NCBI GenBank assembly: GCA_947453445.1
Contig: CANGGP010000017.1
Location: 1 to 52,452, forward strand
Direction: 5' to 3'
Origin: Sphingobacteriaceae bacterium
GTDB taxonomy: Bacteria; Bacteroidota; Bacteroidia; B-17B0; Aurantibacillaceae
Length of the DNA: 52,452 nt
Part shown: positions 1 through 52,452 of the stretch, one piece after another
Layout of the letters: every line of letters begins with the position of its first letter
How positions within the stretch are numbered: the stretch's first letter is position 1
Notes under the pieces: model-generated
The model's input: only the letters and a program-made list of their open reading frames with translations
The model's database searches: none
Told to the model about the DNA's origin: nothing
Program-made: the position numbers and the translations under genes

Positions 1-3000
1 GGCAGTGCTTAATCCTGATGCAGGTTGGCTGATGGCAATGGTGTTGGTAAGGCTACAAGCATTTGCATCGGTAAGGGTTACGGTTCTTACGCCGGCGTTT
101 AAAGTGCTAATCACTGAGGTGGTAGCTGCGCTAGACCATAAATACGAATAAGGTGTTGTTCCACCCGAAGCAGTAAGCGTGGCCGAGCCTGTAGAATTAC
201 CGAAACACAATACATTGGTTACAGCTGTGTTGCTGCTCAAAGCAGTAGGTTGGGTAATGGTGATTGTGTTGCTGGAAGTACAAGCATTGGCATCGGTAAC
301 GGTTACCGTTCTTACACCTGCGTTTAAGCCGGTCACAACAGACCCTGTGGCAGAATTAGACCATAAGTAAGAATACGGCGATGTGCCTCCGGATGCTGTG
401 ATAGTTGCTGCGCCAGAGCTATTTCCAAAACAAAGTACATTAAGAATAGCTGTTGCAGAGCTAAGCGCTGAAGCCGGTTGACTAATATTGACTGTGTTTT
501 GTGTTTTGCAACCTCTTGTGTCGAGTATGGTAACTGTTCTACTACCAATGCTGAGTCCTGTAATGGAAGATGTTGTGGCACCGGTAGACCAAGAGTAGGT
601 ATAGGGTGATAAGCCACCTGAAGCATTTGCCAAAGCAATACCTGAACTGCCGCCATTACAGGCAACATTGGTAAAACTAATACTGGCACTTGGTAAAGGA
701 TAAACTGTCACGTTAAAAGTTGCATTGTTTGCGCTAAGGCAACCTGCAGCACTTGTTCCGCTTAAAGAATAGGTGAGGGTTGAAGCTGGTGTAAAAGTAA
801 CAGCATTTGTTATTCCACCTGTAAATGTATAGGTGTTTGCACCTGAGCCTGATAAAACAACCGTGTTGGTTTGACAGACAGAATTGGTGCTGGCAACAAT
901 TGCAACTGTTGGCAAGGCGTTAACCGTTACTAAAACGGAAGCGATGTTTGTATTACTGCAACCTGCAGCACTTGTTCCATTCACTGAATAAGTTCCTGTA
1001 ACAGTTGGAGAAAATGGTGAACCATTTGTAATACCACCTGACCAAGTATAAGTTGACGCGCCGGAAGCATTTAAGGTAATGGCATTTCCTAAGCAAACAG
1101 CAGTGTTAGATCCTGCGCTAATTGTAGGTCGAGCAACAACAGTAATAGTAACCGGTGTACGAGAAGAAGTAGAGCATGATGAAGTAGAGGAGTATGAAAT
1201 CACCACAGATCCATTGCCTGTGTAGGATGATCCGGAAGAGAAAGTAATGCTAGATAAAACGCCATTGTTAGCATACGACGATCCGCCGCCGCCGCCGCCA
1301 TTGCAACCGCCATTGCCCGACATGCCGCCAGAGCCACCGTAATAACCACCACCGCCGCCACCGGCACCATTCACGCCGCCTCCGCCGCCGCCGAATGTTC
1401 CCGCATTATCACCACCGGCACCACCTTGGCCAAGTGAACCGGCTTCACCATAACCACCTGAAGGTGCACCAGTAGTGCCGCCTCCGCTGCTTAATCCGCC
1501 GCCTGAACCTCCTGAACCATAATTGGCTGAAGAACCACCCAAACATCCGCCAGCTCCGCCATTCGCACAGCCGGTTCCATTACCACCACCATATCCCAAA
1601 GGAGATGAACATGAACTTCCTGCAGCGGCATTGCCCGGAACTGGATTATATGTTGTATTTCCACCGGAACCTCCACCACCGGCGGCAACTAAAATTCTAT
1701 TTGTTAGGGCATTACCTCCATTACGTACATCTGAAGCGCCACCACCACCGGCTCCCTGACTTGAGCTTCCGATACCGCCATCTCCACCGCCATTAAATCC
1801 TCCGGCAGTTACACTGCCCATGCCACCGGCATAGATGTAGAGGGTTTGACCAGGTGTTACATTCAATACGCCGGTAGCTTGTGAACCAAAGCCACCACTA
1901 AAAGCCGCCGCACCACCTTGGGCGCCAATGGCTGAAATTGTAATACTCGTAATGCCATTTGGAACAACAAATCGCTGTTCGGTGCCCGTATATGAGAAGG
2001 TTTGATTGACTAAGCCAATTGCTTGAACTCCTTCTGCATAATAAGTTGTATTGGCTACTGGTGTTGAATTAAAATAGTTTCCGCTGATATTGCTGTAAAT
2101 TGCCGAACCGCCACTCGGTGTGGTATACCAATTAATATTGGAGGCACCTCCGGCTGAAATATTGATTGTATTGCCTGCACAAACTGAATTGTTACTTGAT
2201 GCAGTAAGTGTAGGTAAGGCATTCACAGTAATAAAAACAGTGGCCACATTACTACTTGTGCAGCCGGCTGCACTGGTACCTGTTACAGAATATGTGCCTG
2301 AACTTGATGGTGCAAAGGCAACACCATTGGTGACGCCACCGGTCCAAGCGTATGTGCTGGCACCGGCACCATTTAAAATGGTAGTTGATCCGAAGCACAC
2401 TACCGGACTGCTTGCAGTGGCAGATACTGTTGGCAGAGGATTAACAAGTATTACTTGTTGATGCGAAACATATCCAAATGTGTAAGTGATGGTAAAATTG
2501 GTTGGTGTTGATACCATTGGTGCTGTAAATATATTTCCCGATACACCTGTACCTGAGAAGGTACCGGGGTTACCATATCCGCCCGGGGTACCGCCAACAT
2601 TGGCTGGTGTTGCTGATAAAACTCTAGTTTGACCAGAACACATTGCTGCTCCGGACGAAGTGAATACAATGTTGTCGTTTTGTCGAACATACAAGTTTAT
2701 TGAGGCAGAACCACCGAGACTACAGCTAAATTCAGATACTTGAACATACATGTAATTGGTGAAATTAGGCACATAATTGTCTATAGAGGCATTTAAACCT
2801 GCACACAAAGGCCCGCTATCATCGTTGTAAAAAAGCACAGAAGTGACTGATGGATCCCAGCCGGTTAATTGTGTGTCGATACTGGCCCCACAGGTGCTAA
2901 CAGCATAACTTCCTCCGTTCAAAACAGGAAAGGCAAAATAGTATCCCGGCCCATAATTAAAATATGTATTAAAGCTTGTTCCCGAGCTTGGCGGGATAAC

Positions 3001-3102
3001 GCCGATATATGCATTCAATCCACATTGTGACCAACCTTGAATTGATTGAAGACCGAAAAGTAAAATCAAAAATAATTTAAGACTTCGTATTCGTTTTGCC
3101 AT
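1..3102 (-). CDS. Large surface protein with ALK-like glycine-rich domain and SprB repeats (3' end outside window)
   Basis: The frame is open from an ATG at 3102 to the left edge (about 1034 codons), so the C-terminus is missing. Residues 1-26 form a signal peptide ending near GWSQ. A Cys-containing N-terminal region (about 27-210) is followed by Ig/PKD-like repeats with the pattern TYAWTGGVTNG...GTYSVTGT. About residues 365-640 form a glycine-rich domain that starts FSYTGTEQRFVVPNG and contains GQTLYIYAGG, GGGGASDVRNGG and ILVAAGGGGSGG; this arrangement is known from the glycine-rich domain of the ALK/LTK receptors and related bacterial proteins. More Ig-like repeats follow, and from about 805 onward there are three SprB-type repeats (GGTSPYSYLWS, AGVRTVTVTDANAC). 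SprB repeats are typical of T9SS-secreted adhesins, so a T9SS sorting domain is expected beyond the edge. A role in adhesion or gliding is inference. Confidence 0.85.
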   Translation of the reverse strand, partial: MAKRIRSLKLFLILLFGLQSIQGWSQCGLNAYIGVIPPSSGTSFNTYFNYGPGYYFAFPVLNGGSYAVSTCGASIDTQLTGWDPSVTSVLFYNDDSGPLCAGLNASIDNYVPNFTNYMYVQVSEFSCSLGGSASINLYVRQNDNIVFTSSGAAMCSGQTRVLSATPANVGGTPGGYGNPGTFSGTGVSGNIFTAPMVSTPTNFTITYTFGYVSHQQVILVNPLPTVSATASSPVVCFGSTTILNGAGASTYAWTGGVTNGVAFAPSSSGTYSVTGTSAAGCTSSNVATVFITVNALPTLTASSNNSVCAGNTINISAGGASNINWYTTPSGGSAIYSNISGNYFNSTPVANTTYYAEGVQAIGLVNQTFSYTGTEQRFVVPNGITSITISAIGAQGGAAAFSGGFGSQATGVLNVTPGQTLYIYAGGMGSVTAGGFNGGGDGGIGSSSQGAGGGGASDVRNGGNALTNRILVAAGGGGSGGNTTYNPVPGNAAAGSSCSSPLGYGGGNGTGCANGGAGGCLGGSSANYGSGGSGGGLSSGGGTTGAPSGGYGEAGSLGQGGAGGDNAGTFGGGGGGVNGAGGGGGGYYGGSGGMSGNGGCNGGGGGGSSYANNGVLSSITFSSGSSYTGNGSVVISYSSTSSCSTSSRTPVTITVVARPTISAGSNTAVCLGNAITLNASGASTYTWSGGITNGSPFSPTVTGTYSVNGTSAAGCSNTNIASVLVTVNALPTVAIVASTNSVCQTNTVVLSGSGANTYTFTGGITNAVTFTPASTLTYSLSGTSAAGCLSANNATFNVTVYPLPSASISFTNVACNGGSSGIALANASGGLSPYTYSWSTGATTSSITGLSIGSRTVTILDTRGCKTQNTVNISQPASALSSATAILNVLCFGNSSGAATITASGGTSPYSYLWSNSATGSVVTGLNAGVRTVTVTDANACTSSNTITITQPTALSSNTAVTNVLCFGNSTGSATLTASGGTTPYSYLWSSAATTSVISTLNAGVRTVTLTDANACSLTNTIAISQPASGLSTA

Positions 3103-3263
3103 TTTATAATTTTAAACTGAAGATTGACGAATTTACAAAAAAAATATAATCAAATAGCGGATTTTCAATCGATTAATCCTTTTAACTTTTGTATGTACTT
3201 TAAGTTTTAAGCACAAAGCAACAAAGTAGATTTTTATAAATAGGAGTACAGCACTAAATTAAA

Positions 3264-3271
3264 TATCTTTG
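3264..3271 (+). promoter_or_regulatory. Bacteroidota -7 promoter element for pruA
   Basis: TATCTTTG matches the TAnnTTTG consensus and ends 21 bases before the pruA ATG. No clear -33 TTG is visible. Its position rules out the TTG codon at 3269 as start, because that codon lies inside the element. Confidence 0.55.
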
Positions 3272-3292
3272 CCAAACATTTTTAACGAAATT

Positions 3293-4924
3293 ATGCTTAA
3301 AGGATTTTTTAAAACACCGGTTGCCATTAATGAGCCGATCAAGAATTATGCTTCGGGAAGCCCTGAACGTAAAGAGTTACAAGCAATGCTTAAGAACTTA
3401 AGAAGCCAAGAAATTGAAATTCCGATGTATATCGGTAAGGATAAGGTAAAGAGTAATGAGAAAATTCGCTTAGCGCCTCCCCACGATCATCAGCACACTT
3501 TGGGATACTTTTACAAAAGTGATAAAAACCACGTTCAAATGGCTATTGATGCTGCTTTGGCAGCCAAGTCCAAATGGGCTAATCTTGCATGGGAACAACG
3601 TGCGGCCATTTTTTTAAAGGCTGCTGAGTTAATCGCCGGTCCTTACAGAGCTAAATTGAACGCCGCTACCATGTTGGGGCAAAGCAAAAATGCTTTTCAG
3701 GCCGAAATCGATAGTGCTTGCGAAATCATTGATTTCCTTCGATTTAATGTACAATACATGACAGAAATATATGCCGATCAACCAATTTCTTCGGCGGGTG
3801 TTTGGAATCGAATCGAGTGGAGGCCACTTGAAGGATTTGTGTACGCGCTAACACCTTTTAACTTTACGGCCATTGCAGGTAATTTGCCAAGCAGTTGCGC
3901 CATGATGGGGAACGTTGTGGTTTGGAAACCTAGCAATACCCAAGTATACAGCGCCAATGTGTTAATGGAAGTGTTTCAAAAAGCCGGTGTTCCGGATGGT
4001 GTTATTAATTTAATTTATCCAAGCGGTCCTGATGCTGCAGACGTAATTTTTAACCACCGTGATTTTGCAGGTATTCATTTTACAGGCAGTACAGAGGTAT
4101 TTCAAAATATTTGGCAAACCATTGGTAACAATATTCACAAGTACCGCTCTTATCCGCGCATTGTGGGTGAAACAGGCGGTAAAGATTTTATCATGGCACA
4201 TGCATCTGCCAATCCGAAAGAGTTATCGGTGGCGATAACCAGAGGTAGTTTTGAGTACCAAGGACAAAAATGTTCAGCTGCATCAAGGGTTTACATTCCT
4301 AATAATTTATGGGAAGAAACAAAATCTTTAATGTTGGCCGATTTAAAAACCATGAAAATGGGACCAACGGAAGATTTTACAAATTTCGTAAATGCTGTGA
4401 TTGACGAAAAGAGTTTTAATAAATTGGCCAAATATATTGATGCAGCTAAAAAAGACAGTGAAGTTGAAATTATTGCCGGTGGTAATTATGATAAGTCGAA
4501 AGGTTACTTCATTGAACCTACTATTATTCTTACAAAAAATCCAAAATACATCACCATGTGTGAAGAGCTTTTTGGTCCGGTGTTAACCATTTTTGTTTAT
4601 GATGGCGATAAGTTTGAAGAAACGCTTGATTTGATTGATCAAACTTCTAATTACGCATTAACGGGTGCTATCTTGGCTCAAGACCGTTATGCTATTGAAT
4701 TGGCAACACAAAAATTGAGTAATGCAGCAGGTAATTTCTATATCAATGATAAATGTACCGGTGCTGTAGTTGGTCAACAACCTTTTGGTGGTGCCAGAGG
4801 CAGTGGTACCAACGATAAGGCTGGCGCTAAAATCAACTTGTTGCGATGGGTTTCGCCACGCACAATCAAAGAAACCTTTGTGCCACCAACAGATTACAAA
4901 TACCCGTTTTTACAAGCTGATTAA
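3293..4924 (+). CDS. pruA: L-glutamate gamma-semialdehyde dehydrogenase (1-pyrroline-5-carboxylate dehydrogenase)
   Basis: This 543-residue enzyme oxidises L-glutamate 5-semialdehyde to glutamate with NAD+, the second step of proline breakdown. The aldehyde dehydrogenase fold is clear: NAD-binding region with ALTPFNFTAIAGNLP (about 185-199), WKPSNTQ (211-217) and FTGST (263-267), catalytic base E293 in VGETGGKD, and catalytic nucleophile C327 in GQKCSAA. The C-terminal part has EELFGPVL and QQPFGGARGSGTNDKAG, typical of the P5CDH group. The length fits monofunctional P5CDH, without the proline dehydrogenase domain of PutA. I chose the ATG at 3293 (MLKGFF), since related proteins start this way and an upstream TTG lies within the promoter element. 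No proline dehydrogenase gene is nearby. The gene stands alone. Confidence 0.95.
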   Translation: MLKGFFKTPVAINEPIKNYASGSPERKELQAMLKNLRSQEIEIPMYIGKDKVKSNEKIRLAPPHDHQHTLGYFYKSDKNHVQMAIDAALAAKSKWANLAWEQRAAIFLKAAELIAGPYRAKLNAATMLGQSKNAFQAEIDSACEIIDFLRFNVQYMTEIYADQPISSAGVWNRIEWRPLEGFVYALTPFNFTAIAGNLPSSCAMMGNVVVWKPSNTQVYSANVLMEVFQKAGVPDGVINLIYPSGPDAADVIFNHRDFAGIHFTGSTEVFQNIWQTIGNNIHKYRSYPRIVGETGGKDFIMAHASANPKELSVAITRGSFEYQGQKCSAASRVYIPNNLWEETKSLMLADLKTMKMGPTEDFTNFVNAVIDEKSFNKLAKYIDAAKKDSEVEIIAGGNYDKSKGYFIEPTIILTKNPKYITMCEELFGPVLTIFVYDGDKFEETLDLIDQTSNYALTGAILAQDRYAIELATQKLSNAAGNFYINDKCTGAVVGQQPFGGARGSGTNDKAGAKINLLRWVSPRTIKETFVPPTDYKYPFLQAD

Positions 4925-5137
4925 TCAATTGAGACATCAATTTTTGATTATCTATATGCTTCAATTAAAATTGGTTATCTCAAATTCCCATTTTGTAATT
5001 GCCTAATTTTTAGATAGTAAAATAAATTACTTAAAGTGAAAAAAGGTATTTTATGAATACAAGAATGTTTATATCAATAAACATGGTTTTTGTTAAGAAT
5101 TTACTTTTTCAGCAAAAAAAATAGGTTTACTTAAGTA

Positions 5138-5145
5138 TATTTTTG
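5138..5145 (+). promoter_or_regulatory. -7 promoter element very close to start codon
   Basis: TATTTTTG matches TAnnTTTG and ends only six bases before the ATG at 5152. Transcription would start a few bases before or at the ATG, giving an almost leaderless message. Confidence 0.4.
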
Positions 5146-5151
5146 TTTTCG

Positions 5152-6045
5152 ATGGCAACTAAACGTAAAACAGAAATGAGTTTAAAAGAGGTAATTGCAT
5201 TAATTACATTGCTGGATGATCCCGATGAAGTGATTTATGATCAAGTGAAAAATCGTTTTGTGAGTTTGGGACCTCCTGCAATTCCGCATTTGGAAACAGC
5301 ATGGGAAAACAGTTTTGATGCCATCATGCAAAAGCGCATCGAATTAATCATCCATACCATACAATTTGAAACACTTCAAAGGGCGCTTAAACATTGGGCC
5401 AACGAAGAACAGGATGATTTATTAAAAGGGATATTAATTTTATCACGTTACCAATATCCTGATTTGGATGAGAATAAAATAAAACGCATTTTACAACAAA
5501 TAAAACAAGATGTTTGGTTGGAATTGCACGAAGATTTAACGGCACTTGAAAAAATAAAAATCATCAATCACATTTTATTTGAAGTGCATATGTTCAGTGG
5601 TAATATTACCAATTACCACGCACCACAAAATTCATTTATCAACCATGTGCTTGAAAACAAAAAAGGAAATCCTTTGATGTTGAGCGTGATTTATATGTTG
5701 ATTTGTAAAGAACTAAATGTACCTGTTTACGGCATTAATTTGCCGCAACACTTTGTGCTGGCTTATTTAAACGATTATGCCAATTTAATTGACGTAAACA
5801 ATAAAACGCTTTCGAATAATATTTTGTTTTACATCAATCCTTTCAGTAAGGGATTAATGTTTAATCAAAAAGACATTGATCAGTTTTTAAAACAACTCAA
5901 TTTAGAGCCTGAGCCCAAGTATTACTTGCCATGCAGCAATATTGAAATTATCAAACGTTGTTTAAACAATTTGATTTTTTCATACGAAAAATTGGGATAC
6001 ATTGAAAAGGTGCAGGAGTTAAAGGACTTGGAAAAGCAGCTCTAG
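5152..6045 (+). CDS. SirB1-like transglutaminase-fold protein
   Basis: A 297-residue protein. The middle part (about 150-215) has NYHAPQNSFINHVLENKKGNPLML and later VPVYGINLPQHFVLAY, the signature of the Transglut_core2/SirB1 family. These proteins carry a transglutaminase/protease-like core but usually no proven enzymatic activity. The N-terminal half is helical, with a LGPPAIPHLE segment that resembles a HEAT-like repeat. The ATG at 5152 is preferred over an upstream TTG at 5143 that overlaps the promoter element. It lies tail to tail with the nuclease gene: stops are one base apart. The biochemical role is not known. Confidence 0.75.
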   Translation: MATKRKTEMSLKEVIALITLLDDPDEVIYDQVKNRFVSLGPPAIPHLETAWENSFDAIMQKRIELIIHTIQFETLQRALKHWANEEQDDLLKGILILSRYQYPDLDENKIKRILQQIKQDVWLELHEDLTALEKIKIINHILFEVHMFSGNITNYHAPQNSFINHVLENKKGNPLMLSVIYMLICKELNVPVYGINLPQHFVLAYLNDYANLIDVNNKTLSNNILFYINPFSKGLMFNQKDIDQFLKQLNLEPEPKYYLPCSNIEIIKRCLNNLIFSYEKLGYIEKVQELKDLEKQL

Positions 6046-6046
6046 C

Positions 6047-6661
6047 TTAAGATTTTTTCCTTTGATTTATTTCATCTCTAATCTTAGAGGCCATTTCATA
6101 TTTTTCATCATCCAAGGCCACTTGAAGCATATTTTTTAATTCTTCAGTGCTCTTATCTTTAAATTCATCGTTTTCACTTGGCGCACTTGATTCTTCGTGA
6201 ATGGGGCTGCTTACAGAACTTTTGCCCGGTAAAGGATTGTTATCGCCTTCATCGTCTAAAACAATACCTGCGCTTTTTAAAATAAATTCGTAAGTAAAAA
6301 TATCGCAATTGAATCTAACGGCCAATGCTATGGCATCGCTGGTACGCGCATCGATTTCAACTTCTTTTTCGCCACTGCTGCAAATTAATTTGGCGTAGAA
6401 AATACCTTCCACTAAATTGTAAATCAAAACCTCTTTAATTGTTATGTCGAAAGTGAGTGCAAATGCTTTAAATAAATCGTGGGTGAGTGGCCTGCTTGGA
6501 CTCATTTTTTCGAGTTCAATGGCGATGGCTTGTGCTTCGAATCCGCCTATAATAATTGGCAATCTTCTGCTTCCTGAAGTTTCGCCCAACACCAATGCAT
6601 AGGCGCCACTTTGGGTTTGACTATAGGATAAACCAACGATTTCTAAGCGTACTTTTTTCAT
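6047..6661 (-). CDS. Bifunctional nuclease (BFN) domain protein with C-terminal UVR motif
   Basis: A 204-residue protein. Residues about 1-135 match the BFN domain (DUF151): QSGAYALVLGETSGSRRLPIIIGGFEAQAIAIELE, RPLTHDLFK and ARTSDAIALAVR. BFN proteins are described as DNases/RNases in plants and occur across Bacteroidota. A linker rich in Ser, Glu and Asp leads to a UvrB/UvrC motif at about 170-203 (LQVALDDEKYEMASKIRDEI), a helical hairpin that mediates protein contacts. It is the last gene of the etfB-etfA-bfn operon, 17 bases after etfA. Cotranscription with ETF genes has no obvious functional reason. Confidence 0.85.
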   Translation of the reverse strand: MKKVRLEIVGLSYSQTQSGAYALVLGETSGSRRLPIIIGGFEAQAIAIELEKMSPSRPLTHDLFKAFALTFDITIKEVLIYNLVEGIFYAKLICSSGEKEVEIDARTSDAIALAVRFNCDIFTYEFILKSAGIVLDDEGDNNPLPGKSSVSSPIHEESSAPSENDEFKDKSTEELKNMLQVALDDEKYEMASKIRDEINQRKKS

Positions 6662-6678
6662 TGAATTTTTTTGTATGC

Positions 6679-7656
6679 TTAGTTTTGATTTGCTTTAAAT
6701 TTCTTAATTGCTTCGGTAAGTTTTGGTACGATTGTAAATGCATCGCCTATCACCCCATAATCAGCCGATTTGAAAAATGGCGCTTCTTTATCATTGTTAA
6801 TTACCACAATGGTTTTGCTACCGTTAACACCTGCTAAATGCTGAATAGCACCTGAAATACCAATGGCAATGTATAAATTTGGACGAATGGCAATGCCGGT
6901 TTGACCAACGTGTTCGTGGTGCGGACGCCAGTGCATATCGGCTACAGGACGAGAGCAAGCGGTGGTGGCATTTAATGTTTTTGCTAAATCCTCAACCATG
7001 CCCCAGTTTTCAGGACCTTTTAAACCTCTTCCTGCACTCACAACCAATTCAGCTTCAGGCAATGGAATCATGCCGCCGGCATCATTAGATTTTACTTCTT
7101 TGATGGTAATGCGGGCCGAAATGCCTGATAAATCAACGTTGAAGTCTTCAACTGAGGCTTTGTTTTCGCCCAATTGTATAGGAAAACTATTTGGTAAAAG
7201 AGAGATTATTTTGATTTCGCTATTGATGCTACATAAAGCGGTGGCTTTACCTGAGAAAACATTTTTCTTCACATCAAAACCATTTCCGTTTACAACCGGA
7301 TAATCAATGGCACCGGCCACCAATCCTGCTTTTAATTTAGCAGACAAACGTGGGGCAACCGATTTACCGGTAAGGTCGAAGGCAAACACAATCACTTTTG
7401 CGTTTAAAGCTTTGGCAGCTTGTTCAACAGCAGCGCTAATAAGCATGGCGTCTGATTGAATTTGGCTGTTTTGACAAACTAATATTTTTGATGCGCCCGC
7501 TTTTCCAATTTCTTCTAACTGTGAAGCATCGGCTTGGTTTACCAATGCAACAACACTTGAATTGGTTAAACCTGCAATTTTGGAAGCGTAATTCACACAT
7601 TCCAATGAAGATTTTTTTACTCTTCCTTTGTTGATTTCAACGTATACTAATACCAT
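6679..7656 (-). CDS. etfA: Electron transfer flavoprotein subunit alpha
   Basis: A 325-residue FAD-binding subunit of ETF, which passes electrons from acyl-CoA and other dehydrogenases to the quinone pool. The C-terminal FAD-binding domain has the expected signatures: SAGRGLKGPENW (about 207-218), CSRPVADMHW, HVGQTGIAIRPNLYIAIGISG and ADYGVIGDA. The N-terminal domain (1-190) is the alpha/beta ETF fold. It follows etfB by 15 bases on the same strand, so the two are cotranscribed. No acyl-CoA dehydrogenase or ETF-quinone oxidoreductase lies in the window. Confidence 0.95.
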   Translation of the reverse strand: MVLVYVEINKGRVKKSSLECVNYASKIAGLTNSSVVALVNQADASQLEEIGKAGASKILVCQNSQIQSDAMLISAAVEQAAKALNAKVIVFAFDLTGKSVAPRLSAKLKAGLVAGAIDYPVVNGNGFDVKKNVFSGKATALCSINSEIKIISLLPNSFPIQLGENKASVEDFNVDLSGISARITIKEVKSNDAGGMIPLPEAELVVSAGRGLKGPENWGMVEDLAKTLNATTACSRPVADMHWRPHHEHVGQTGIAIRPNLYIAIGISGAIQHLAGVNGSKTIVVINNDKEAPFFKSADYGVIGDAFTIVPKLTEAIKKFKANQN

Positions 7657-7671
7657 CTTAATAAGTTTTAA

Positions 7672-8415
7672 TTAAATTACTTTGGCTTCGGTGTGAAGCA
7701 ATTGAACCAATTCATCCATACTGTCTTCACCCAACATTTTGCAAGTGGTTCGGCCCGGATTTACAACAAATGATTTAACAGAGGTGCTTGCAGCACTGCC
7801 GTTAGAGGCAATTACAGTAAGCGGTTTTGTTCTGGCAGCCATAATACCGCGCATGTTTGGAATACGTTGTTCGGCCATGCCTTTTGCGCAACTCACCACC
7901 AATGGTAAATCACACTCAACAATTTGTGCGCCATCATCAGTATCTTGTTCGGCGGTTGCTTTATTGCCGGCAACATCAAGTTTAATGGCCATAGAAATAA
8001 ATGGTAAATCATTTAAACCCGCAATCATGGCGCCCACAGAAGCACCGTTATAGTTAATGGTTTCTTTTCCAACCATAATCAAGTCAAAATTATTGGCTTT
8101 GGCATACGCTGCAACTTGTTCGGCAACAAACAAAGCATCAGGTGCATCAGCATCTACACGCACTGCCTCATCGGCACCCAAGGCCAAACCTTTGCGAATG
8201 GTGGCTTCGCTATCAACCAAGCCTACATGCAGAATGGTTACTTTTTCGGCCAAGCCGGCTTCTTTTAATTCTAAGGCACGCACCAAGGCATACCATTCAT
8301 CATAAGGATTTACAATAAAGGTTACACCGGCAGCATTAAATTTTGTATCGCCATCCGTAAATTGAATTTTACTGGTTGTATCAGGTACATTGCTTATGGC
8401 TACTAATATTTTCAT
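7672..8415 (-). CDS. etfB: Electron transfer flavoprotein subunit beta
   Basis: A 247-residue protein starting MKILVAISNVPD. Typical ETF-beta features are the N-terminal ISNVPDTTSKI, the NPYDEWYALVRALELKE segment, VGKETINYNGASVGAMIAGL and, near the end, MRGIMAARTKPL. The reading frame extends 44 codons further upstream, but that part crosses the promoter and is unlike the family; the ATG at 8415 gives the normal length. It is the first gene of the etfB-etfA-bfn operon. Confidence 0.95.
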   Translation of the reverse strand: MKILVAISNVPDTTSKIQFTDGDTKFNAAGVTFIVNPYDEWYALVRALELKEAGLAEKVTILHVGLVDSEATIRKGLALGADEAVRVDADAPDALFVAEQVAAYAKANNFDLIMVGKETINYNGASVGAMIAGLNDLPFISMAIKLDVAGNKATAEQDTDDGAQIVECDLPLVVSCAKGMAEQRIPNMRGIMAARTKPLTVIASNGSAASTSVKSFVVNPGRTTCKMLGEDSMDELVQLLHTEAKVI

Positions 8416-8438
8416 GTGTAGATTTAATTTAAGAGGTG

Positions 8439-8446
8439 CAAAAATA
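8439..8446 (-). promoter_or_regulatory. Promoter -7 element of the etfB-etfA-bfn operon
   Basis: On the minus strand TATTTTTG matches TAnnTTTG. A TTG lies 20 bases upstream, a normal -33/-7 spacing. Transcription would start about 20 bases before the etfB ATG. Confidence 0.6.
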
Positions 8447-8618
8447 AGGAATAAATTGGCTTCAACCAATGTTTTTAGCAGCCGGAAAAAGGCTTTTTTT
8501 GAATAAAAATTACCCTTGTAATATTTGAAAGTAAATGGCAGCTGCAATCATAGGTAAATCAAGCATACAGGCAAGATGAGACGCACAGAATTAATCAAAA
8601 GATAGAATTGGGAAGGTT

Positions 8619-9218
8619 TTAACGCAAGCTCAACGACAGGTTCTTTTCTTCAATCATTTTTTTAAGATTAAACAAAGCATAACGCATACGTCCTAATGCC
8701 GTGTTGATTGAAATATTTCTGAATTCTGCTATTTCTTTAAAACTCATGTCGTAATATATGCGCATCAAAACAACTTCTCTTTGGTCTTCAGGTAATTCGT
8801 TAATTAAATTACGCACATTTTTCTTTAAAATAGGTTTTAGTGCATCTGCATCAGCACTGTTGTCGGATGCGATGCCACCGAAAACATCAGATTCTTCTCC
8901 GTCTTCATTCACAAAAACAGGGGCAGGCGGCATTTTACGTATGCGACGGTAATGGTCAATCACCAAGTTACGCGCAATGCGAATCACCCATGGGGCAAAT
9001 TTACCTTCTTCATTGTATTGACCCTTTTTAAGGGTTTGAATGACTTTGATAAAGGTGTCTTGGAAAATGTCTTCAGCCAATTGACGGTCTTGAACCACCA
9101 TCATGATGCATGAAAAGATTTTTCTTTGGTGACGATTAAGCAAAATGGCCAAACAATTTTCGTTGCCATTCACATATTGCTCAACCAATTCGTTATCCTT
9201 TAGATTTTGAATAGACAT
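8619..9218 (-). CDS. RNA polymerase sigma factor, ECF family
   Basis: A 199-residue sigma-70 family protein. Region 2 is at about 20-95 (LAEDIFQDTFIKVIQTL, FAPWVIRIARNLVIDHYRR) and region 4 at about 140-190 (LPEDQREVVLMRIYYDMSFKEIAEFRNISINTALGRMRYALFNLKK). An acidic linker separates them. No anti-sigma gene is adjacent, so it is an orphan ECF-type factor of the kind found as a single conserved gene in many Bacteroidota. What activates it is not visible. Its own promoter contains an inverted repeat (9301-9314). Confidence 0.93.
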   Translation of the reverse strand: MSIQNLKDNELVEQYVNGNENCLAILLNRHQRKIFSCIMMVVQDRQLAEDIFQDTFIKVIQTLKKGQYNEEGKFAPWVIRIARNLVIDHYRRIRKMPPAPVFVNEDGEESDVFGGIASDNSADADALKPILKKNVRNLINELPEDQREVVLMRIYYDMSFKEIAEFRNISINTALGRMRYALFNLKKMIEEKNLSLSLR

Positions 9219-9293
9219 AGAACTTACTTGCTAGTTAATAATGAGATGCTAGTAAATGTCTATTCGATGCGCTTAGATTTTAAGGTTATTTCA

Positions 9294-9314
9294 CAAATTT
9301 ATAACATTTGTTAT
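9294..9314 (-). promoter_or_regulatory. Sigma factor gene promoter with operator-like inverted repeat
   Basis: On the minus strand TAAATTTG (9294-9301) matches TAnnTTTG, about 75 bases upstream of the sigma gene start. Directly upstream is ATAACA-TT-TGTTAT (9301-9314 on the plus strand), an inverted repeat in the promoter spacer that could bind a regulator. The -33 element is not clear. Confidence 0.4.
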
Positions 9315-9382
9315 CAATCTTTGCATACTAAATGGACAAAATATGCCTTGAATGAGTGAAAGTAGGGTTTGATTGAGGGAAT

Positions 9383-9484
9383 AAAAAAAGGGTAAGCTAC
9401 TTCCATCGCACCGCTCAACCACTTACCCTTGCTCCGTTCCCAGCCTGGGGGATTCAGCAGGAGCTGGTCGTGAAAGACTTACCC
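9383..9484 (-). ncRNA. ffs: Small bacterial SRP RNA (4.5S-type) with its terminator
   Basis: The RNA component of the signal recognition particle that binds Ffh and directs membrane protein insertion. On the minus strand the ends pair (GGGTAAG at 9484-9478 with CTTACCC at 9396-9390). The apical part reads GAATCCCCCAGGCTGGGAA then CGGAGCAAGGG, which holds the conserved CAGG...GGAA tetraloop...GGAGCA of SRP domain IV. Length is about 95 nt. The 3' end is followed by seven T (9389-9383). A -7 element TACTTTTG at 9496-9489 sits the right distance upstream for a start at 9484. Confidence 0.9.
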
Positions 9485-9488
9485 GTGG

Positions 9489-9496
9489 CAAAAGTA
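9489..9496 (-). promoter_or_regulatory. -7 promoter element of the SRP RNA
   Basis: TACTTTTG on the minus strand matches TAnnTTTG and ends five bases before the inferred 5' end of the SRP RNA. No good TTG is seen at -33. Confidence 0.55.
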
Positions 9497-9633
9497 ACAT
9501 TAATTTTTATTCGCTGTTGATTATTTTAAAAAATGTTCACCTAAAAATGCTTAAAAACTACATTTATTGCGAAGCTTTACTTTAATTTGTATTCCATAAA
9601 TTAATCGGCTCATAGAGTCCTTTTTAAAAATAT

Positions 9634-10587
9634 ATGAATTTATCCATTGTTGTTCCATTATTTAATGAAGAAGAATCTTTGCCCGAATTACACGATTGGA
9701 TTGTGAAAGTGGTTGATTCACAAGGGTATTCTTACGAAATTATTTTTGTTGACGATGGCAGTAAGGATGGTTCATGGGCCATTATTGAAGGTTTGGCCAA
9801 AAAAAATCCGAATGTAAAAGGCATTAAGTTTAGAAGAAATTACGGCAAGTCGCCGGCCTTGCACCTTGGTTTTGAGAAAGCCCAGGGTGATGTGGTGATT
9901 ACAATGGACGCAGATTTACAAGATAGTCCGGATGAAATACCCGAACTATATAAAATGATTACCGAACAGGGTTATGATTTGGTGAGTGGTTGGAAACAGA
10001 AGCGTTACGACAATGCCATTACCAAAAACATTCCTTCTAAATTATACAATTACACCAATCGTAAAATTAGCGGCATACAATTGCACGATATGAATTGCGG
10101 GCTCAAAGCCTATAAAAAGCAAGTAATTAAAAGCATTGAAGTGTATGGTGAAATGCACCGATTTATTCCGGTGATGGCCAAAAACGCAGGCTTCGATAAA
10201 ATAGGCGAGAAGGTGGTAAGCCATCAGGCCAGAAAATACGGACAAAGTAAATTTGGCTGGAGTCGTTTTATCAATGGTTTTTTGGATTTGCTCACCATCA
10301 CTTTTTTATCAAAATTCGGTAAACGTCCTATGCACTTTTTTGGCTTAATTGGTACCCTACTTTTTATTGTTGGTTTTGGATTTGCCATTTATTTAGGTAC
10401 TTACAAATTGTATTGTGCATACAACCACGTGGCTGCGCGGTTAATTACCCAAAGACCATCCTTTTACATTTCGTTAACCAGTATGATCATGGGAAGCATG
10501 ATGTTTTTGGCCGGATTTATCGGTGAATTAATATTAAGAAACAGCTCTGTACGCAACCACTATTTGGTGGACCTTGAAATAAAGTGA
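9634..10587 (+). CDS. Family 2 glycosyltransferase with C-terminal membrane segments
   Basis: A 317-residue protein with an N-terminal GT-A domain: LSIVVPLFNEEESLPEL (3-19), FVDDGSKDGSW and the metal-binding region MDADLQDSPDE (DxD-type). The C-terminal quarter has two hydrophobic helices (about 230-255 and 280-302). This is the architecture of bactoprenol/dolichol-phosphate sugar transferases (GtrB/DPM-like), which load a lipid carrier on the inner face of the membrane. The sugar cannot be told. Its stop overlaps the next gene's ATG (TGATG at 10585-10589 region), so both are translated from one message. Confidence 0.9.
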   Translation: MNLSIVVPLFNEEESLPELHDWIVKVVDSQGYSYEIIFVDDGSKDGSWAIIEGLAKKNPNVKGIKFRRNYGKSPALHLGFEKAQGDVVITMDADLQDSPDEIPELYKMITEQGYDLVSGWKQKRYDNAITKNIPSKLYNYTNRKISGIQLHDMNCGLKAYKKQVIKSIEVYGEMHRFIPVMAKNAGFDKIGEKVVSHQARKYGQSKFGWSRFINGFLDLLTITFLSKFGKRPMHFFGLIGTLLFIVGFGFAIYLGTYKLYCAYNHVAARLITQRPSFYISLTSMIMGSMMFLAGFIGELILRNSSVRNHYLVDLEIK

Positions 10588-11183
10588 TGGAAGGGCAGGC
10601 TAACAAACGTGCAAAACGCAGCCCCTTAAGCCGAGAGGAGATCGCCCATATCATCGCATTAAAAAAAAGGAAAGAACACATTCAATTACTTCATTTTAAA
10701 AAATCATTGATTTACAAAATTCAGAACATTTTTAACATGTGCTGTTTTTTTGTGTTTTGGGAATTGATCATTTGTTTTTTTGGCCCCTGTAAATACCAAA
10801 TTCACTTTTCGGAAAGGGTTTATCCCAAGTATGGCAATGACTACGATGCAAACAATAAACCCAATGTAGCTGAATTAAAAATTTTGGATGTGAACAATCA
10901 ACTGCATCATTTGGTGGTTGATGCATTTATTCAAGTACCTCCACATTTTTCGCGTTTCATTTTGGGGTCTGATTTTTTGTTGGGAAAACAATTAAAAGCG
11001 GGCATCGAAAATTGTGATTCTAAATTTAGATTGTACAATGCAAGTCCATTGATACTGCTCAGTTTTTTTGCACTTCTGGTTTCCTTTATTGCCTATGCGA
11101 GTAATTTAAATCACAATGCTTACTCGTTAACAGCCATCAGTATTTTAAACGGGATTATTTTACTGGCCATTTGTGCCATGTAA
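10587..11183 (+). CDS. Small membrane protein of unknown function
   Basis: A 198-residue protein that I do not recognise. A basic N-terminus (KRAKRSPLSREE) precedes a hydrophobic segment at about 48-68 (FNMCCFFVFWELIICFFGPC). An approximately 85-residue, likely extracytoplasmic, part ends in two further hydrophobic helices (about 152-172 and 178-197). The ATG at 10587 overlaps the stop of the glycosyltransferase gene by one base, implying translational coupling and perhaps work on the same lipid-linked sugar. A GTG at 10584 in frame is also possible. Confidence 0.7.
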   Translation: MEGQANKRAKRSPLSREEIAHIIALKKRKEHIQLLHFKKSLIYKIQNIFNMCCFFVFWELIICFFGPCKYQIHFSERVYPKYGNDYDANNKPNVAELKILDVNNQLHHLVVDAFIQVPPHFSRFILGSDFLLGKQLKAGIENCDSKFRLYNASPLILLSFFALLVSFIAYASNLNHNAYSLTAISILNGIILLAICAM

Positions 11184-11227
11184 CTGAATTTGATTCAATA
11201 CATACGATAAATGCTGTTTATACGTTG

Positions 11228-11235
11228 TATATTTG
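11228..11235 (+). promoter_or_regulatory. -7 promoter element close to start codon
   Basis: TATATTTG matches TAnnTTTG. It contains the in-frame TTG at 11233, so the true start is probably the GTG at 11242, six bases after the element. This again predicts a nearly leaderless message. Confidence 0.45.
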
Positions 11236-11241
11236 AAGCTT

Positions 11242-12753
11242 GTGAAAATACTTTTTAAAACCATAACACTGCTCTTAATCATGTTCGTGTTGTTTGATAT
11301 TTCATCTTGTAAAAAAGATAAAATAAGCAACGACAGCAAAGCACGGGTTCAGTTTTCGCAAGATTCGGTATTGTTTGATACCGTGTTTACCAGCATTGGT
11401 TCAAGCACCAGGAATATTCGGGTGCGCAATAAAAACAGTCAACGCATCAATATTTCATCGATAAATTTAAGAGGCGGATCAGGATCATCTTTTATTGTGA
11501 ATGTTGATGGATTAAAAGGAACACAATTTCAAAACATTGAAATAGCCGCCAATGACAGCTTGTTTATTTTCATCCAAGTGCGCATCAATCCGAACAATGC
11601 TTCATCACCACTGATTGTTGAAGATGCTTTGGATTTTGTGGTAAACGGACAAACCCAAAGTTTAGTATTAGAGGCATGGGGACAAGATGCTTATTACCAT
11701 GTGCCCACCAATGCTTTTAAATACAAGGATGGCACTTATTTTCCGTATTCGATTGTTGACACATTAAAAAATTCATACACCCGTGTTGGCAATAATTTTA
11801 TTTGGAAAAACGATAAGCCCCATGTGATTTATGGCTATTTGGCTGTGGATTCATTGCAGAATTTAATTATTCCTGCAGGCACTAAAGTATACTTGAATTA
11901 CAAAGCAGGAATTTGGATTTACAATTGCGGTTCAATAAAAGTGAAAGGTGAAAAAGACAAAGAAGTTATTTTTCAAGGCGCAAGATTAGAAAAAGATTAC
12001 GCCGATGAGCCGGGGCAGTGGGATCGAATTTGGATTAATGAAGGCAGTGATGATAATGAAATTGATTATGCGATTATAAAAAATGCATTTATCGGTGTGC
12101 AAGCTGAACTATTTTACCCCGGAAATTTTTATGGTAAGGGAACATTAAAAATTACCAATACCAAAATTCAAAACATGAGTAAATGGGGTATTTACGGACT
12201 TGCTTACAAAATTAATGGTGGTAACAATGTTGTTTCGAATTGTCAAGAAAGTTGTTTGAATATTTTGTTTGGCGGCTCTTACCGCTTTTACCATTGTACT
12301 TTTGCCAATTTCTGGAACAAAGATAAGGCAAGGGATAAATCTACCATCAGTTTAAATAATTACACCGATGTGCAGGTATTACAGGATACCTTTTATTTTG
12401 GTAATTGTATTATTGATGGTAAGTTAAACAATGAACTCAATTTGGATTTTAAATCAGATGCTACTGTAAAACCGGTGTATAGTTTTAATAACTGTTGGAT
12501 TAAGACCAATATCAGCACAAGTGCAACTGCGAATTATTTGAATGTGCAAACCAGTAGCACTGATAATATTCAGTACAAGGACATTGACCATTATATTTTT
12601 GAACCTGATTCAAAAGAGCAAAGAATTAAAAAATTTGCAAATGCCATAGCAGAAAAAGATGCGGCAAGATTTCCTTTTGACATTAAGATGCAAAGCCGTT
12701 ATACAACGATTGCCTCCGGAGGAATTACGGTTGGCGCTTACGAAATTCCATAA
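11242..12753 (+). CDS. Lipoprotein with parallel beta-helix-like region
   Basis: A 503-residue protein. The N-terminus (MKILFKTITLLLIMFVLFDISSC) is a lipoprotein signal with the lipobox Cys in SSCKK. Residues about 30-140 look like an Ig/choice-of-anchor domain (DSVLFDTVFTSIGSSTRNIRVRN). From about 195 to 420 the protein shows short repeating beta-strand segments (AGTKVYLNYKAGIWIYNCG, IDYAIIKNAFIGVQ, LKITNTKIQNMSKWGIYG, NCQESCLNILFGGSYRFYHC) as in right-handed parallel beta-helix proteins. Comparable lipoproteins are widespread in Bacteroidota. No catalytic motif is seen. GTG at 11242 is chosen because the upstream TTG lies in the promoter. Confidence 0.75.
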   Translation: MKILFKTITLLLIMFVLFDISSCKKDKISNDSKARVQFSQDSVLFDTVFTSIGSSTRNIRVRNKNSQRINISSINLRGGSGSSFIVNVDGLKGTQFQNIEIAANDSLFIFIQVRINPNNASSPLIVEDALDFVVNGQTQSLVLEAWGQDAYYHVPTNAFKYKDGTYFPYSIVDTLKNSYTRVGNNFIWKNDKPHVIYGYLAVDSLQNLIIPAGTKVYLNYKAGIWIYNCGSIKVKGEKDKEVIFQGARLEKDYADEPGQWDRIWINEGSDDNEIDYAIIKNAFIGVQAELFYPGNFYGKGTLKITNTKIQNMSKWGIYGLAYKINGGNNVVSNCQESCLNILFGGSYRFYHCTFANFWNKDKARDKSTISLNNYTDVQVLQDTFYFGNCIIDGKLNNELNLDFKSDATVKPVYSFNNCWIKTNISTSATANYLNVQTSSTDNIQYKDIDHYIFEPDSKEQRIKKFANAIAEKDAARFPFDIKMQSRYTTIASGGITVGAYEIP

Positions 12754-12774
12754 GTGTGAACCATTTAGTTTTTA

Positions 12775-12805
12775 TTGCGCAGCTGCTAAATAGGTGTTAA
12801 CTTTG
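12775..12805 (+). promoter_or_regulatory. ctaA promoter (-33 TTG, -7 TAACTTTG)
   Basis: TTG at 12775-12777 and TAACTTTG at 12798-12805 are 20 bases apart, a good match to the Bacteroidota housekeeping promoter. The ctaA ATG follows 11 bases later, giving a very short leader. Confidence 0.65.
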
Positions 12806-12816
12806 GCGCTTCATTC

Positions 12817-13887
12817 ATGGGACCATTATCAAATTCAGAACACAAATCAGTTGTATACTGGTTATTAAGCGGTTGTTTACTCATCTATATTATGGTGTTG
12901 GTGGGCGGTTTAACCCGATTAACCCATTCTGGTTTATCAATAACCGATTGGCATTTTATGGGTTCGGTGCCCCCATTAAATGAAGCCATGTGGCAGGAAA
13001 GGTTTGAGAAATATCAACAAAGTCCTGAGTTTCAAAAAGTGAACTACAGTATGACTTTGCAGGAATTTAAACCCATTTTTTGGTGGGAATACATTCACCG
13101 CATGATTGGCAGAACCATGATGTATGTTTTTGCAATTGGTTTTGTGTGGTTTTTGGTGAAGAAAAAAATTACCAAAAAAATGTGGCCGCAATTAACGCTG
13201 TTGTTTTTTATGGGGGCCATGCAAGCGGTTATTGGCTGGTGGATGGTGTATAGCGGCTTGCAACAAAAACCCGCAGTGAGTCATTTTCGATTGGCAACAC
13301 ATTTGATGAGTGCTTTTACATTATTTGCTTTTACATTTTGGTTTGCATTAAAACTCAGCTATCCAAATAAAGAATCAGAATCGAATGAGGGAAAAAAATT
13401 GGGATTTTTAAGTGTTTTGTTTTTCCTTATCTTAATTGTTCAAATTATTTATGGTGCTTTTACAGCTGGTTATGTAGAAGGTGATGCCAGTAAAATTCGG
13501 CCGGGTCACATTTTTAATACTTGGCCTAAAATGGGTGAAACATGGATGCCTGAGCAGGTATATTGGAAAGACACCTTGGTTGAGAACATTTTGTTAAATG
13601 CAAGTGGCATTCAATTTATGCATAGAACTTTGGCCATTTTGGTTTTTGTGTTGATGTGTATTTTGTGGTACCGATCGAACCAATTAAAATTAAGTGCTTT
13701 GCAACAATTGGGTGTAACGCTTGTTATTTATGGCGTAACGGTTCAATTTATTTTAGGGGTATTAACTTTGTTGTATCAAGTGCCGGTAGTAATGGGCGCA
13801 TTACATCAAACAGGTGCTTTTTTCTTATTTGGTGCCTGTATCTTTTTAATTTATCAATTATTTAATTCTAAACCCCACAAGCTGTGA
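12817..13887 (+). CDS. ctaA: Heme A synthase (CtaA/COX15 family)
   Basis: A 356-residue polytopic membrane protein that oxidises heme O to heme A for aa3-type cytochrome oxidase. The first helix has the family motif VGGLTRLTHSGLSITDWHFMG (split over about 28-48), and conserved haem-ligand histidines occur in WEYIHRMIGR, SHFRLATHLMSA, FMHRTLA and ALHQTGAFF. Eight hydrophobic helices are visible. The long loop with GSVPPLNEAMWQERFEKYQ is typical of the COX15 (type 2) group shared by mitochondria and Bacteroidota. The stop overlaps the GTG start of the M50 protease. The terminal oxidase genes are not in the window. Confidence 0.95.
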   Translation: MGPLSNSEHKSVVYWLLSGCLLIYIMVLVGGLTRLTHSGLSITDWHFMGSVPPLNEAMWQERFEKYQQSPEFQKVNYSMTLQEFKPIFWWEYIHRMIGRTMMYVFAIGFVWFLVKKKITKKMWPQLTLLFFMGAMQAVIGWWMVYSGLQQKPAVSHFRLATHLMSAFTLFAFTFWFALKLSYPNKESESNEGKKLGFLSVLFFLILIVQIIYGAFTAGYVEGDASKIRPGHIFNTWPKMGETWMPEQVYWKDTLVENILLNASGIQFMHRTLAILVFVLMCILWYRSNQLKLSALQQLGVTLVIYGVTVQFILGVLTLLYQVPVVMGALHQTGAFFLFGACIFLIYQLFNSKPHKL

Positions 13888-14837
13888 GCGATTTTATTGA
13901 AGGGAATGAAAACGGAGGAGAGACAACACCTTCATACCCGCCAAAGCCTGTTGTGATTGAAAAAACACAAAACTCCATTACACGCTCATTAATGAGTTTG
14001 TTGTTGTATGCATTGTTGTTTTATTTCATTTTTGATGCTAATGTGGCTTACATTGCTGCTGTGCTTTTGGTAATCATTGTGCATGAATTAGGGCATTTTG
14101 CATTTATGCGTTTGTTTCATTACAGCAATGTGAAAATATTTATTGTTCCCTTGTTAGGTGCATTTACAAGTGGTAATAAACAACAAATTTCACAGCGTCA
14201 GTTAACCTTGGTGATTTTAGGCGGACCGGTACCTGGCATTATCATAGGATGTATTTTGTTGTGGTTTAATCAGGATTGGCAAAACGATAATATTAAAATG
14301 TTGTATCAAACTTTTTTGGTGATTAATCTTTTGAACTGCTTACCGTTTCATCCTTTAGATGGAGGACGTTTAATTGAGACCTTGTTTTTTAAGGACAATT
14401 TTGTGATTCGTTTGGCCTTCGGTATTTTTTCGATTCTTGCCTTGCTCTTAATGTTTTTGTTTTTGTATAGTCCTGTTTTATTGGTGGTGCCGGTATTAAT
14501 AGGTTTAGAACTTTTTAATGAGAATAAACTTCAAAAAATCAGGAAATATCTAAAGGAAGAAAAGGTAAATGTTTACATCGATTATAAAGATTTATCCGAT
14601 AAAAATTATTGGTTAATCAGAGATTGTTTGTTGATGTCTTTTCCCAAGAAATACCGTGGCTTGGAGCCGGGACAGCACGAGTATAGTGTATATGAATCAA
14701 TGTTACTTCAACAAACAAAAACAGTACTTCAACCCGATTTAAAATTCGACTTGGGTGTATTTGGTAAAATTGTGTGGATGCTTTTTTATCTCTTTATATT
14801 TATTGCACCCATTGTTTTTTATTACCGTTACCGTTAG
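13884..14837 (+). CDS. M50-family (site-2 protease-like) membrane metalloprotease
   Basis: A 317-residue multi-spanning protein. The zinc site HELGH (H67, E68, H71) lies in a hydrophobic helix VIIVHELGHFAFMRLF, and the second metal-binding motif is HPLDGGRL (D159). GGPVPG at about 113-118 is also typical of the family. M50 proteases cut substrates inside the membrane, but this short form has no PDZ domain, so it is a compact S2P variant of unknown substrate. GTG start overlaps the ctaA stop (GTGA), indicating cotranslation. It ends seven bases before the convergent TonB receptor gene, without a visible terminator. Confidence 0.88.
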   Translation: MSDFIEGNENGGETTPSYPPKPVVIEKTQNSITRSLMSLLLYALLFYFIFDANVAYIAAVLLVIIVHELGHFAFMRLFHYSNVKIFIVPLLGAFTSGNKQQISQRQLTLVILGGPVPGIIIGCILLWFNQDWQNDNIKMLYQTFLVINLLNCLPFHPLDGGRLIETLFFKDNFVIRLAFGIFSILALLLMFLFLYSPVLLVVPVLIGLELFNENKLQKIRKYLKEEKVNVYIDYKDLSDKNYWLIRDCLLMSFPKKYRGLEPGQHEYSVYESMLLQQTKTVLQPDLKFDLGVFGKIVWMLFYLFIFIAPIVFYYRYR

Positions 14838-14844
14838 TCTTTTT

Positions 14845-17121
14845 TTAGGATTTTATTTTGTATCGTAAACCGGCGTATGACATCCGACCGTATATTGGGC
14901 CCCATACCATCGAAGCATCAAAGTACTTTGAATAAGGGGTGTCGGCCGATAATATCGGATTGGCTTGTTTGTAATTCAATAAATTTTCTACGCCAAGATA
15001 AACATGGAAGGCATTGTTTTTAATTTTGGTTAAAAAAGTAATTTGTGCCAAAAGGTTAAAAAAATCGGGAGAGTATTTTGGCAATCGATAAGCTGAAGGA
15101 TTTTCTGAAGTACCTGGTAACCTTTTGCTGCCGTTGTATTGCGTGGTGAAATCGAACTGCCAATGGTTGTTTTTTGTTTCGTAAGCAAAATTTATAAAAG
15201 CGCGGTGGGCGGATACAAAATTCTTTTGCAATAATCCTTCGCTGGTGTGCACCATGGTTTCAACAAAACGATAGGCCGATTTTACAAATAAACGTTTGCG
15301 AGGCTCCATGTTAAATTCAAATTGTGCAGTGTTGGAATAGGAGGGACCTTTTAAATTATAGATGACTACTTTTTGTGCCGATTGATCAATGTCGGTTACA
15401 ACTTGATTTACAAAGTCGGTGCGATAGGCATCAAGTGTTATGTAGGCATCTCGGTAATTGACTTTAAATTTTTGCGTGAAATTTAATCCGTAATTCCATG
15501 CAATTTCAGGATTTAAGCCATAGGGATTTTTGCTGTTATTTGATTCGATGTGCCACACGCGGCTACTTGCCATGAGTGCAGTGTTGTCGGTAAAAATGTT
15601 CGCTGTTCGCAAGGCACGGCCACCACTGAGTCGTAAAACGCTGTTTTTTGTAAATGCATAACGCAGGTGTAAGCGTGGGGTGGCGAACAAGCCATAATAA
15701 TTGTGGTAATCGGCACGAATACCTGCAACAACATTAAATTTTTCCTTGTAATTGTGTGCAAATTCAGCAAAGGTACCGGCAACAGTTTCTGTTCGTTTGA
15801 AATTAAAGTTGGTGATGTTATTGATATTGCTTGAAATCAAATTGCTGTATGATTCAATTACATTGTCGTTCATCATGCTTAATCCAATTTTGTAGCTGTT
15901 GTTTGTGCTGCCGAGGATGCCTTGATAAATGAAATTGGCATAAAATGTTTTTTGTAAACCCGAATACATATTTGCACCATAAGTGTTGTTTTGGTTGTGG
16001 TTTAGGTAAGAGAGCTGCAAGCCCATGCTGGTGCCCGGTTTCTTTCTGAACACATAACCGGTTTTACTGTACACTTCCCATTTATTGTTTTTGATCAAGG
16101 TTTTATAATATGGCAAACTGTCCTGCCCGCTATTTCTTAAAGAGGCAAATTGTCCGCCTTCTCTGTTATCCGATAAATAAGCGCCTCCGAATTGTGCTTC
16201 AAAGCCCTTGTGACTGTAGGCATACTTATTCATAATGTTGTATTGTTTTCCGATGGGAATGTCGGCAAATCCATCACCGTTATGGTCTTGCACAAGCGGA
16301 TTGGCGCTAAAGTGACTTAGTAAGGCGGTTGAGAATTTTTCGTTTAAGCGATGCGACAGATTTAAATTGTATTCGTTTCTGCCGTTTTCATTGGCGTAGG
16401 TATTAAAATTCAACTTATCGCTTTGATGGGGATTTTGCAATTCGGTGTTGATTTGCCCGGTGAAACTTTCGTAACCGTTTATTACTGAGCCTGCGCCTTT
16501 ACTGAGTTGAATGGATTGAATCCAAGTACCCGGCACAAAACTTAAGCCATAATTGTTGGCTAAGCCGCGCAAATAGGGCATGTTTTCCTTGGTAATCTGA
16601 GCATATTGTCCTGATAAGCCCAACATTTGAATTTGTTTTGTGCCGCTGATGGCATCCGCAAAATTAACATCGATGCTTGGATTCGTTTCAAAGCTCTCAG
16701 ATAGATTACAACATGCGGCTTTCATTAAACTGCGTTCGTTTAGCACTTCTACTTTAATAGGATTTAGGTAAGATATTTCGGTGCCGTTGCTGTAGTATAT
16801 GATTTCAACTTCATTTAATCCCGCATTGTTTTTTAATGCAATCAATAAAAATTGTTTGTTGTCTTTGATTGTTAAAGTGTCGTTTTCATAACCGATGGCA
16901 CGAATGATGAGGCGATTGTTATTTGGGTCTTTCTTTAAACGAAAATCGCCATTTGCATCGGTTTGTGCCGAAATACTTGAATTGAGCCAATACACCAATG
17001 CACCCGGCACAAGGCTGGTATCGCCTTTGTCTGAAATTTCGATGATTTTACCTTTTACTTGTGCCAACAATGGAGTACTTGTTGCTAAAAAAAGCAGCAA
17101 TAAAAATGTGATTTTTTTCAT
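14845..17121 (-). CDS. TonB-dependent outer membrane receptor, metal-linked
   Basis: A 758-residue receptor. Signal peptide 1-20 (ends LLAQ), then a carboxypeptidase-regulatory-like domain (about 21-95), a plug domain (about 115-230, with QIQMLGLSGQYAQITKENMP and LSKGAGSVINGYESFTGQIN) and a beta-barrel to the C-terminus (ends MSYAGLRYKIKS). The AACCNLSESFETNPSIDV segment with two adjacent cysteines is characteristic of the receptor subgroup found with HMA proteins. The gene follows the HMA gene by five bases. Transport of a metal, most likely copper, or a metal complex is inference from context. Confidence 0.9.
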   Translation of the reverse strand: MKKITFLLLLFLATSTPLLAQVKGKIIEISDKGDTSLVPGALVYWLNSSISAQTDANGDFRLKKDPNNNRLIIRAIGYENDTLTIKDNKQFLLIALKNNAGLNEVEIIYYSNGTEISYLNPIKVEVLNERSLMKAACCNLSESFETNPSIDVNFADAISGTKQIQMLGLSGQYAQITKENMPYLRGLANNYGLSFVPGTWIQSIQLSKGAGSVINGYESFTGQINTELQNPHQSDKLNFNTYANENGRNEYNLNLSHRLNEKFSTALLSHFSANPLVQDHNGDGFADIPIGKQYNIMNKYAYSHKGFEAQFGGAYLSDNREGGQFASLRNSGQDSLPYYKTLIKNNKWEVYSKTGYVFRKKPGTSMGLQLSYLNHNQNNTYGANMYSGLQKTFYANFIYQGILGSTNNSYKIGLSMMNDNVIESYSNLISSNINNITNFNFKRTETVAGTFAEFAHNYKEKFNVVAGIRADYHNYYGLFATPRLHLRYAFTKNSVLRLSGGRALRTANIFTDNTALMASSRVWHIESNNSKNPYGLNPEIAWNYGLNFTQKFKVNYRDAYITLDAYRTDFVNQVVTDIDQSAQKVVIYNLKGPSYSNTAQFEFNMEPRKRLFVKSAYRFVETMVHTSEGLLQKNFVSAHRAFINFAYETKNNHWQFDFTTQYNGSKRLPGTSENPSAYRLPKYSPDFFNLLAQITFLTKIKNNAFHVYLGVENLLNYKQANPILSADTPYSKYFDASMVWGPIYGRMSYAGLRYKIKS

Positions 17122-17126
17122 TAGTT

Positions 17127-17468
17127 TTATTTTTCACATTTTTTACTGCGGTACTTGCAGCAGGCCGGTAATTTTGCATAAGCAGCATCACTTGCTTTTA
17201 AACTGTCGATATCATGTCCTGCCGCTACAATGGCTTGAATGATTTGTAAGGCTGTTACTTTATCCTCTCGAAAGGTAACGGTGAGTATATTTGTTTTGGC
17301 ATCCCACTGCGCCAGTTTAACGCCTTTGATGTCGGCTGCATTTTCGATGCGTTCTTTGCATTCGCCGCAATTGCCGCTAACATGAATGGTGTTTGTTTGA
17401 ATGCTTTTTACCTGTGCAAAACTGCAGGTGCTAATCAAAAGACTTAGCAAAAAGATGAATGTTCTCAT
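17127..17468 (-). CDS. Heavy-metal-associated (HMA) domain protein
   Basis: A 113-residue exported protein. Signal peptide 1-18 (ends SFAQ), then one HMA fold: HVSGNCGECKERIENAA has the metal-binding CxxC (C34 and C37 approximately), followed by GVKLAQWDAKTNILTVTF and ALQIIQAIVAAGHD. Such periplasmic one-domain proteins bind Cu(I) or similar soft metals. A C-terminal LPACCKYRSKKC adds further cysteines that could also bind metal. It is the middle gene of the operon with the HYC_CC_PP protein and the receptor. Confidence 0.88.
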   Translation of the reverse strand: MRTFIFLLSLLISTCSFAQVKSIQTNTIHVSGNCGECKERIENAADIKGVKLAQWDAKTNILTVTFREDKVTALQIIQAIVAAGHDIDSLKASDAAYAKLPACCKYRSKKCEK

Positions 17469-17530
17469 AAAAATAAATTAAAGATTGATGAATAGAATAT
17501 ACAGGGTGTAGGATACACCTGAATCATCAA

Positions 17531-17971
17531 TCAAATTCTAAGAACAGCACAATTTAAAATTGTTTTTTGGCAGAGTTTAGGTGGGGGAAATTGTTTCTGA
17601 ATGAAACATGAAAAACTTTGTTCGGATAATAAGTTGTTTGCTTGTACAGGGAAGATTTGACTAATTACTTGTGAAAAAGACTTTGAACAATCGAGATGTA
17701 CAATTTTGATTGAGAAATTGCTGCCGTTGTGCAAATAAAAGTTTTCGTTGTGGCAACAATCGCTTGTGGCATCTTCGTCATCACCGCAACAACTGTTGGC
17801 TTTTACTAGGTAACTAACTTGTTCAAGTTTTCCGCCACAATAGTGTAAATAAACGGGCATGCCAATGGTGGAAAATAAGTACACTGATACACAAATGCCA
17901 AATAAATATTTCCTGAGTAAATTGATAACGTAAAGGTCAAGAAAAAAAGGGGATAAAAAAATGATTTTCAT
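17531..17971 (-). CDS. HYC_CC_PP-type small exported protein, probably metal-binding
   Basis: A 146-residue protein with an N-terminal hydrophobic segment (about 17-36). It then has the motifs that name the family: HYCGGKL, a CC pair in NSCCGDDEDATSDCCHNENFYLH (C/H-rich, likely metal ligands) and QFPPPK near the end. In Bacteroidota these proteins sit next to HMA proteins and TonB receptors, as here. The Cys/His cluster fits metal capture. The exact start is uncertain: the first 15 or so residues could be leader. Confidence 0.7.
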   Translation of the reverse strand: MKIIFLSPFFLDLYVINLLRKYLFGICVSVYLFSTIGMPVYLHYCGGKLEQVSYLVKANSCCGDDEDATSDCCHNENFYLHNGSNFSIKIVHLDCSKSFSQVISQIFPVQANNLLSEQSFSCFIQKQFPPPKLCQKTILNCAVLRI

Positions 17972-18128
17972 CTTAAATTTTATTAATTCAATCTAAGATG
18001 ATAAATATTTGTTTTGACTGTTTTATGTTTTTATGATGAAAAAAATTGCAATATGAAGACATACTTCCTTTTATTTAAAATCCAATTATGAAATAGTTTG
18101 CCGATTTAATTATTTCACTTTTTGCATA

Positions 18129-18300
18129 TTGTTCCTTTTCCATGGCTTAAATTTGACAAGTTAAAGGCGCGACAAGTTAATTTTTTATGCACAATGAGCC
18201 ATTTCATAAACAGGATTTGTGAAGTTCGGTAGGCAATTTAAAGCACTTTTGAACAAGAAAGAAAGCAATCCTCATTTGACGAAAAAAACACGTCAATTTT
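18129..18300 (+). ncRNA. Candidate small RNA from orphan promoter
   Basis: Promoter-like TTG-N16-TAAATTTG (18129-18155) would start an RNA near 18160. The hairpin TTGACG-N9-CGTCAA at 18276-18296 followed by four T could end it at about 140 nt. No protein longer than about 11 residues is encoded. There is no direct evidence for expression. Confidence 0.25.
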
Positions 18301-18453
18301 CATGTTTTGAAATGAATGAATAGGAATGTATTTTGAGAGAGTTTTGATTTTTATTTAAAGGAAATTGAAAAGACCTATTGCTTCATTCACATATAGTTTT
18401 GTAGACTATTGTGCCTTTGTTTTGAAGTATCATTTATGAATTTCCTGTCAATT

Positions 18454-18490
18454 AAAAAGCCTTTAAGAAACTTAAATCTTAAAGGCCTTT
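18454..18490 (-). terminator. Rho-independent terminator of the GldL/GldM-like gene
   Basis: A nine-base stem (CTTAAAGGC/GCCTTTAAG) is flanked on the minus strand by TTTTT and on the plus strand by TTTT, so it can work in both directions. It lies about 20 bases after the stop of the minus-strand gene. Confidence 0.7.
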
Positions 18491-18511
18491 TAAATGTGAA
18501 TGGTTACCGGT

Positions 18512-19534
18512 TTACTGCATCATTAATTGATGCAATGCTGAGGACTCTGCATTTCTAATTTCAGCATTCAACTGATCAAGAGTAAGCACCACAGATGCTA
18601 CAGGTCGGTGGTCAAAGTTGCATTGTTCCCATTCTAATTTTTGGGCATCTTCCACCTCACAACCATTTGTTTCAAGGCCAATGGAGTTGGCAATTTTATT
18701 TTTTATTTCTCCATCGAATAATTTTAATAAACCTTCACGATAGGATATTAGTTTTAATTTCAGTTCTAAGCCCTTACCTGAATTTCCATTACCATCGGTA
18801 CCTAACATAATGAAAGTTGGCGTGTCATAATCACCCTTAGCGGCTAGGGCATAAAGATCAATGCCTTTGCTTAAGTCTAATTGAGGATCTTGAGGCTTTG
18901 CGGCTTTAATTATTTCTATTTTAAGATCTGTGATGTAGGCGATAAGTTCATCTGACATTGATTTGATTTTTAGTGCATTTTCTTTTTTAATGCTATCTAA
19001 TTCAAGTTTGTTAATGAGGCTGCTGTTGCCTTGATTTGTTTTTTCAGTTTGACTAAGTATAGATTGGTCGATAAAACTCAAACCATTTAATACATGCGAA
19101 GGCAATGAATTCCAGCGTATTAGGATATAACTCGATAAAGTAAAATAAATCACAAGGAATCTAATTCCCGCTGACTTTTTATTCTCATCCGTTTCCCCTT
19201 TATTATATATAAAGTAAAAAATGAGTAAAATGATATTGAGAGGGATCAGGATTTTTACAAAGGGTAAACCTGCACCAGGCCAATGCATGATCTTAAAGAG
19301 GCCAAAAACAACTTGCAACAATAATGAAATTGTCAACACAATAATAAAGTTCTTTTCACTCGAAGTGCGGGCTAAATCTATTGACGATTTAAGCGAGAAT
19401 AAAAGATATAATAAAACTAGTAAGCTGCCAACAATGATCAATACACTCGCGCCGGGCCAATGCATGATTTTAAAAACAGAGCCAATAAACAGTGATAAGG
19501 CGCCTAAATTGCCCAATGATTTTGAAATGTTCAT
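18512..19534 (-). CDS. GldL-GldM-like fusion protein with duplicated GldL motif
   Basis: A 340-residue protein that combines features of the two T9SS/gliding motor proteins. Residues 7-110 hold four hydrophobic helices arranged as two hairpins, each with an identical FKIMHWPGA (21-29 and 80-88), the hallmark of GldL. A fifth helix (about 123-140, IRFLVIYFTLSSYILIRW) leads into a periplasmic region (141-340). Its end resembles GldM domain 1: SYREGLLKLF (264-273), WEQCNFDHRPVASVVLTL (302-319) and LNAEIRNAESSALHQL (322-337). The later GldM domains and the long cytoplasmic GldL tail are absent. The acidic residue in GldL's second helix, thought to carry protons, has no counterpart in helices 2 or 4. 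It is a lone gene with its own terminator. Its role is unknown; homology to GldL/GldM is judged from motifs. Confidence 0.75.
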   Translation of the reverse strand: MNISKSLGNLGALSLFIGSVFKIMHWPGASVLIIVGSLLVLLYLLFSLKSSIDLARTSSEKNFIIVLTISLLLQVVFGLFKIMHWPGAGLPFVKILIPLNIILLIFYFIYNKGETDENKKSAGIRFLVIYFTLSSYILIRWNSLPSHVLNGLSFIDQSILSQTEKTNQGNSSLINKLELDSIKKENALKIKSMSDELIAYITDLKIEIIKAAKPQDPQLDLSKGIDLYALAAKGDYDTPTFIMLGTDGNGNSGKGLELKLKLISYREGLLKLFDGEIKNKIANSIGLETNGCEVEDAQKLEWEQCNFDHRPVASVVLTLDQLNAEIRNAESSALHQLMMQ

Positions 19535-19866
19535 GTTGTATAGTTTAAAATTATTCCTACTCGTTTGGCTTTTCGGTATCGCCTCGTTTTTGAAAGGGTT
19601 TCTGACTCCCTATCAAATCTAAAAGAAAATAAATTAAAAGCAAAAAATTACAACTAATAATTGCAATTTGTTCAAAATTGCCTATCGCTTAAATTTGCAC
19701 GAAGTGGGTGTAGATTTCTGCTAATGCGTTGGCATTAGACTTCATCTATTAGCTTTTATGTTAAAGGTAATTCAACTAAGGTTAAAGGTAAAAATATCTT
19801 AAGGTGTTAATTAGCGAGATTACTCCAAACCTTATTTAAAGTAACAATAAATGATTTTATAGAAAA
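19535..19866 (+). other. 332-bp intergenic region with orphan promoter and structured RNA candidate
   Basis: No gene-like frame. It contains a plus-strand promoter with ideal spacing (TTG 19668-19670, TAAATTTG 19690-19697) followed by a nested hairpin (19711-19748). The part near 19800-19866 is AT-rich with no further feature that I can see. Confidence 0.55.
19668..19756 (+). ncRNA. Candidate small RNA with nested hairpin
   Basis: TTG-N19-TAAATTTG (19668-19697) would start transcription around 19701. Directly after it, CTAATGC-GTTG-GCATTAG (19721-19738) forms a tight hairpin enclosed by TAGAT/ATCTA (19711-19715 and 19744-19748). No terminator with a T-run is evident and no protein is encoded. 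Confidence 0.3.
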
Positions 19867-21381
19867 TTACAAATGAATAAATTTACCATAATACACTGAT
19901 TTTTTATCGCTGATTTGGTAAAAATAAACTCCGGATTTTAATTTGCTTATATCAATACTTGTTGAGTTTAGCGTGTTTTTGCTTTCTAATATATCAGCAC
20001 CGTTAAGGTCACTAATTTTTAAATTATATCCTTCGCTAAATGGTAAATCAAAACGAATTTGATTGGTTGCAGGATTGGGAAAACAACGGGCAATATTTTT
20101 TAAAAGCTTTCCGTTTTCAATTATACCAACGGTTTCTACTTCTCCATTGGCATTGAGTTTAAGTAAGAAGCTCTCCATGATATTTGGAATTGGTGCTTCA
20201 AGAATATTATATCTTAAACCGGAAATTAAACAACCTCCATCAGTTGTAAAACCTATACTTTTAGGATAATAGAACATATCAATACCATACTCTTTAGCCC
20301 AAATAATGTTCCCCATTGTATCTAATTTATTCACGTACATATTTGTGAGTTGATTTTGATTTAAAAAAGGAATATTAAAATCACATGAGAAGCATCCCAA
20401 AGTAAGTATCTCTTTTCCATTATAATCAACGTTGTTTAAATTACTTACATAGCCAGCATTGAGGCCTGCATTAGCAATCACGTTTGTTTTAAGAACATGA
20501 TTATTATTATCTATAATACTGTTAATCATGTATTGTAATGTATAAGACATATTAACTGCGGTATTTAAGCTATTGCCAATAAGAATAGATTTTGTTTTGC
20601 TTAAAGGAATTGTTTTTGAGTAATTTTTTAGCAAACCTAGCTTTCCATAAGAATAATTTGAATAAACACTATCGATTTCCTTACAGTTAATAATATTTAA
20701 TGAGGAATCAAGTACTAATTTTTCTGCATGTATTGATGAATTGGCGCAGGTTGGGAGAGAGAAGCCTGTTATAATTAATTTATTTTGAAATAAGCTTAGT
20801 TCTGTAATTCCACCGTGAAGAAGCGTTGAATCTGTTTTTTGCAATTGAGAATTTAGTGCGTATATTTTTGAAAATTGGGATTGACTAATAGATGCTTGAG
20901 AATAAAAAGTATAAAAGACCCCATTCTGTTCCACTACTTTTGCGTTTAAAATATCAAAACTTAATGGTTCAGAAATTTTATAAGTAGAGAGGTGTGTGTA
21001 ATTTGTATCAAGTTCCATGATTGCCAATTGCTTCCTGACCGGTGTAAATAAAGTATCGGTATAGACAGCTGCCCAATAAAGCTTGTTGTTTTTTCGGATT
21101 GGCTTATTGTAAGGAAAAAATGTGTTTTGAAATTTAACACTATCTATTAAATTTTGACTCTTATCAAAGAATAATACCTGTGCATAATTGAATTTGTTAA
21201 GTGAATTAGAAACACAATTTAAAACTGCATAAGTATTTTGATTATTTGAATTTACGATTTCTGAATAATATTTAGGTTGGTCAGATTGCAACAAACCAAA
21301 ATATTGACCAAAATTTTGACTAAAAAGGATGTTACAAAAGTAATTTATAAGGATAAATGCAAATAATATTCTTTTCGACAT
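19867..21381 (-). CDS. Secreted protein with T9SS type A C-terminal sorting domain
   Basis: A 504-residue protein with a signal peptide (1-21, ends LFSQ). The central part has no catalytic motif but contains repeated beta-strand segments with WAKEYG, GGCLISGLRYN typical of beta-propeller-like T9SS cargo. The last 75 residues form a type A sorting domain: CFPNPATNQIRFDLP, YNLKISDLNGADILESKN and DISKLKSGVYFYQISDK, ending GKFIHL. The domain directs export through the T9SS and is removed on the cell surface. It lies upstream of the GldL/GldM-like gene on the same strand, but more than 300 bp away, so a shared transcript is not evident. Confidence 0.85.
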   Translation of the reverse strand: MSKRILFAFILINYFCNILFSQNFGQYFGLLQSDQPKYYSEIVNSNNQNTYAVLNCVSNSLNKFNYAQVLFFDKSQNLIDSVKFQNTFFPYNKPIRKNNKLYWAAVYTDTLFTPVRKQLAIMELDTNYTHLSTYKISEPLSFDILNAKVVEQNGVFYTFYSQASISQSQFSKIYALNSQLQKTDSTLLHGGITELSLFQNKLIITGFSLPTCANSSIHAEKLVLDSSLNIINCKEIDSVYSNYSYGKLGLLKNYSKTIPLSKTKSILIGNSLNTAVNMSYTLQYMINSIIDNNNHVLKTNVIANAGLNAGYVSNLNNVDYNGKEILTLGCFSCDFNIPFLNQNQLTNMYVNKLDTMGNIIWAKEYGIDMFYYPKSIGFTTDGGCLISGLRYNILEAPIPNIMESFLLKLNANGEVETVGIIENGKLLKNIARCFPNPATNQIRFDLPFSEGYNLKISDLNGADILESKNTLNSTSIDISKLKSGVYFYQISDKKSVYYGKFIHL

Positions 21382-21514
21382 TAATTGAATGTAGAATTAA
21401 TATCTTATCATATTCAATACAATTTTTGAATTAAAACTAATAATGATTGTGCCATCGATTTTACTGAGTGAGTAAAAAGTGTTGGTAGCATTTTATGTAC
21501 CATTTGTAAAGCAA

Positions 21515-22291
21515 TTAATTCTGAAAACCACCCCACGCCTTATTCAAAGTATCCAAAAACACTTTTGAATCTTGCGCTCCCGACACCGCATATTTTCTGT
21601 CAAACACAAAAAAGGGTACACCTGTAACGCCAATTTGTTCTGCCTCTTGCAAATCGGTTAAAACTTCTTTAGCAAATTGTTTGCTTGCCAACATGCTTCT
21701 TAAATTGGTTTCATCTAAACCAATGGCTTTTCCCAGTTCAACGAGCACATTGTGATCGGCGGTGTTTTTGCCGTCAATAAAATAAGCCTTAAACAATTGT
21801 TCTTCGGCGGCATCACCTTTTCCTTGTGATTTGGCATACTGAATTAAACGGTGGGCGTCGAATGAATTGGCCACAACGGCTTTGTCGAAATGATAATTTA
21901 ATCCTACTTCTTTGGCCATACCTACAACATAATCCATTGTTTCTTTGGTTCTTTCCATGCTCCAGCCTTTGGTTTCGGCCAAATATTGCATGGTGTTTTT
22001 ATTGGGATCAGTAACCATATCAGGGTTTAATTGAAAACTCTTCCAAACAATTTCTATTTGGTCTTTCGCTTTAAACAATGCCAATGCACTTTCAAATTTT
22101 CGTTTGCCGATGTAGCAAAATGGGCACATTACATCAGACCAGATTTCAACTTTCATTTTTTTAACGGTTTTAGGGGTTGTGGTTGAATCCTCTAGTTCGG
22201 CAAATTTGGTAGTACTATTTTGTGAACATGCTGTGATTGAAACAAGTAAACAAGCACCCGCCAAAAGTTTGATGTGATTAAAGGAAATCAT
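21515..22291 (-). CDS. DsbA/FrnE-like thioredoxin-fold lipoprotein
   Basis: A 258-residue protein. From the ATG at 22291 the N-terminus is a lipoprotein signal with lipobox Cys in SITACSQ. The remainder (about 45-255) matches the FrnE-like DsbA family (2-hydroxychromene-2-carboxylate isomerase type): VEIWSDVMCPFCYIGKRKFE with the CxxC site, YLAETKGWS, SFDAHRLIQYAK, LFKAYFIDGKNTAD, and VTGVPFFVFDRKYAVSGAQ with the cis-Pro. Most FrnE proteins are cytosolic; here a lipid anchor would place it outside the inner membrane, where it could act on disulfides. The frame extends 15 codons further upstream without a better signal. Confidence 0.88.
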   Translation of the reverse strand: MISFNHIKLLAGACLLVSITACSQNSTTKFAELEDSTTTPKTVKKMKVEIWSDVMCPFCYIGKRKFESALALFKAKDQIEIVWKSFQLNPDMVTDPNKNTMQYLAETKGWSMERTKETMDYVVGMAKEVGLNYHFDKAVVANSFDAHRLIQYAKSQGKGDAAEEQLFKAYFIDGKNTADHNVLVELGKAIGLDETNLRSMLASKQFAKEVLTDLQEAEQIGVTGVPFFVFDRKYAVSGAQDSKVFLDTLNKAWGGFQN

Positions 22292-22390
22292 TCTACGAAT
22301 TAAGTTATTTTGATTTGCATTTGAAAATGAATGCACAAGACTATTTCAAAAAATCGTTAAACCTTCTAACTTCGTGAAAAATAATAAGCC

Positions 22391-23473
22391 ATGGATGCCT
22401 TGAAGGAAATGTTTAATAAAGGATTTTATGAATTGCTAGCAGGGCAGATAAGAAATGTAGAACCCGACTTTTCACACAAGTTATTTATAAAAGATGTTTG
22501 TTTTGATTTAGCGCAGCGTAGCTTAAATGAACGCTTGCGATATACTTCTGTTATTTTAAATAAATATTTGCCGCATCAGTACCCGAAAAATTTAAACTTG
22601 TTAAAGTCTGTGATACCCCATATGCCGGGCTCTTACACCAATTTGTTGTTTCCTGATTATGTGGCTCAATTTGGACAACACGATTTTGATACTTCTTTGG
22701 AGGCCTTAAAACATTTTACACAATTTGGTTCATCGGAGTTTGCCATTCGCGTATTTTTGAAAAAGGATTTTAAACGCACCATCAAGGTAATGGAAAAGTG
22801 GTCGAAAGATCATAACCACCATGTGCGACGATTGGCTTCAGAGGGCAGCAGGCCGCGTTTGCCTTGGTCGTTTAAGTTGGATGCCGTGATCCAAGATCCA
22901 AGTTTAACAAGCAATATATTAAACAATTTAAAAGCCGATTCGGTATTGTATGTGCGCAAATCGGTTGCCAATCATTTAAATGATATTTCGAAAGAACATC
23001 CCGATTACATGCTGAATTTGGTGCAAAAATGGGATGTTTCGAATGCCCACAGCGCCTGGATTATCAAGCATGCCAGCAGGACATTAATAAAAAAGGGGCA
23101 TGCCGGAAGTTTGGCTGTTTTTAATTTTGAGAAAAATCCAAAATTAAAAGTGAAGGCGTTAAAATTACAATCCAATCAAATAAAATTGGGTGAGTATTTG
23201 TCTTTTGAATTTGATATTGTTTCGGAGAAAAATAAAAATCAAAAATTGGTGGTTGATTATCTGATTCATTATCGAAAAAAGTCGGGTGAATTATCGCCAA
23301 AAGTTTTTAAGTTAAAGGAAGTGGATTTGGGTGCGCAACAAAATATGCACTTTGCAAAAAAACAGTTGATTAAAGATTTCACCACGCGCAAACATTATCC
23401 GGGAAAACATTTGCTTGAAATTCAAGTGAACGGCCAGCGTTTGTTGTCTTCTGCCTTTGAAATCATTGCTTAA
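22391..23473 (+). CDS. DNA alkylation repair protein, AlkC-like
   Basis: A 360-residue protein. Residues about 1-250 are HEAT-like helical repeats with VRRLASEGSRPRLPWS (about 144-159), a signature of the AlkC group of DNA glycosylases that remove N3-alkylpurines such as 3-methyladenine. Repeated VRKSVANHLNDISKEHP fits HEAT repeats. Residues about 265-360 form a beta-rich C-terminal domain (LGEYLSFEFDIVSEKNKNQKLVVDYLIHYRK, KHLLEIQVNGQRL), like the Ig-like domain described for AlkC. A TAACTTCG 17 bases upstream is an imperfect -7 element. No alkylation-response regulator is adjacent. Confidence 0.82.
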   Translation: MDALKEMFNKGFYELLAGQIRNVEPDFSHKLFIKDVCFDLAQRSLNERLRYTSVILNKYLPHQYPKNLNLLKSVIPHMPGSYTNLLFPDYVAQFGQHDFDTSLEALKHFTQFGSSEFAIRVFLKKDFKRTIKVMEKWSKDHNHHVRRLASEGSRPRLPWSFKLDAVIQDPSLTSNILNNLKADSVLYVRKSVANHLNDISKEHPDYMLNLVQKWDVSNAHSAWIIKHASRTLIKKGHAGSLAVFNFEKNPKLKVKALKLQSNQIKLGEYLSFEFDIVSEKNKNQKLVVDYLIHYRKKSGELSPKVFKLKEVDLGAQQNMHFAKKQLIKDFTTRKHYPGKHLLEIQVNGQRLLSSAFEIIA

Positions 23474-23540
23474 GAATTGGTTTTTTAACTTGGTATATTT
23501 CTATAATTTCTTTTTACATTTAATACATGATCTTTATAAA

Positions 23541-25175
23541 ATGAATGCACCAACCCTAAAAAAACAATGTTTATTTTTTGCTGTGATGCTCATTAACTTG
23601 GCATTTACAGCCCAGTCGAAATACAACCACTTGGATTCATTAAAAGGAACATACTCTGCTGCCCGCTCGTGGTGGGATGTTCGGCATTATGATTTACATG
23701 TTGATTTTAATGCACGCGACAGTTCAGTGAGCGGTTTTAATGTCATTCGTTACTTGGTACTTGAATCAAAAAGTGTGATGCAAATTGATTTGTTAGAACC
23801 CTTAAAAATTGACAGCATTGTGCAAAATGGAAAATTGCTTGAATATAGAAAGGATGGTCCTGCTTATTTCCTAAATTTAAAGGAAGCACAAATAAAAAAC
23901 AGTCGGCAAAACATTGTTGTGTATTACCATGGTAAGCCCAAAGTGGCGGTGAATCCGCCTTGGGATGGCGGCATTGTTTGGAAAAAAGATACAAATAAAA
24001 AACCATGGGTTTCTGTGGCTTGCCAAGGTATGGCGGCCAGGGTGTGGTTTCCGAACAAGGACCATATGGCTGATGAGGCCGACAGTGCCGATATGTATTT
24101 TTCTTGTCAAAATGATTTGATCTGTGTATCTAACGGTCGTCTGGTTGGTGTAAATCAATGGCATGGGAAATTACAATACCATTGGCAGGTTGTAAATCCT
24201 ATCAACAATTATAATATCATTCCCTACATTGGTGATTATGCAAATATTCAAGATACTTTGAAAGGTAAAGCCGGTATTTTGCCTATTAATTATTGGGTAT
24301 TGTCTGGTAATTATGAAAAGGCCAAAGTGCATTTTAAACAAGTTAAAAGTATGCTCAGGTGTTTTGAAGATTGGTTTGGTCCTTATCCTTTTTACGAAGA
24401 TGGTTACAAATTAGTGGAGGCACCCTATTTAGGGATGGAGCATCAAAGTGCAACGGCATATGGCAACAATTACGGAAATGGTTATTTGGGTAGGGATTTG
24501 TCGCGCACCGGATGGGGTTTAAAATGGGATTTTATTATTGTACATGAATCGGGACATGAGTGGTTTGGGAATAATATATCAGCCAAGGATGTGGCAGATG
24601 ATTGGATACACGAAAGTTTTACGGCTTATTCTGAAAATTTGTATGTAGAATATTTATTTGGAAAAGCTGCAGGTGCTGAATATGTTATAGGCACCCGACA
24701 ATCAATTATGAACAACGAAAAAATTATTGGTGATTATGATGTTAACAATGGCAGTTCGGGTGATTTGTATTACAAGGGCGCCAATTTATTGCATACAATT
24801 CGTCAATTGTGTAACAACGACAGTGTTTGGAAAGCTATGTTACAAGGATTAAACCAAACATTTTGGCATCAAACAGTAAGCAGTAAACAAATAGAAAATT
24901 ACATGTCCACTTTTTTAAAAATGGATTTAAGTAAAGTGTTTGATCAATATTTGCGTGAAACCAAAGTGCCGGTTTTTGAATATTATTTTAAGAAAGATCA
25001 ATTGTATTACCGTTGGAATGTTTGTATTAAGGATTTTAATATGCCTTTGAAAGTTAAAATTGGAGAGCAAACTGAATTGTTGCAGGTAACAGATCGTTGG
25101 TTGAAAATGAAAGTGAATTCAAATGAATTGAATGTTGATGTGAATTTTTACGTGTTCAGCAAGAAAATAAAATAA
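23541..25175 (+). CDS. M1-family zinc aminopeptidase, exported
   Basis: A 544-residue peptidase. A signal peptide (1-24, ends FTAQ) is seen when the ATG at 23541 is used; the frame is open 28 codons further upstream, but that overlaps the previous gene. The N-terminal beta domain (about 40-230) is followed by the catalytic domain: YLGMEHQSA (the exopeptidase GxMEN-like loop, here GMEHQ), zinc site HESGH (H335, E336, H339) with third ligand E358 in WIHESFTAY, and DLYYKGANLLHTIR with the catalytic Tyr. It removes N-terminal residues from peptides, probably in the periplasm. The C-terminal helical domain is shortened, and no T9SS signal is present. Confidence 0.9.
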   Translation: MNAPTLKKQCLFFAVMLINLAFTAQSKYNHLDSLKGTYSAARSWWDVRHYDLHVDFNARDSSVSGFNVIRYLVLESKSVMQIDLLEPLKIDSIVQNGKLLEYRKDGPAYFLNLKEAQIKNSRQNIVVYYHGKPKVAVNPPWDGGIVWKKDTNKKPWVSVACQGMAARVWFPNKDHMADEADSADMYFSCQNDLICVSNGRLVGVNQWHGKLQYHWQVVNPINNYNIIPYIGDYANIQDTLKGKAGILPINYWVLSGNYEKAKVHFKQVKSMLRCFEDWFGPYPFYEDGYKLVEAPYLGMEHQSATAYGNNYGNGYLGRDLSRTGWGLKWDFIIVHESGHEWFGNNISAKDVADDWIHESFTAYSENLYVEYLFGKAAGAEYVIGTRQSIMNNEKIIGDYDVNNGSSGDLYYKGANLLHTIRQLCNNDSVWKAMLQGLNQTFWHQTVSSKQIENYMSTFLKMDLSKVFDQYLRETKVPVFEYYFKKDQLYYRWNVCIKDFNMPLKVKIGEQTELLQVTDRWLKMKVNSNELNVDVNFYVFSKKIK

Positions 25176-25249
25176 AACGGGGTAGAATGTATGGGTTAAT
25201 CCAACTCACAAAATTAACCTTGGATTTACATTCTACCTCCGTTTTTTTT
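25174..25249 (+). terminator. Long-stem terminator of the M1 peptidase gene
   Basis: AAAACGGGGTAGAATGTA pairs with TACATTCTACCTCCGTTTT across a loop of roughly 35 bases, and is followed by eight T (25242-25249). It begins within the stop codon. Confidence 0.75.
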
Positions 25250-25374
25250 AGAACATAAATAGACAAATAAGTTATACAATAATGATGCCAGAATCGGGGA
25301 AAGGAATGTTTACTGAATCTTCAGTGAAACGGAATACATTCATTAAAAATTGAAAATTAAAAATTCAAAATTGA

Positions 25375-26022
25375 TTATTTTTTCAAGGCTTGAATGGTGG
25401 CTTTAGGATTTGTTGAAGAAAACACTGTATTTCCGGCCACCAATACATCGGCGCCGCACTCGAGCAATTGTTTGTAGTTATTTAAATCCACACCTCCATC
25501 AATTTCAATTAATGCGCTTGAATTGTGTTTTTGAATGAGGGCTTTTAAATCTTTTACTTTTTGGTAGGTGTTTTGAATAAATTTTTGTCCGCCGAAACCA
25601 GGATTTACACTCATCACACAAACAAGGTCGATATCGGCAATTGTGTTTTCAAGCAAAGAAATTGAGCTATGCGGATTAATGGCCACACCGGCTTTCATAC
25701 CATGGCTTTTAATATTTTGAATACTGCGGTGTAAATGCGTGCAAGCCTCTAGATGTACCGATAACACATGGGCCCCGGCATCTTTAAAAGCTGTTACATA
25801 ACGATCAGGATCAACTATCATTAAATGCACATCCAATGGTTTTTTAGCATGTTTTTGAATGGCTTTTAAAACCGGAAAACCAAAAGAAATATTGGGAACA
25901 AAAACCCCATCCATAATATCCACATGAAACCAATCGGCTTCACTTTCATTGATCATGTTTATGTCTCTTTCGAGATTTGCGAAATCGGCTGAAAGTATTG
26001 AAGGGGCTATGAGATGTGGCAT
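25375..26022 (-). CDS. rpe: Ribulose-phosphate 3-epimerase
   Basis: A 215-residue (beta/alpha)8 enzyme that interconverts ribulose 5-phosphate and xylulose 5-phosphate in the pentose phosphate and related pathways. Signatures: IAPSILSADFANLERDI (5-21), DWFHVDIMDGVFVPNISFG (metal-binding His/Asp), DVHLMIVDPDRY, VMSVNPGFGGQKF and EIDGGVDLNN. The length is normal. It is monocistronic, with a good promoter (26040-26069). Confidence 0.96.
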   Translation of the reverse strand: MPHLIAPSILSADFANLERDINMINESEADWFHVDIMDGVFVPNISFGFPVLKAIQKHAKKPLDVHLMIVDPDRYVTAFKDAGAHVLSVHLEACTHLHRSIQNIKSHGMKAGVAINPHSSISLLENTIADIDLVCVMSVNPGFGGQKFIQNTYQKVKDLKALIQKHNSSALIEIDGGVDLNNYKQLLECGADVLVAGNTVFSSTNPKATIQALKK

Positions 26023-26039
26023 GTAAAAAAATTAAAGGT

Positions 26040-26069
26040 CAAAATTAGAGATAAGCCTGCACAATTCAA
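26040..26069 (-). promoter_or_regulatory. rpe promoter (-33 TTTG, -7 TAATTTTG)
   Basis: On the minus strand TTG (26069-26067) and TAATTTTG (26047-26040) are 19 bases apart, an excellent match to the Bacteroidota promoter. The ATG follows 17 bases later. Confidence 0.7.
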
Positions 26070-26095
26070 ACACAAAAAGTGACAAAGTACAAGCA

Positions 26096-27052
26096 CTAAT
26101 GTAAATACATGCGTTTTGTGATAATTGTTTCGGCCATTTTATTGTATTGCTGTTGCGTAAAGCGACAGCGACAAGTGTAAAATGACATAAAATTATCCAA
26201 AGGTGGGGTGTAAAAATCACCTTTGCCATCCTTCACGCCGCCATTGTAATCGCACATTACATGGTTGCGATTATAACTTGTGTTAGCAGGGTATGGATCC
26301 GCTTCGGTATCACACAAACCATCGCCATACAATGCACAATTGCTGCCATCTACAAATTCGTTTGAATTTATCGCTAATCCACTTGATTGTATTGGTGGGG
26401 GTGGACTTGCAGGTGTTCCATTAATTTCGGCGTGGGTGTGGTCGAGTCCGAAAAAATGACCAAAAGCATGTGCTAAATCAGCACCGGGTGGGGCATCAAG
26501 AATGCTCACCACCATGTTTTTTGGGTTGGCACTTGAAGGTTCATCAGGTTTATAGCTGTAATCCAATTGGCATTTGGAATAATTGGTTGTTGAAACCAAG
26601 TATAAATTAATGGTGTTTTCGGTTGAAAAATTGGCGTAAACAACATCATCCACGGTTGCGTTTTTCCATTTTTCATATTCCCAATTTGGAATGACCACTG
26701 TTCGGCAATGTTCGAATGAAACGCAAATGCGTTTAAAAAGGTTGTTTAAATAATTTATTTTTTGAGGAATGTAGGTGTTGTTGATGACATTCAGACTGCT
26801 AGAGGCAATAGTCATGCTGTAATTTTCAAAAACATATACCACGATGGAGAATTTTTTGTTTAAACATGTATCATGGCGAATGCTTGAAAGGTAAACAGAT
26901 TGCGTGTTTGCAGACGCTACGTTTTTTGACTTAGGATTTTGCACGGTATTTGCATGATCGCTTTGGTTGTTTGTGTTTAGTTTGTTTTGCGCAATGAAAA
27001 ACATAGAACAGAAACTAAAAAGTAGGATGAGTTTATTTTTAAATTGGGCCAC
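26096..27052 (-). CDS. Pappalysin-like (M43) protein lacking the catalytic glutamate
   Basis: About 318 residues if it starts at the GTG at 27052, which gives a clean signal peptide (MAQFKNKLILLFSFCSMFFIAQ); an ATG at 27097 is also possible but would leave only nine bases to the divergent gene's ATG and cross its promoter. The C-terminal half resembles the M43 (PAPP-A/cytophagalysin) family: the zinc region reads LAHAFGHFFGLDHTH where active enzymes have HExxHxxGxxH, so Ala replaces the catalytic Glu (codon 26465-26467). The Cys-rich GLCDTEADPYP, VMCDYNG and the Met-turn DNFMSFYTCRCRFTQQQ follow. The three His that bind zinc are kept. It is probably an inactive or altered enzyme. There is no T9SS sorting domain. 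Confidence 0.75.
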   Translation of the reverse strand: MAQFKNKLILLFSFCSMFFIAQNKLNTNNQSDHANTVQNPKSKNVASANTQSVYLSSIRHDTCLNKKFSIVVYVFENYSMTIASSSLNVINNTYIPQKINYLNNLFKRICVSFEHCRTVVIPNWEYEKWKNATVDDVVYANFSTENTINLYLVSTTNYSKCQLDYSYKPDEPSSANPKNMVVSILDAPPGADLAHAFGHFFGLDHTHAEINGTPASPPPPIQSSGLAINSNEFVDGSNCALYGDGLCDTEADPYPANTSYNRNHVMCDYNGGVKDGKGDFYTPPLDNFMSFYTCRCRFTQQQYNKMAETIITKRMYLH

Positions 27053-27072
27053 AGAACAATGAATTATTTTTT

Positions 27073-27080
27073 TATCTTTG
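27073..27080 (+). promoter_or_regulatory. -7 promoter element of the PKD protein/PorP/OmpA operon
   Basis: TATCTTTG matches TAnnTTTG and lies 26 bases upstream of the ATG at 27107. No clear -33 TTG is seen. Confidence 0.5.
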
Positions 27081-27106
27081 AAAGTAAATATATTCATTTT
27101 TTCAAA

Positions 27107-30100
27107 ATGTCCTTGCAAAAACCTAGCCTCTTTTTTTTGATTCTTATTTTTGGCTTGGTTGCAAAACTCCAATCACAAATTGTAGCCTCAGCCACAGCGG
27201 GTTGTGCTCCTTTGTCGGTTCTTTTTTCAGGACCGGCAGGCGCGACCAATGTTTTGTGGAATTTGGGCACGGGTATTGGTACATCCACCTTGGCAACGCC
27301 AAATCCGGTGTATAATTCAGCAGGTGTGTATAATGTTACCTTTTCGGGCATTGTAAACGGGTCGCCGGTAAATTATTCGAAACAAATTACAGTATACGCA
27401 AGCCCTACTGGTAATTTCTCCTATATTTTGCCGGGCTCACATTGTGCTCCGATGACGGTTACTTTTAGCGCCAATGGTGGCAATGCAGGCAGCACCTATA
27501 ACTATTCATATGGTGATTTAACCTCCAGTCCGGGTATGGGCAATACCATGGTGCATACTTATAATTTTGTGGGTAATTATTTTCCGGGTGTTGTAATCGT
27601 TGATGGCAGCACAGGTTGCACGGGCACAGCCAGTCCTATGTCATCACCAAGCGTGGTGGTGTCTGCTAGTCCGAATGTGGTGATAAGTTCAAGCCAAGGT
27701 TTTATGGGCTGTAATCCTCCTTTCAGCACCAATTTAACGGGTTCTTTGTCATCAGGTTCATCGAATGCCTTGCCATTAAGTTTTAATTGGAACATTGGGG
27801 GCGGTAGTCCGGGTTCTTCCAATTTACCAACACCCGGTGCAGTGTCGTTTGGTGCAGGACAGAATACTGTTACATTAATGATTACTGATAACAACAGTTG
27901 TAGTAATAGTGCGAGTGTTGTTGTGACCGTTTCTACGCCTTCTCTTTCAGTTTTGGCTAGTCCGAGTGTATGTTCGAATTCAGGTATTACTTTAACTGTT
28001 AATGCCACGCATTCACCGGTGAACTGGATTTCAAGTACGGGTCCTTCGCCTACAACCAGCTCTATTTTACCGAGCGGAGTGAGTTCTACAATGGCAGTTG
28101 GTGCTTATACAAATGGTGGGTTTAAAACATATACAGTTTCAATCTATCCCGGTGGCGTTTGTCCACCTGTGGTGACTACAGGTACTATTTTTGTTGAGAA
28201 TGTGATTGCCAGTTACACAACCATTAGTACCGTTACGCCACCTGTGGTTTTGTGTACCTCACCGGGCACATTTAATCTTGTGAATACTTCTTCAGTGAAC
28301 AATGGCAGTTCATTGTCATTTATTTGGTCAACGAGCCCGGGCACGAGTACTTGGCCTTATAATGCCATTGCTCCAACCTCTACGGCTTCTACAAACCCGA
28401 GTTTGAGTCCTACCTTTACAATGACGCAAAACAGTCTTAATCCCTATACTTGTTATGATCAATTTTCACCAGGTGTTTTATTAACGGCCACATCCAATTC
28501 TCCACTGCAATGTTCTGCAGCTTCAACAATTTGGTGGGGTATGTATAATCTTTGGCGGCCTAGTGCATGGTTTAATAAATCGAAACAAGAAGGCTGTGCA
28601 CCTTTAAGTATAAATATTCGGGATAGTTCTTCAAATTGTAGTAATCCAAGTAATCCGATCACCGGATACACAATGTATTTGGGTGGTTCGCCTCCAACAA
28701 CATCTGTTGGCACGACGCCAAATTTTACATTAAACCATGTTTTTACTAATCCGGGCACATACCCTGTTTATTTACAAATTACAACATCTTTGGGTTGTGT
28801 GTCAAATTCATACACCGATATAATTACTGTTGCCAGCCAACCAACCTTATCGGGTTCAGTTGCACTGAGCAGTGTATGTGCGGGGGTACCCGTCACCATC
28901 AACATGAATGGCACAGTGAATACTGTTGGTACTTCTTCAACGGTTAATCATTGGCATGTAACAACCGACAATGGTTATTTTTCGGGATGTGTTACCAATG
29001 CGAATCCAAGTTATCCATTTACGCACACCGGCACACACACCATTGGCGTAACGGGCTACCAGAGCGGCTGTTCATCGGGGGTAACAGTTTTGCCGCAAAC
29101 CATCACAGTGAAGGGGCCATTTGGGCAAACGCGATTCGAAACCACGTGTACGGGCAATCGAAAATCGGTTAACTTCTATACTTATTTACAAGATGTTCAA
29201 TCGGCGGTTTTAAATTTTGGTGATAACACGAGTGCAAGCTTGCTCGGAGCGCCGGGCTCCACGGCTTATTTGACATCAACACATACTTATTCGGCCAGTG
29301 GCAATTATACTGTATCATTGGTTTCTACAGGACCAGCCGCCAACGGTTGCGGACCGCGAACTTTCACCACTGTTGTGAAAATAAGGCAACCGGATGCCAA
29401 TATTATTTTTAACGGCATTGCCATACCAACCTTACCTGCAGCCATGGCTTGTGTAACCGATACTTATAATTTTACTGCCTCTACATCCATTGATGTTGCC
29501 GCTAATTGTCGCACCGGTTATGTTTGGAATTTGAAAACACCAACTTACACCATGCCTACTTTTGAAAATTCTTTGCCGGAGTTAAAATACAGTGCCAGTC
29601 AGATTTTGTATTTTCATACCAATCCACCTCCAACGCCCGGTTTACCGCCACCTTTCACTATTTTTGACACCATTTCGCATGATCGATTTTTAACCGCGGG
29701 CATATACACCATCAGTTTAACAGTGCGTGATGACAATGAATGTACCGATACCGAAACCAAAACATTCCGCATCAGTTCAGCTGCACCTGAGTTTACTTTC
29801 AATGCTAATCCCGTTTGTTTATCAGCCGGTTCGGTACAAGTGATCAATAATACGCAGGGTATTCAAATTTTTCCTGATGTGATTACTGGTTATACAATCA
29901 ATTTTGGGGACGGCTTGGCTTCATTATCGAATACAAATGCGGCCTGGAGTCCTACATACGGCTACCAGTATGCCTTTCCACCGAGTCAGGTGTTTAATGT
30001 AACCATGACCGGCTCTAACAATTTGGGCTGTATTGGGGCCACCACACGCACTTTGCAAGTGAACAATCCTGTGCCCGGTTTGCATCCTGTGAATCCGGCT

Positions 30101-31936
30101 GATTATTTCCCTTGTTTAAAAAAGGGTTCAACCAGCACCGTCAATTTTACTGCCAATCCGGGATATTTAACGTACACAGTTAATTTTGGTGATCCTCCAG
30201 GCACTTCGCCAAGCCAAACCATGACGGTTTTTAGCAATGTGCCCCATGTGTATTCTCAACCCGGCACTTACATGGCTAGTTTAACCGTGGTTGACAATGG
30301 TGCTTGTAAAGCCACAGAAGTAAAGACCATAACGGTTATCGGGCAAGCGACAGCATCCATTCACTTTTTAAATGATTTAAACAAATTTTGTGTCAATGAT
30401 GTATTGATTGCCAATAGTAATACCAGTTTATTTGTAACGCCTATGACCAATACTTTGTGGACCTTTACCGGTTTGCAATCGAATACCAATATTGTGACGC
30501 AAAATTTACCGAATGTAGGGGCTTATCAAATTTCTTTGAATGTTACATGGAACGGTTATTGCCCGAGTTCAGATACACAAATGGTTTATGTGTCGGATCC
30601 TAAAGCAAAATTGGAATTGGATAAAAATATATTTTGTTTAGGCGATGAAATACATGTTCGTATAAAAGACACATCGAGTGTAGGCGTTTGGCAATGGGCT
30701 TTTGGAGATAATGTGCCGCAAACGCCGGTTGTGGTGGGTACTTTTTCAGCCAATTTTGTTCCCAATCCATATCCATATACCTACAATATTTATCCTAACA
30801 ATGGGCAAGAAGGCAAAACCTTACTCACTTTATTTTATTATGGCATGGGGCAAACATGTAAACGGCAAGATACCATTTCGCTGTTTGTGATTAAAGTGGA
30901 TTCGGATTTTGATCAGAGTGATCATCTTTATAAACATTGTGCAGGGCTGGGGGATGAGTTTTTAGCGAACTTTGTTAATCCTTATAAACTGCCGCTAAAA
31001 TTTGATTGGGATTTTGCCGGCACCAAAAAAACCGGCGGACCAAAAGCCAGTCACACCTTTACACAATCGGGTATAGTACCCATCACTTTAACTGTTACCA
31101 ACACCGATTATGGTTGTAAATCAGTGTCGGTTAAAAATATGACCATTTTACCATTGCCAAAAGCATTTTTACACATCGGTGATACCATTTGTCCGAATGA
31201 TACCTTTGCCATTAGCGGTTCGGGTACTGCGGGATTTGGTAGTTCGGTAAAAGGGGTATTGAAGTATACCACACATCAAGATTCGGTTAAATTTAATTCA
31301 CAAAATACCTTTACAACATTGGGTACAGCCAGCATCACTACCACTTATTCTTTGTCGATTGTTGACGATAACGGTTGTAAGAGTGAAGCTGCAGTTGACA
31401 GCGTATATGTGCGTGCCAAGCCTAACATTATGCATTGGGATACAACGGTGATTATTGGTGAGCAAGTGCCCATTAATGCCTACATCGATAAAAACTACAC
31501 TTACACATGGTCTCCCGTGTTTCAAGGTTTGTCGTGTGTAAATTGTTACAATCCAATTTCGAGTACCACAGTTAGTTTAACTTATACTTTAATTGCAGAA
31601 GATTCGCCATTGGTTTGTTATACCACTTATCATACGTTTACAGTAAACATCAATCCAAAAACAAGCATTGATGTGCCAAGTGCATTTACACCCAACGGCG
31701 ATGGCATTAATGACGTAGTATATGTAGGAGGATGGGGCATTAGAAAATTGAATTATTTTAAAATATTTAATCGGTGGGGGCAATTGTTATTCCAATCAAA
31801 TGATGTAAAAGTGGGTTGGGATGGTAAGTTTGAAGGTATTCCTCAAAACATGGAAACTTATGTTTATGAAGTATCGGTTGAAACCTATTTAGATACAACG
31901 CTTTCGAAATCCGGCACCATAAAAATTCTGCGTTAG
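27107..31936 (+). CDS. Giant PKD-repeat surface protein with type B T9SS sorting domain
   Basis: A 1609-residue exported protein. Signal peptide 1-24 (MSLQKPSLFFLILIFGLVAKLQSQ). The body consists of many PKD/Ig-like domains, recognisable by phrases such as NLGTGIGTST, INFGDGLASLS, VNFGDPPGTSPSQ, AFGDNVPQTP, FDWDFAGTKKTG, each followed by HTYS/HVFTNPGTY/ITLTVT. The last 90 residues are the gliding-motility-associated C-terminal (CHU_C) domain: VPSAFTPNGDGINDVVYVGG, LNYFKIFNRWGQLLF, VGWDGKFEGIPQ, YVYEVSV. This is the type B T9SS signal, whose export depends on SprF-like proteins; the next gene encodes one. The likely role is adhesion or gliding. Its TAG overlaps the next gene's GTG by one base. 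Confidence 0.92.
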   Translation: MSLQKPSLFFLILIFGLVAKLQSQIVASATAGCAPLSVLFSGPAGATNVLWNLGTGIGTSTLATPNPVYNSAGVYNVTFSGIVNGSPVNYSKQITVYASPTGNFSYILPGSHCAPMTVTFSANGGNAGSTYNYSYGDLTSSPGMGNTMVHTYNFVGNYFPGVVIVDGSTGCTGTASPMSSPSVVVSASPNVVISSSQGFMGCNPPFSTNLTGSLSSGSSNALPLSFNWNIGGGSPGSSNLPTPGAVSFGAGQNTVTLMITDNNSCSNSASVVVTVSTPSLSVLASPSVCSNSGITLTVNATHSPVNWISSTGPSPTTSSILPSGVSSTMAVGAYTNGGFKTYTVSIYPGGVCPPVVTTGTIFVENVIASYTTISTVTPPVVLCTSPGTFNLVNTSSVNNGSSLSFIWSTSPGTSTWPYNAIAPTSTASTNPSLSPTFTMTQNSLNPYTCYDQFSPGVLLTATSNSPLQCSAASTIWWGMYNLWRPSAWFNKSKQEGCAPLSINIRDSSSNCSNPSNPITGYTMYLGGSPPTTSVGTTPNFTLNHVFTNPGTYPVYLQITTSLGCVSNSYTDIITVASQPTLSGSVALSSVCAGVPVTINMNGTVNTVGTSSTVNHWHVTTDNGYFSGCVTNANPSYPFTHTGTHTIGVTGYQSGCSSGVTVLPQTITVKGPFGQTRFETTCTGNRKSVNFYTYLQDVQSAVLNFGDNTSASLLGAPGSTAYLTSTHTYSASGNYTVSLVSTGPAANGCGPRTFTTVVKIRQPDANIIFNGIAIPTLPAAMACVTDTYNFTASTSIDVAANCRTGYVWNLKTPTYTMPTFENSLPELKYSASQILYFHTNPPPTPGLPPPFTIFDTISHDRFLTAGIYTISLTVRDDNECTDTETKTFRISSAAPEFTFNANPVCLSAGSVQVINNTQGIQIFPDVITGYTINFGDGLASLSNTNAAWSPTYGYQYAFPPSQVFNVTMTGSNNLGCIGATTRTLQVNNPVPGLHPVNPADYFPCLKKGSTSTVNFTANPGYLTYTVNFGDPPGTSPSQTMTVFSNVPHVYSQPGTYMASLTVVDNGACKATEVKTITVIGQATASIHFLNDLNKFCVNDVLIANSNTSLFVTPMTNTLWTFTGLQSNTNIVTQNLPNVGAYQISLNVTWNGYCPSSDTQMVYVSDPKAKLELDKNIFCLGDEIHVRIKDTSSVGVWQWAFGDNVPQTPVVVGTFSANFVPNPYPYTYNIYPNNGQEGKTLLTLFYYGMGQTCKRQDTISLFVIKVDSDFDQSDHLYKHCAGLGDEFLANFVNPYKLPLKFDWDFAGTKKTGGPKASHTFTQSGIVPITLTVTNTDYGCKSVSVKNMTILPLPKAFLHIGDTICPNDTFAISGSGTAGFGSSVKGVLKYTTHQDSVKFNSQNTFTTLGTASITTTYSLSIVDDNGCKSEAAVDSVYVRAKPNIMHWDTTVIIGEQVPINAYIDKNYTYTWSPVFQGLSCVNCYNPISSTTVSLTYTLIAEDSPLVCYTTYHTFTVNINPKTSIDVPSAFTPNGDGINDVVYVGGWGIRKLNYFKIFNRWGQLLFQSNDVKVGWDGKFEGIPQNMETYVYEVSVETYLDTTLSKSGTIKILR

Positions 31937-32946
31937 TGACTTCTTTACATAAATATGCGCTTTTGTGGCTTTGCTTTTTTGTACTTAGCAGTAAGGGGCA
32001 AGATGTGCATTTTAGTCAGTATTATTTATCACCCTTGTCGTTGAATCCGGCCAATACCGGTAATTACAGAGGTGACTATCGTTTTTTTGGAAACTACCGT
32101 AATCAGTGGCGCGAAATCAATAAGGCATACAATACCATGTCGGTTGGCGGTGACATGAATTTTTTTCCGCGCAACAAACAGTACTCGGCAGGAATTATAT
32201 TGATTAACGATAAATCGGGTGGCAATTTGCAAGTGAATAAAATTATGGGCTCATTTGCCAGGCATTACAAATGGGGCAACAATAAATTGCATTTGGGAAT
32301 TCAACCCGGTATGGTGATTAAAACCATTGATTTTAATGCCAATACTTTTCCGAATCAATTAAACTGGACCAAAGGTAGCTTTGACAATACTTTGCCTAAC
32401 AACGAAGCCTTTAGCAGTCAGGTGCACAGTTATTTTGATTTGAATGCAGGGGCGAGTTTTTCTCGTAAAATGGGTAAGGTAGAGCCGGAAGTAGGGCTAA
32501 CCCTTTTTCACTTAACGCAACCCAATGAAAGTTTTTTTGGTCAAAATACAAGTTTAGATATTCGGCAAGGGTACAATGTGGCTTTAAGTTATAGTGTTAG
32601 CAACAGTTTTATTTTAAAATTGCATAGTTTATATGGATATACTACGAAAGCGAGTGATTGGGTGAGTGGGGCCAATGTGGAGTATGTTTTAAGTAGGGAT
32701 GCCTTTTTCGAGAATTCGCTGTTTGGCGGCTTAATGTGGCGAAGCGGTATTGGCCGAAATTCGGATGCCGGTATTGCGACTGTGGGCATGAACATTGGGC
32801 ATTATACTTTGGGTTTTAGTTACGACATCACTTTTTCAACGCTAAAAACTGCAGTGAATAGTAGGGGCGCATTTGAATTGGCATTTATTTATCGGGCCAA
32901 GAGCACGCGCTTGGTTAAAAAATTGATTCCTTGTGAGCGGTATTAG
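31936..32946 (+). CDS. PorP/SprF-family T9SS outer membrane protein
   Basis: A 336-residue beta-barrel protein with an N-terminal signal (ends SSKGQ). The conserved start of the mature protein is DVHFSQYYLSPLSLNPANTGNYRGDYRFFGNYRNQWREI, which is the PorP/SprF family signature. Later segments (FALGxQ-like LHLGIQPGMV, LNAGASFSRK, LTLFHLTQPN) are alternating beta-strands, ending AFIYRAK. SprF-like proteins are needed for secretion or anchoring of type B cargo; this one is encoded directly after such cargo, with overlapping stop and start (TAGTG). The GTG start is forced by the overlap. Confidence 0.92.
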   Translation: MTSLHKYALLWLCFFVLSSKGQDVHFSQYYLSPLSLNPANTGNYRGDYRFFGNYRNQWREINKAYNTMSVGGDMNFFPRNKQYSAGIILINDKSGGNLQVNKIMGSFARHYKWGNNKLHLGIQPGMVIKTIDFNANTFPNQLNWTKGSFDNTLPNNEAFSSQVHSYFDLNAGASFSRKMGKVEPEVGLTLFHLTQPNESFFGQNTSLDIRQGYNVALSYSVSNSFILKLHSLYGYTTKASDWVSGANVEYVLSRDAFFENSLFGGLMWRSGIGRNSDAGIATVGMNIGHYTLGFSYDITFSTLKTAVNSRGAFELAFIYRAKSTRLVKKLIPCERY

Positions 32947-34945
32947 GTGGATGATCATATTTGTTTTGGTTGGTTTTGGTGTGCAAGCCCAAAGCACCGA
33001 GCAGCTTATAAAAGAAAGCGAAGCACATGTTTTGAAAAAACTGGGAAAAAATGCCTTGAAACAAAATGACCCGAATGCGGCGATCCAATTTTTTGAAGCT
33101 TATCTTAAAGTGAACAAAACAGATTATGAGGCCAATTATTTATTGGCTGCTGCTTATTATGAAGTTCGCAATTATGAAAAAGCAAAATCTAATTTTTTAA
33201 CGGTTTATAAAAATCAGAAGTCGCGCACGGGTGATGCCCTTTTTTACGCTGCGCAAATGATGAAATCGGTTGGTAAATATGATTCTGCCAAATTGGATTT
33301 TGAAAAATTTAAAAAAGAATACAAAGGTTTTAACAAGGCTTTAAAAAAGCAGGCAGGACTAGAAATTAATTTTTGTGATTCAATCCAAAAATTGGGTAAG
33401 GATACTTATAAAACAGTGGTAACGCGTCTCGACAGCTCTATTAACAAAGTAAACAGCGAAAGCGCACCTTTGTTTTTAAGCGACAATCAAATGATTTTTT
33501 CATCGCTTCGTACCAATGGCAAGGAGTATATCTACGAAGACGATAGTTTGGCGGCGAAGAAAAGAAAAATTTATTGGGCAGAAAAAAAGTCGGGGAAATG
33601 GTTGTTTAAAGGAGAATTCGGGTCTGTGTTAAATGACGAGCAATTTAATGTTGGTAATCCTGCCTTTAGTGCCGATAAAAAACGTTTGTATTTTACACGC
33701 TGTAAAGCCAACAATGAAGGCGAGATGGTGTGTGCCATTTACATGACAGAAAAAACAGGCGACAAATGGTCGGAGCCGGAAAAATTACCTTATCCAATTA
33801 ATCAGCGTAAGAGTACTTCTACCATGCCTGCCATTGGCATTGACCCGGTTAAAGGAACGGATGTGATTTATTTTGTAAGCAATCGCCGTGGCGGTAAAGG
33901 TGGCTTTGATATTTGGTATAGCAGCTACGACAAAAAGCACAAAGAATTTAAGGAACCAAAAAATGCCGGCTCAAAAATAAATACACAAGGCAATGAGATG
34001 AGTCCATTTTTCGATAACGAAACGCATAGCTTGTATTTTAGTTCGAATGATTTGCCCGGCTTGGGTGGATATGATGTTTACAAAGCTGCCAGCGACGGAA
34101 AACGTTGGGTAAGCGTTGAAAACCTTGGTAAGCCGTTTAATTCAGGTGCCGATGATATTTATTTTAGCATCAGCGGTAAACACGATGAAGGTTTTTTTGT
34201 GAGTAATCGCAAAGGTGGAGCAGCATTGGCAAACGCAACTTGCTGCGACGATATATACCATTATAAAATTAAGGAATCGATTTTTGTGAAACTTAAGGGG
34301 GCCATTGCCGATAATACTAAAAAACCATTGGCCAATGCCAAAGTTGAAATTTACAGTGTAGATAAAAATACCAAAGAAAAATTTTTACTTAAAACCGTTA
34401 CCACCGACAGTTTGGGCAATTATACAAGTTATTTAGAGCCCAATAAATTGTATGAAGTGGTGGTAAAGAAAAAAGAATTTTTGGGTAAGAGTGAATCTGT
34501 TAGTACTGTGGGATTTAGCGCCGGACAAGAGATGGTGAAAAAAACCAAGGTGGAGAAAAAACCGGTTAATCCAATTGCCTTACCAAACATTAATTATGAA
34601 TTTAACAGCGCCGAATTGGATAAAAAAGCCAAACGCACCATTGATAGTTTGGTGTTGACCTTTTTGAACTTGAATCCCACTTTAATTATTGAATTGCATT
34701 CGCATACCGACAGTAAAGGAAATGATGAATTCAATATGGATTTGTCGCAACGCCGCGCAGAAAGCATTGTGAATTATTTAATTAAAAAAGGCATTTCAAG
34801 AAAACGATTGGTGGCCATAGGTTTTGGCGAATCGCAACCCATTGCACCCAATCAGAAGCCCGATGGGAGTGATAGTCCCGAAGGCCGCGCCAAAAATCGC
34901 CGCACCGATATGAAGGTGATTGGTGAGTTGGAAGATGAGAAATGA
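32933..34945 (+). CDS. OmpA-family protein with TPR, PD40 and carboxypeptidase-like domains (PorE-like)
   Basis: About 670 residues. An exported N-terminus (ends VQAQ) is followed by TPR repeats (about 25-130, ANYLLAAAYYEVRNYEKAKSNF), a PD40/WD40-like beta-propeller (about 150-430, with APLFLSDNQMIFSSLRTNG, YFVSNRRGGKGGFDIWYS and YFSSNDLPGLGGYDVY), a carboxypeptidase-regulatory-like domain (about 445-530) and a C-terminal OmpA peptidoglycan-binding domain (YEFNSAELDKKAK, ELHSHTDSKG, NMDLSQRRAESIVNYL, GRAKNRRTDMKV). This domain order is that of PorE and related T9SS partners. The GTG at 32933 overlaps the previous gene by 14 bases; an ATG at 32951 would give a very short signal. Confidence 0.9.
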   Translation: MSGIRWMIIFVLVGFGVQAQSTEQLIKESEAHVLKKLGKNALKQNDPNAAIQFFEAYLKVNKTDYEANYLLAAAYYEVRNYEKAKSNFLTVYKNQKSRTGDALFYAAQMMKSVGKYDSAKLDFEKFKKEYKGFNKALKKQAGLEINFCDSIQKLGKDTYKTVVTRLDSSINKVNSESAPLFLSDNQMIFSSLRTNGKEYIYEDDSLAAKKRKIYWAEKKSGKWLFKGEFGSVLNDEQFNVGNPAFSADKKRLYFTRCKANNEGEMVCAIYMTEKTGDKWSEPEKLPYPINQRKSTSTMPAIGIDPVKGTDVIYFVSNRRGGKGGFDIWYSSYDKKHKEFKEPKNAGSKINTQGNEMSPFFDNETHSLYFSSNDLPGLGGYDVYKAASDGKRWVSVENLGKPFNSGADDIYFSISGKHDEGFFVSNRKGGAALANATCCDDIYHYKIKESIFVKLKGAIADNTKKPLANAKVEIYSVDKNTKEKFLLKTVTTDSLGNYTSYLEPNKLYEVVVKKKEFLGKSESVSTVGFSAGQEMVKKTKVEKKPVNPIALPNINYEFNSAELDKKAKRTIDSLVLTFLNLNPTLIIELHSHTDSKGNDEFNMDLSQRRAESIVNYLIKKGISRKRLVAIGFGESQPIAPNQKPDGSDSPEGRAKNRRTDMKVIGELEDEK

Positions 34946-34987
34946 CCTTTTCATAAAGAATTAAAAATTAAGAATTATAGTTGTGTC

Positions 34988-35689
34988 TTAAATTTTATTA
35001 TTATCGTCTTTTTTCAATGCCAGTGGACGCATCAATTCAAGGGCATTTTTAACCCATTTGTTTTTTTTCTTTTCAGCAGCGGCGCGGTCGTAATACTTTA
35101 AAGCCATTTCAAAATCGCCAACCCGACGGTACATATCACCTACTAAAAATAAATATGATGCTTTTTCATTTTCGTCGTATTCTTTCATTTGCACGGCTTG
35201 GTCGTAGTATTCAATTACCTTGCGTTGTAAATCTTTTCGTTTTTCTTTTAAAGAATCGTTCATGCGCAATTGGTATGATGCCACCAAATAAGCATAGGCA
35301 ATGTCGCGGTTATCGGCTTTTTGAATGCTTAATATTTCGCCTGCCATTTCGCATTGGCTCACTTCATCGAGTTTACGATCTTTTAAAGTCGCCACATAAT
35401 CAATGATGTACTTTAAAACATCTTCCTTGTATGTTTTTCTGAAATCTTCGATATAACCCGAGAAATGGCATTTTGGACAAGTATTGATAATCTGCTGATA
35501 ATAGTCGCCCATGGTGCCTGTTTTTTCCATGTCGGTGTATGAACCCCAAGTATTAAGACCGGTGGTGATTTTAAAGATTATTTTTTCGCCGTCAACAGGG
35601 CATACAACTGTGTCATTTTTGGTGATATTGGCTTTTAAGCCCACAGAAATTAGAATGAAGAAAAAAGCAAAACGTAGTTTGTTCGTCAT
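34988..35689 (-). CDS. DUF2225 protein with CxxC-type metal site and TPR-like repeats
   Basis: A 233-residue exported protein (signal MTNKLRFAFFFILISVGLKA). The sequence CPVDGEKI ... NTCPKCHFSGYIEDF provides two Cys pairs that probably bind zinc and defines DUF2225. The rest is helical with a TPR-like stretch near the end (ASYLFLVGDMYRRVGDFEMALKYYDRAA). The function is not known. The ATG at 35689 is chosen because the signal peptide begins there; the frame extends 13 codons further. Ends near the OmpA-family gene on the other strand. Confidence 0.78.
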   Translation of the reverse strand: MTNKLRFAFFFILISVGLKANITKNDTVVCPVDGEKIIFKITTGLNTWGSYTDMEKTGTMGDYYQQIINTCPKCHFSGYIEDFRKTYKEDVLKYIIDYVATLKDRKLDEVSQCEMAGEILSIQKADNRDIAYAYLVASYQLRMNDSLKEKRKDLQRKVIEYYDQAVQMKEYDENEKASYLFLVGDMYRRVGDFEMALKYYDRAAAEKKKNKWVKNALELMRPLALKKDDNNKI

Positions 35690-35797
35690 TTTTAATAAAG
35701 TTTGATTCATAAAGATAAATTTAAGCACTTATCTGAGATTATATACAAAACCTGCTTTTTTATTTTAACAAGGCTTGTTGATATTGTTCACGCGTAA

Positions 35798-36763
35798 CTA
35801 TACTTGCATGTCGTGACCACATTTGAAATGGCCTTCGGGGCAAGCTTTGAAGCCATGTATGCCACAGGGGCGACATGAAAGTGTACGAACTTCTTTTACA
35901 GTGCTTTTATCAGACAAGGGTCCAAAACCAAACAAAGGCACGGTTGACATGAAGTATGCTGTTACAGGTGCATTGGAGGCCGAGGCCAGGTGCAATGGTG
36001 CGCTGTCGTTTACATAATTCATTTGCGCTTTCGACATAAGGGCATAGGTTTGCAGAAATGATATTTTGCTGCAAAGGTTGTGCAAGTGTTGGTGTTTGCT
36101 GCCACTGATAATTGTATCGACAAGGCTTTTATCAGAAGGGGCACCAAGTAAATAAATGTTTTGATCAGGATTTAATTGTTGGATCAGTTCAATCCATTTT
36201 TCGACCGGAAGTTGTTTAGTGAACCAGGCAGAAGCGGGTGCGATGCAAATAAAAGGGCTTTTGATGTATTGTTCCACAGCCTCTTGATCGGCCTCACTTG
36301 CATGTAATTTGGGTTTAAAAACAATTGCATCGGTAAAATCTTCTATCAATTGATTGTAGCGTTCAATTTCGTGTTTACCAATGCTTAGTTCGTGTTTTAC
36401 GGCGGTATTGAATAAAAACGAAAATGGGTTTTGTTTGTATCCGCTTTTGTGTCGGGCACCAGAAAAGGCGGTGAGTAATCCCGAACTGGCAAAACGGTGA
36501 CAATTTACCACACAATCGTATTTATTTTTACGAATGCGAAAAAGCAATTGGATTAGGTTTTTATTTTTTTCGCTTTGTTTGTTCCACACCAATACTTCAT
36601 GCAAAAAAGGATGTTGTTCGTAAAGGCTTTCACTTCCTTTTCGCACCAGAATAGAGATTTTGGCGGAAGGAAAGTGTTGGTGCAGTTTCTCTACTAAACT
36701 TGATGCAAGAATGGCATCACCAATAAAAGCAGTTTGTATGATTAGAAAGTTGTTGTATTGCAT
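35798..36763 (-). CDS. Glycosyltransferase family 9 (heptosyltransferase-like)
   Basis: A 321-residue GT-B enzyme. N-terminal FLIIQTAFIGDAILASSLVEKL (6-27) is the acceptor-side motif of LPS heptosyltransferases. The C-terminal half has CIAPASAWFTKQLPVEKW, IYLLGAPSDK and MNYVNDSAPLHLASA (donor binding, with the DSAPLHLA motif). A Cys-rich tail (RTLSCRPCGIHGFKACPEGHFKCGHDM) is common in these proteins. It probably adds a heptose or hexose to the LPS core. It follows miaE by three bases, so the two are cotranscribed. Confidence 0.9.
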   Translation of the reverse strand: MQYNNFLIIQTAFIGDAILASSLVEKLHQHFPSAKISILVRKGSESLYEQHPFLHEVLVWNKQSEKNKNLIQLLFRIRKNKYDCVVNCHRFASSGLLTAFSGARHKSGYKQNPFSFLFNTAVKHELSIGKHEIERYNQLIEDFTDAIVFKPKLHASEADQEAVEQYIKSPFICIAPASAWFTKQLPVEKWIELIQQLNPDQNIYLLGAPSDKSLVDTIISGSKHQHLHNLCSKISFLQTYALMSKAQMNYVNDSAPLHLASASNAPVTAYFMSTVPLFGFGPLSDKSTVKEVRTLSCRPCGIHGFKACPEGHFKCGHDMQV

Positions 36764-36766
36764 GGC

Positions 36767-37351
36767 TTAACCGTGTATGGTTTCTTTAGTGCCGTATTTA
36801 GTAATGATGTTGGCTTCATAATCGAGCCATTGTTGCCAACGTTTATTCACATCTTCGTATGCTTCGCCGTATTTTCGAGCAAAATTTAAAAAGGTAGTGT
36901 AATGGCCGGCTTCGCTAATCATTAAATCGCGGTAAAAATCTTTTAGTTCGCTGTCGTTTATTTCACCTGAAAGAATTTTAAATCGCTCGCAGCTGCGGGC
37001 TTCAATCATGGCCGCAAATAATAAGCGATCGATAAGCACAATGTGACGTTTATGGCCTTTACGCATAAATTTGTATAATTCATTTACGTAATCATCTTTT
37101 CGCTCAAAGCCAAGGGTATAACCACGTGCTTTTATTTTTTCAAAAACCATTTCAAAGTGGGTAAGTTCTTCTTTGGCAATACTGAGCATGCTGCGCACCA
37201 AATCATCGTGTTGGGGCCAACCAAGTACAATGCTTATGGCGTTGCTGGCGGCTTTTTGTTCACAGTAAGCATGGTCAGTTAAAATTTCCGACAAATTTTG
37301 TTCGGCTATATTCACCCATTTTGGGTCGGTGGGAAGTTTTAATCCAAGCAT
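36767..37351 (-). CDS. miaE: tRNA 2-methylthio-N6-isopentenyladenosine(37) hydroxylase MiaE-like
   Basis: A 194-residue non-haem diiron protein with a ferritin-like four-helix bundle. Conserved ligand motifs are DHAYCEQKAA (about 26-35), SIAKEELTHFEMV (about 62-74), FAAMIEARSCERF and LMISEAGHYTTF. MiaE hydroxylates ms2i6A37 in tRNAs. It is the first gene of the miaE-GT9 pair, divergent from the RsmI-like gene. MiaA and MiaB, which make its substrate, are not in the window. An imperfect -7 element (TTTCTTTG) lies about 10 bases upstream. Confidence 0.9.
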   Translation of the reverse strand: MLGLKLPTDPKWVNIAEQNLSEILTDHAYCEQKAASNAISIVLGWPQHDDLVRSMLSIAKEELTHFEMVFEKIKARGYTLGFERKDDYVNELYKFMRKGHKRHIVLIDRLLFAAMIEARSCERFKILSGEINDSELKDFYRDLMISEAGHYTTFLNFARKYGEAYEDVNKRWQQWLDYEANIITKYGTKETIHG

Positions 37352-37394
37352 AAATTACAGTACAAAGAAACATTATTTTAATTAATATTACACG

Positions 37395-38105
37395 GTGAAG
37401 CAGCATGGAAAATTATATTTAATTCCGGTTCCAATTAGTGAAACACGGCCATTGGATCATATTCCAAGTAAAAATCTTGAATTAATTCAAGGCTTAGAAT
37501 ATTTTGTAAGTGAAAACGCAAAAATAGCAAGGTCGTTTTTAAAACGTTTTGCCTATCCCGATATTCAAAAGGCGAAGATTGAAGAACTCAACCAACACAG
37601 TGAAGAAAAATCGGTGCAAGGATTTTTAGCGCCGCTTTTGGCAGGTTATTCGGTAGGATTAATGAGTGACGCCGGATGTCCTGCCATTGCTGATCCCGGC
37701 GCGGCCCTTGTAAAATTAGCCCATCAAAAAGGCATTCAAGTGGTGCCGCTAAGTGGTCCGAGTGCAATTGTACTCAGCATAATGGCCAGTGGGTTTAACG
37801 GACAAAATTTTGCTTTTGTGGGCTATTTACCAATTGAACGAATACCCAAAGTAAAGCGCATTAAAGAATTGGAGATGATGGCTTTGAAAAATAAACAGGC
37901 CCAATTTTTTATAGAAACACCTTATCGAAATGAGCAAATTTTTGAATTGCTCCTCAGTACATTAAATGCCGATAGTTATTTGTTTGTGGGTAAAGATTTA
38001 AGTGGAGTACATGAATTTGTTTACAGTGCAAAGGTGGGGGATTGGAAAAAAATCAAGAAGCCTGAGATGCATAAAATTCCTGTTGTGTTTGGTATCTATG
38101 CCTAA
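37395..38105 (+). CDS. RsmI-like SAM-dependent methyltransferase
   Basis: A 236-residue tetrapyrrole-methylase-fold protein. N-terminus GKLYLIPVPISETRPLDHIP; SAM-binding DAGCPAIADPGAALVKLAHQKGI, LSGPSAIVLSIMASGFNGQ and FAFVGYLP; later FFIETPYRNEQIF and FVGKDLSG. This matches the group of RsmI (16S rRNA C1402 2'-O-methyltransferase), but the N-terminus differs from canonical RsmI (TLYVVATPIGNLxD), and the ARSFLKRFAYPDIQKAKI segment is typical of a second Bacteroidota paralog. So the target may differ. GTG start at 37395. Confidence 0.82.
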   Translation: MKQHGKLYLIPVPISETRPLDHIPSKNLELIQGLEYFVSENAKIARSFLKRFAYPDIQKAKIEELNQHSEEKSVQGFLAPLLAGYSVGLMSDAGCPAIADPGAALVKLAHQKGIQVVPLSGPSAIVLSIMASGFNGQNFAFVGYLPIERIPKVKRIKELEMMALKNKQAQFFIETPYRNEQIFELLLSTLNADSYLFVGKDLSGVHEFVYSAKVGDWKKIKKPEMHKIPVVFGIYA

Positions 38106-38196
38106 AGGCCCTCGCAGGGTTCTCAATAAAAGATCCTTTGTTTAATAAAGCCGGGAATTGTGGAAAAAATATATTCAACAAGGCCTGTTTATAAAG

Positions 38197-38204
38197 TATC
38201 TTTG
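38197..38204 (+). promoter_or_regulatory. -7 promoter element upstream of the HDIG gene
   Basis: TATCTTTG matches TAnnTTTG, 40 bases upstream of the GTG start. A second, imperfect element (TTTCTTTG) lies closer, at about 38233-38240. Confidence 0.4.
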
Positions 38205-38244
38205 ACTTAACCCATTCATCGTTTGTAAATTCTTTCTTTGTATT

Positions 38245-40233
38245 GTGAATCTTTTTGAAATAATTAGAGCCAAACACAATTTGGTATTTAAGTTGAGCAT
38301 GGTGTTTGTGATTTCTTATTTGGTGGCTTTGATGCTGCCAAACAAAGAAGTAAAGGGCCATAAACTCGACAGTTATACTTCGGTATGGCCTTACCGTGAT
38401 TTGGTTTTGGAGGATGATTTTTACATCGAAAAATCAAAGGCAGAAATTACCGAGGAGAGAAAAAAAATTGCCGCAACATCCCCTTTATTTTTTGAATACA
38501 ACGCCGCCGAAAACGCCAAGAAGGAAAAGCAACTACAAACATTAAAAGTCAACAAACCAAAGGTTTATGATGAATTGATGATAGTGATGGCGGAAATTTA
38601 CCGCAAGGGGGTTTTTGAAATGGTAGATTCAATGTGCGAGAAATCGGTTTATGTTGCTGAAGGTAATTATGCCGAGGCTGTTAGTTGTTTTGATTTTTAT
38701 ACAATTCCAAAAGCAGCGGGTCGATTACGACAAGATTTTGCACCCATTATTCCGGATTTTAATTACCTCGATTATTTGGTGATTAATTATTATTACAACA
38801 AGGATAAAAGTGACATGTACTTAAACCATCTCTTGGAACAAATTTCCTTGTACAAAAGCGTTTTAAAAACAGGAACCACCTTGATAAAGCGCGGAGAGCC
38901 TATAACGGAAGAGAAGCGCAAGCTGATTAATTTATATTATTACAGCGAAAATAAGCATGATGGCTTTGTGTTGTCGGTGTTTATGGCGAAATGGTTTTTG
39001 GTGTTTATTATTTGTTTGATTTTGTTGGTGTTTTTGGCCTTTTTCAGAACCTCCATTTTTGGTCAAAATAAACAAGTGGCATTTTTGTATTTGTTGTTGT
39101 TGTCTTCGGTTTTTTGCACTTACATTTTTTATCAATACAGCTTAATGATTTTGGCGCTGCCTTTTGCCTTGGTGCCTATTTTGGTAAGGGTGTTTTTTGA
39201 CAGTCGCGCTGCCTTATTTACGCATTTGATGGTGGTGTTGAGTTGCAGTTTTTTTATGGCCGATAAAATGGAATTTATTTTGTTAGAATTGTTAACCGGT
39301 ATCGGTACATTATTTGCTGTGGCAGAGATGCGCAAACGGCAGCAGATTTTAAATGCAGCCCTCTTGGTATTGGTGTTTAATGTTTTAATTTTTGTGTCAT
39401 ACCAATACGGATTTTCAAGTCCTGCGCTGATTTTTAAATTAACTTCTTATGTACCACTTTGCATTAGCGCCATGTTGGTTTTATTGGCCTATCCATTAAT
39501 ATATTTAACCGAACGTTTTTTTGGATTTATCTCCGATTTTAAATTGCTTGAGTTATGCGATTTAAATCATCCTTTATTAAGAACCTTATCGAAAGAGGTG
39601 CCTGGAACTTTTCAGCATAGCTTGCAGGTGGCAAATTTGGCGGAGGAGGCCATTTATTATATTGGTGGAAATTCGTTATTAATTCGTGCGGGAGCCATGT
39701 ATCATGATATCGGAAAAATTAAAAACCCAAGTTTTTTTACCGAAAACCAAAGTCATGGTTTTAGTCCACACCAAGAATTAAACCCTTTGGATAGCGCCAA
39801 CATCATCATTAACCATGTGATTCATGGGGTTGAGTTGGCCAAGGAGCATCAATTGCCTGAGCAAATTATTGATTTTATACGTACACACCATGGCACCACA
39901 TCAGTGAAATATTTTTATGCCTTGTTTCAAAAGCAATCGGGTGAAAGTGCTGCCTTGTCGGAGGATAAATTTCATTATCCGGGTCCTATACCATTCAGTA
40001 AGGAAACGGCTGTGTTAATGATAGCCGATGGCGTGGAAGCGGCTTCAAGAAGTTTAAAGGTACATGATGCGGCAAGTATCAATGATTTAGTGGACCAAAT
40101 GATAGAATATAAAATAGCCAATAATCAGTTTATTAATGCCGATATTACCTTTAAAGACATTACCGTGATTAAGAAAATTTTTAAGAAACGATTAATGAAC
40201 ATTTACCATGCCAGAATCGAATATCCGGATTAA
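38245..40233 (+). CDS. 7TM-HD (PgpH-type) HDIG phosphohydrolase
   Basis: A 662-residue membrane enzyme. An N-terminal helix (about 12-32) precedes an extracytoplasmic 7TMR-HD domain (about 50-225), then seven hydrophobic helices (about 245-435) and a cytoplasmic HD domain with FQHSLQVANLAEEAIYYIG, AGAMYHDIGKIKNP (the HDIG motif), NHVIHGVELAKEHQLP and RTHHGTTSVKYFYA. PgpH proteins degrade the second messenger c-di-AMP, so this gene probably controls envelope/osmotic signalling. The GTG start at 38245 has no good Shine-Dalgarno. A capsule operon follows 49 bases later but has its own promoter. Confidence 0.93.
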   Translation: MNLFEIIRAKHNLVFKLSMVFVISYLVALMLPNKEVKGHKLDSYTSVWPYRDLVLEDDFYIEKSKAEITEERKKIAATSPLFFEYNAAENAKKEKQLQTLKVNKPKVYDELMIVMAEIYRKGVFEMVDSMCEKSVYVAEGNYAEAVSCFDFYTIPKAAGRLRQDFAPIIPDFNYLDYLVINYYYNKDKSDMYLNHLLEQISLYKSVLKTGTTLIKRGEPITEEKRKLINLYYYSENKHDGFVLSVFMAKWFLVFIICLILLVFLAFFRTSIFGQNKQVAFLYLLLLSSVFCTYIFYQYSLMILALPFALVPILVRVFFDSRAALFTHLMVVLSCSFFMADKMEFILLELLTGIGTLFAVAEMRKRQQILNAALLVLVFNVLIFVSYQYGFSSPALIFKLTSYVPLCISAMLVLLAYPLIYLTERFFGFISDFKLLELCDLNHPLLRTLSKEVPGTFQHSLQVANLAEEAIYYIGGNSLLIRAGAMYHDIGKIKNPSFFTENQSHGFSPHQELNPLDSANIIINHVIHGVELAKEHQLPEQIIDFIRTHHGTTSVKYFYALFQKQSGESAALSEDKFHYPGPIPFSKETAVLMIADGVEAASRSLKVHDAASINDLVDQMIEYKIANNQFINADITFKDITVIKKIFKKRLMNIYHARIEYPD

Positions 40234-40245
40234 TGACACATTTTA

Positions 40246-40272
40246 TTGCCCCAAAAAAAATCAATACATTTG
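40246..40272 (+). promoter_or_regulatory. Promoter of the polysaccharide operon
   Basis: TTG at 40246-40248 and TACATTTG at 40265-40272 (spacing 16, slightly short) stand 10 bases upstream of the ATG at 40283, again giving a very short leader. Confidence 0.5.
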
Positions 40273-40282
40273 TATATAACTT

Positions 40283-41035
40283 ATGCGTTATCTAACCATT
40301 CTAGTCATCTTTGCACTGACGTTAAATTCCTGCAAACTTTTTAGGTCGAATCTGATGCTTAAAACCGGCAAGGATTATAATTACGATACCTTAATTGATT
40401 CAATCAGTCGCGTTGATTATAAAATTGCACCAAACGATGCCTTTTTGTGTCGAATTGTGACCAATAATGGGATGAAATTGATTGATCCGACTATTAATGC
40501 CAATATTATTCGCAATGATTATGAAGCAACCGTTGAAAGCGATGGTGTGATAAAGTTGCCATTATTGGGCCGAATTGTAGTGGCGGGTCTAACGGTAAAG
40601 GAAGCTGAAAAACTTTTGGAAGAAAAATATTCGGTGTTGTATGTTGATCCTTATGTAAGTTTAAAAATCACCAATAAACGAATTATCATTTTTCCGGGTA
40701 ATGGCGGTTCGGCCAAGGTGTTAAACCTAACGAATAACAATACAACCATAATGGAAGCCATTGCAAATGCCGGAGGGATACTTGAAGACGGAAAGGCTTA
40801 CAAGGTGAAATTAATTCGCAGCAATACTGATCCTAGTCAAAAGCCACATGTTTATTTGATGGATTTATCGACCATTGGCGGAATTAAAGCCGGTAATAGC
40901 ATTGCCCAAGCCGGAGATATTATCTATGTTGAACCTAGGTACCGTCCTTTGGCCACCTTTAACCGTGAGGTTACCCCAATTGTGTCGCTATTAACGAGTC
41001 TTTTCTTATTGTACCAGTTTTCTAAAATAAGATAA
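40283..41035 (+). CDS. Wza-like polysaccharide export lipoprotein
   Basis: A 250-residue outer membrane polysaccharide export protein. Lipobox in NSCKLF (Cys17 approximately). The Poly_export domain spans about 45-140 (YKIAPNDAFLCRIVTNNG, GVIKLPLLGRIVVAGLTVKEAEKLLEEKYSVLYVDPYVSL) and an SLBB-like domain about 150-225 (AIANAGGILEDGKAYKVKLIRS). A C-terminal hydrophobic helix (VTPIVSLLTSLFLLYQFSKIR) probably spans the outer membrane, as in Wza. First gene of the operon that also has the autokinase; stop and next ATG are one base apart. Confidence 0.93.
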   Translation: MRYLTILVIFALTLNSCKLFRSNLMLKTGKDYNYDTLIDSISRVDYKIAPNDAFLCRIVTNNGMKLIDPTINANIIRNDYEATVESDGVIKLPLLGRIVVAGLTVKEAEKLLEEKYSVLYVDPYVSLKITNKRIIIFPGNGGSAKVLNLTNNNTTIMEAIANAGGILEDGKAYKVKLIRSNTDPSQKPHVYLMDLSTIGGIKAGNSIAQAGDIIYVEPRYRPLATFNREVTPIVSLLTSLFLLYQFSKIR

Positions 41036-41036
41036 T

Positions 41037-43457
41037 ATGTTTAATCCGCAGGTCGACAGCAGCAATAATAATTTAAAAGATATAACCGAAAAGTTAAATC
41101 AAGGACTTGATATTGGTGTTTTAGCCTTTTTATTTAATAAAAGTAAATATTGGATTATTTCTTTCTTCTTGCTTTCGTCGGTTTGTGCCTTTATTTATTT
41201 GCGATACAGCCAATCCATATATGAATCAACGGCGGTATTACAAATTAATGATGGTAATCAGGCCAGTGATATTTTGAAAATTAATACAGGTGGCGAAAAC
41301 GAAAATATACTGGCTGAGGCCATCGAGCAAATACGCTCGAAGGTGTTTTTAAAAAGGGTGGTTGAGCGCATGGATATTAGTGTGAACTACTTTAGTGAAG
41401 GAACTTTTAAAAACAACGAGCTTTATCATTCATCACCTTATTTGGTTAAAATCAACATAAAAAATCCGGCTGTTTATGGCGAAAAATTGTATGTTGAACT
41501 AAATAGTACTTTAACAGGTGGAACTTTAAAATCGGGTAAACGCAACTTTAAATTTGTGATTAACGATTGGTTATTCACTGAAGCATTTGATGTAAATGTT
41601 TATTTAAATCCTAAAATACCGGCACAGCAGGTAACTGCCATGGTGAAAGAAAACAAGGCATTGTATTTTACGGCAGAAGACAAGGACGCGGTAACAGCAG
41701 CTTTAAAAAACAAATTAACCGTTCGTACTTTAAGTGATTTGGCAAAAACCATTTCATTAAAAATTACGGATGTGAATAAGCACAAAGCCAGTGATATTGT
41801 GAACGCTATAACAGAAGAGTATTTGGTATATGATGTTGAGCGTAAAAGTGAAAGTTCGACCAATATTTTGGCCTTCATCGATTTTCAATTGGAAAGTATT
41901 TCCAATGCCTTAAAAACCAATGAAAGCGATTTGCAAAGGTTTAAGAAAGAAAAAAATTACAGCGACAAAGATAAGTTGATGAGTACTGAAATGGCACGTT
42001 ATTCAACTGTTGAGGATCAAATGTTGCAAGTACAAACCGACGAGAAAATATTGACTGAAATTCAAAACAGTATTTCTCGCAACAAGGGCATTAACAATTA
42101 TCAAATTGTTTCTTTGTTAAGTGGTTCGGAATATGAATCATCTATCAAGGAAATTACGCAAGCCATATCGAAGTTAATTGCAGAAAAAGAAAATTTGTTG
42201 TACCAATTAAAGCCTGATGCCGAAAACATTAAGCAAATTAATTTTCAACTTGAGAATCAAAAGAAATTGTTGTTGGAAAGCTTAGAGGCTGTGCGCTTAA
42301 AGTATAAAACCAAGTACAAAAGTTTGTTAGAAAAATCTTCTGATTTTAGATCAAAAATGTCACAAAATCCGGAAGATGAGGTTGAGTTTTCGCGCTTAAA
42401 CAGGATGTATACCATCAGCGAGAAATATTATACCATGTTGTTGGAAAAGAAAACTGAATTTCAAATTTCAAAAGCCGGTTATGTGTCAAAGAATTTACCC
42501 TTAGAAAAATCAAATGGTCCGGGTGCCCTTGTATCGCCAAGCAAAAAATCGGCCATTATCATCGCTTTTGTGGTATCGCTAGTATTGTCGTTGTTATTGG
42601 TTTTTGTACGTTATTTGTTTCATGATAAAATTTATACCATTGGTGATATTACAAAATATTCGAGTGGTAATGTGGCCTTACTGGGTGTTGTACCAAAATA
42701 CCCGAATGACATTCCTGTATCGCAATTAATTGTGGATAAGAATCCTAAAGCCTTAATCAGTGAGGCCTTTAGATCGATTCGAACCAATTTAAGTTTTATT
42801 GATAATTCACCGGGCACTAAAATTGTTGCCATTACATCAACCATTAGTGGTGAGGGTAAAACCTTTGTGGCCATTAACATTGCCGGGGTATTGGCCTTTA
42901 CCGGTAAAAGGGTGGTGATTATTGACTTGGATATGCGCAAGCCTAAAATTCACCGTGGATTTGGTGTAACCAATGCCATTGGTATGAGTACCATTTTAAC
43001 AGGCTTGAATGAAGTGAAAGATTGCTTTATGAATAGTCCGCTTGAAAATTTAAAATTTATCACAGCCGGACCATCACCGCCAAATCCTTCAGAATTAATT
43101 TTGAGTGAGAAATTAGATATGGTGTTAGAAGAATTGTCGAACAGTTTTGATTACATCGTAATAGATAATGCCCCAATTGGATTGGTAACCGATGGTATTG
43201 CATCGATTCAAAAAGCACACTACCCAATTTATGTGTTTAGGGCCGGTTATTCACGTAAACAGTTTACGCAAATATTAGATCGTTTAAAAATAGAATCGAA
43301 TGTAAAAAACTTGTCGGTTGTGTTAAACGATGTGGATGTAAGCAGAAAAATTTACAGTTACAATTATGGCTATGGTTATGGCTACGGTTATGGCTATGGT
43401 AGCGGATATTACACAGATGATAATTCTAAATTCGGGAAAAAGAAAAAGAAAGCATAA
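41037..43457 (+). CDS. Wzc-like polysaccharide co-polymerase/tyrosine autokinase
   Basis: An 806-residue BY-kinase. N-terminal Wzz domain with a membrane helix (about 38-56), long periplasmic coiled coil (about 265-470), second helix (about 498-518, IIIAFVVSLVLSLLLVFVRYLF) and a cytoplasmic kinase domain: Walker A SGEGKTF, A' VVIIDLDMRKPK, B DYIVIDNAPIG. The tail has a Tyr-rich cluster (10 Tyr in 20 residues) with six YG units followed by KKKKK, the autophosphorylation region. Phosphorylation of the tail controls chain length and assembly of exopolysaccharide. No Wzb-type phosphatase lies in the window. The stop overlaps rfbC's ATG (TAATG). Confidence 0.93.
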   Translation: MFNPQVDSSNNNLKDITEKLNQGLDIGVLAFLFNKSKYWIISFFLLSSVCAFIYLRYSQSIYESTAVLQINDGNQASDILKINTGGENENILAEAIEQIRSKVFLKRVVERMDISVNYFSEGTFKNNELYHSSPYLVKINIKNPAVYGEKLYVELNSTLTGGTLKSGKRNFKFVINDWLFTEAFDVNVYLNPKIPAQQVTAMVKENKALYFTAEDKDAVTAALKNKLTVRTLSDLAKTISLKITDVNKHKASDIVNAITEEYLVYDVERKSESSTNILAFIDFQLESISNALKTNESDLQRFKKEKNYSDKDKLMSTEMARYSTVEDQMLQVQTDEKILTEIQNSISRNKGINNYQIVSLLSGSEYESSIKEITQAISKLIAEKENLLYQLKPDAENIKQINFQLENQKKLLLESLEAVRLKYKTKYKSLLEKSSDFRSKMSQNPEDEVEFSRLNRMYTISEKYYTMLLEKKTEFQISKAGYVSKNLPLEKSNGPGALVSPSKKSAIIIAFVVSLVLSLLLVFVRYLFHDKIYTIGDITKYSSGNVALLGVVPKYPNDIPVSQLIVDKNPKALISEAFRSIRTNLSFIDNSPGTKIVAITSTISGEGKTFVAINIAGVLAFTGKRVVIIDLDMRKPKIHRGFGVTNAIGMSTILTGLNEVKDCFMNSPLENLKFITAGPSPPNPSELILSEKLDMVLEELSNSFDYIVIDNAPIGLVTDGIASIQKAHYPIYVFRAGYSRKQFTQILDRLKIESNVKNLSVVLNDVDVSRKIYSYNYGYGYGYGYGYGSGYYTDDNSKFGKKKKKA

Positions 43458-43999
43458 TGGAATTTGAAGAAACATATTTAAAAGGACTATTTGTTATAAA
43501 ACCCAAAGTGTTTGCGGATGCCCGTGGGTACTTTTTTGAAAGTTACAGTGCACAATCTTTTAAAGCCGCAGGTTTAAATTTAAACTTCGTACAAGACAAT
43601 CAATCACTCTCTCAAAAAGGTGTTTTAAGAGGTTTGCATTTTCAAAACAATCCGTTTGCACAAGGTAAATTGGTGCGTGTGATAACCGGTGCCGTATTGG
43701 ATGTGGCAGTCGACATTCGCAAAGATTCGGCCACATACGGCAAATGGTTTAGTTTAGAACTTAACGAAGAAAATAAAGCCATGATGTACATTCCTGAAGG
43801 GTTTGCGCATGGATTTGCCACTTTGCGCGATAATACCATTTTTTCGTATAAATGTACCAATGTATACAACAAAGCCTCTGAAGATTGCATTGTATGGAAC
43901 GACAAAGATTTGGCCATAGATTGGAAAATAGAAGCACCGCTTTTATCGGAAAAAGATTTAATGGGTAAAGCCTTTAAAGACTACATCAGTTTATTTTAA
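43457..43999 (+). CDS. rfbC: dTDP-4-dehydrorhamnose 3,5-epimerase
   Basis: A 180-residue cupin-fold enzyme of dTDP-L-rhamnose synthesis. Family motifs: DARGYFFESYS (about 18-28), FVQDNQSLSQKGVLRGLHFQ (active-site His in GLHFQ), KLVRVITGAVLDVAVDIRKDSATYGKW, YIPEGFAHGFATL. The other rml genes (rfbA, B, D) are not in the window. Overlapping start with the autokinase stop places it in the polysaccharide operon, so rhamnose is probably part of the polymer. Confidence 0.95.
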   Translation: MEFEETYLKGLFVIKPKVFADARGYFFESYSAQSFKAAGLNLNFVQDNQSLSQKGVLRGLHFQNNPFAQGKLVRVITGAVLDVAVDIRKDSATYGKWFSLELNEENKAMMYIPEGFAHGFATLRDNTIFSYKCTNVYNKASEDCIVWNDKDLAIDWKIEAPLLSEKDLMGKAFKDYISLF

Positions 44000-44017
44000 A
44001 CCCTTACACACAAACAA

Positions 44018-45073
44018 ATGAATTTAAGTTTTCAATTTTTAATTACCACCTTGTTTGTTGTGTGTTTTGTGTTTTCATTACTCATTAATTACATTTTATT
44101 GCGTTTTGCGCAAACGTTAGGAATACGACAATACCAGCACAATCAAATCAGATGGAATCCGAATGCCAAGCCAAGTTTGGGTGGTATTTCTTTTTACGTG
44201 GTGTTTTTATTTGCTTTTATTTTTACGGTTATTGTTCCACCTAAAAACTCGGGATTCAATATTTATATCATTGGCATTTTAATGGCTTCCACTTTGGCTT
44301 TCTTGATGGGATTAGCCGATGATGCCTTTAACACCCAGCCATTGTTGAAATTTTTGACCCAAATATTTTGTGCCCTTATTTTGATTTTTTCAAACCACAG
44401 CATCAATATTTTTCAAAACCAATTTATTGATTATATCGTCACTATTTTATGGGTGGTTGGTTTAATGAATTCAGTAAACATGCTGGATAATATGGATGGT
44501 ATAACCTCCATTGTGTCGATACTGGCTTGTACTTTTATGGTGTTTGTGAATGTATCATTATTTAATACTGCGAGTTATTCAACCCTTTTAAATTTAGGCG
44601 TGTTGGGTGCCTTGTTTGGTTTTTTAGTTTTTAATTTTCATCCTTCACGCATGTTTATGGGTGATACGGGTTCTCAATTTTTGGGCGCGTTTTTAGCGGT
44701 AATGGGTATTGATAATTGCTGGAACAATCCAACGTCGCCATTGGTGAATGGTTTTCCGATAGCCAATATCATCATTGTTTGTTTGGTATTTATTTTACCA
44801 TTAACTGATACTTTTACTGTGGTGATTAACCGCATGAAGATTGGGCAATCGCCCTTTGTTGGTGGTAAAGATCATACCACGCACCATTTGTTTTACAGGG
44901 GATTAACTGAAAAGCGTATTTCAATTTTATTCTTTGCTGTTGGCGGCATAGGAATTATTATGGCGTATTGGTTGGTGATTAAATTTAGTTATCCATTGTT
45001 TTATGCATCCATTGGTTTTATTGCTGTTGTTTCGTCGTTATTATATTTAAATACATTGATTAAGAAACGTTGA
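44018..45073 (+). CDS. WecA/MraY-like undecaprenyl-phosphate sugar-1-phosphate transferase
   Basis: A 351-residue polytopic protein of the glycosyl-4 transferase family. Signatures are GLADDAF (Asp-Asp magnesium site), [31 protein letters not shown] and [14 protein letters not shown] near the C-terminus. It moves a sugar 1-phosphate to the undecaprenyl phosphate carrier to start a polysaccharide chain. WecA (GlcNAc-1-P) is closer than MraY because of the HHLFYRG ending and genetic context. The next gene starts inside its stop codon. Confidence 0.92.
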
Positions 45074-46284
45074 AGATTGGTATCATAGATTTTTTGAAGC
45101 ACAAGCACCCCTTTTTAATTGGTGCTTTTGTTTTTTTAGGCACCTTACTCATTTATTTGGTGTTCAAAATATTTATTATTTCAGCCAATTACAATGCCTT
45201 GGCTTATCAAGACAATAACAACCATTCGTTTAATTTAATTGTGCCTCAGAAGCTTGATTTTTGCGGAGAAGCCATACCAACCAACAATGTGAAAATTAAT
45301 CGGGCTTTGGCTGAGGAATTTTACGACAACACCTATTGGAAAAACAATTCTGCCATTTTATTTAGAAAAGCACAAAGATGGTTTCCGGTGATTGAACCCA
45401 TTTTAAAGCAGCAGGGGGTGCCCGATGATTTTAAGTATTTGGCTGTGATTGAAAGTCACTTGAGCAATGTAACTTCACCGGCCGGTGCCGCCGGATTTTG
45501 GCAATTGGTGCCTATTTCGGCCTATAACTTTGGATTAGAAGTAAATGATTTTATTGATGAGAGATACCATGTGGAAAAATCAACATTGGCTGCTTGTCAC
45601 TTGATAAAGCAAGCGTATTCGGTATTTAAAAACTGGACTTTGGCTGCGGCGGCCTACAATTTTGGTATCAATGGCATACAAAAAGCATTGGATTGTCAGA
45701 AAACCGACAATTATTTTGATTTGTTGTTGAATGATGAAACCGGCTCTTATTTATACCGCTTATTGGCTTACAAAACTTTGCTTTCAAGTCCGAAACACTT
45801 TGGCATTCAAAAACACCACCATTTGAATCAAAAATCGCAAATTGCATTTAAGGTTGTGAAAGTGGATACTTCGGTAACACACCTCATGTATTTGGCTTGG
45901 CACTTGGGTTGTACGGTAAAAGAATTGAGGGATTTTAATCCTTGGTTACTGAAGGATGTATTGGTTAATCCTGCCCGAAAGAACTATGAATTTAAATTGC
46001 CGAAAAATTCAAAAATTGATTATTCTGATTATTTAAATGATGTGATGCATGAAAGTGCGGGAAGTGCAATTGATTTAAAATCAAAGAAAGATTCTTTGTT
46101 AAAAGCGCCTGTTGATTCTGTTGCGCAAGAAAAATCATTGATTCATTATGTGGTGAAGATCAATGAACCATTGAAAAATTTAGCAGATTTTTTTAGGGTC
46201 AACGAGGAGGATTTGCGTAAATGGAACAATTTAAAACCCAATGATATTGCGGTAAAGGGCCAAACATTGGTGATTTATCAATAA
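45070..46284 (+). CDS. MltD-like lytic transglycosylase with LysM domain
   Basis: A 404-residue peptidoglycan enzyme. N-terminal hydrophobic anchor (about 14-36). The SLT domain spans about 115-245 with the catalytic Glu in [26 protein letters not shown], then [30 protein letters not shown]. The C-terminus has a LysM-like region (about 350-404, [30 protein letters not shown]...GQTLVIYQ) and a less clear earlier repeat. It cleaves murein glycan strands, perhaps to make room for the export complex. The TTG start overlaps the previous stop (TTGA). Its own stop directly abuts the convergent gene at 46285. Confidence 0.88.
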
Positions 46285-47124
46285 TTACAGTTCACTTAAT
46301 TTAAATTTCTCTTTTACGCGGATACCTTTTTCGGTGTTTTCAACGGTGATACATTCAATACTTGGATCGTGCTCTAAATACAATACCCAATTTTGATCAG
46401 CAGCTTCTTGTAAAATTTTGGTTTTTTCTTTCATTGTTTCAAGCGGTCGAACGTCATAAGCCATCACATAAGGCAATGGTACATGTGCTGCACTTGGCAA
46501 TAAATCGGCCATGTATAATATTTTACGGCCTTTGAATTCAATAAAGGGTAATACCATGGCTTCGGTATGCCCATATACCTCTTTAAAAGACATGCTGTCG
46601 GCAAACTGTTTTGTGGTATCGAGCATTTTAAGTTGGCCGCTTTCTTGAATGGGGACAATGTTTTCTTTTAAGAAGCTGGCTTTTTCACGTGGATTCGGAT
46701 TTAAGGCCCAATCCCATTGTTTTTGATGGATGTGGTAAGTGGCATTTTTAAATGCCGGTTCGAGCTTGCTGTGATCAGCATTGTATTGAATGCTACCGCC
46801 GCAGTGGTCGAAGTGCAAATGTGTAAGTACCATATCCGTTATATCATTGGCAGTAAAACCATAATGGTTTAGGGATTTCTCAAGTGTATCATCGCCATGC
46901 AAATAATAATGCGAAAAAAATTTTTGGTCTTGTTTATTGCCCATGCCATTGTCGATGAGTATTAATTGCTTACCGTTTTCAATTAATAAGCAACGTAGTG
47001 CCCAGCTGCACATATTGTTATCGTCGGCGGGATTTAGTTTGTGCCAAATACTTTTAGGCACTACGCCAAACATAGCGCCGCCATCTAATTTAAAATGACC
47101 GGTATTGATTGTAAAAAGATTCAT
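46285..47124 (-). CDS. Metallo-beta-lactamase-fold hydrolase
   Basis: A 279-residue MBL-fold protein. The metal site is HLHFDHCGG (about 111-119) with further ligands in EVYGHTEAMV and MADLLPSAAH. It resembles lactonase/quorum-quenching-like MBL proteins, but the substrate cannot be deduced. Two inverted repeats lie just upstream. Its stop codon touches the convergent transglycosylase's stop (0 bp gap). Confidence 0.85.
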   Translation of the reverse strand: MNLFTINTGHFKLDGGAMFGVVPKSIWHKLNPADDNNMCSWALRCLLIENGKQLILIDNGMGNKQDQKFFSHYYLHGDDTLEKSLNHYGFTANDITDMVLTHLHFDHCGGSIQYNADHSKLEPAFKNATYHIHQKQWDWALNPNPREKASFLKENIVPIQESGQLKMLDTTKQFADSMSFKEVYGHTEAMVLPFIEFKGRKILYMADLLPSAAHVPLPYVMAYDVRPLETMKEKTKILQEAADQNWVLYLEHDPSIECITVENTEKGIRVKEKFKLSEL

Positions 47125-47133
47125 AACAATAGA

Positions 47134-47207
47134 ATTAGCTTTGTAAATATGCTAATTTATTTCCTTGTTTTGATGTGATGAATTTTGGAAATTCTAGAAT
47201 TCAAAAT
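47134..47207 (-). promoter_or_regulatory. Two inverted repeats upstream of the MBL-fold gene
   Basis: ATTAGC-N11-GCTAAT (47134-47156) lies 10 bases upstream of the start codon. A larger imperfect palindrome centred on TTCTAGAA, with arms ATTTTG/CAAAAT (47182-47207), lies further up. Either may be an operator. No convincing -7 element is seen on the minus strand. Confidence 0.3.
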
Positions 47208-47256
47208 GAATTTATTATTAACCAATCAAAATACCTTAATAATTTAGAGATTATAC

Positions 47257-47697
47257 TCATTGAGGGGCCACATCGATTCTAATTTCTTCCCTTACATAGC
47301 TTAAAGATGAAGATTTAGGGAAGATTTTAACCCTTGTAGGTGTTACAACAAATTCGTGTCCGGTAGAAATAGATTTGAATTCATTCATCTTCAGAAAGAA
47401 TAAATCTTCAGATTCAAAGCCACCTTGAATAAAATAAGAGAGTTTTCTAGCAATTAGATGGCTAGAGTCTTTATAACAAATAATGACGTGAGCTTTCGGT
47501 TCAGACTGAAAATAAGTTGCTATGATTTTTTTTGAATCAACAGAATCTGGAATATTAAAATTATACATTTCGAGTAGTTGAGTTTTATGGGCTTTTAAAT
47601 TCTCAAAACATTCACCATAAACATCACTAGTGTCGATTCTGTTTGAACACGCGGTTATTAAAAAAGTAAATAAAAAGAGGATTAAAATTCTTTTCAT
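47257..47697 (-). CDS. Small lipoprotein of unknown function
   Basis: A 146-residue protein with a lipoprotein signal (MKRILILFLFTFLITACSN, lipobox Cys17). The mature part has mixed alpha/beta character, two further Cys (in GECFEN and IICYKD) and no motif that I recognise. It has its own -7 element (TATTTTTG on the minus strand, 47709-47716). Upstream and downstream genes are not obviously related. Confidence 0.7.
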   Translation of the reverse strand: MKRILILFLFTFLITACSNRIDTSDVYGECFENLKAHKTQLLEMYNFNIPDSVDSKKIIATYFQSEPKAHVIICYKDSSHLIARKLSYFIQGGFESEDLFFLKMNEFKSISTGHEFVVTPTRVKIFPKSSSLSYVREEIRIDVAPQ

Positions 47698-47870
47698 AAT
47701 TAATACAACAAAAATATGAAAATATTGTAAATGAAATTTATCTAAGATTGTAAATGAACTTTCTAATGTGATGATTTATGAAAAACTAACTGTTTGAGTT
47801 TCATTTAAGGTAGTTCATTTTTATTAAATCTTAAAGAAACGCCGTGATAAACAAAGTTTAAATGCTGTGT

Positions 47871-48017
47871 GCGCAAGGGATGGAACGGGCCGATAGGCAT
47901 GTTTGAGCTCTTTTTTTGCGGCCTCTTTTTTCGCAAAAAAAAGCGAGTAGTGACAGCCCGACCCATAAAGCAAAAACACGCCAAGTATTTCATGGTTTTT
48001 TGCTTTATGGGATGCGC
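47871..48017. repeat. Nested inverted-repeat intergenic element
   Basis: From outside in: GGGC (47887-47890) faces GCCC (47956-47959); TTTTTTTGCG (47911-47920) faces CGCAAAAAAA (47932-47941); and a long hairpin CCCATAAAGCAAAAAC (47962-47977) pairs with GTTTTTTGCTTTATGGG (47995-48011). The G/C-rich flanks (GCGCAAGGGATGGAACGGGC and GAGTAGTGACAGCCCGACCC) look like conserved borders of a dispersed element found after genes in Bacteroidota. I cannot name the family with certainty. Confidence 0.5.
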
Positions 48018-48047
48018 CCTAAAAATGAATATTTTAAGTTTTTGTTT

Positions 48048-48082
48048 AAAAAAAAAGCCCCTGAAATTTCAGCGGCTTTTTT
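48048..48082. terminator. Bidirectional terminator of the M43 protease gene
   Basis: A-rich run, GCC, the palindrome CTGAAATTTCAG, GGC and TTTTTT. It lies just after the stop of the minus-strand gene and is symmetrical, so it can stop transcription from both sides. Confidence 0.75.
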
Positions 48083-48085
48083 ATT

Positions 48086-50353
48086 TTAGTGATTCACCAC
48101 TATTTTTTTGACGGTTTTTTCATTTGCCGTTTGAATGTTGACGAAGTAGATGCCGTTTGGCTTACTGCTTAAATTAATATCGAACACTTGGTTGTTGACG
48201 TGTTCAATTTTATCGGTTGAAATAACTTGTCCCAGTGAGTTTACAATGGTAATGTCTACTGATTCTTCTTTAGGGAGTGTAAAGATTAAGCTAAATATCC
48301 CATCGCTTGGGTTAGGCATGATGTTAACATTAGCACTTAATGCGGCTTTATTTTCTTTTAAGCCTAAAACAGGACTACAAGTAATTTGGGGGATAATGGC
48401 CAGTTGAATTTTCGCGTTTCGCTGGTAACGGAATGTTCGCCAAGTATTGTTGTATTGCATGTACCACGCACTTGAATCAACGGCTGAATTATATCGTGTA
48501 TTGTGCATAATTTTAATTGAATCGAGTGGTGATAAAATTGGCGATTCAACACCGATAAAGAAACCTGAAGCTGGGTTCACTATAACCGGACTAGGGAAAT
48601 CGAAACGGAACGGAATAATTTTTGTGTTAGGGATAACGTATCCCGATTTGCCGAGATAAGAGACAGACGCAGTTTTAACTGAATTTTTAATTTTACCCAA
48701 ACTATCGTTTTTTGAACCGGCAACAGCACCCGGACCGCCGCCTACGCTACCGCCATAAACACGGCAATAAATTTGTGTGGTAATACCCGGTCCTTTGGTG
48801 CCAGAACTATCGAAAAATACAATGGCGCTATTCACTTGCGGCGATGTGAAGGCCGTATACGTTGAAGGTGGGAAGTATTGCGCAAAGGCTTTGTCTTTGT
48901 AACAATTGGTACCTGTTAAGAATCCTGCAAAACCTGTTTGACAACCGATTACCAAACTGCTGTTTGGTGCTTTGTAAGTTGTAAGGGTATCAACGTTTTT
49001 AATCATTTTAATAGAATCGAGGCAAAGCGGAATGGCTTGACATGAACCTGAAGCGGTAATCAACATGGTATAAGTTGAAGAACTGACACTGTTGGTTGCC
49101 ACCAAAGATAAAGTGTATGTGCCTGGATTGCTTAATGAAATAGCAGGGTTAGGCACCGTTGCTGCGGGGCTAAAATTAGCGGCAGGTGAAGCGCTCCAGA
49201 TATAAGTTGGATTTGGCGTACCTGACGATGTGTTAAATGGGGTAAATGCACCACCAATACATTGAGAACTGTTTAAATTAAATGAGGCGATGGCTGAAGA
49301 GGCAGGTACAGCTGAAGTTACACTGGCAGTGCACAAGGCGTGCGAGCCCAATAAATTACGGTTTGGACATTGGCTCATCACCGTTTGAATACGGATGTTT
49401 TGAGCAGGGGTAAACATGTATTTACAAGCATCGTTGGTCATGTCCATAAAGTTCATTGGCATTTCGCCATTTGGACTTAAGTTTACACCACAGGCATCAA
49501 TTGGCGTGCTGGTAACGCAGCCATAATGTGCTTGTTTAGCGGTAGGTGTGTCGTTGCAATAATCTGACAAACAGTTACCATCGCCCCAAATGTGACGTAA
49601 ACCTAACCAGTGACCAATTTCGTGGGTAGCAGTACGACCTTTGTCGTACGGTGATTGTGTTGTGCCAACAGTTCCGAAAGCTTTTGCCCAAACCCAAATA
49701 CCATCATTGGTAGAAGTACCGAATTGTCCGCCGAATAAACCTGTAAGGCCGGTACCTGTAGGGTAAGTGGCCATACCATTCCAATCTTGTACCGGTGGTT
49801 TGTCGCTAATCCAAATGTTGAAATATTTTGTGGGATCCCAAATGGTTGCCGGAATAATAACGGTATTTAAATAAGTTTTAAGATCGAGTGTTGGTGTAGC
49901 AGGGCTTTGCCAAGCGTTTACGATGGCGCTTACACGGTCAATACCTCGCTCTTGCAAATTGGTGCCTTGTGGATTTTGTTGTGCCATACAGAAGCGGATG
50001 CCGGTGTTGGCAATTAAGTTGCTGAAGTATGAAGGTACGTTAACGGTACCAGTTCCTCTTCCTGCAAAGTCGGCATTTAACACTTGCATTTGTGAGTACA
50101 CTTGGTTTGAATCGATATTTGGGAAAGTACCAATGGCTTCGCCAAAATGAATGATGTGCACAATCACAGGAATGGTGTAGTTCACAATTTGGCCTTTACC
50201 GGCTTGTTTTTTAAAATTTTCAACTTGGCTGTTCATCCAGTTGTCCCAAGCATCGCCTGGAGCAGAAGTGCCGCAACTCGATTGTTGATTTTGTGCTTTA
50301 AAATAAGTGCTGGCTAAAACAGCAAGGCATATAAGCGTTAGTTTTTTGATCAT
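48086..50353 (-). CDS. Secreted M43 (cytophagalysin-like) metalloprotease with T9SS sorting domain
   Basis: A 755-residue protein. Signal peptide 1-20, then the pappalysin-like catalytic domain (about 30-345): zinc site THEIGHWLGLRHIWGDGNC with intact HExxHxxGxxH, DYCNDTPTAKQAHYGC, and the Met-turn MNFMDMTNDACKYMFT. A PKD domain follows (about 360-450, PTYIWSASPAANFSPA). The last 80 residues are a type A sorting domain (IMPNPSDGIFSLIFTLP, VDITIVNSLGQVIST, KPNGIYFVNIQT, KKIVVNH). It is an exported protease that probably digests extracellular protein. Confidence 0.93.
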   Translation of the reverse strand: MIKKLTLICLAVLASTYFKAQNQQSSCGTSAPGDAWDNWMNSQVENFKKQAGKGQIVNYTIPVIVHIIHFGEAIGTFPNIDSNQVYSQMQVLNADFAGRGTGTVNVPSYFSNLIANTGIRFCMAQQNPQGTNLQERGIDRVSAIVNAWQSPATPTLDLKTYLNTVIIPATIWDPTKYFNIWISDKPPVQDWNGMATYPTGTGLTGLFGGQFGTSTNDGIWVWAKAFGTVGTTQSPYDKGRTATHEIGHWLGLRHIWGDGNCLSDYCNDTPTAKQAHYGCVTSTPIDACGVNLSPNGEMPMNFMDMTNDACKYMFTPAQNIRIQTVMSQCPNRNLLGSHALCTASVTSAVPASSAIASFNLNSSQCIGGAFTPFNTSSGTPNPTYIWSASPAANFSPAATVPNPAISLSNPGTYTLSLVATNSVSSSTYTMLITASGSCQAIPLCLDSIKMIKNVDTLTTYKAPNSSLVIGCQTGFAGFLTGTNCYKDKAFAQYFPPSTYTAFTSPQVNSAIVFFDSSGTKGPGITTQIYCRVYGGSVGGGPGAVAGSKNDSLGKIKNSVKTASVSYLGKSGYVIPNTKIIPFRFDFPSPVIVNPASGFFIGVESPILSPLDSIKIMHNTRYNSAVDSSAWYMQYNNTWRTFRYQRNAKIQLAIIPQITCSPVLGLKENKAALSANVNIMPNPSDGIFSLIFTLPKEESVDITIVNSLGQVISTDKIEHVNNQVFDINLSSKPNGIYFVNIQTANEKTVKKIVVNH

Positions 50354-50398
50354 ACGGTGGTGAATTATTGGTTACTAAAAGTATAAAAAATAGAACAT

Positions 50399-50421
50399 AA
50401 AAAAAAATGGCTCACTCAGCC
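50399..50421 (-). terminator. Terminator of pcrA
   Basis: On the minus strand GGCT-GAGTG-AGCC is followed by A and nine T. It lies about 30 bases after the helicase stop codon. Confidence 0.8.
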
Positions 50422-50450
50422 AAAGCGCGATTTTACGAAAGGCTTTGTGT

Positions 50451-52452
50451 TTATAATTTACTCAGTTTTGCAAATTTAAGGAGCAGGTTTTTGTTACCGT
50501 TTTGCTCAAAGTTAATAATGGCCTTTGTTTCGGGCCAAACACCAATGATTTCGCTGATTTGCCCTTTGCCGAATTTTTCATGTAAAACCAAATCGCCAAC
50601 GTTTAATGATTTATTTAAACTTAAATCGATGGCTTGCGATTGCGAGGTGCTTAAACTTGAGTTGAGACGAATTAATTTTTTGGGTTTGGCTTGAAAGTTT
50701 AATTCTTTTCCGCCGCTGCCAATGATTTTTTCGTTGCTCTTGTTTCCTGCTTCGAATTGGTTTCTAAAAGCGGCAAACGGATCGGTGCCGTCGAAGGGTT
50801 TAAAAGAATTGCCTTCAGGGTACTCTAAAAAACGTTCGTCTATTTCATCTATAAAGCGACTTGGTTCGCAATAAGTAATGTTGCCATAACGGTAACGGGT
50901 GCTCGCATAACTAAGTGTGGCTTGCTTTTCGGCGCGGGTAATGGCTACGTAAAACAAACGGCGTTCTTCTTCAAGTTCGGTACGGCTATTTATGCTGAGT
51001 TGCGAAGGGAACAAATTTTCTTCTAAACCAACAATGTAAACATACGGAAACTCCAATCCTTTAGCAGAGTGGATGGTCATCATGCTCACTTTATTATTGT
51101 CTTGGTCTTTTTCATCTTCCGAATCTACATTGGTGAGCAGGGTAATTTCCTGCATAAATTCATCGAGTGTTTTAAGGTAATCGTTTACTTCTTCTTTAAA
51201 TAAGTGCTCTTCTTCGCCTTTGTTAAGGGTAGGTTTGATCAATTGACTCAACTCGTCTTCTTGCGGGGTACGCGGTTGCTCAACATAATCTTTAATGCCA
51301 TTTAAAAGTTCTTGTATGTTTTCGTAACGGCTAACGCCCTCGGGGGTTAATTTACTTTCTGCAAAAAGTTCTTTCACAATGCCTGTGTTTACGGCAATGT
51401 GGTTGGCCAATTCATAGGCATCTTTATAAGGTAGAAGATGGTTGAAAGTTTTGATTTGTGTTACAAAATCGTTGATTTTTCCGCTAATACCCGCATTGAT
51501 GCCCAAATTAAAATCCTTCAAATTGCTAATCACGGTCCACATACTAATATCGTGTTCGGCAGCGGCCACTGAAATTTTGTCGATGGTTGTTTGGCCAATG
51601 CCACGGGCAGGATAGTTGATGATGCGTTTTAAACTTTCGTCGTCATCATTATTAATCACCAAACGGTAATAAGAGAGCAGGTCTTTTATTTCTTTGCGTT
51701 GGTAAAAACTAATGCCGCCGTATATTTTATAAGGAATATTGAGTTTTCTTAAAGCCTCTTCAAAAGACCTAGACTGGGCGTTTGTGCGGTATAGTATCGC
51801 AAAGTCGCTGTTTTGCACTTGGCTTTGCATGCGCGTGTCAAAAATATTATTGGCAATTTTTTGTCCCTCTTCGTTATCGGTTGAAGCCTTGAATACTTTT
51901 ATTTTTTGACCTTCTTCATTGGTGGTGTAAACGGTTTTTTTGAATTGGTCTTTGTTGTTCGCGATGATTTGGTTGGCAGCTTCAACAATGTTTTTTGTGC
52001 TGCGGTAATTTTGTTCGAGTTTAAATGTTTGTAAATCGGGGTAATCGCGTTCAAAATTGAGGATGTTTTGAATGTTGGCACCTCTAAAGGCATAGATACT
52101 TTGGGCATCATCGCCAACTACACAAATGTTTTGAAAACGCGCGGCCAATTGTTTGATGATGACGTACTGAGAGAAATTGGTATCCTGGTACTCATCCACT
52201 AAGATGTAGCGAAATTTATTTTGGTATTTTAATAGTACATCCGGAAAATCGCGCAATAAAACATTGGTTTGAAATAACAAATCGTCGAAATCCATGGCGC
52301 CTGCCTTAAAATTGCGGCGCTGATATGCTTCGTAAACCTTACCCAGCATGGGTTTACGGCTGCTTTGGTCTTCTTGTTGTGTGATGGGATTGTTTAAATA
52401 ATGTTGTGCAGAAATGAGTTTGCTTTTTGCTTCGCTGATGCGGTTTAGCACC
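50451..52452 (-). CDS. pcrA: ATP-dependent DNA helicase PcrA/UvrD (N-terminus outside window)
   Basis: 666 residues are visible, without the N-terminal Walker A region, which lies beyond the right edge. Superfamily 1A motifs are in order: VDEYQDTNFSQ (II), VVGDDAQSIYAFRGA (III), LEQNYRSTKNI (IV), MTIHSAKGLEFPYVYIVGLE (V) and EEERRLFYVAITRAEKQ (VI). The tail ends GDLVLHEKFGKGQISEIIG, the Tudor-like RNA polymerase-binding module of PcrA. It unwinds DNA in repair and at transcription-replication conflicts. The frame is open to the edge, so the GTG at 52451 is an internal codon, not the start. Confidence 0.96.
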   Translation of the reverse strand, partial: VLNRISEAKSKLISAQHYLNNPITQQEDQSSRKPMLGKVYEAYQRRNFKAGAMDFDDLLFQTNVLLRDFPDVLLKYQNKFRYILVDEYQDTNFSQYVIIKQLAARFQNICVVGDDAQSIYAFRGANIQNILNFERDYPDLQTFKLEQNYRSTKNIVEAANQIIANNKDQFKKTVYTTNEEGQKIKVFKASTDNEEGQKIANNIFDTRMQSQVQNSDFAILYRTNAQSRSFEEALRKLNIPYKIYGGISFYQRKEIKDLLSYYRLVINNDDDESLKRIINYPARGIGQTTIDKISVAAAEHDISMWTVISNLKDFNLGINAGISGKINDFVTQIKTFNHLLPYKDAYELANHIAVNTGIVKELFAESKLTPEGVSRYENIQELLNGIKDYVEQPRTPQEDELSQLIKPTLNKGEEEHLFKEEVNDYLKTLDEFMQEITLLTNVDSEDEKDQDNNKVSMMTIHSAKGLEFPYVYIVGLEENLFPSQLSINSRTELEEERRLFYVAITRAEKQATLSYASTRYRYGNITYCEPSRFIDEIDERFLEYPEGNSFKPFDGTDPFAAFRNQFEAGNKSNEKIIGSGGKELNFQAKPKKLIRLNSSLSTSQSQAIDLSLNKSLNVGDLVLHEKFGKGQISEIIGVWPETKAIINFEQNGNKNLLLKFAKLSKL

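Follow-up and report, generated by a model that had tools for sequence, protein, structure and literature searches.

Single-chain fusions of GldL-type hairpins with a GldM domain in Bacteroidota and their possible role as membrane sensors

The proton-driven motor of the type IX secretion system (T9SS) and of gliding is built from two proteins, GldL and GldM (or PorL and PorM; PDB 6ys8, 7sat, 7sau, 7sax, and 7saz), in a 5:2 ratio. In the stretch of DNA analyzed here (52,452 nucleotides from a Sphingobacteriaceae genome, referred to below as the window) a single gene encodes parts of both, and the question raised by this locus is what a protein of this kind does. The initial annotation, made from the sequence alone, had suggested a stripped-down motor, a cap or regulator of GldLM, or a motor of another envelope system. 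The window protein resembles the GldL-GldM motor in its FKxxHWPG hairpins and in a GldM-like transmembrane (TM) helix followed by GldM domain 1 (D1). However, it differs from it in being one chain instead of two proteins, in having the hairpin doubled, and in lacking the motor glutamate (E49) and cytoplasmic tail of GldL and domains 2–4 (D2–D4) of GldM, and its relatives carry signalling domains.

Anatomy and fold of the fusion protein

The fusion gene (GldL-GldL-GldM D1) is an intact, single open reading frame (ORF) of 340 aa at positions 18512–19534 of the window, on the minus strand; the plus strand of the same segment contains many stops. Its assignment is based upon the ORF, Pfam matches, sequence profiles, and a structural model, and it is of the form that we refer to as bare (B). 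The motif FKIMHWPGA is present twice, at residues 21–29 (19448–19474) and 80–88 (19271–19297), and the two 27-base stretches encoding it differ at 4 positions. The first GldL-type hairpin (TM1–TM2) comprises residues 2–54 (19373–19531, minus strand) and the second (TM3–TM4) residues 58–111 (19202–19363, minus strand), both being supported by profile and model. They are followed by TM5 (residues 116–141; 19112–19189, minus strand), which the model and VIA-align place like the TM helix of GldM, and by a D1 predicted to be periplasmic (residues 146–340; 18515–19099, minus strand), identified by Pfam, profile, and fold. A full-length DUF805 RNA (RF03081) at 19550–19616 on the same strand ends 15 nt before the start codon and is likely the 5' leader of this gene.

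Both parts of the protein were recognized by Pfam, GldM_1st matching residues 148–338 (E 7.3e-27, 95.1 bits; cut-off 25) and GldL_N matching in two stretches (E 7.5e-8, 32.9 bits; cut-off 24). Independent profiles, constructed from 20 GldM D1 and 20 GldL sequences of other genomes with the window protein excluded, identified residues 147–340 as GldM D1 (E 9.2e-39) and GldL-type hairpins at residues 8–42 (E 7.3e-9) and 54–108 (E 5.6e-7), while the best E values from 1140 shuffled controls were 0.3 and 0.67. A sequence search of the PDB with the fusion protein gave GldM/PorM chains as the top matches and GldL as the fifth (E 0.0074). The described absence of the GldL tail and of GldM domains 2–4 was borne out, as the full-length GldL model TIGR03513 stayed well below its cut-off (20.4 vs. 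68.3 bits), and the match to the GldM model TIGR03517 (73.4 bits vs. 180) stops at position 223 of 524.

An AlphaFold model of the window protein, built on an alignment of 45 rows, has a mean pLDDT of 87.5 and a pTM of 0.78. It predicts four hairpin helices and a fifth helix (residues 2–23, 29–54, 58–82, 89–111, and 116–141) and then the D1 fold, as had been proposed. All of the 15 top PDB chains found with this model by Foldseek are from GldLM/PorLM or GldM/PorM entries. With VIA-align, nine GldM/PorM entries have Z scores of 16.7–22.7, the next entry, which is unrelated, scoring 7.9; residues 108–340 or 119–340 of the model are paired with GldM/PorM chains that start at residue 2–5. The charged loops of the window protein (K49, R56, K61; K112, K119, K120, R125) lie on the opposite side from the HWPGA loops, and because of this sidedness the arrangement that fits is one with the N-terminus inside and residues 146–340 in the periplasm, so that residues 141–340 are predicted to be outside and not cytoplasmic. 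In the family described below, D1 sits between an odd-numbered and an even-numbered TM helix, and hence outputs at either end of the chain, N-terminal in one form and C-terminal in another, both agree with a D1 that is outside.

The Lys and His residues of the motif matter in GldL, and in the alignment of 45 rows H25 and H84 are invariant and K22 and K81 are retained in at least 90%. E49 of GldL (F. johnsoniae numbering), located in TM2, is reported as strictly conserved and required for secretion (PMC8986121). It corresponds to a Glu 18 residues after the motif Lys (K+18), which is present in all 21 GldLs compared, including that of the genome from which the window derives. At this position the window hairpins have V40 and L99, which agrees with the earlier claim that they are devoid of the proton-carrying residue. 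Two small corrections to that description are an acid where helix 2 ends on the cytoplasmic side (D53) and a lysine in helix 4 (K94). The TM2 proline that is usual in the family is missing from both hairpins. Among 121 hairpins picked by motif from 57 proteins (the window protein and its non-motor relatives), none carries an acidic residue at the motor site; this pick missed one hairpin each in L038, L041, and L069 and included no fewer than two segments in error (position 121 in L096 and position 182 in L115). An acid within two residues of this position (K+16 to K+20) was seen in one hairpin of L095, and seven of the 57 proteins have an acid somewhere in K+8 to K+26. The family preserves the periplasmic end of the hairpin, together with the D1 that the hairpin would meet, but not the proton site.

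The family and its links to PadR and SpoIIE

The window protein is a member of an undescribed family of GldL-GldM D1 fusions in Bacteroidota. Fusions were found in at least 25 of 198 genomes sampled across the class, including its own, counting among the matches listed those that span profile positions ≤10 to ≥335 at E ≤ 1e-20; G230, cut by a contig end, is excluded from this count, and in G166 and G087 the sole qualifying row has one internal stop. A separate GldM was also seen in 21 of these 25 genomes, its own among them. Of 60 genomes of the relatives, 47 have a match at E ≤ 1e-5, a number in which matches to GldL and GldM are included. In 36 genomes of the same genus, no full-length match exceeds 33% identity to the window protein, and no close ortholog was found in them. 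Relatives spanning both parts contain them as single ORFs and not in separate frames; as there is no close ortholog among these 36 genomes, this observation pertains to distant relatives (45 alignment rows).

The sample of the family consists of the best 80 of 512 relatives, 24 of which are ordinary gldL or gldM loci; the others and the window protein make up the 57 hairpin proteins. A D1 at E < 1e-6 is present in 45 of the 57, and in these Pfam matched GldL_N in all 45 and GldM_1st in 43. They occur in three forms, viz. 27 P, 12 B (including the window protein), and 6 S. P proteins begin with a cytoplasmic domain of about 82 aa, which is followed by two or three hairpins, TM5, and D1. The S form (about 715 aa) consists of two hairpins, TM5, D1, a sixth TM helix, a coiled coil, and a SpoIIE-type phosphatase domain, whereas the bare form is either located directly behind a P gene or is an orphan, as in the window and in L057, L063, L073, and L078. 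A model of a P protein (L056; pLDDT 86.1, pTM 0.58) matches GldM/PorM entries at Z 14.9–19.4, with the next entry at 8.5. For the remaining 12 of the 57 proteins no D1 was detected at E < 1e-6, and hence D1 would not be required for every sensor of this kind. PadR-linked hairpin proteins with no detectable GldM D1 include those of L082, L090, L095, L104, L109, L111, and L113 (the last from Flavobacterium caeni, a cultivable relative), and judging from them the hairpin module may also work with other periplasmic parts. At L106 (7737–9365, plus strand), a second GldM-like gene of 542 aa lies 1.2 kb behind gldLM.

A PadR gene is present within 114 nt upstream of 30 of the 31 P genes with upstream DNA to examine, P genes located in front of a B at six loci being counted among the 31 (L036 and L051 begin at contig ends). 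In 18 of the 30 pairs the two genes overlap, as called from first start codons, and for the 31st P gene (L070) a PadR gene lies 1.5 kb upstream. The PadR of the window's own genome was identified by Pfam (E 8e-19) and those of other loci by phmmer against it. No other neighbour is common to more than 4 of 44 loci. PadR regulators that are paired with membrane proteins bearing a three-helix HAAS domain have been proposed as an alternative to two-component systems (PMC11237479). The P proteins resemble these dyads in having an N-terminal helical domain on a multi-TM protein beside a PadR gene (PMC11237479), but their TM part is GldL-GldM, and no GldL/GldM fusion is named in the portion of that paper considered here. 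The P domain is three-helical in the L056 model (helices 6–18, 24–41, and 48 onward). Pfam HAAS gave no match in 25 P N-terminal domains or in that of a PadR-linked protein in the window's own genome (contig C82). NCBIfam permease prefix domain 1 matched 13 of the 25 at E ≤ 1 (best 1.2e-8); it was above its cut-off in 2 of 10 P domains scanned singly and did not match the C82 domain. A sequence search of the PDB with the P domain gave no relative above chance level. The window protein itself is not dyad-like, as it starts at TM1, and no PadR match was found among the 96 window ORFs of at least 60 aa.

The SpoIIE domain is in the same chain in six S loci of the 57-protein sample and also in L006, L009–L012, and L023; none of the six S loci has a PadR gene. 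The S proteins are like other SpoIIE-type phosphatases behind membrane sensors in their order of sensor, TM helix, coiled coil, and phosphatase domain, but differ in that the sensor consists of two GldL hairpins and a GldM D1. In the open-licence PMC literature, nothing was found that joins GldM with SpoIIE, nothing on the subject for GldM with PadR, nothing for PF12081, and nothing on the subject for fused GldLM in signal transduction.

Hairpin numbers in PadR-linked operons

A two-hairpin B gene is located directly behind a three-hairpin P gene in 19 of 21 cases (16/18, and 3/3 further loci, six of the nine further three-hairpin loci being duplicates of earlier ones that were counted once). 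L038, L047, and L084 entered the sample through their B, a selection bias, and the P-found genes only give 16/18. None of the 19 two-hairpin P genes picked with 1200 bp examined is followed by a B (0/21 with the missed L103 and L115). Fisher's test of 16/18 vs. 0/21 gives 4e-9. However, when the two traits are mapped on a tree of 41 P proteins, no more than 3 and 2 changes are seen, and with two independent pairs significance is out of reach. The three-hairpin P proteins without a B (L068 and L099) form one clade, and the B of L065 is below the D1 threshold. A full three-hairpin match at E ≤ 1e-60 was found in one of 395 genomes of the class, few candidates being scored per genome, and 8 at E ≤ 1e-90 were found among 87 genomes of the order; no three-hairpin P was detected at the latter threshold in the window's own genome.

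The GldLM motor is described as having a 5:2 stoichiometry (PMC9389320). With three hairpins in P and two in B, P and B together would hold five hairpins and two GldM-like helices, which is the 5:2 of the motor; the lone two-hairpin P proteins do not fit this arithmetic. We put forward as a hypothesis, resting on two to three evolutionary changes, that P+B could be the equivalent of the 5:2 complex. A further-reaching proposal, which we regard as possible but hold only tentatively, is that a covalently tied, motor-dead copy of GldL5GldM2 serves as a receptor, in which a pseudo-complex of one P and one B, with five hairpins arranged around two GldM-like helices, would sense the energy state of the envelope or membrane and control PadR, and an orphan B would borrow the missing hairpins from a partner, possibly GldL itself.

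Readings of the window copy and its genomic setting

What is established is how the module is built, that it recurs, that the glutamate has been lost, and that the same module is joined to cytoplasmic outputs. As many relatives join this same piece to gene-switch or phosphatase parts, parts of the motor look to have been reused as a membrane sensor. The reading that we favour, and consider rather probable, is that the single-chain GldL-GldM module (two or three hairpins, one TM helix, and D1), now devoid of the proton glutamate, is the sensing and transducing part of signalling proteins, the window copy being a bare sensory subunit. In such proteins D1 would form pairs and respond to some state of the envelope or membrane, the GldM-like helices would be held by the hairpins in the manner of GldLM, and any shift within the bundle would be relayed to PadR or to the phosphatase; by analogy, candidate signals are envelope stress, the state of the T9SS, and membrane energy. 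Points against this reading are that the P N-terminal domain does not match Pfam HAAS, that no D1 was detected in 12 of the 57 hairpin proteins, and that one hairpin of L095 has an acid close to the motor position. The role of the window copy itself rests on analogy, as it lacks an output domain, a close ortholog, and a PadR gene within the window. Bare forms adjoin P forms in the PadR-P-B operons, and on this basis it would most likely form a complex with, and be the sensory subunit of, a signalling protein whose gene lies in another part of the genome.

Candidate partners are present. The genome contains four GldL_N proteins, viz. GldL, the window protein, one on C82, and one on C10, and it retains normal gldL and gldM. 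The C82 protein is PadR-linked and has two hairpins and a periplasmic part with no GldM_1st match. On C10, a 317-aa hairpin membrane protein (1282–2235, minus strand) is encoded directly before a SpoIIE phosphatase gene (100–1281, minus strand), an arrangement like a split S form. Either hairpin protein could be the partner of the window copy.

The anatomy given in the initial annotation is supported in full, but its two motor readings are not favoured by the relatives, which tie the module to the PadR-linked domain or the SpoIIE phosphatase and have no motor glutamate. We set the motor reading aside once signalling outputs had come to light and the picked hairpins had proved to have no acid in place of E49. 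A reduced motor of another envelope system that still uses energy, with protons taking another path, would have the same helices and D1 as the motor and the retained motif Lys and His in its favour, but the glutamate reported as essential (PMC8986121) is absent from hairpins across the family and D2–D4, the shaft reaching the outer parts, are absent; we regard it as highly improbable. A cap or regulator of GldLM is likewise not what the relatives point to, yet for the orphan window copy it is still a rival. By pairing with GldM through D1 or entering the GldL ring, the fusion could block, cap, or tune the motor of its own cell or assist its assembly. Its D1 outscores those of all other proteins in the set of 57 when compared with true GldM (125.5 bits), the nearest rows by path in a D1 tree are GldMs, the genome has gldL and gldM, and the gene is an orphan, as are four others. 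However, the fusion is not near gldLM in the genome (C17 vs. C8), D1 in the relatives more likely dimerizes with that of a neighbouring P or B, several relatives bear signalling outputs instead, and the tree (66 rows) does not place the window protein, whose end branch is 1.54 and which is in no starred set. We consider this regulatory role unlikely, and a decaying or functionless duplicate more unlikely still. The latter would agree with the orphan state, the identity of at most 33% to same-genus matches, and the missing TM2 prolines, but the ORF is intact, D1 is high-scoring, the fold is confident, a full-length leader RNA precedes the gene, and other orphan bare forms exist.

If the sensor reading is true, either a signalling receptor was made from parts of a rotary proton motor or receptors of this kind gave rise to the motor; as no branch of the D1 tree separates GldM from all other rows, this tree leaves the order undecided. 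The family would then point to an uncharacterized sensory system of Bacteroidota, in which a GldL-GldM module is combined with PadR or a SpoIIE phosphatase, and single-chain GldLM versions with fixed hairpin numbers would be usable for structural work.

The DUF805 RNA in front of the fusion gene is the only one found in this genome, and none was found near other fusions in 20 loci or, in a separate check, in 13. In all 20 loci of other genomes that contain this RNA (L116–L135), the ATG of an ORF of at least 60 aa is located 12–36 nt downstream (0/20 on the opposite side). The genes behind it are unrelated, and by eye many of them start with a signal peptide or TM helix. The RNA is present in 63 of 149 genomes of the class, often clustered at distances of a few hundred to two thousand bases, and it has the look of a 5' leader shared widely by envelope genes or belonging to a mobile gene set. 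One of the genes behind it (L126, 995–1492, plus strand; 15 nt downstream) encodes a protein of 165 aa that matches GldL_N; inspected by eye, it has two hairpins and lacks D1.

Plasmid records gave no match to positions 14845–25175 of the window. A 246-aa ORF at 34988–35728 (minus strand) is weakly matched by the GldM D1 profile (E 0.0009 in a search of the 96 window ORFs), which may be due to chance. At 14845–17971 (minus strand), an HYC_CC_PP protein, a heavy-metal-associated domain protein, and a TonB-dependent receptor are encoded in a row, which is probably a cluster for uptake or handling of a metal (copper-like), and a Bacteroidales small SRP RNA is located at 9386–9491 (minus strand).
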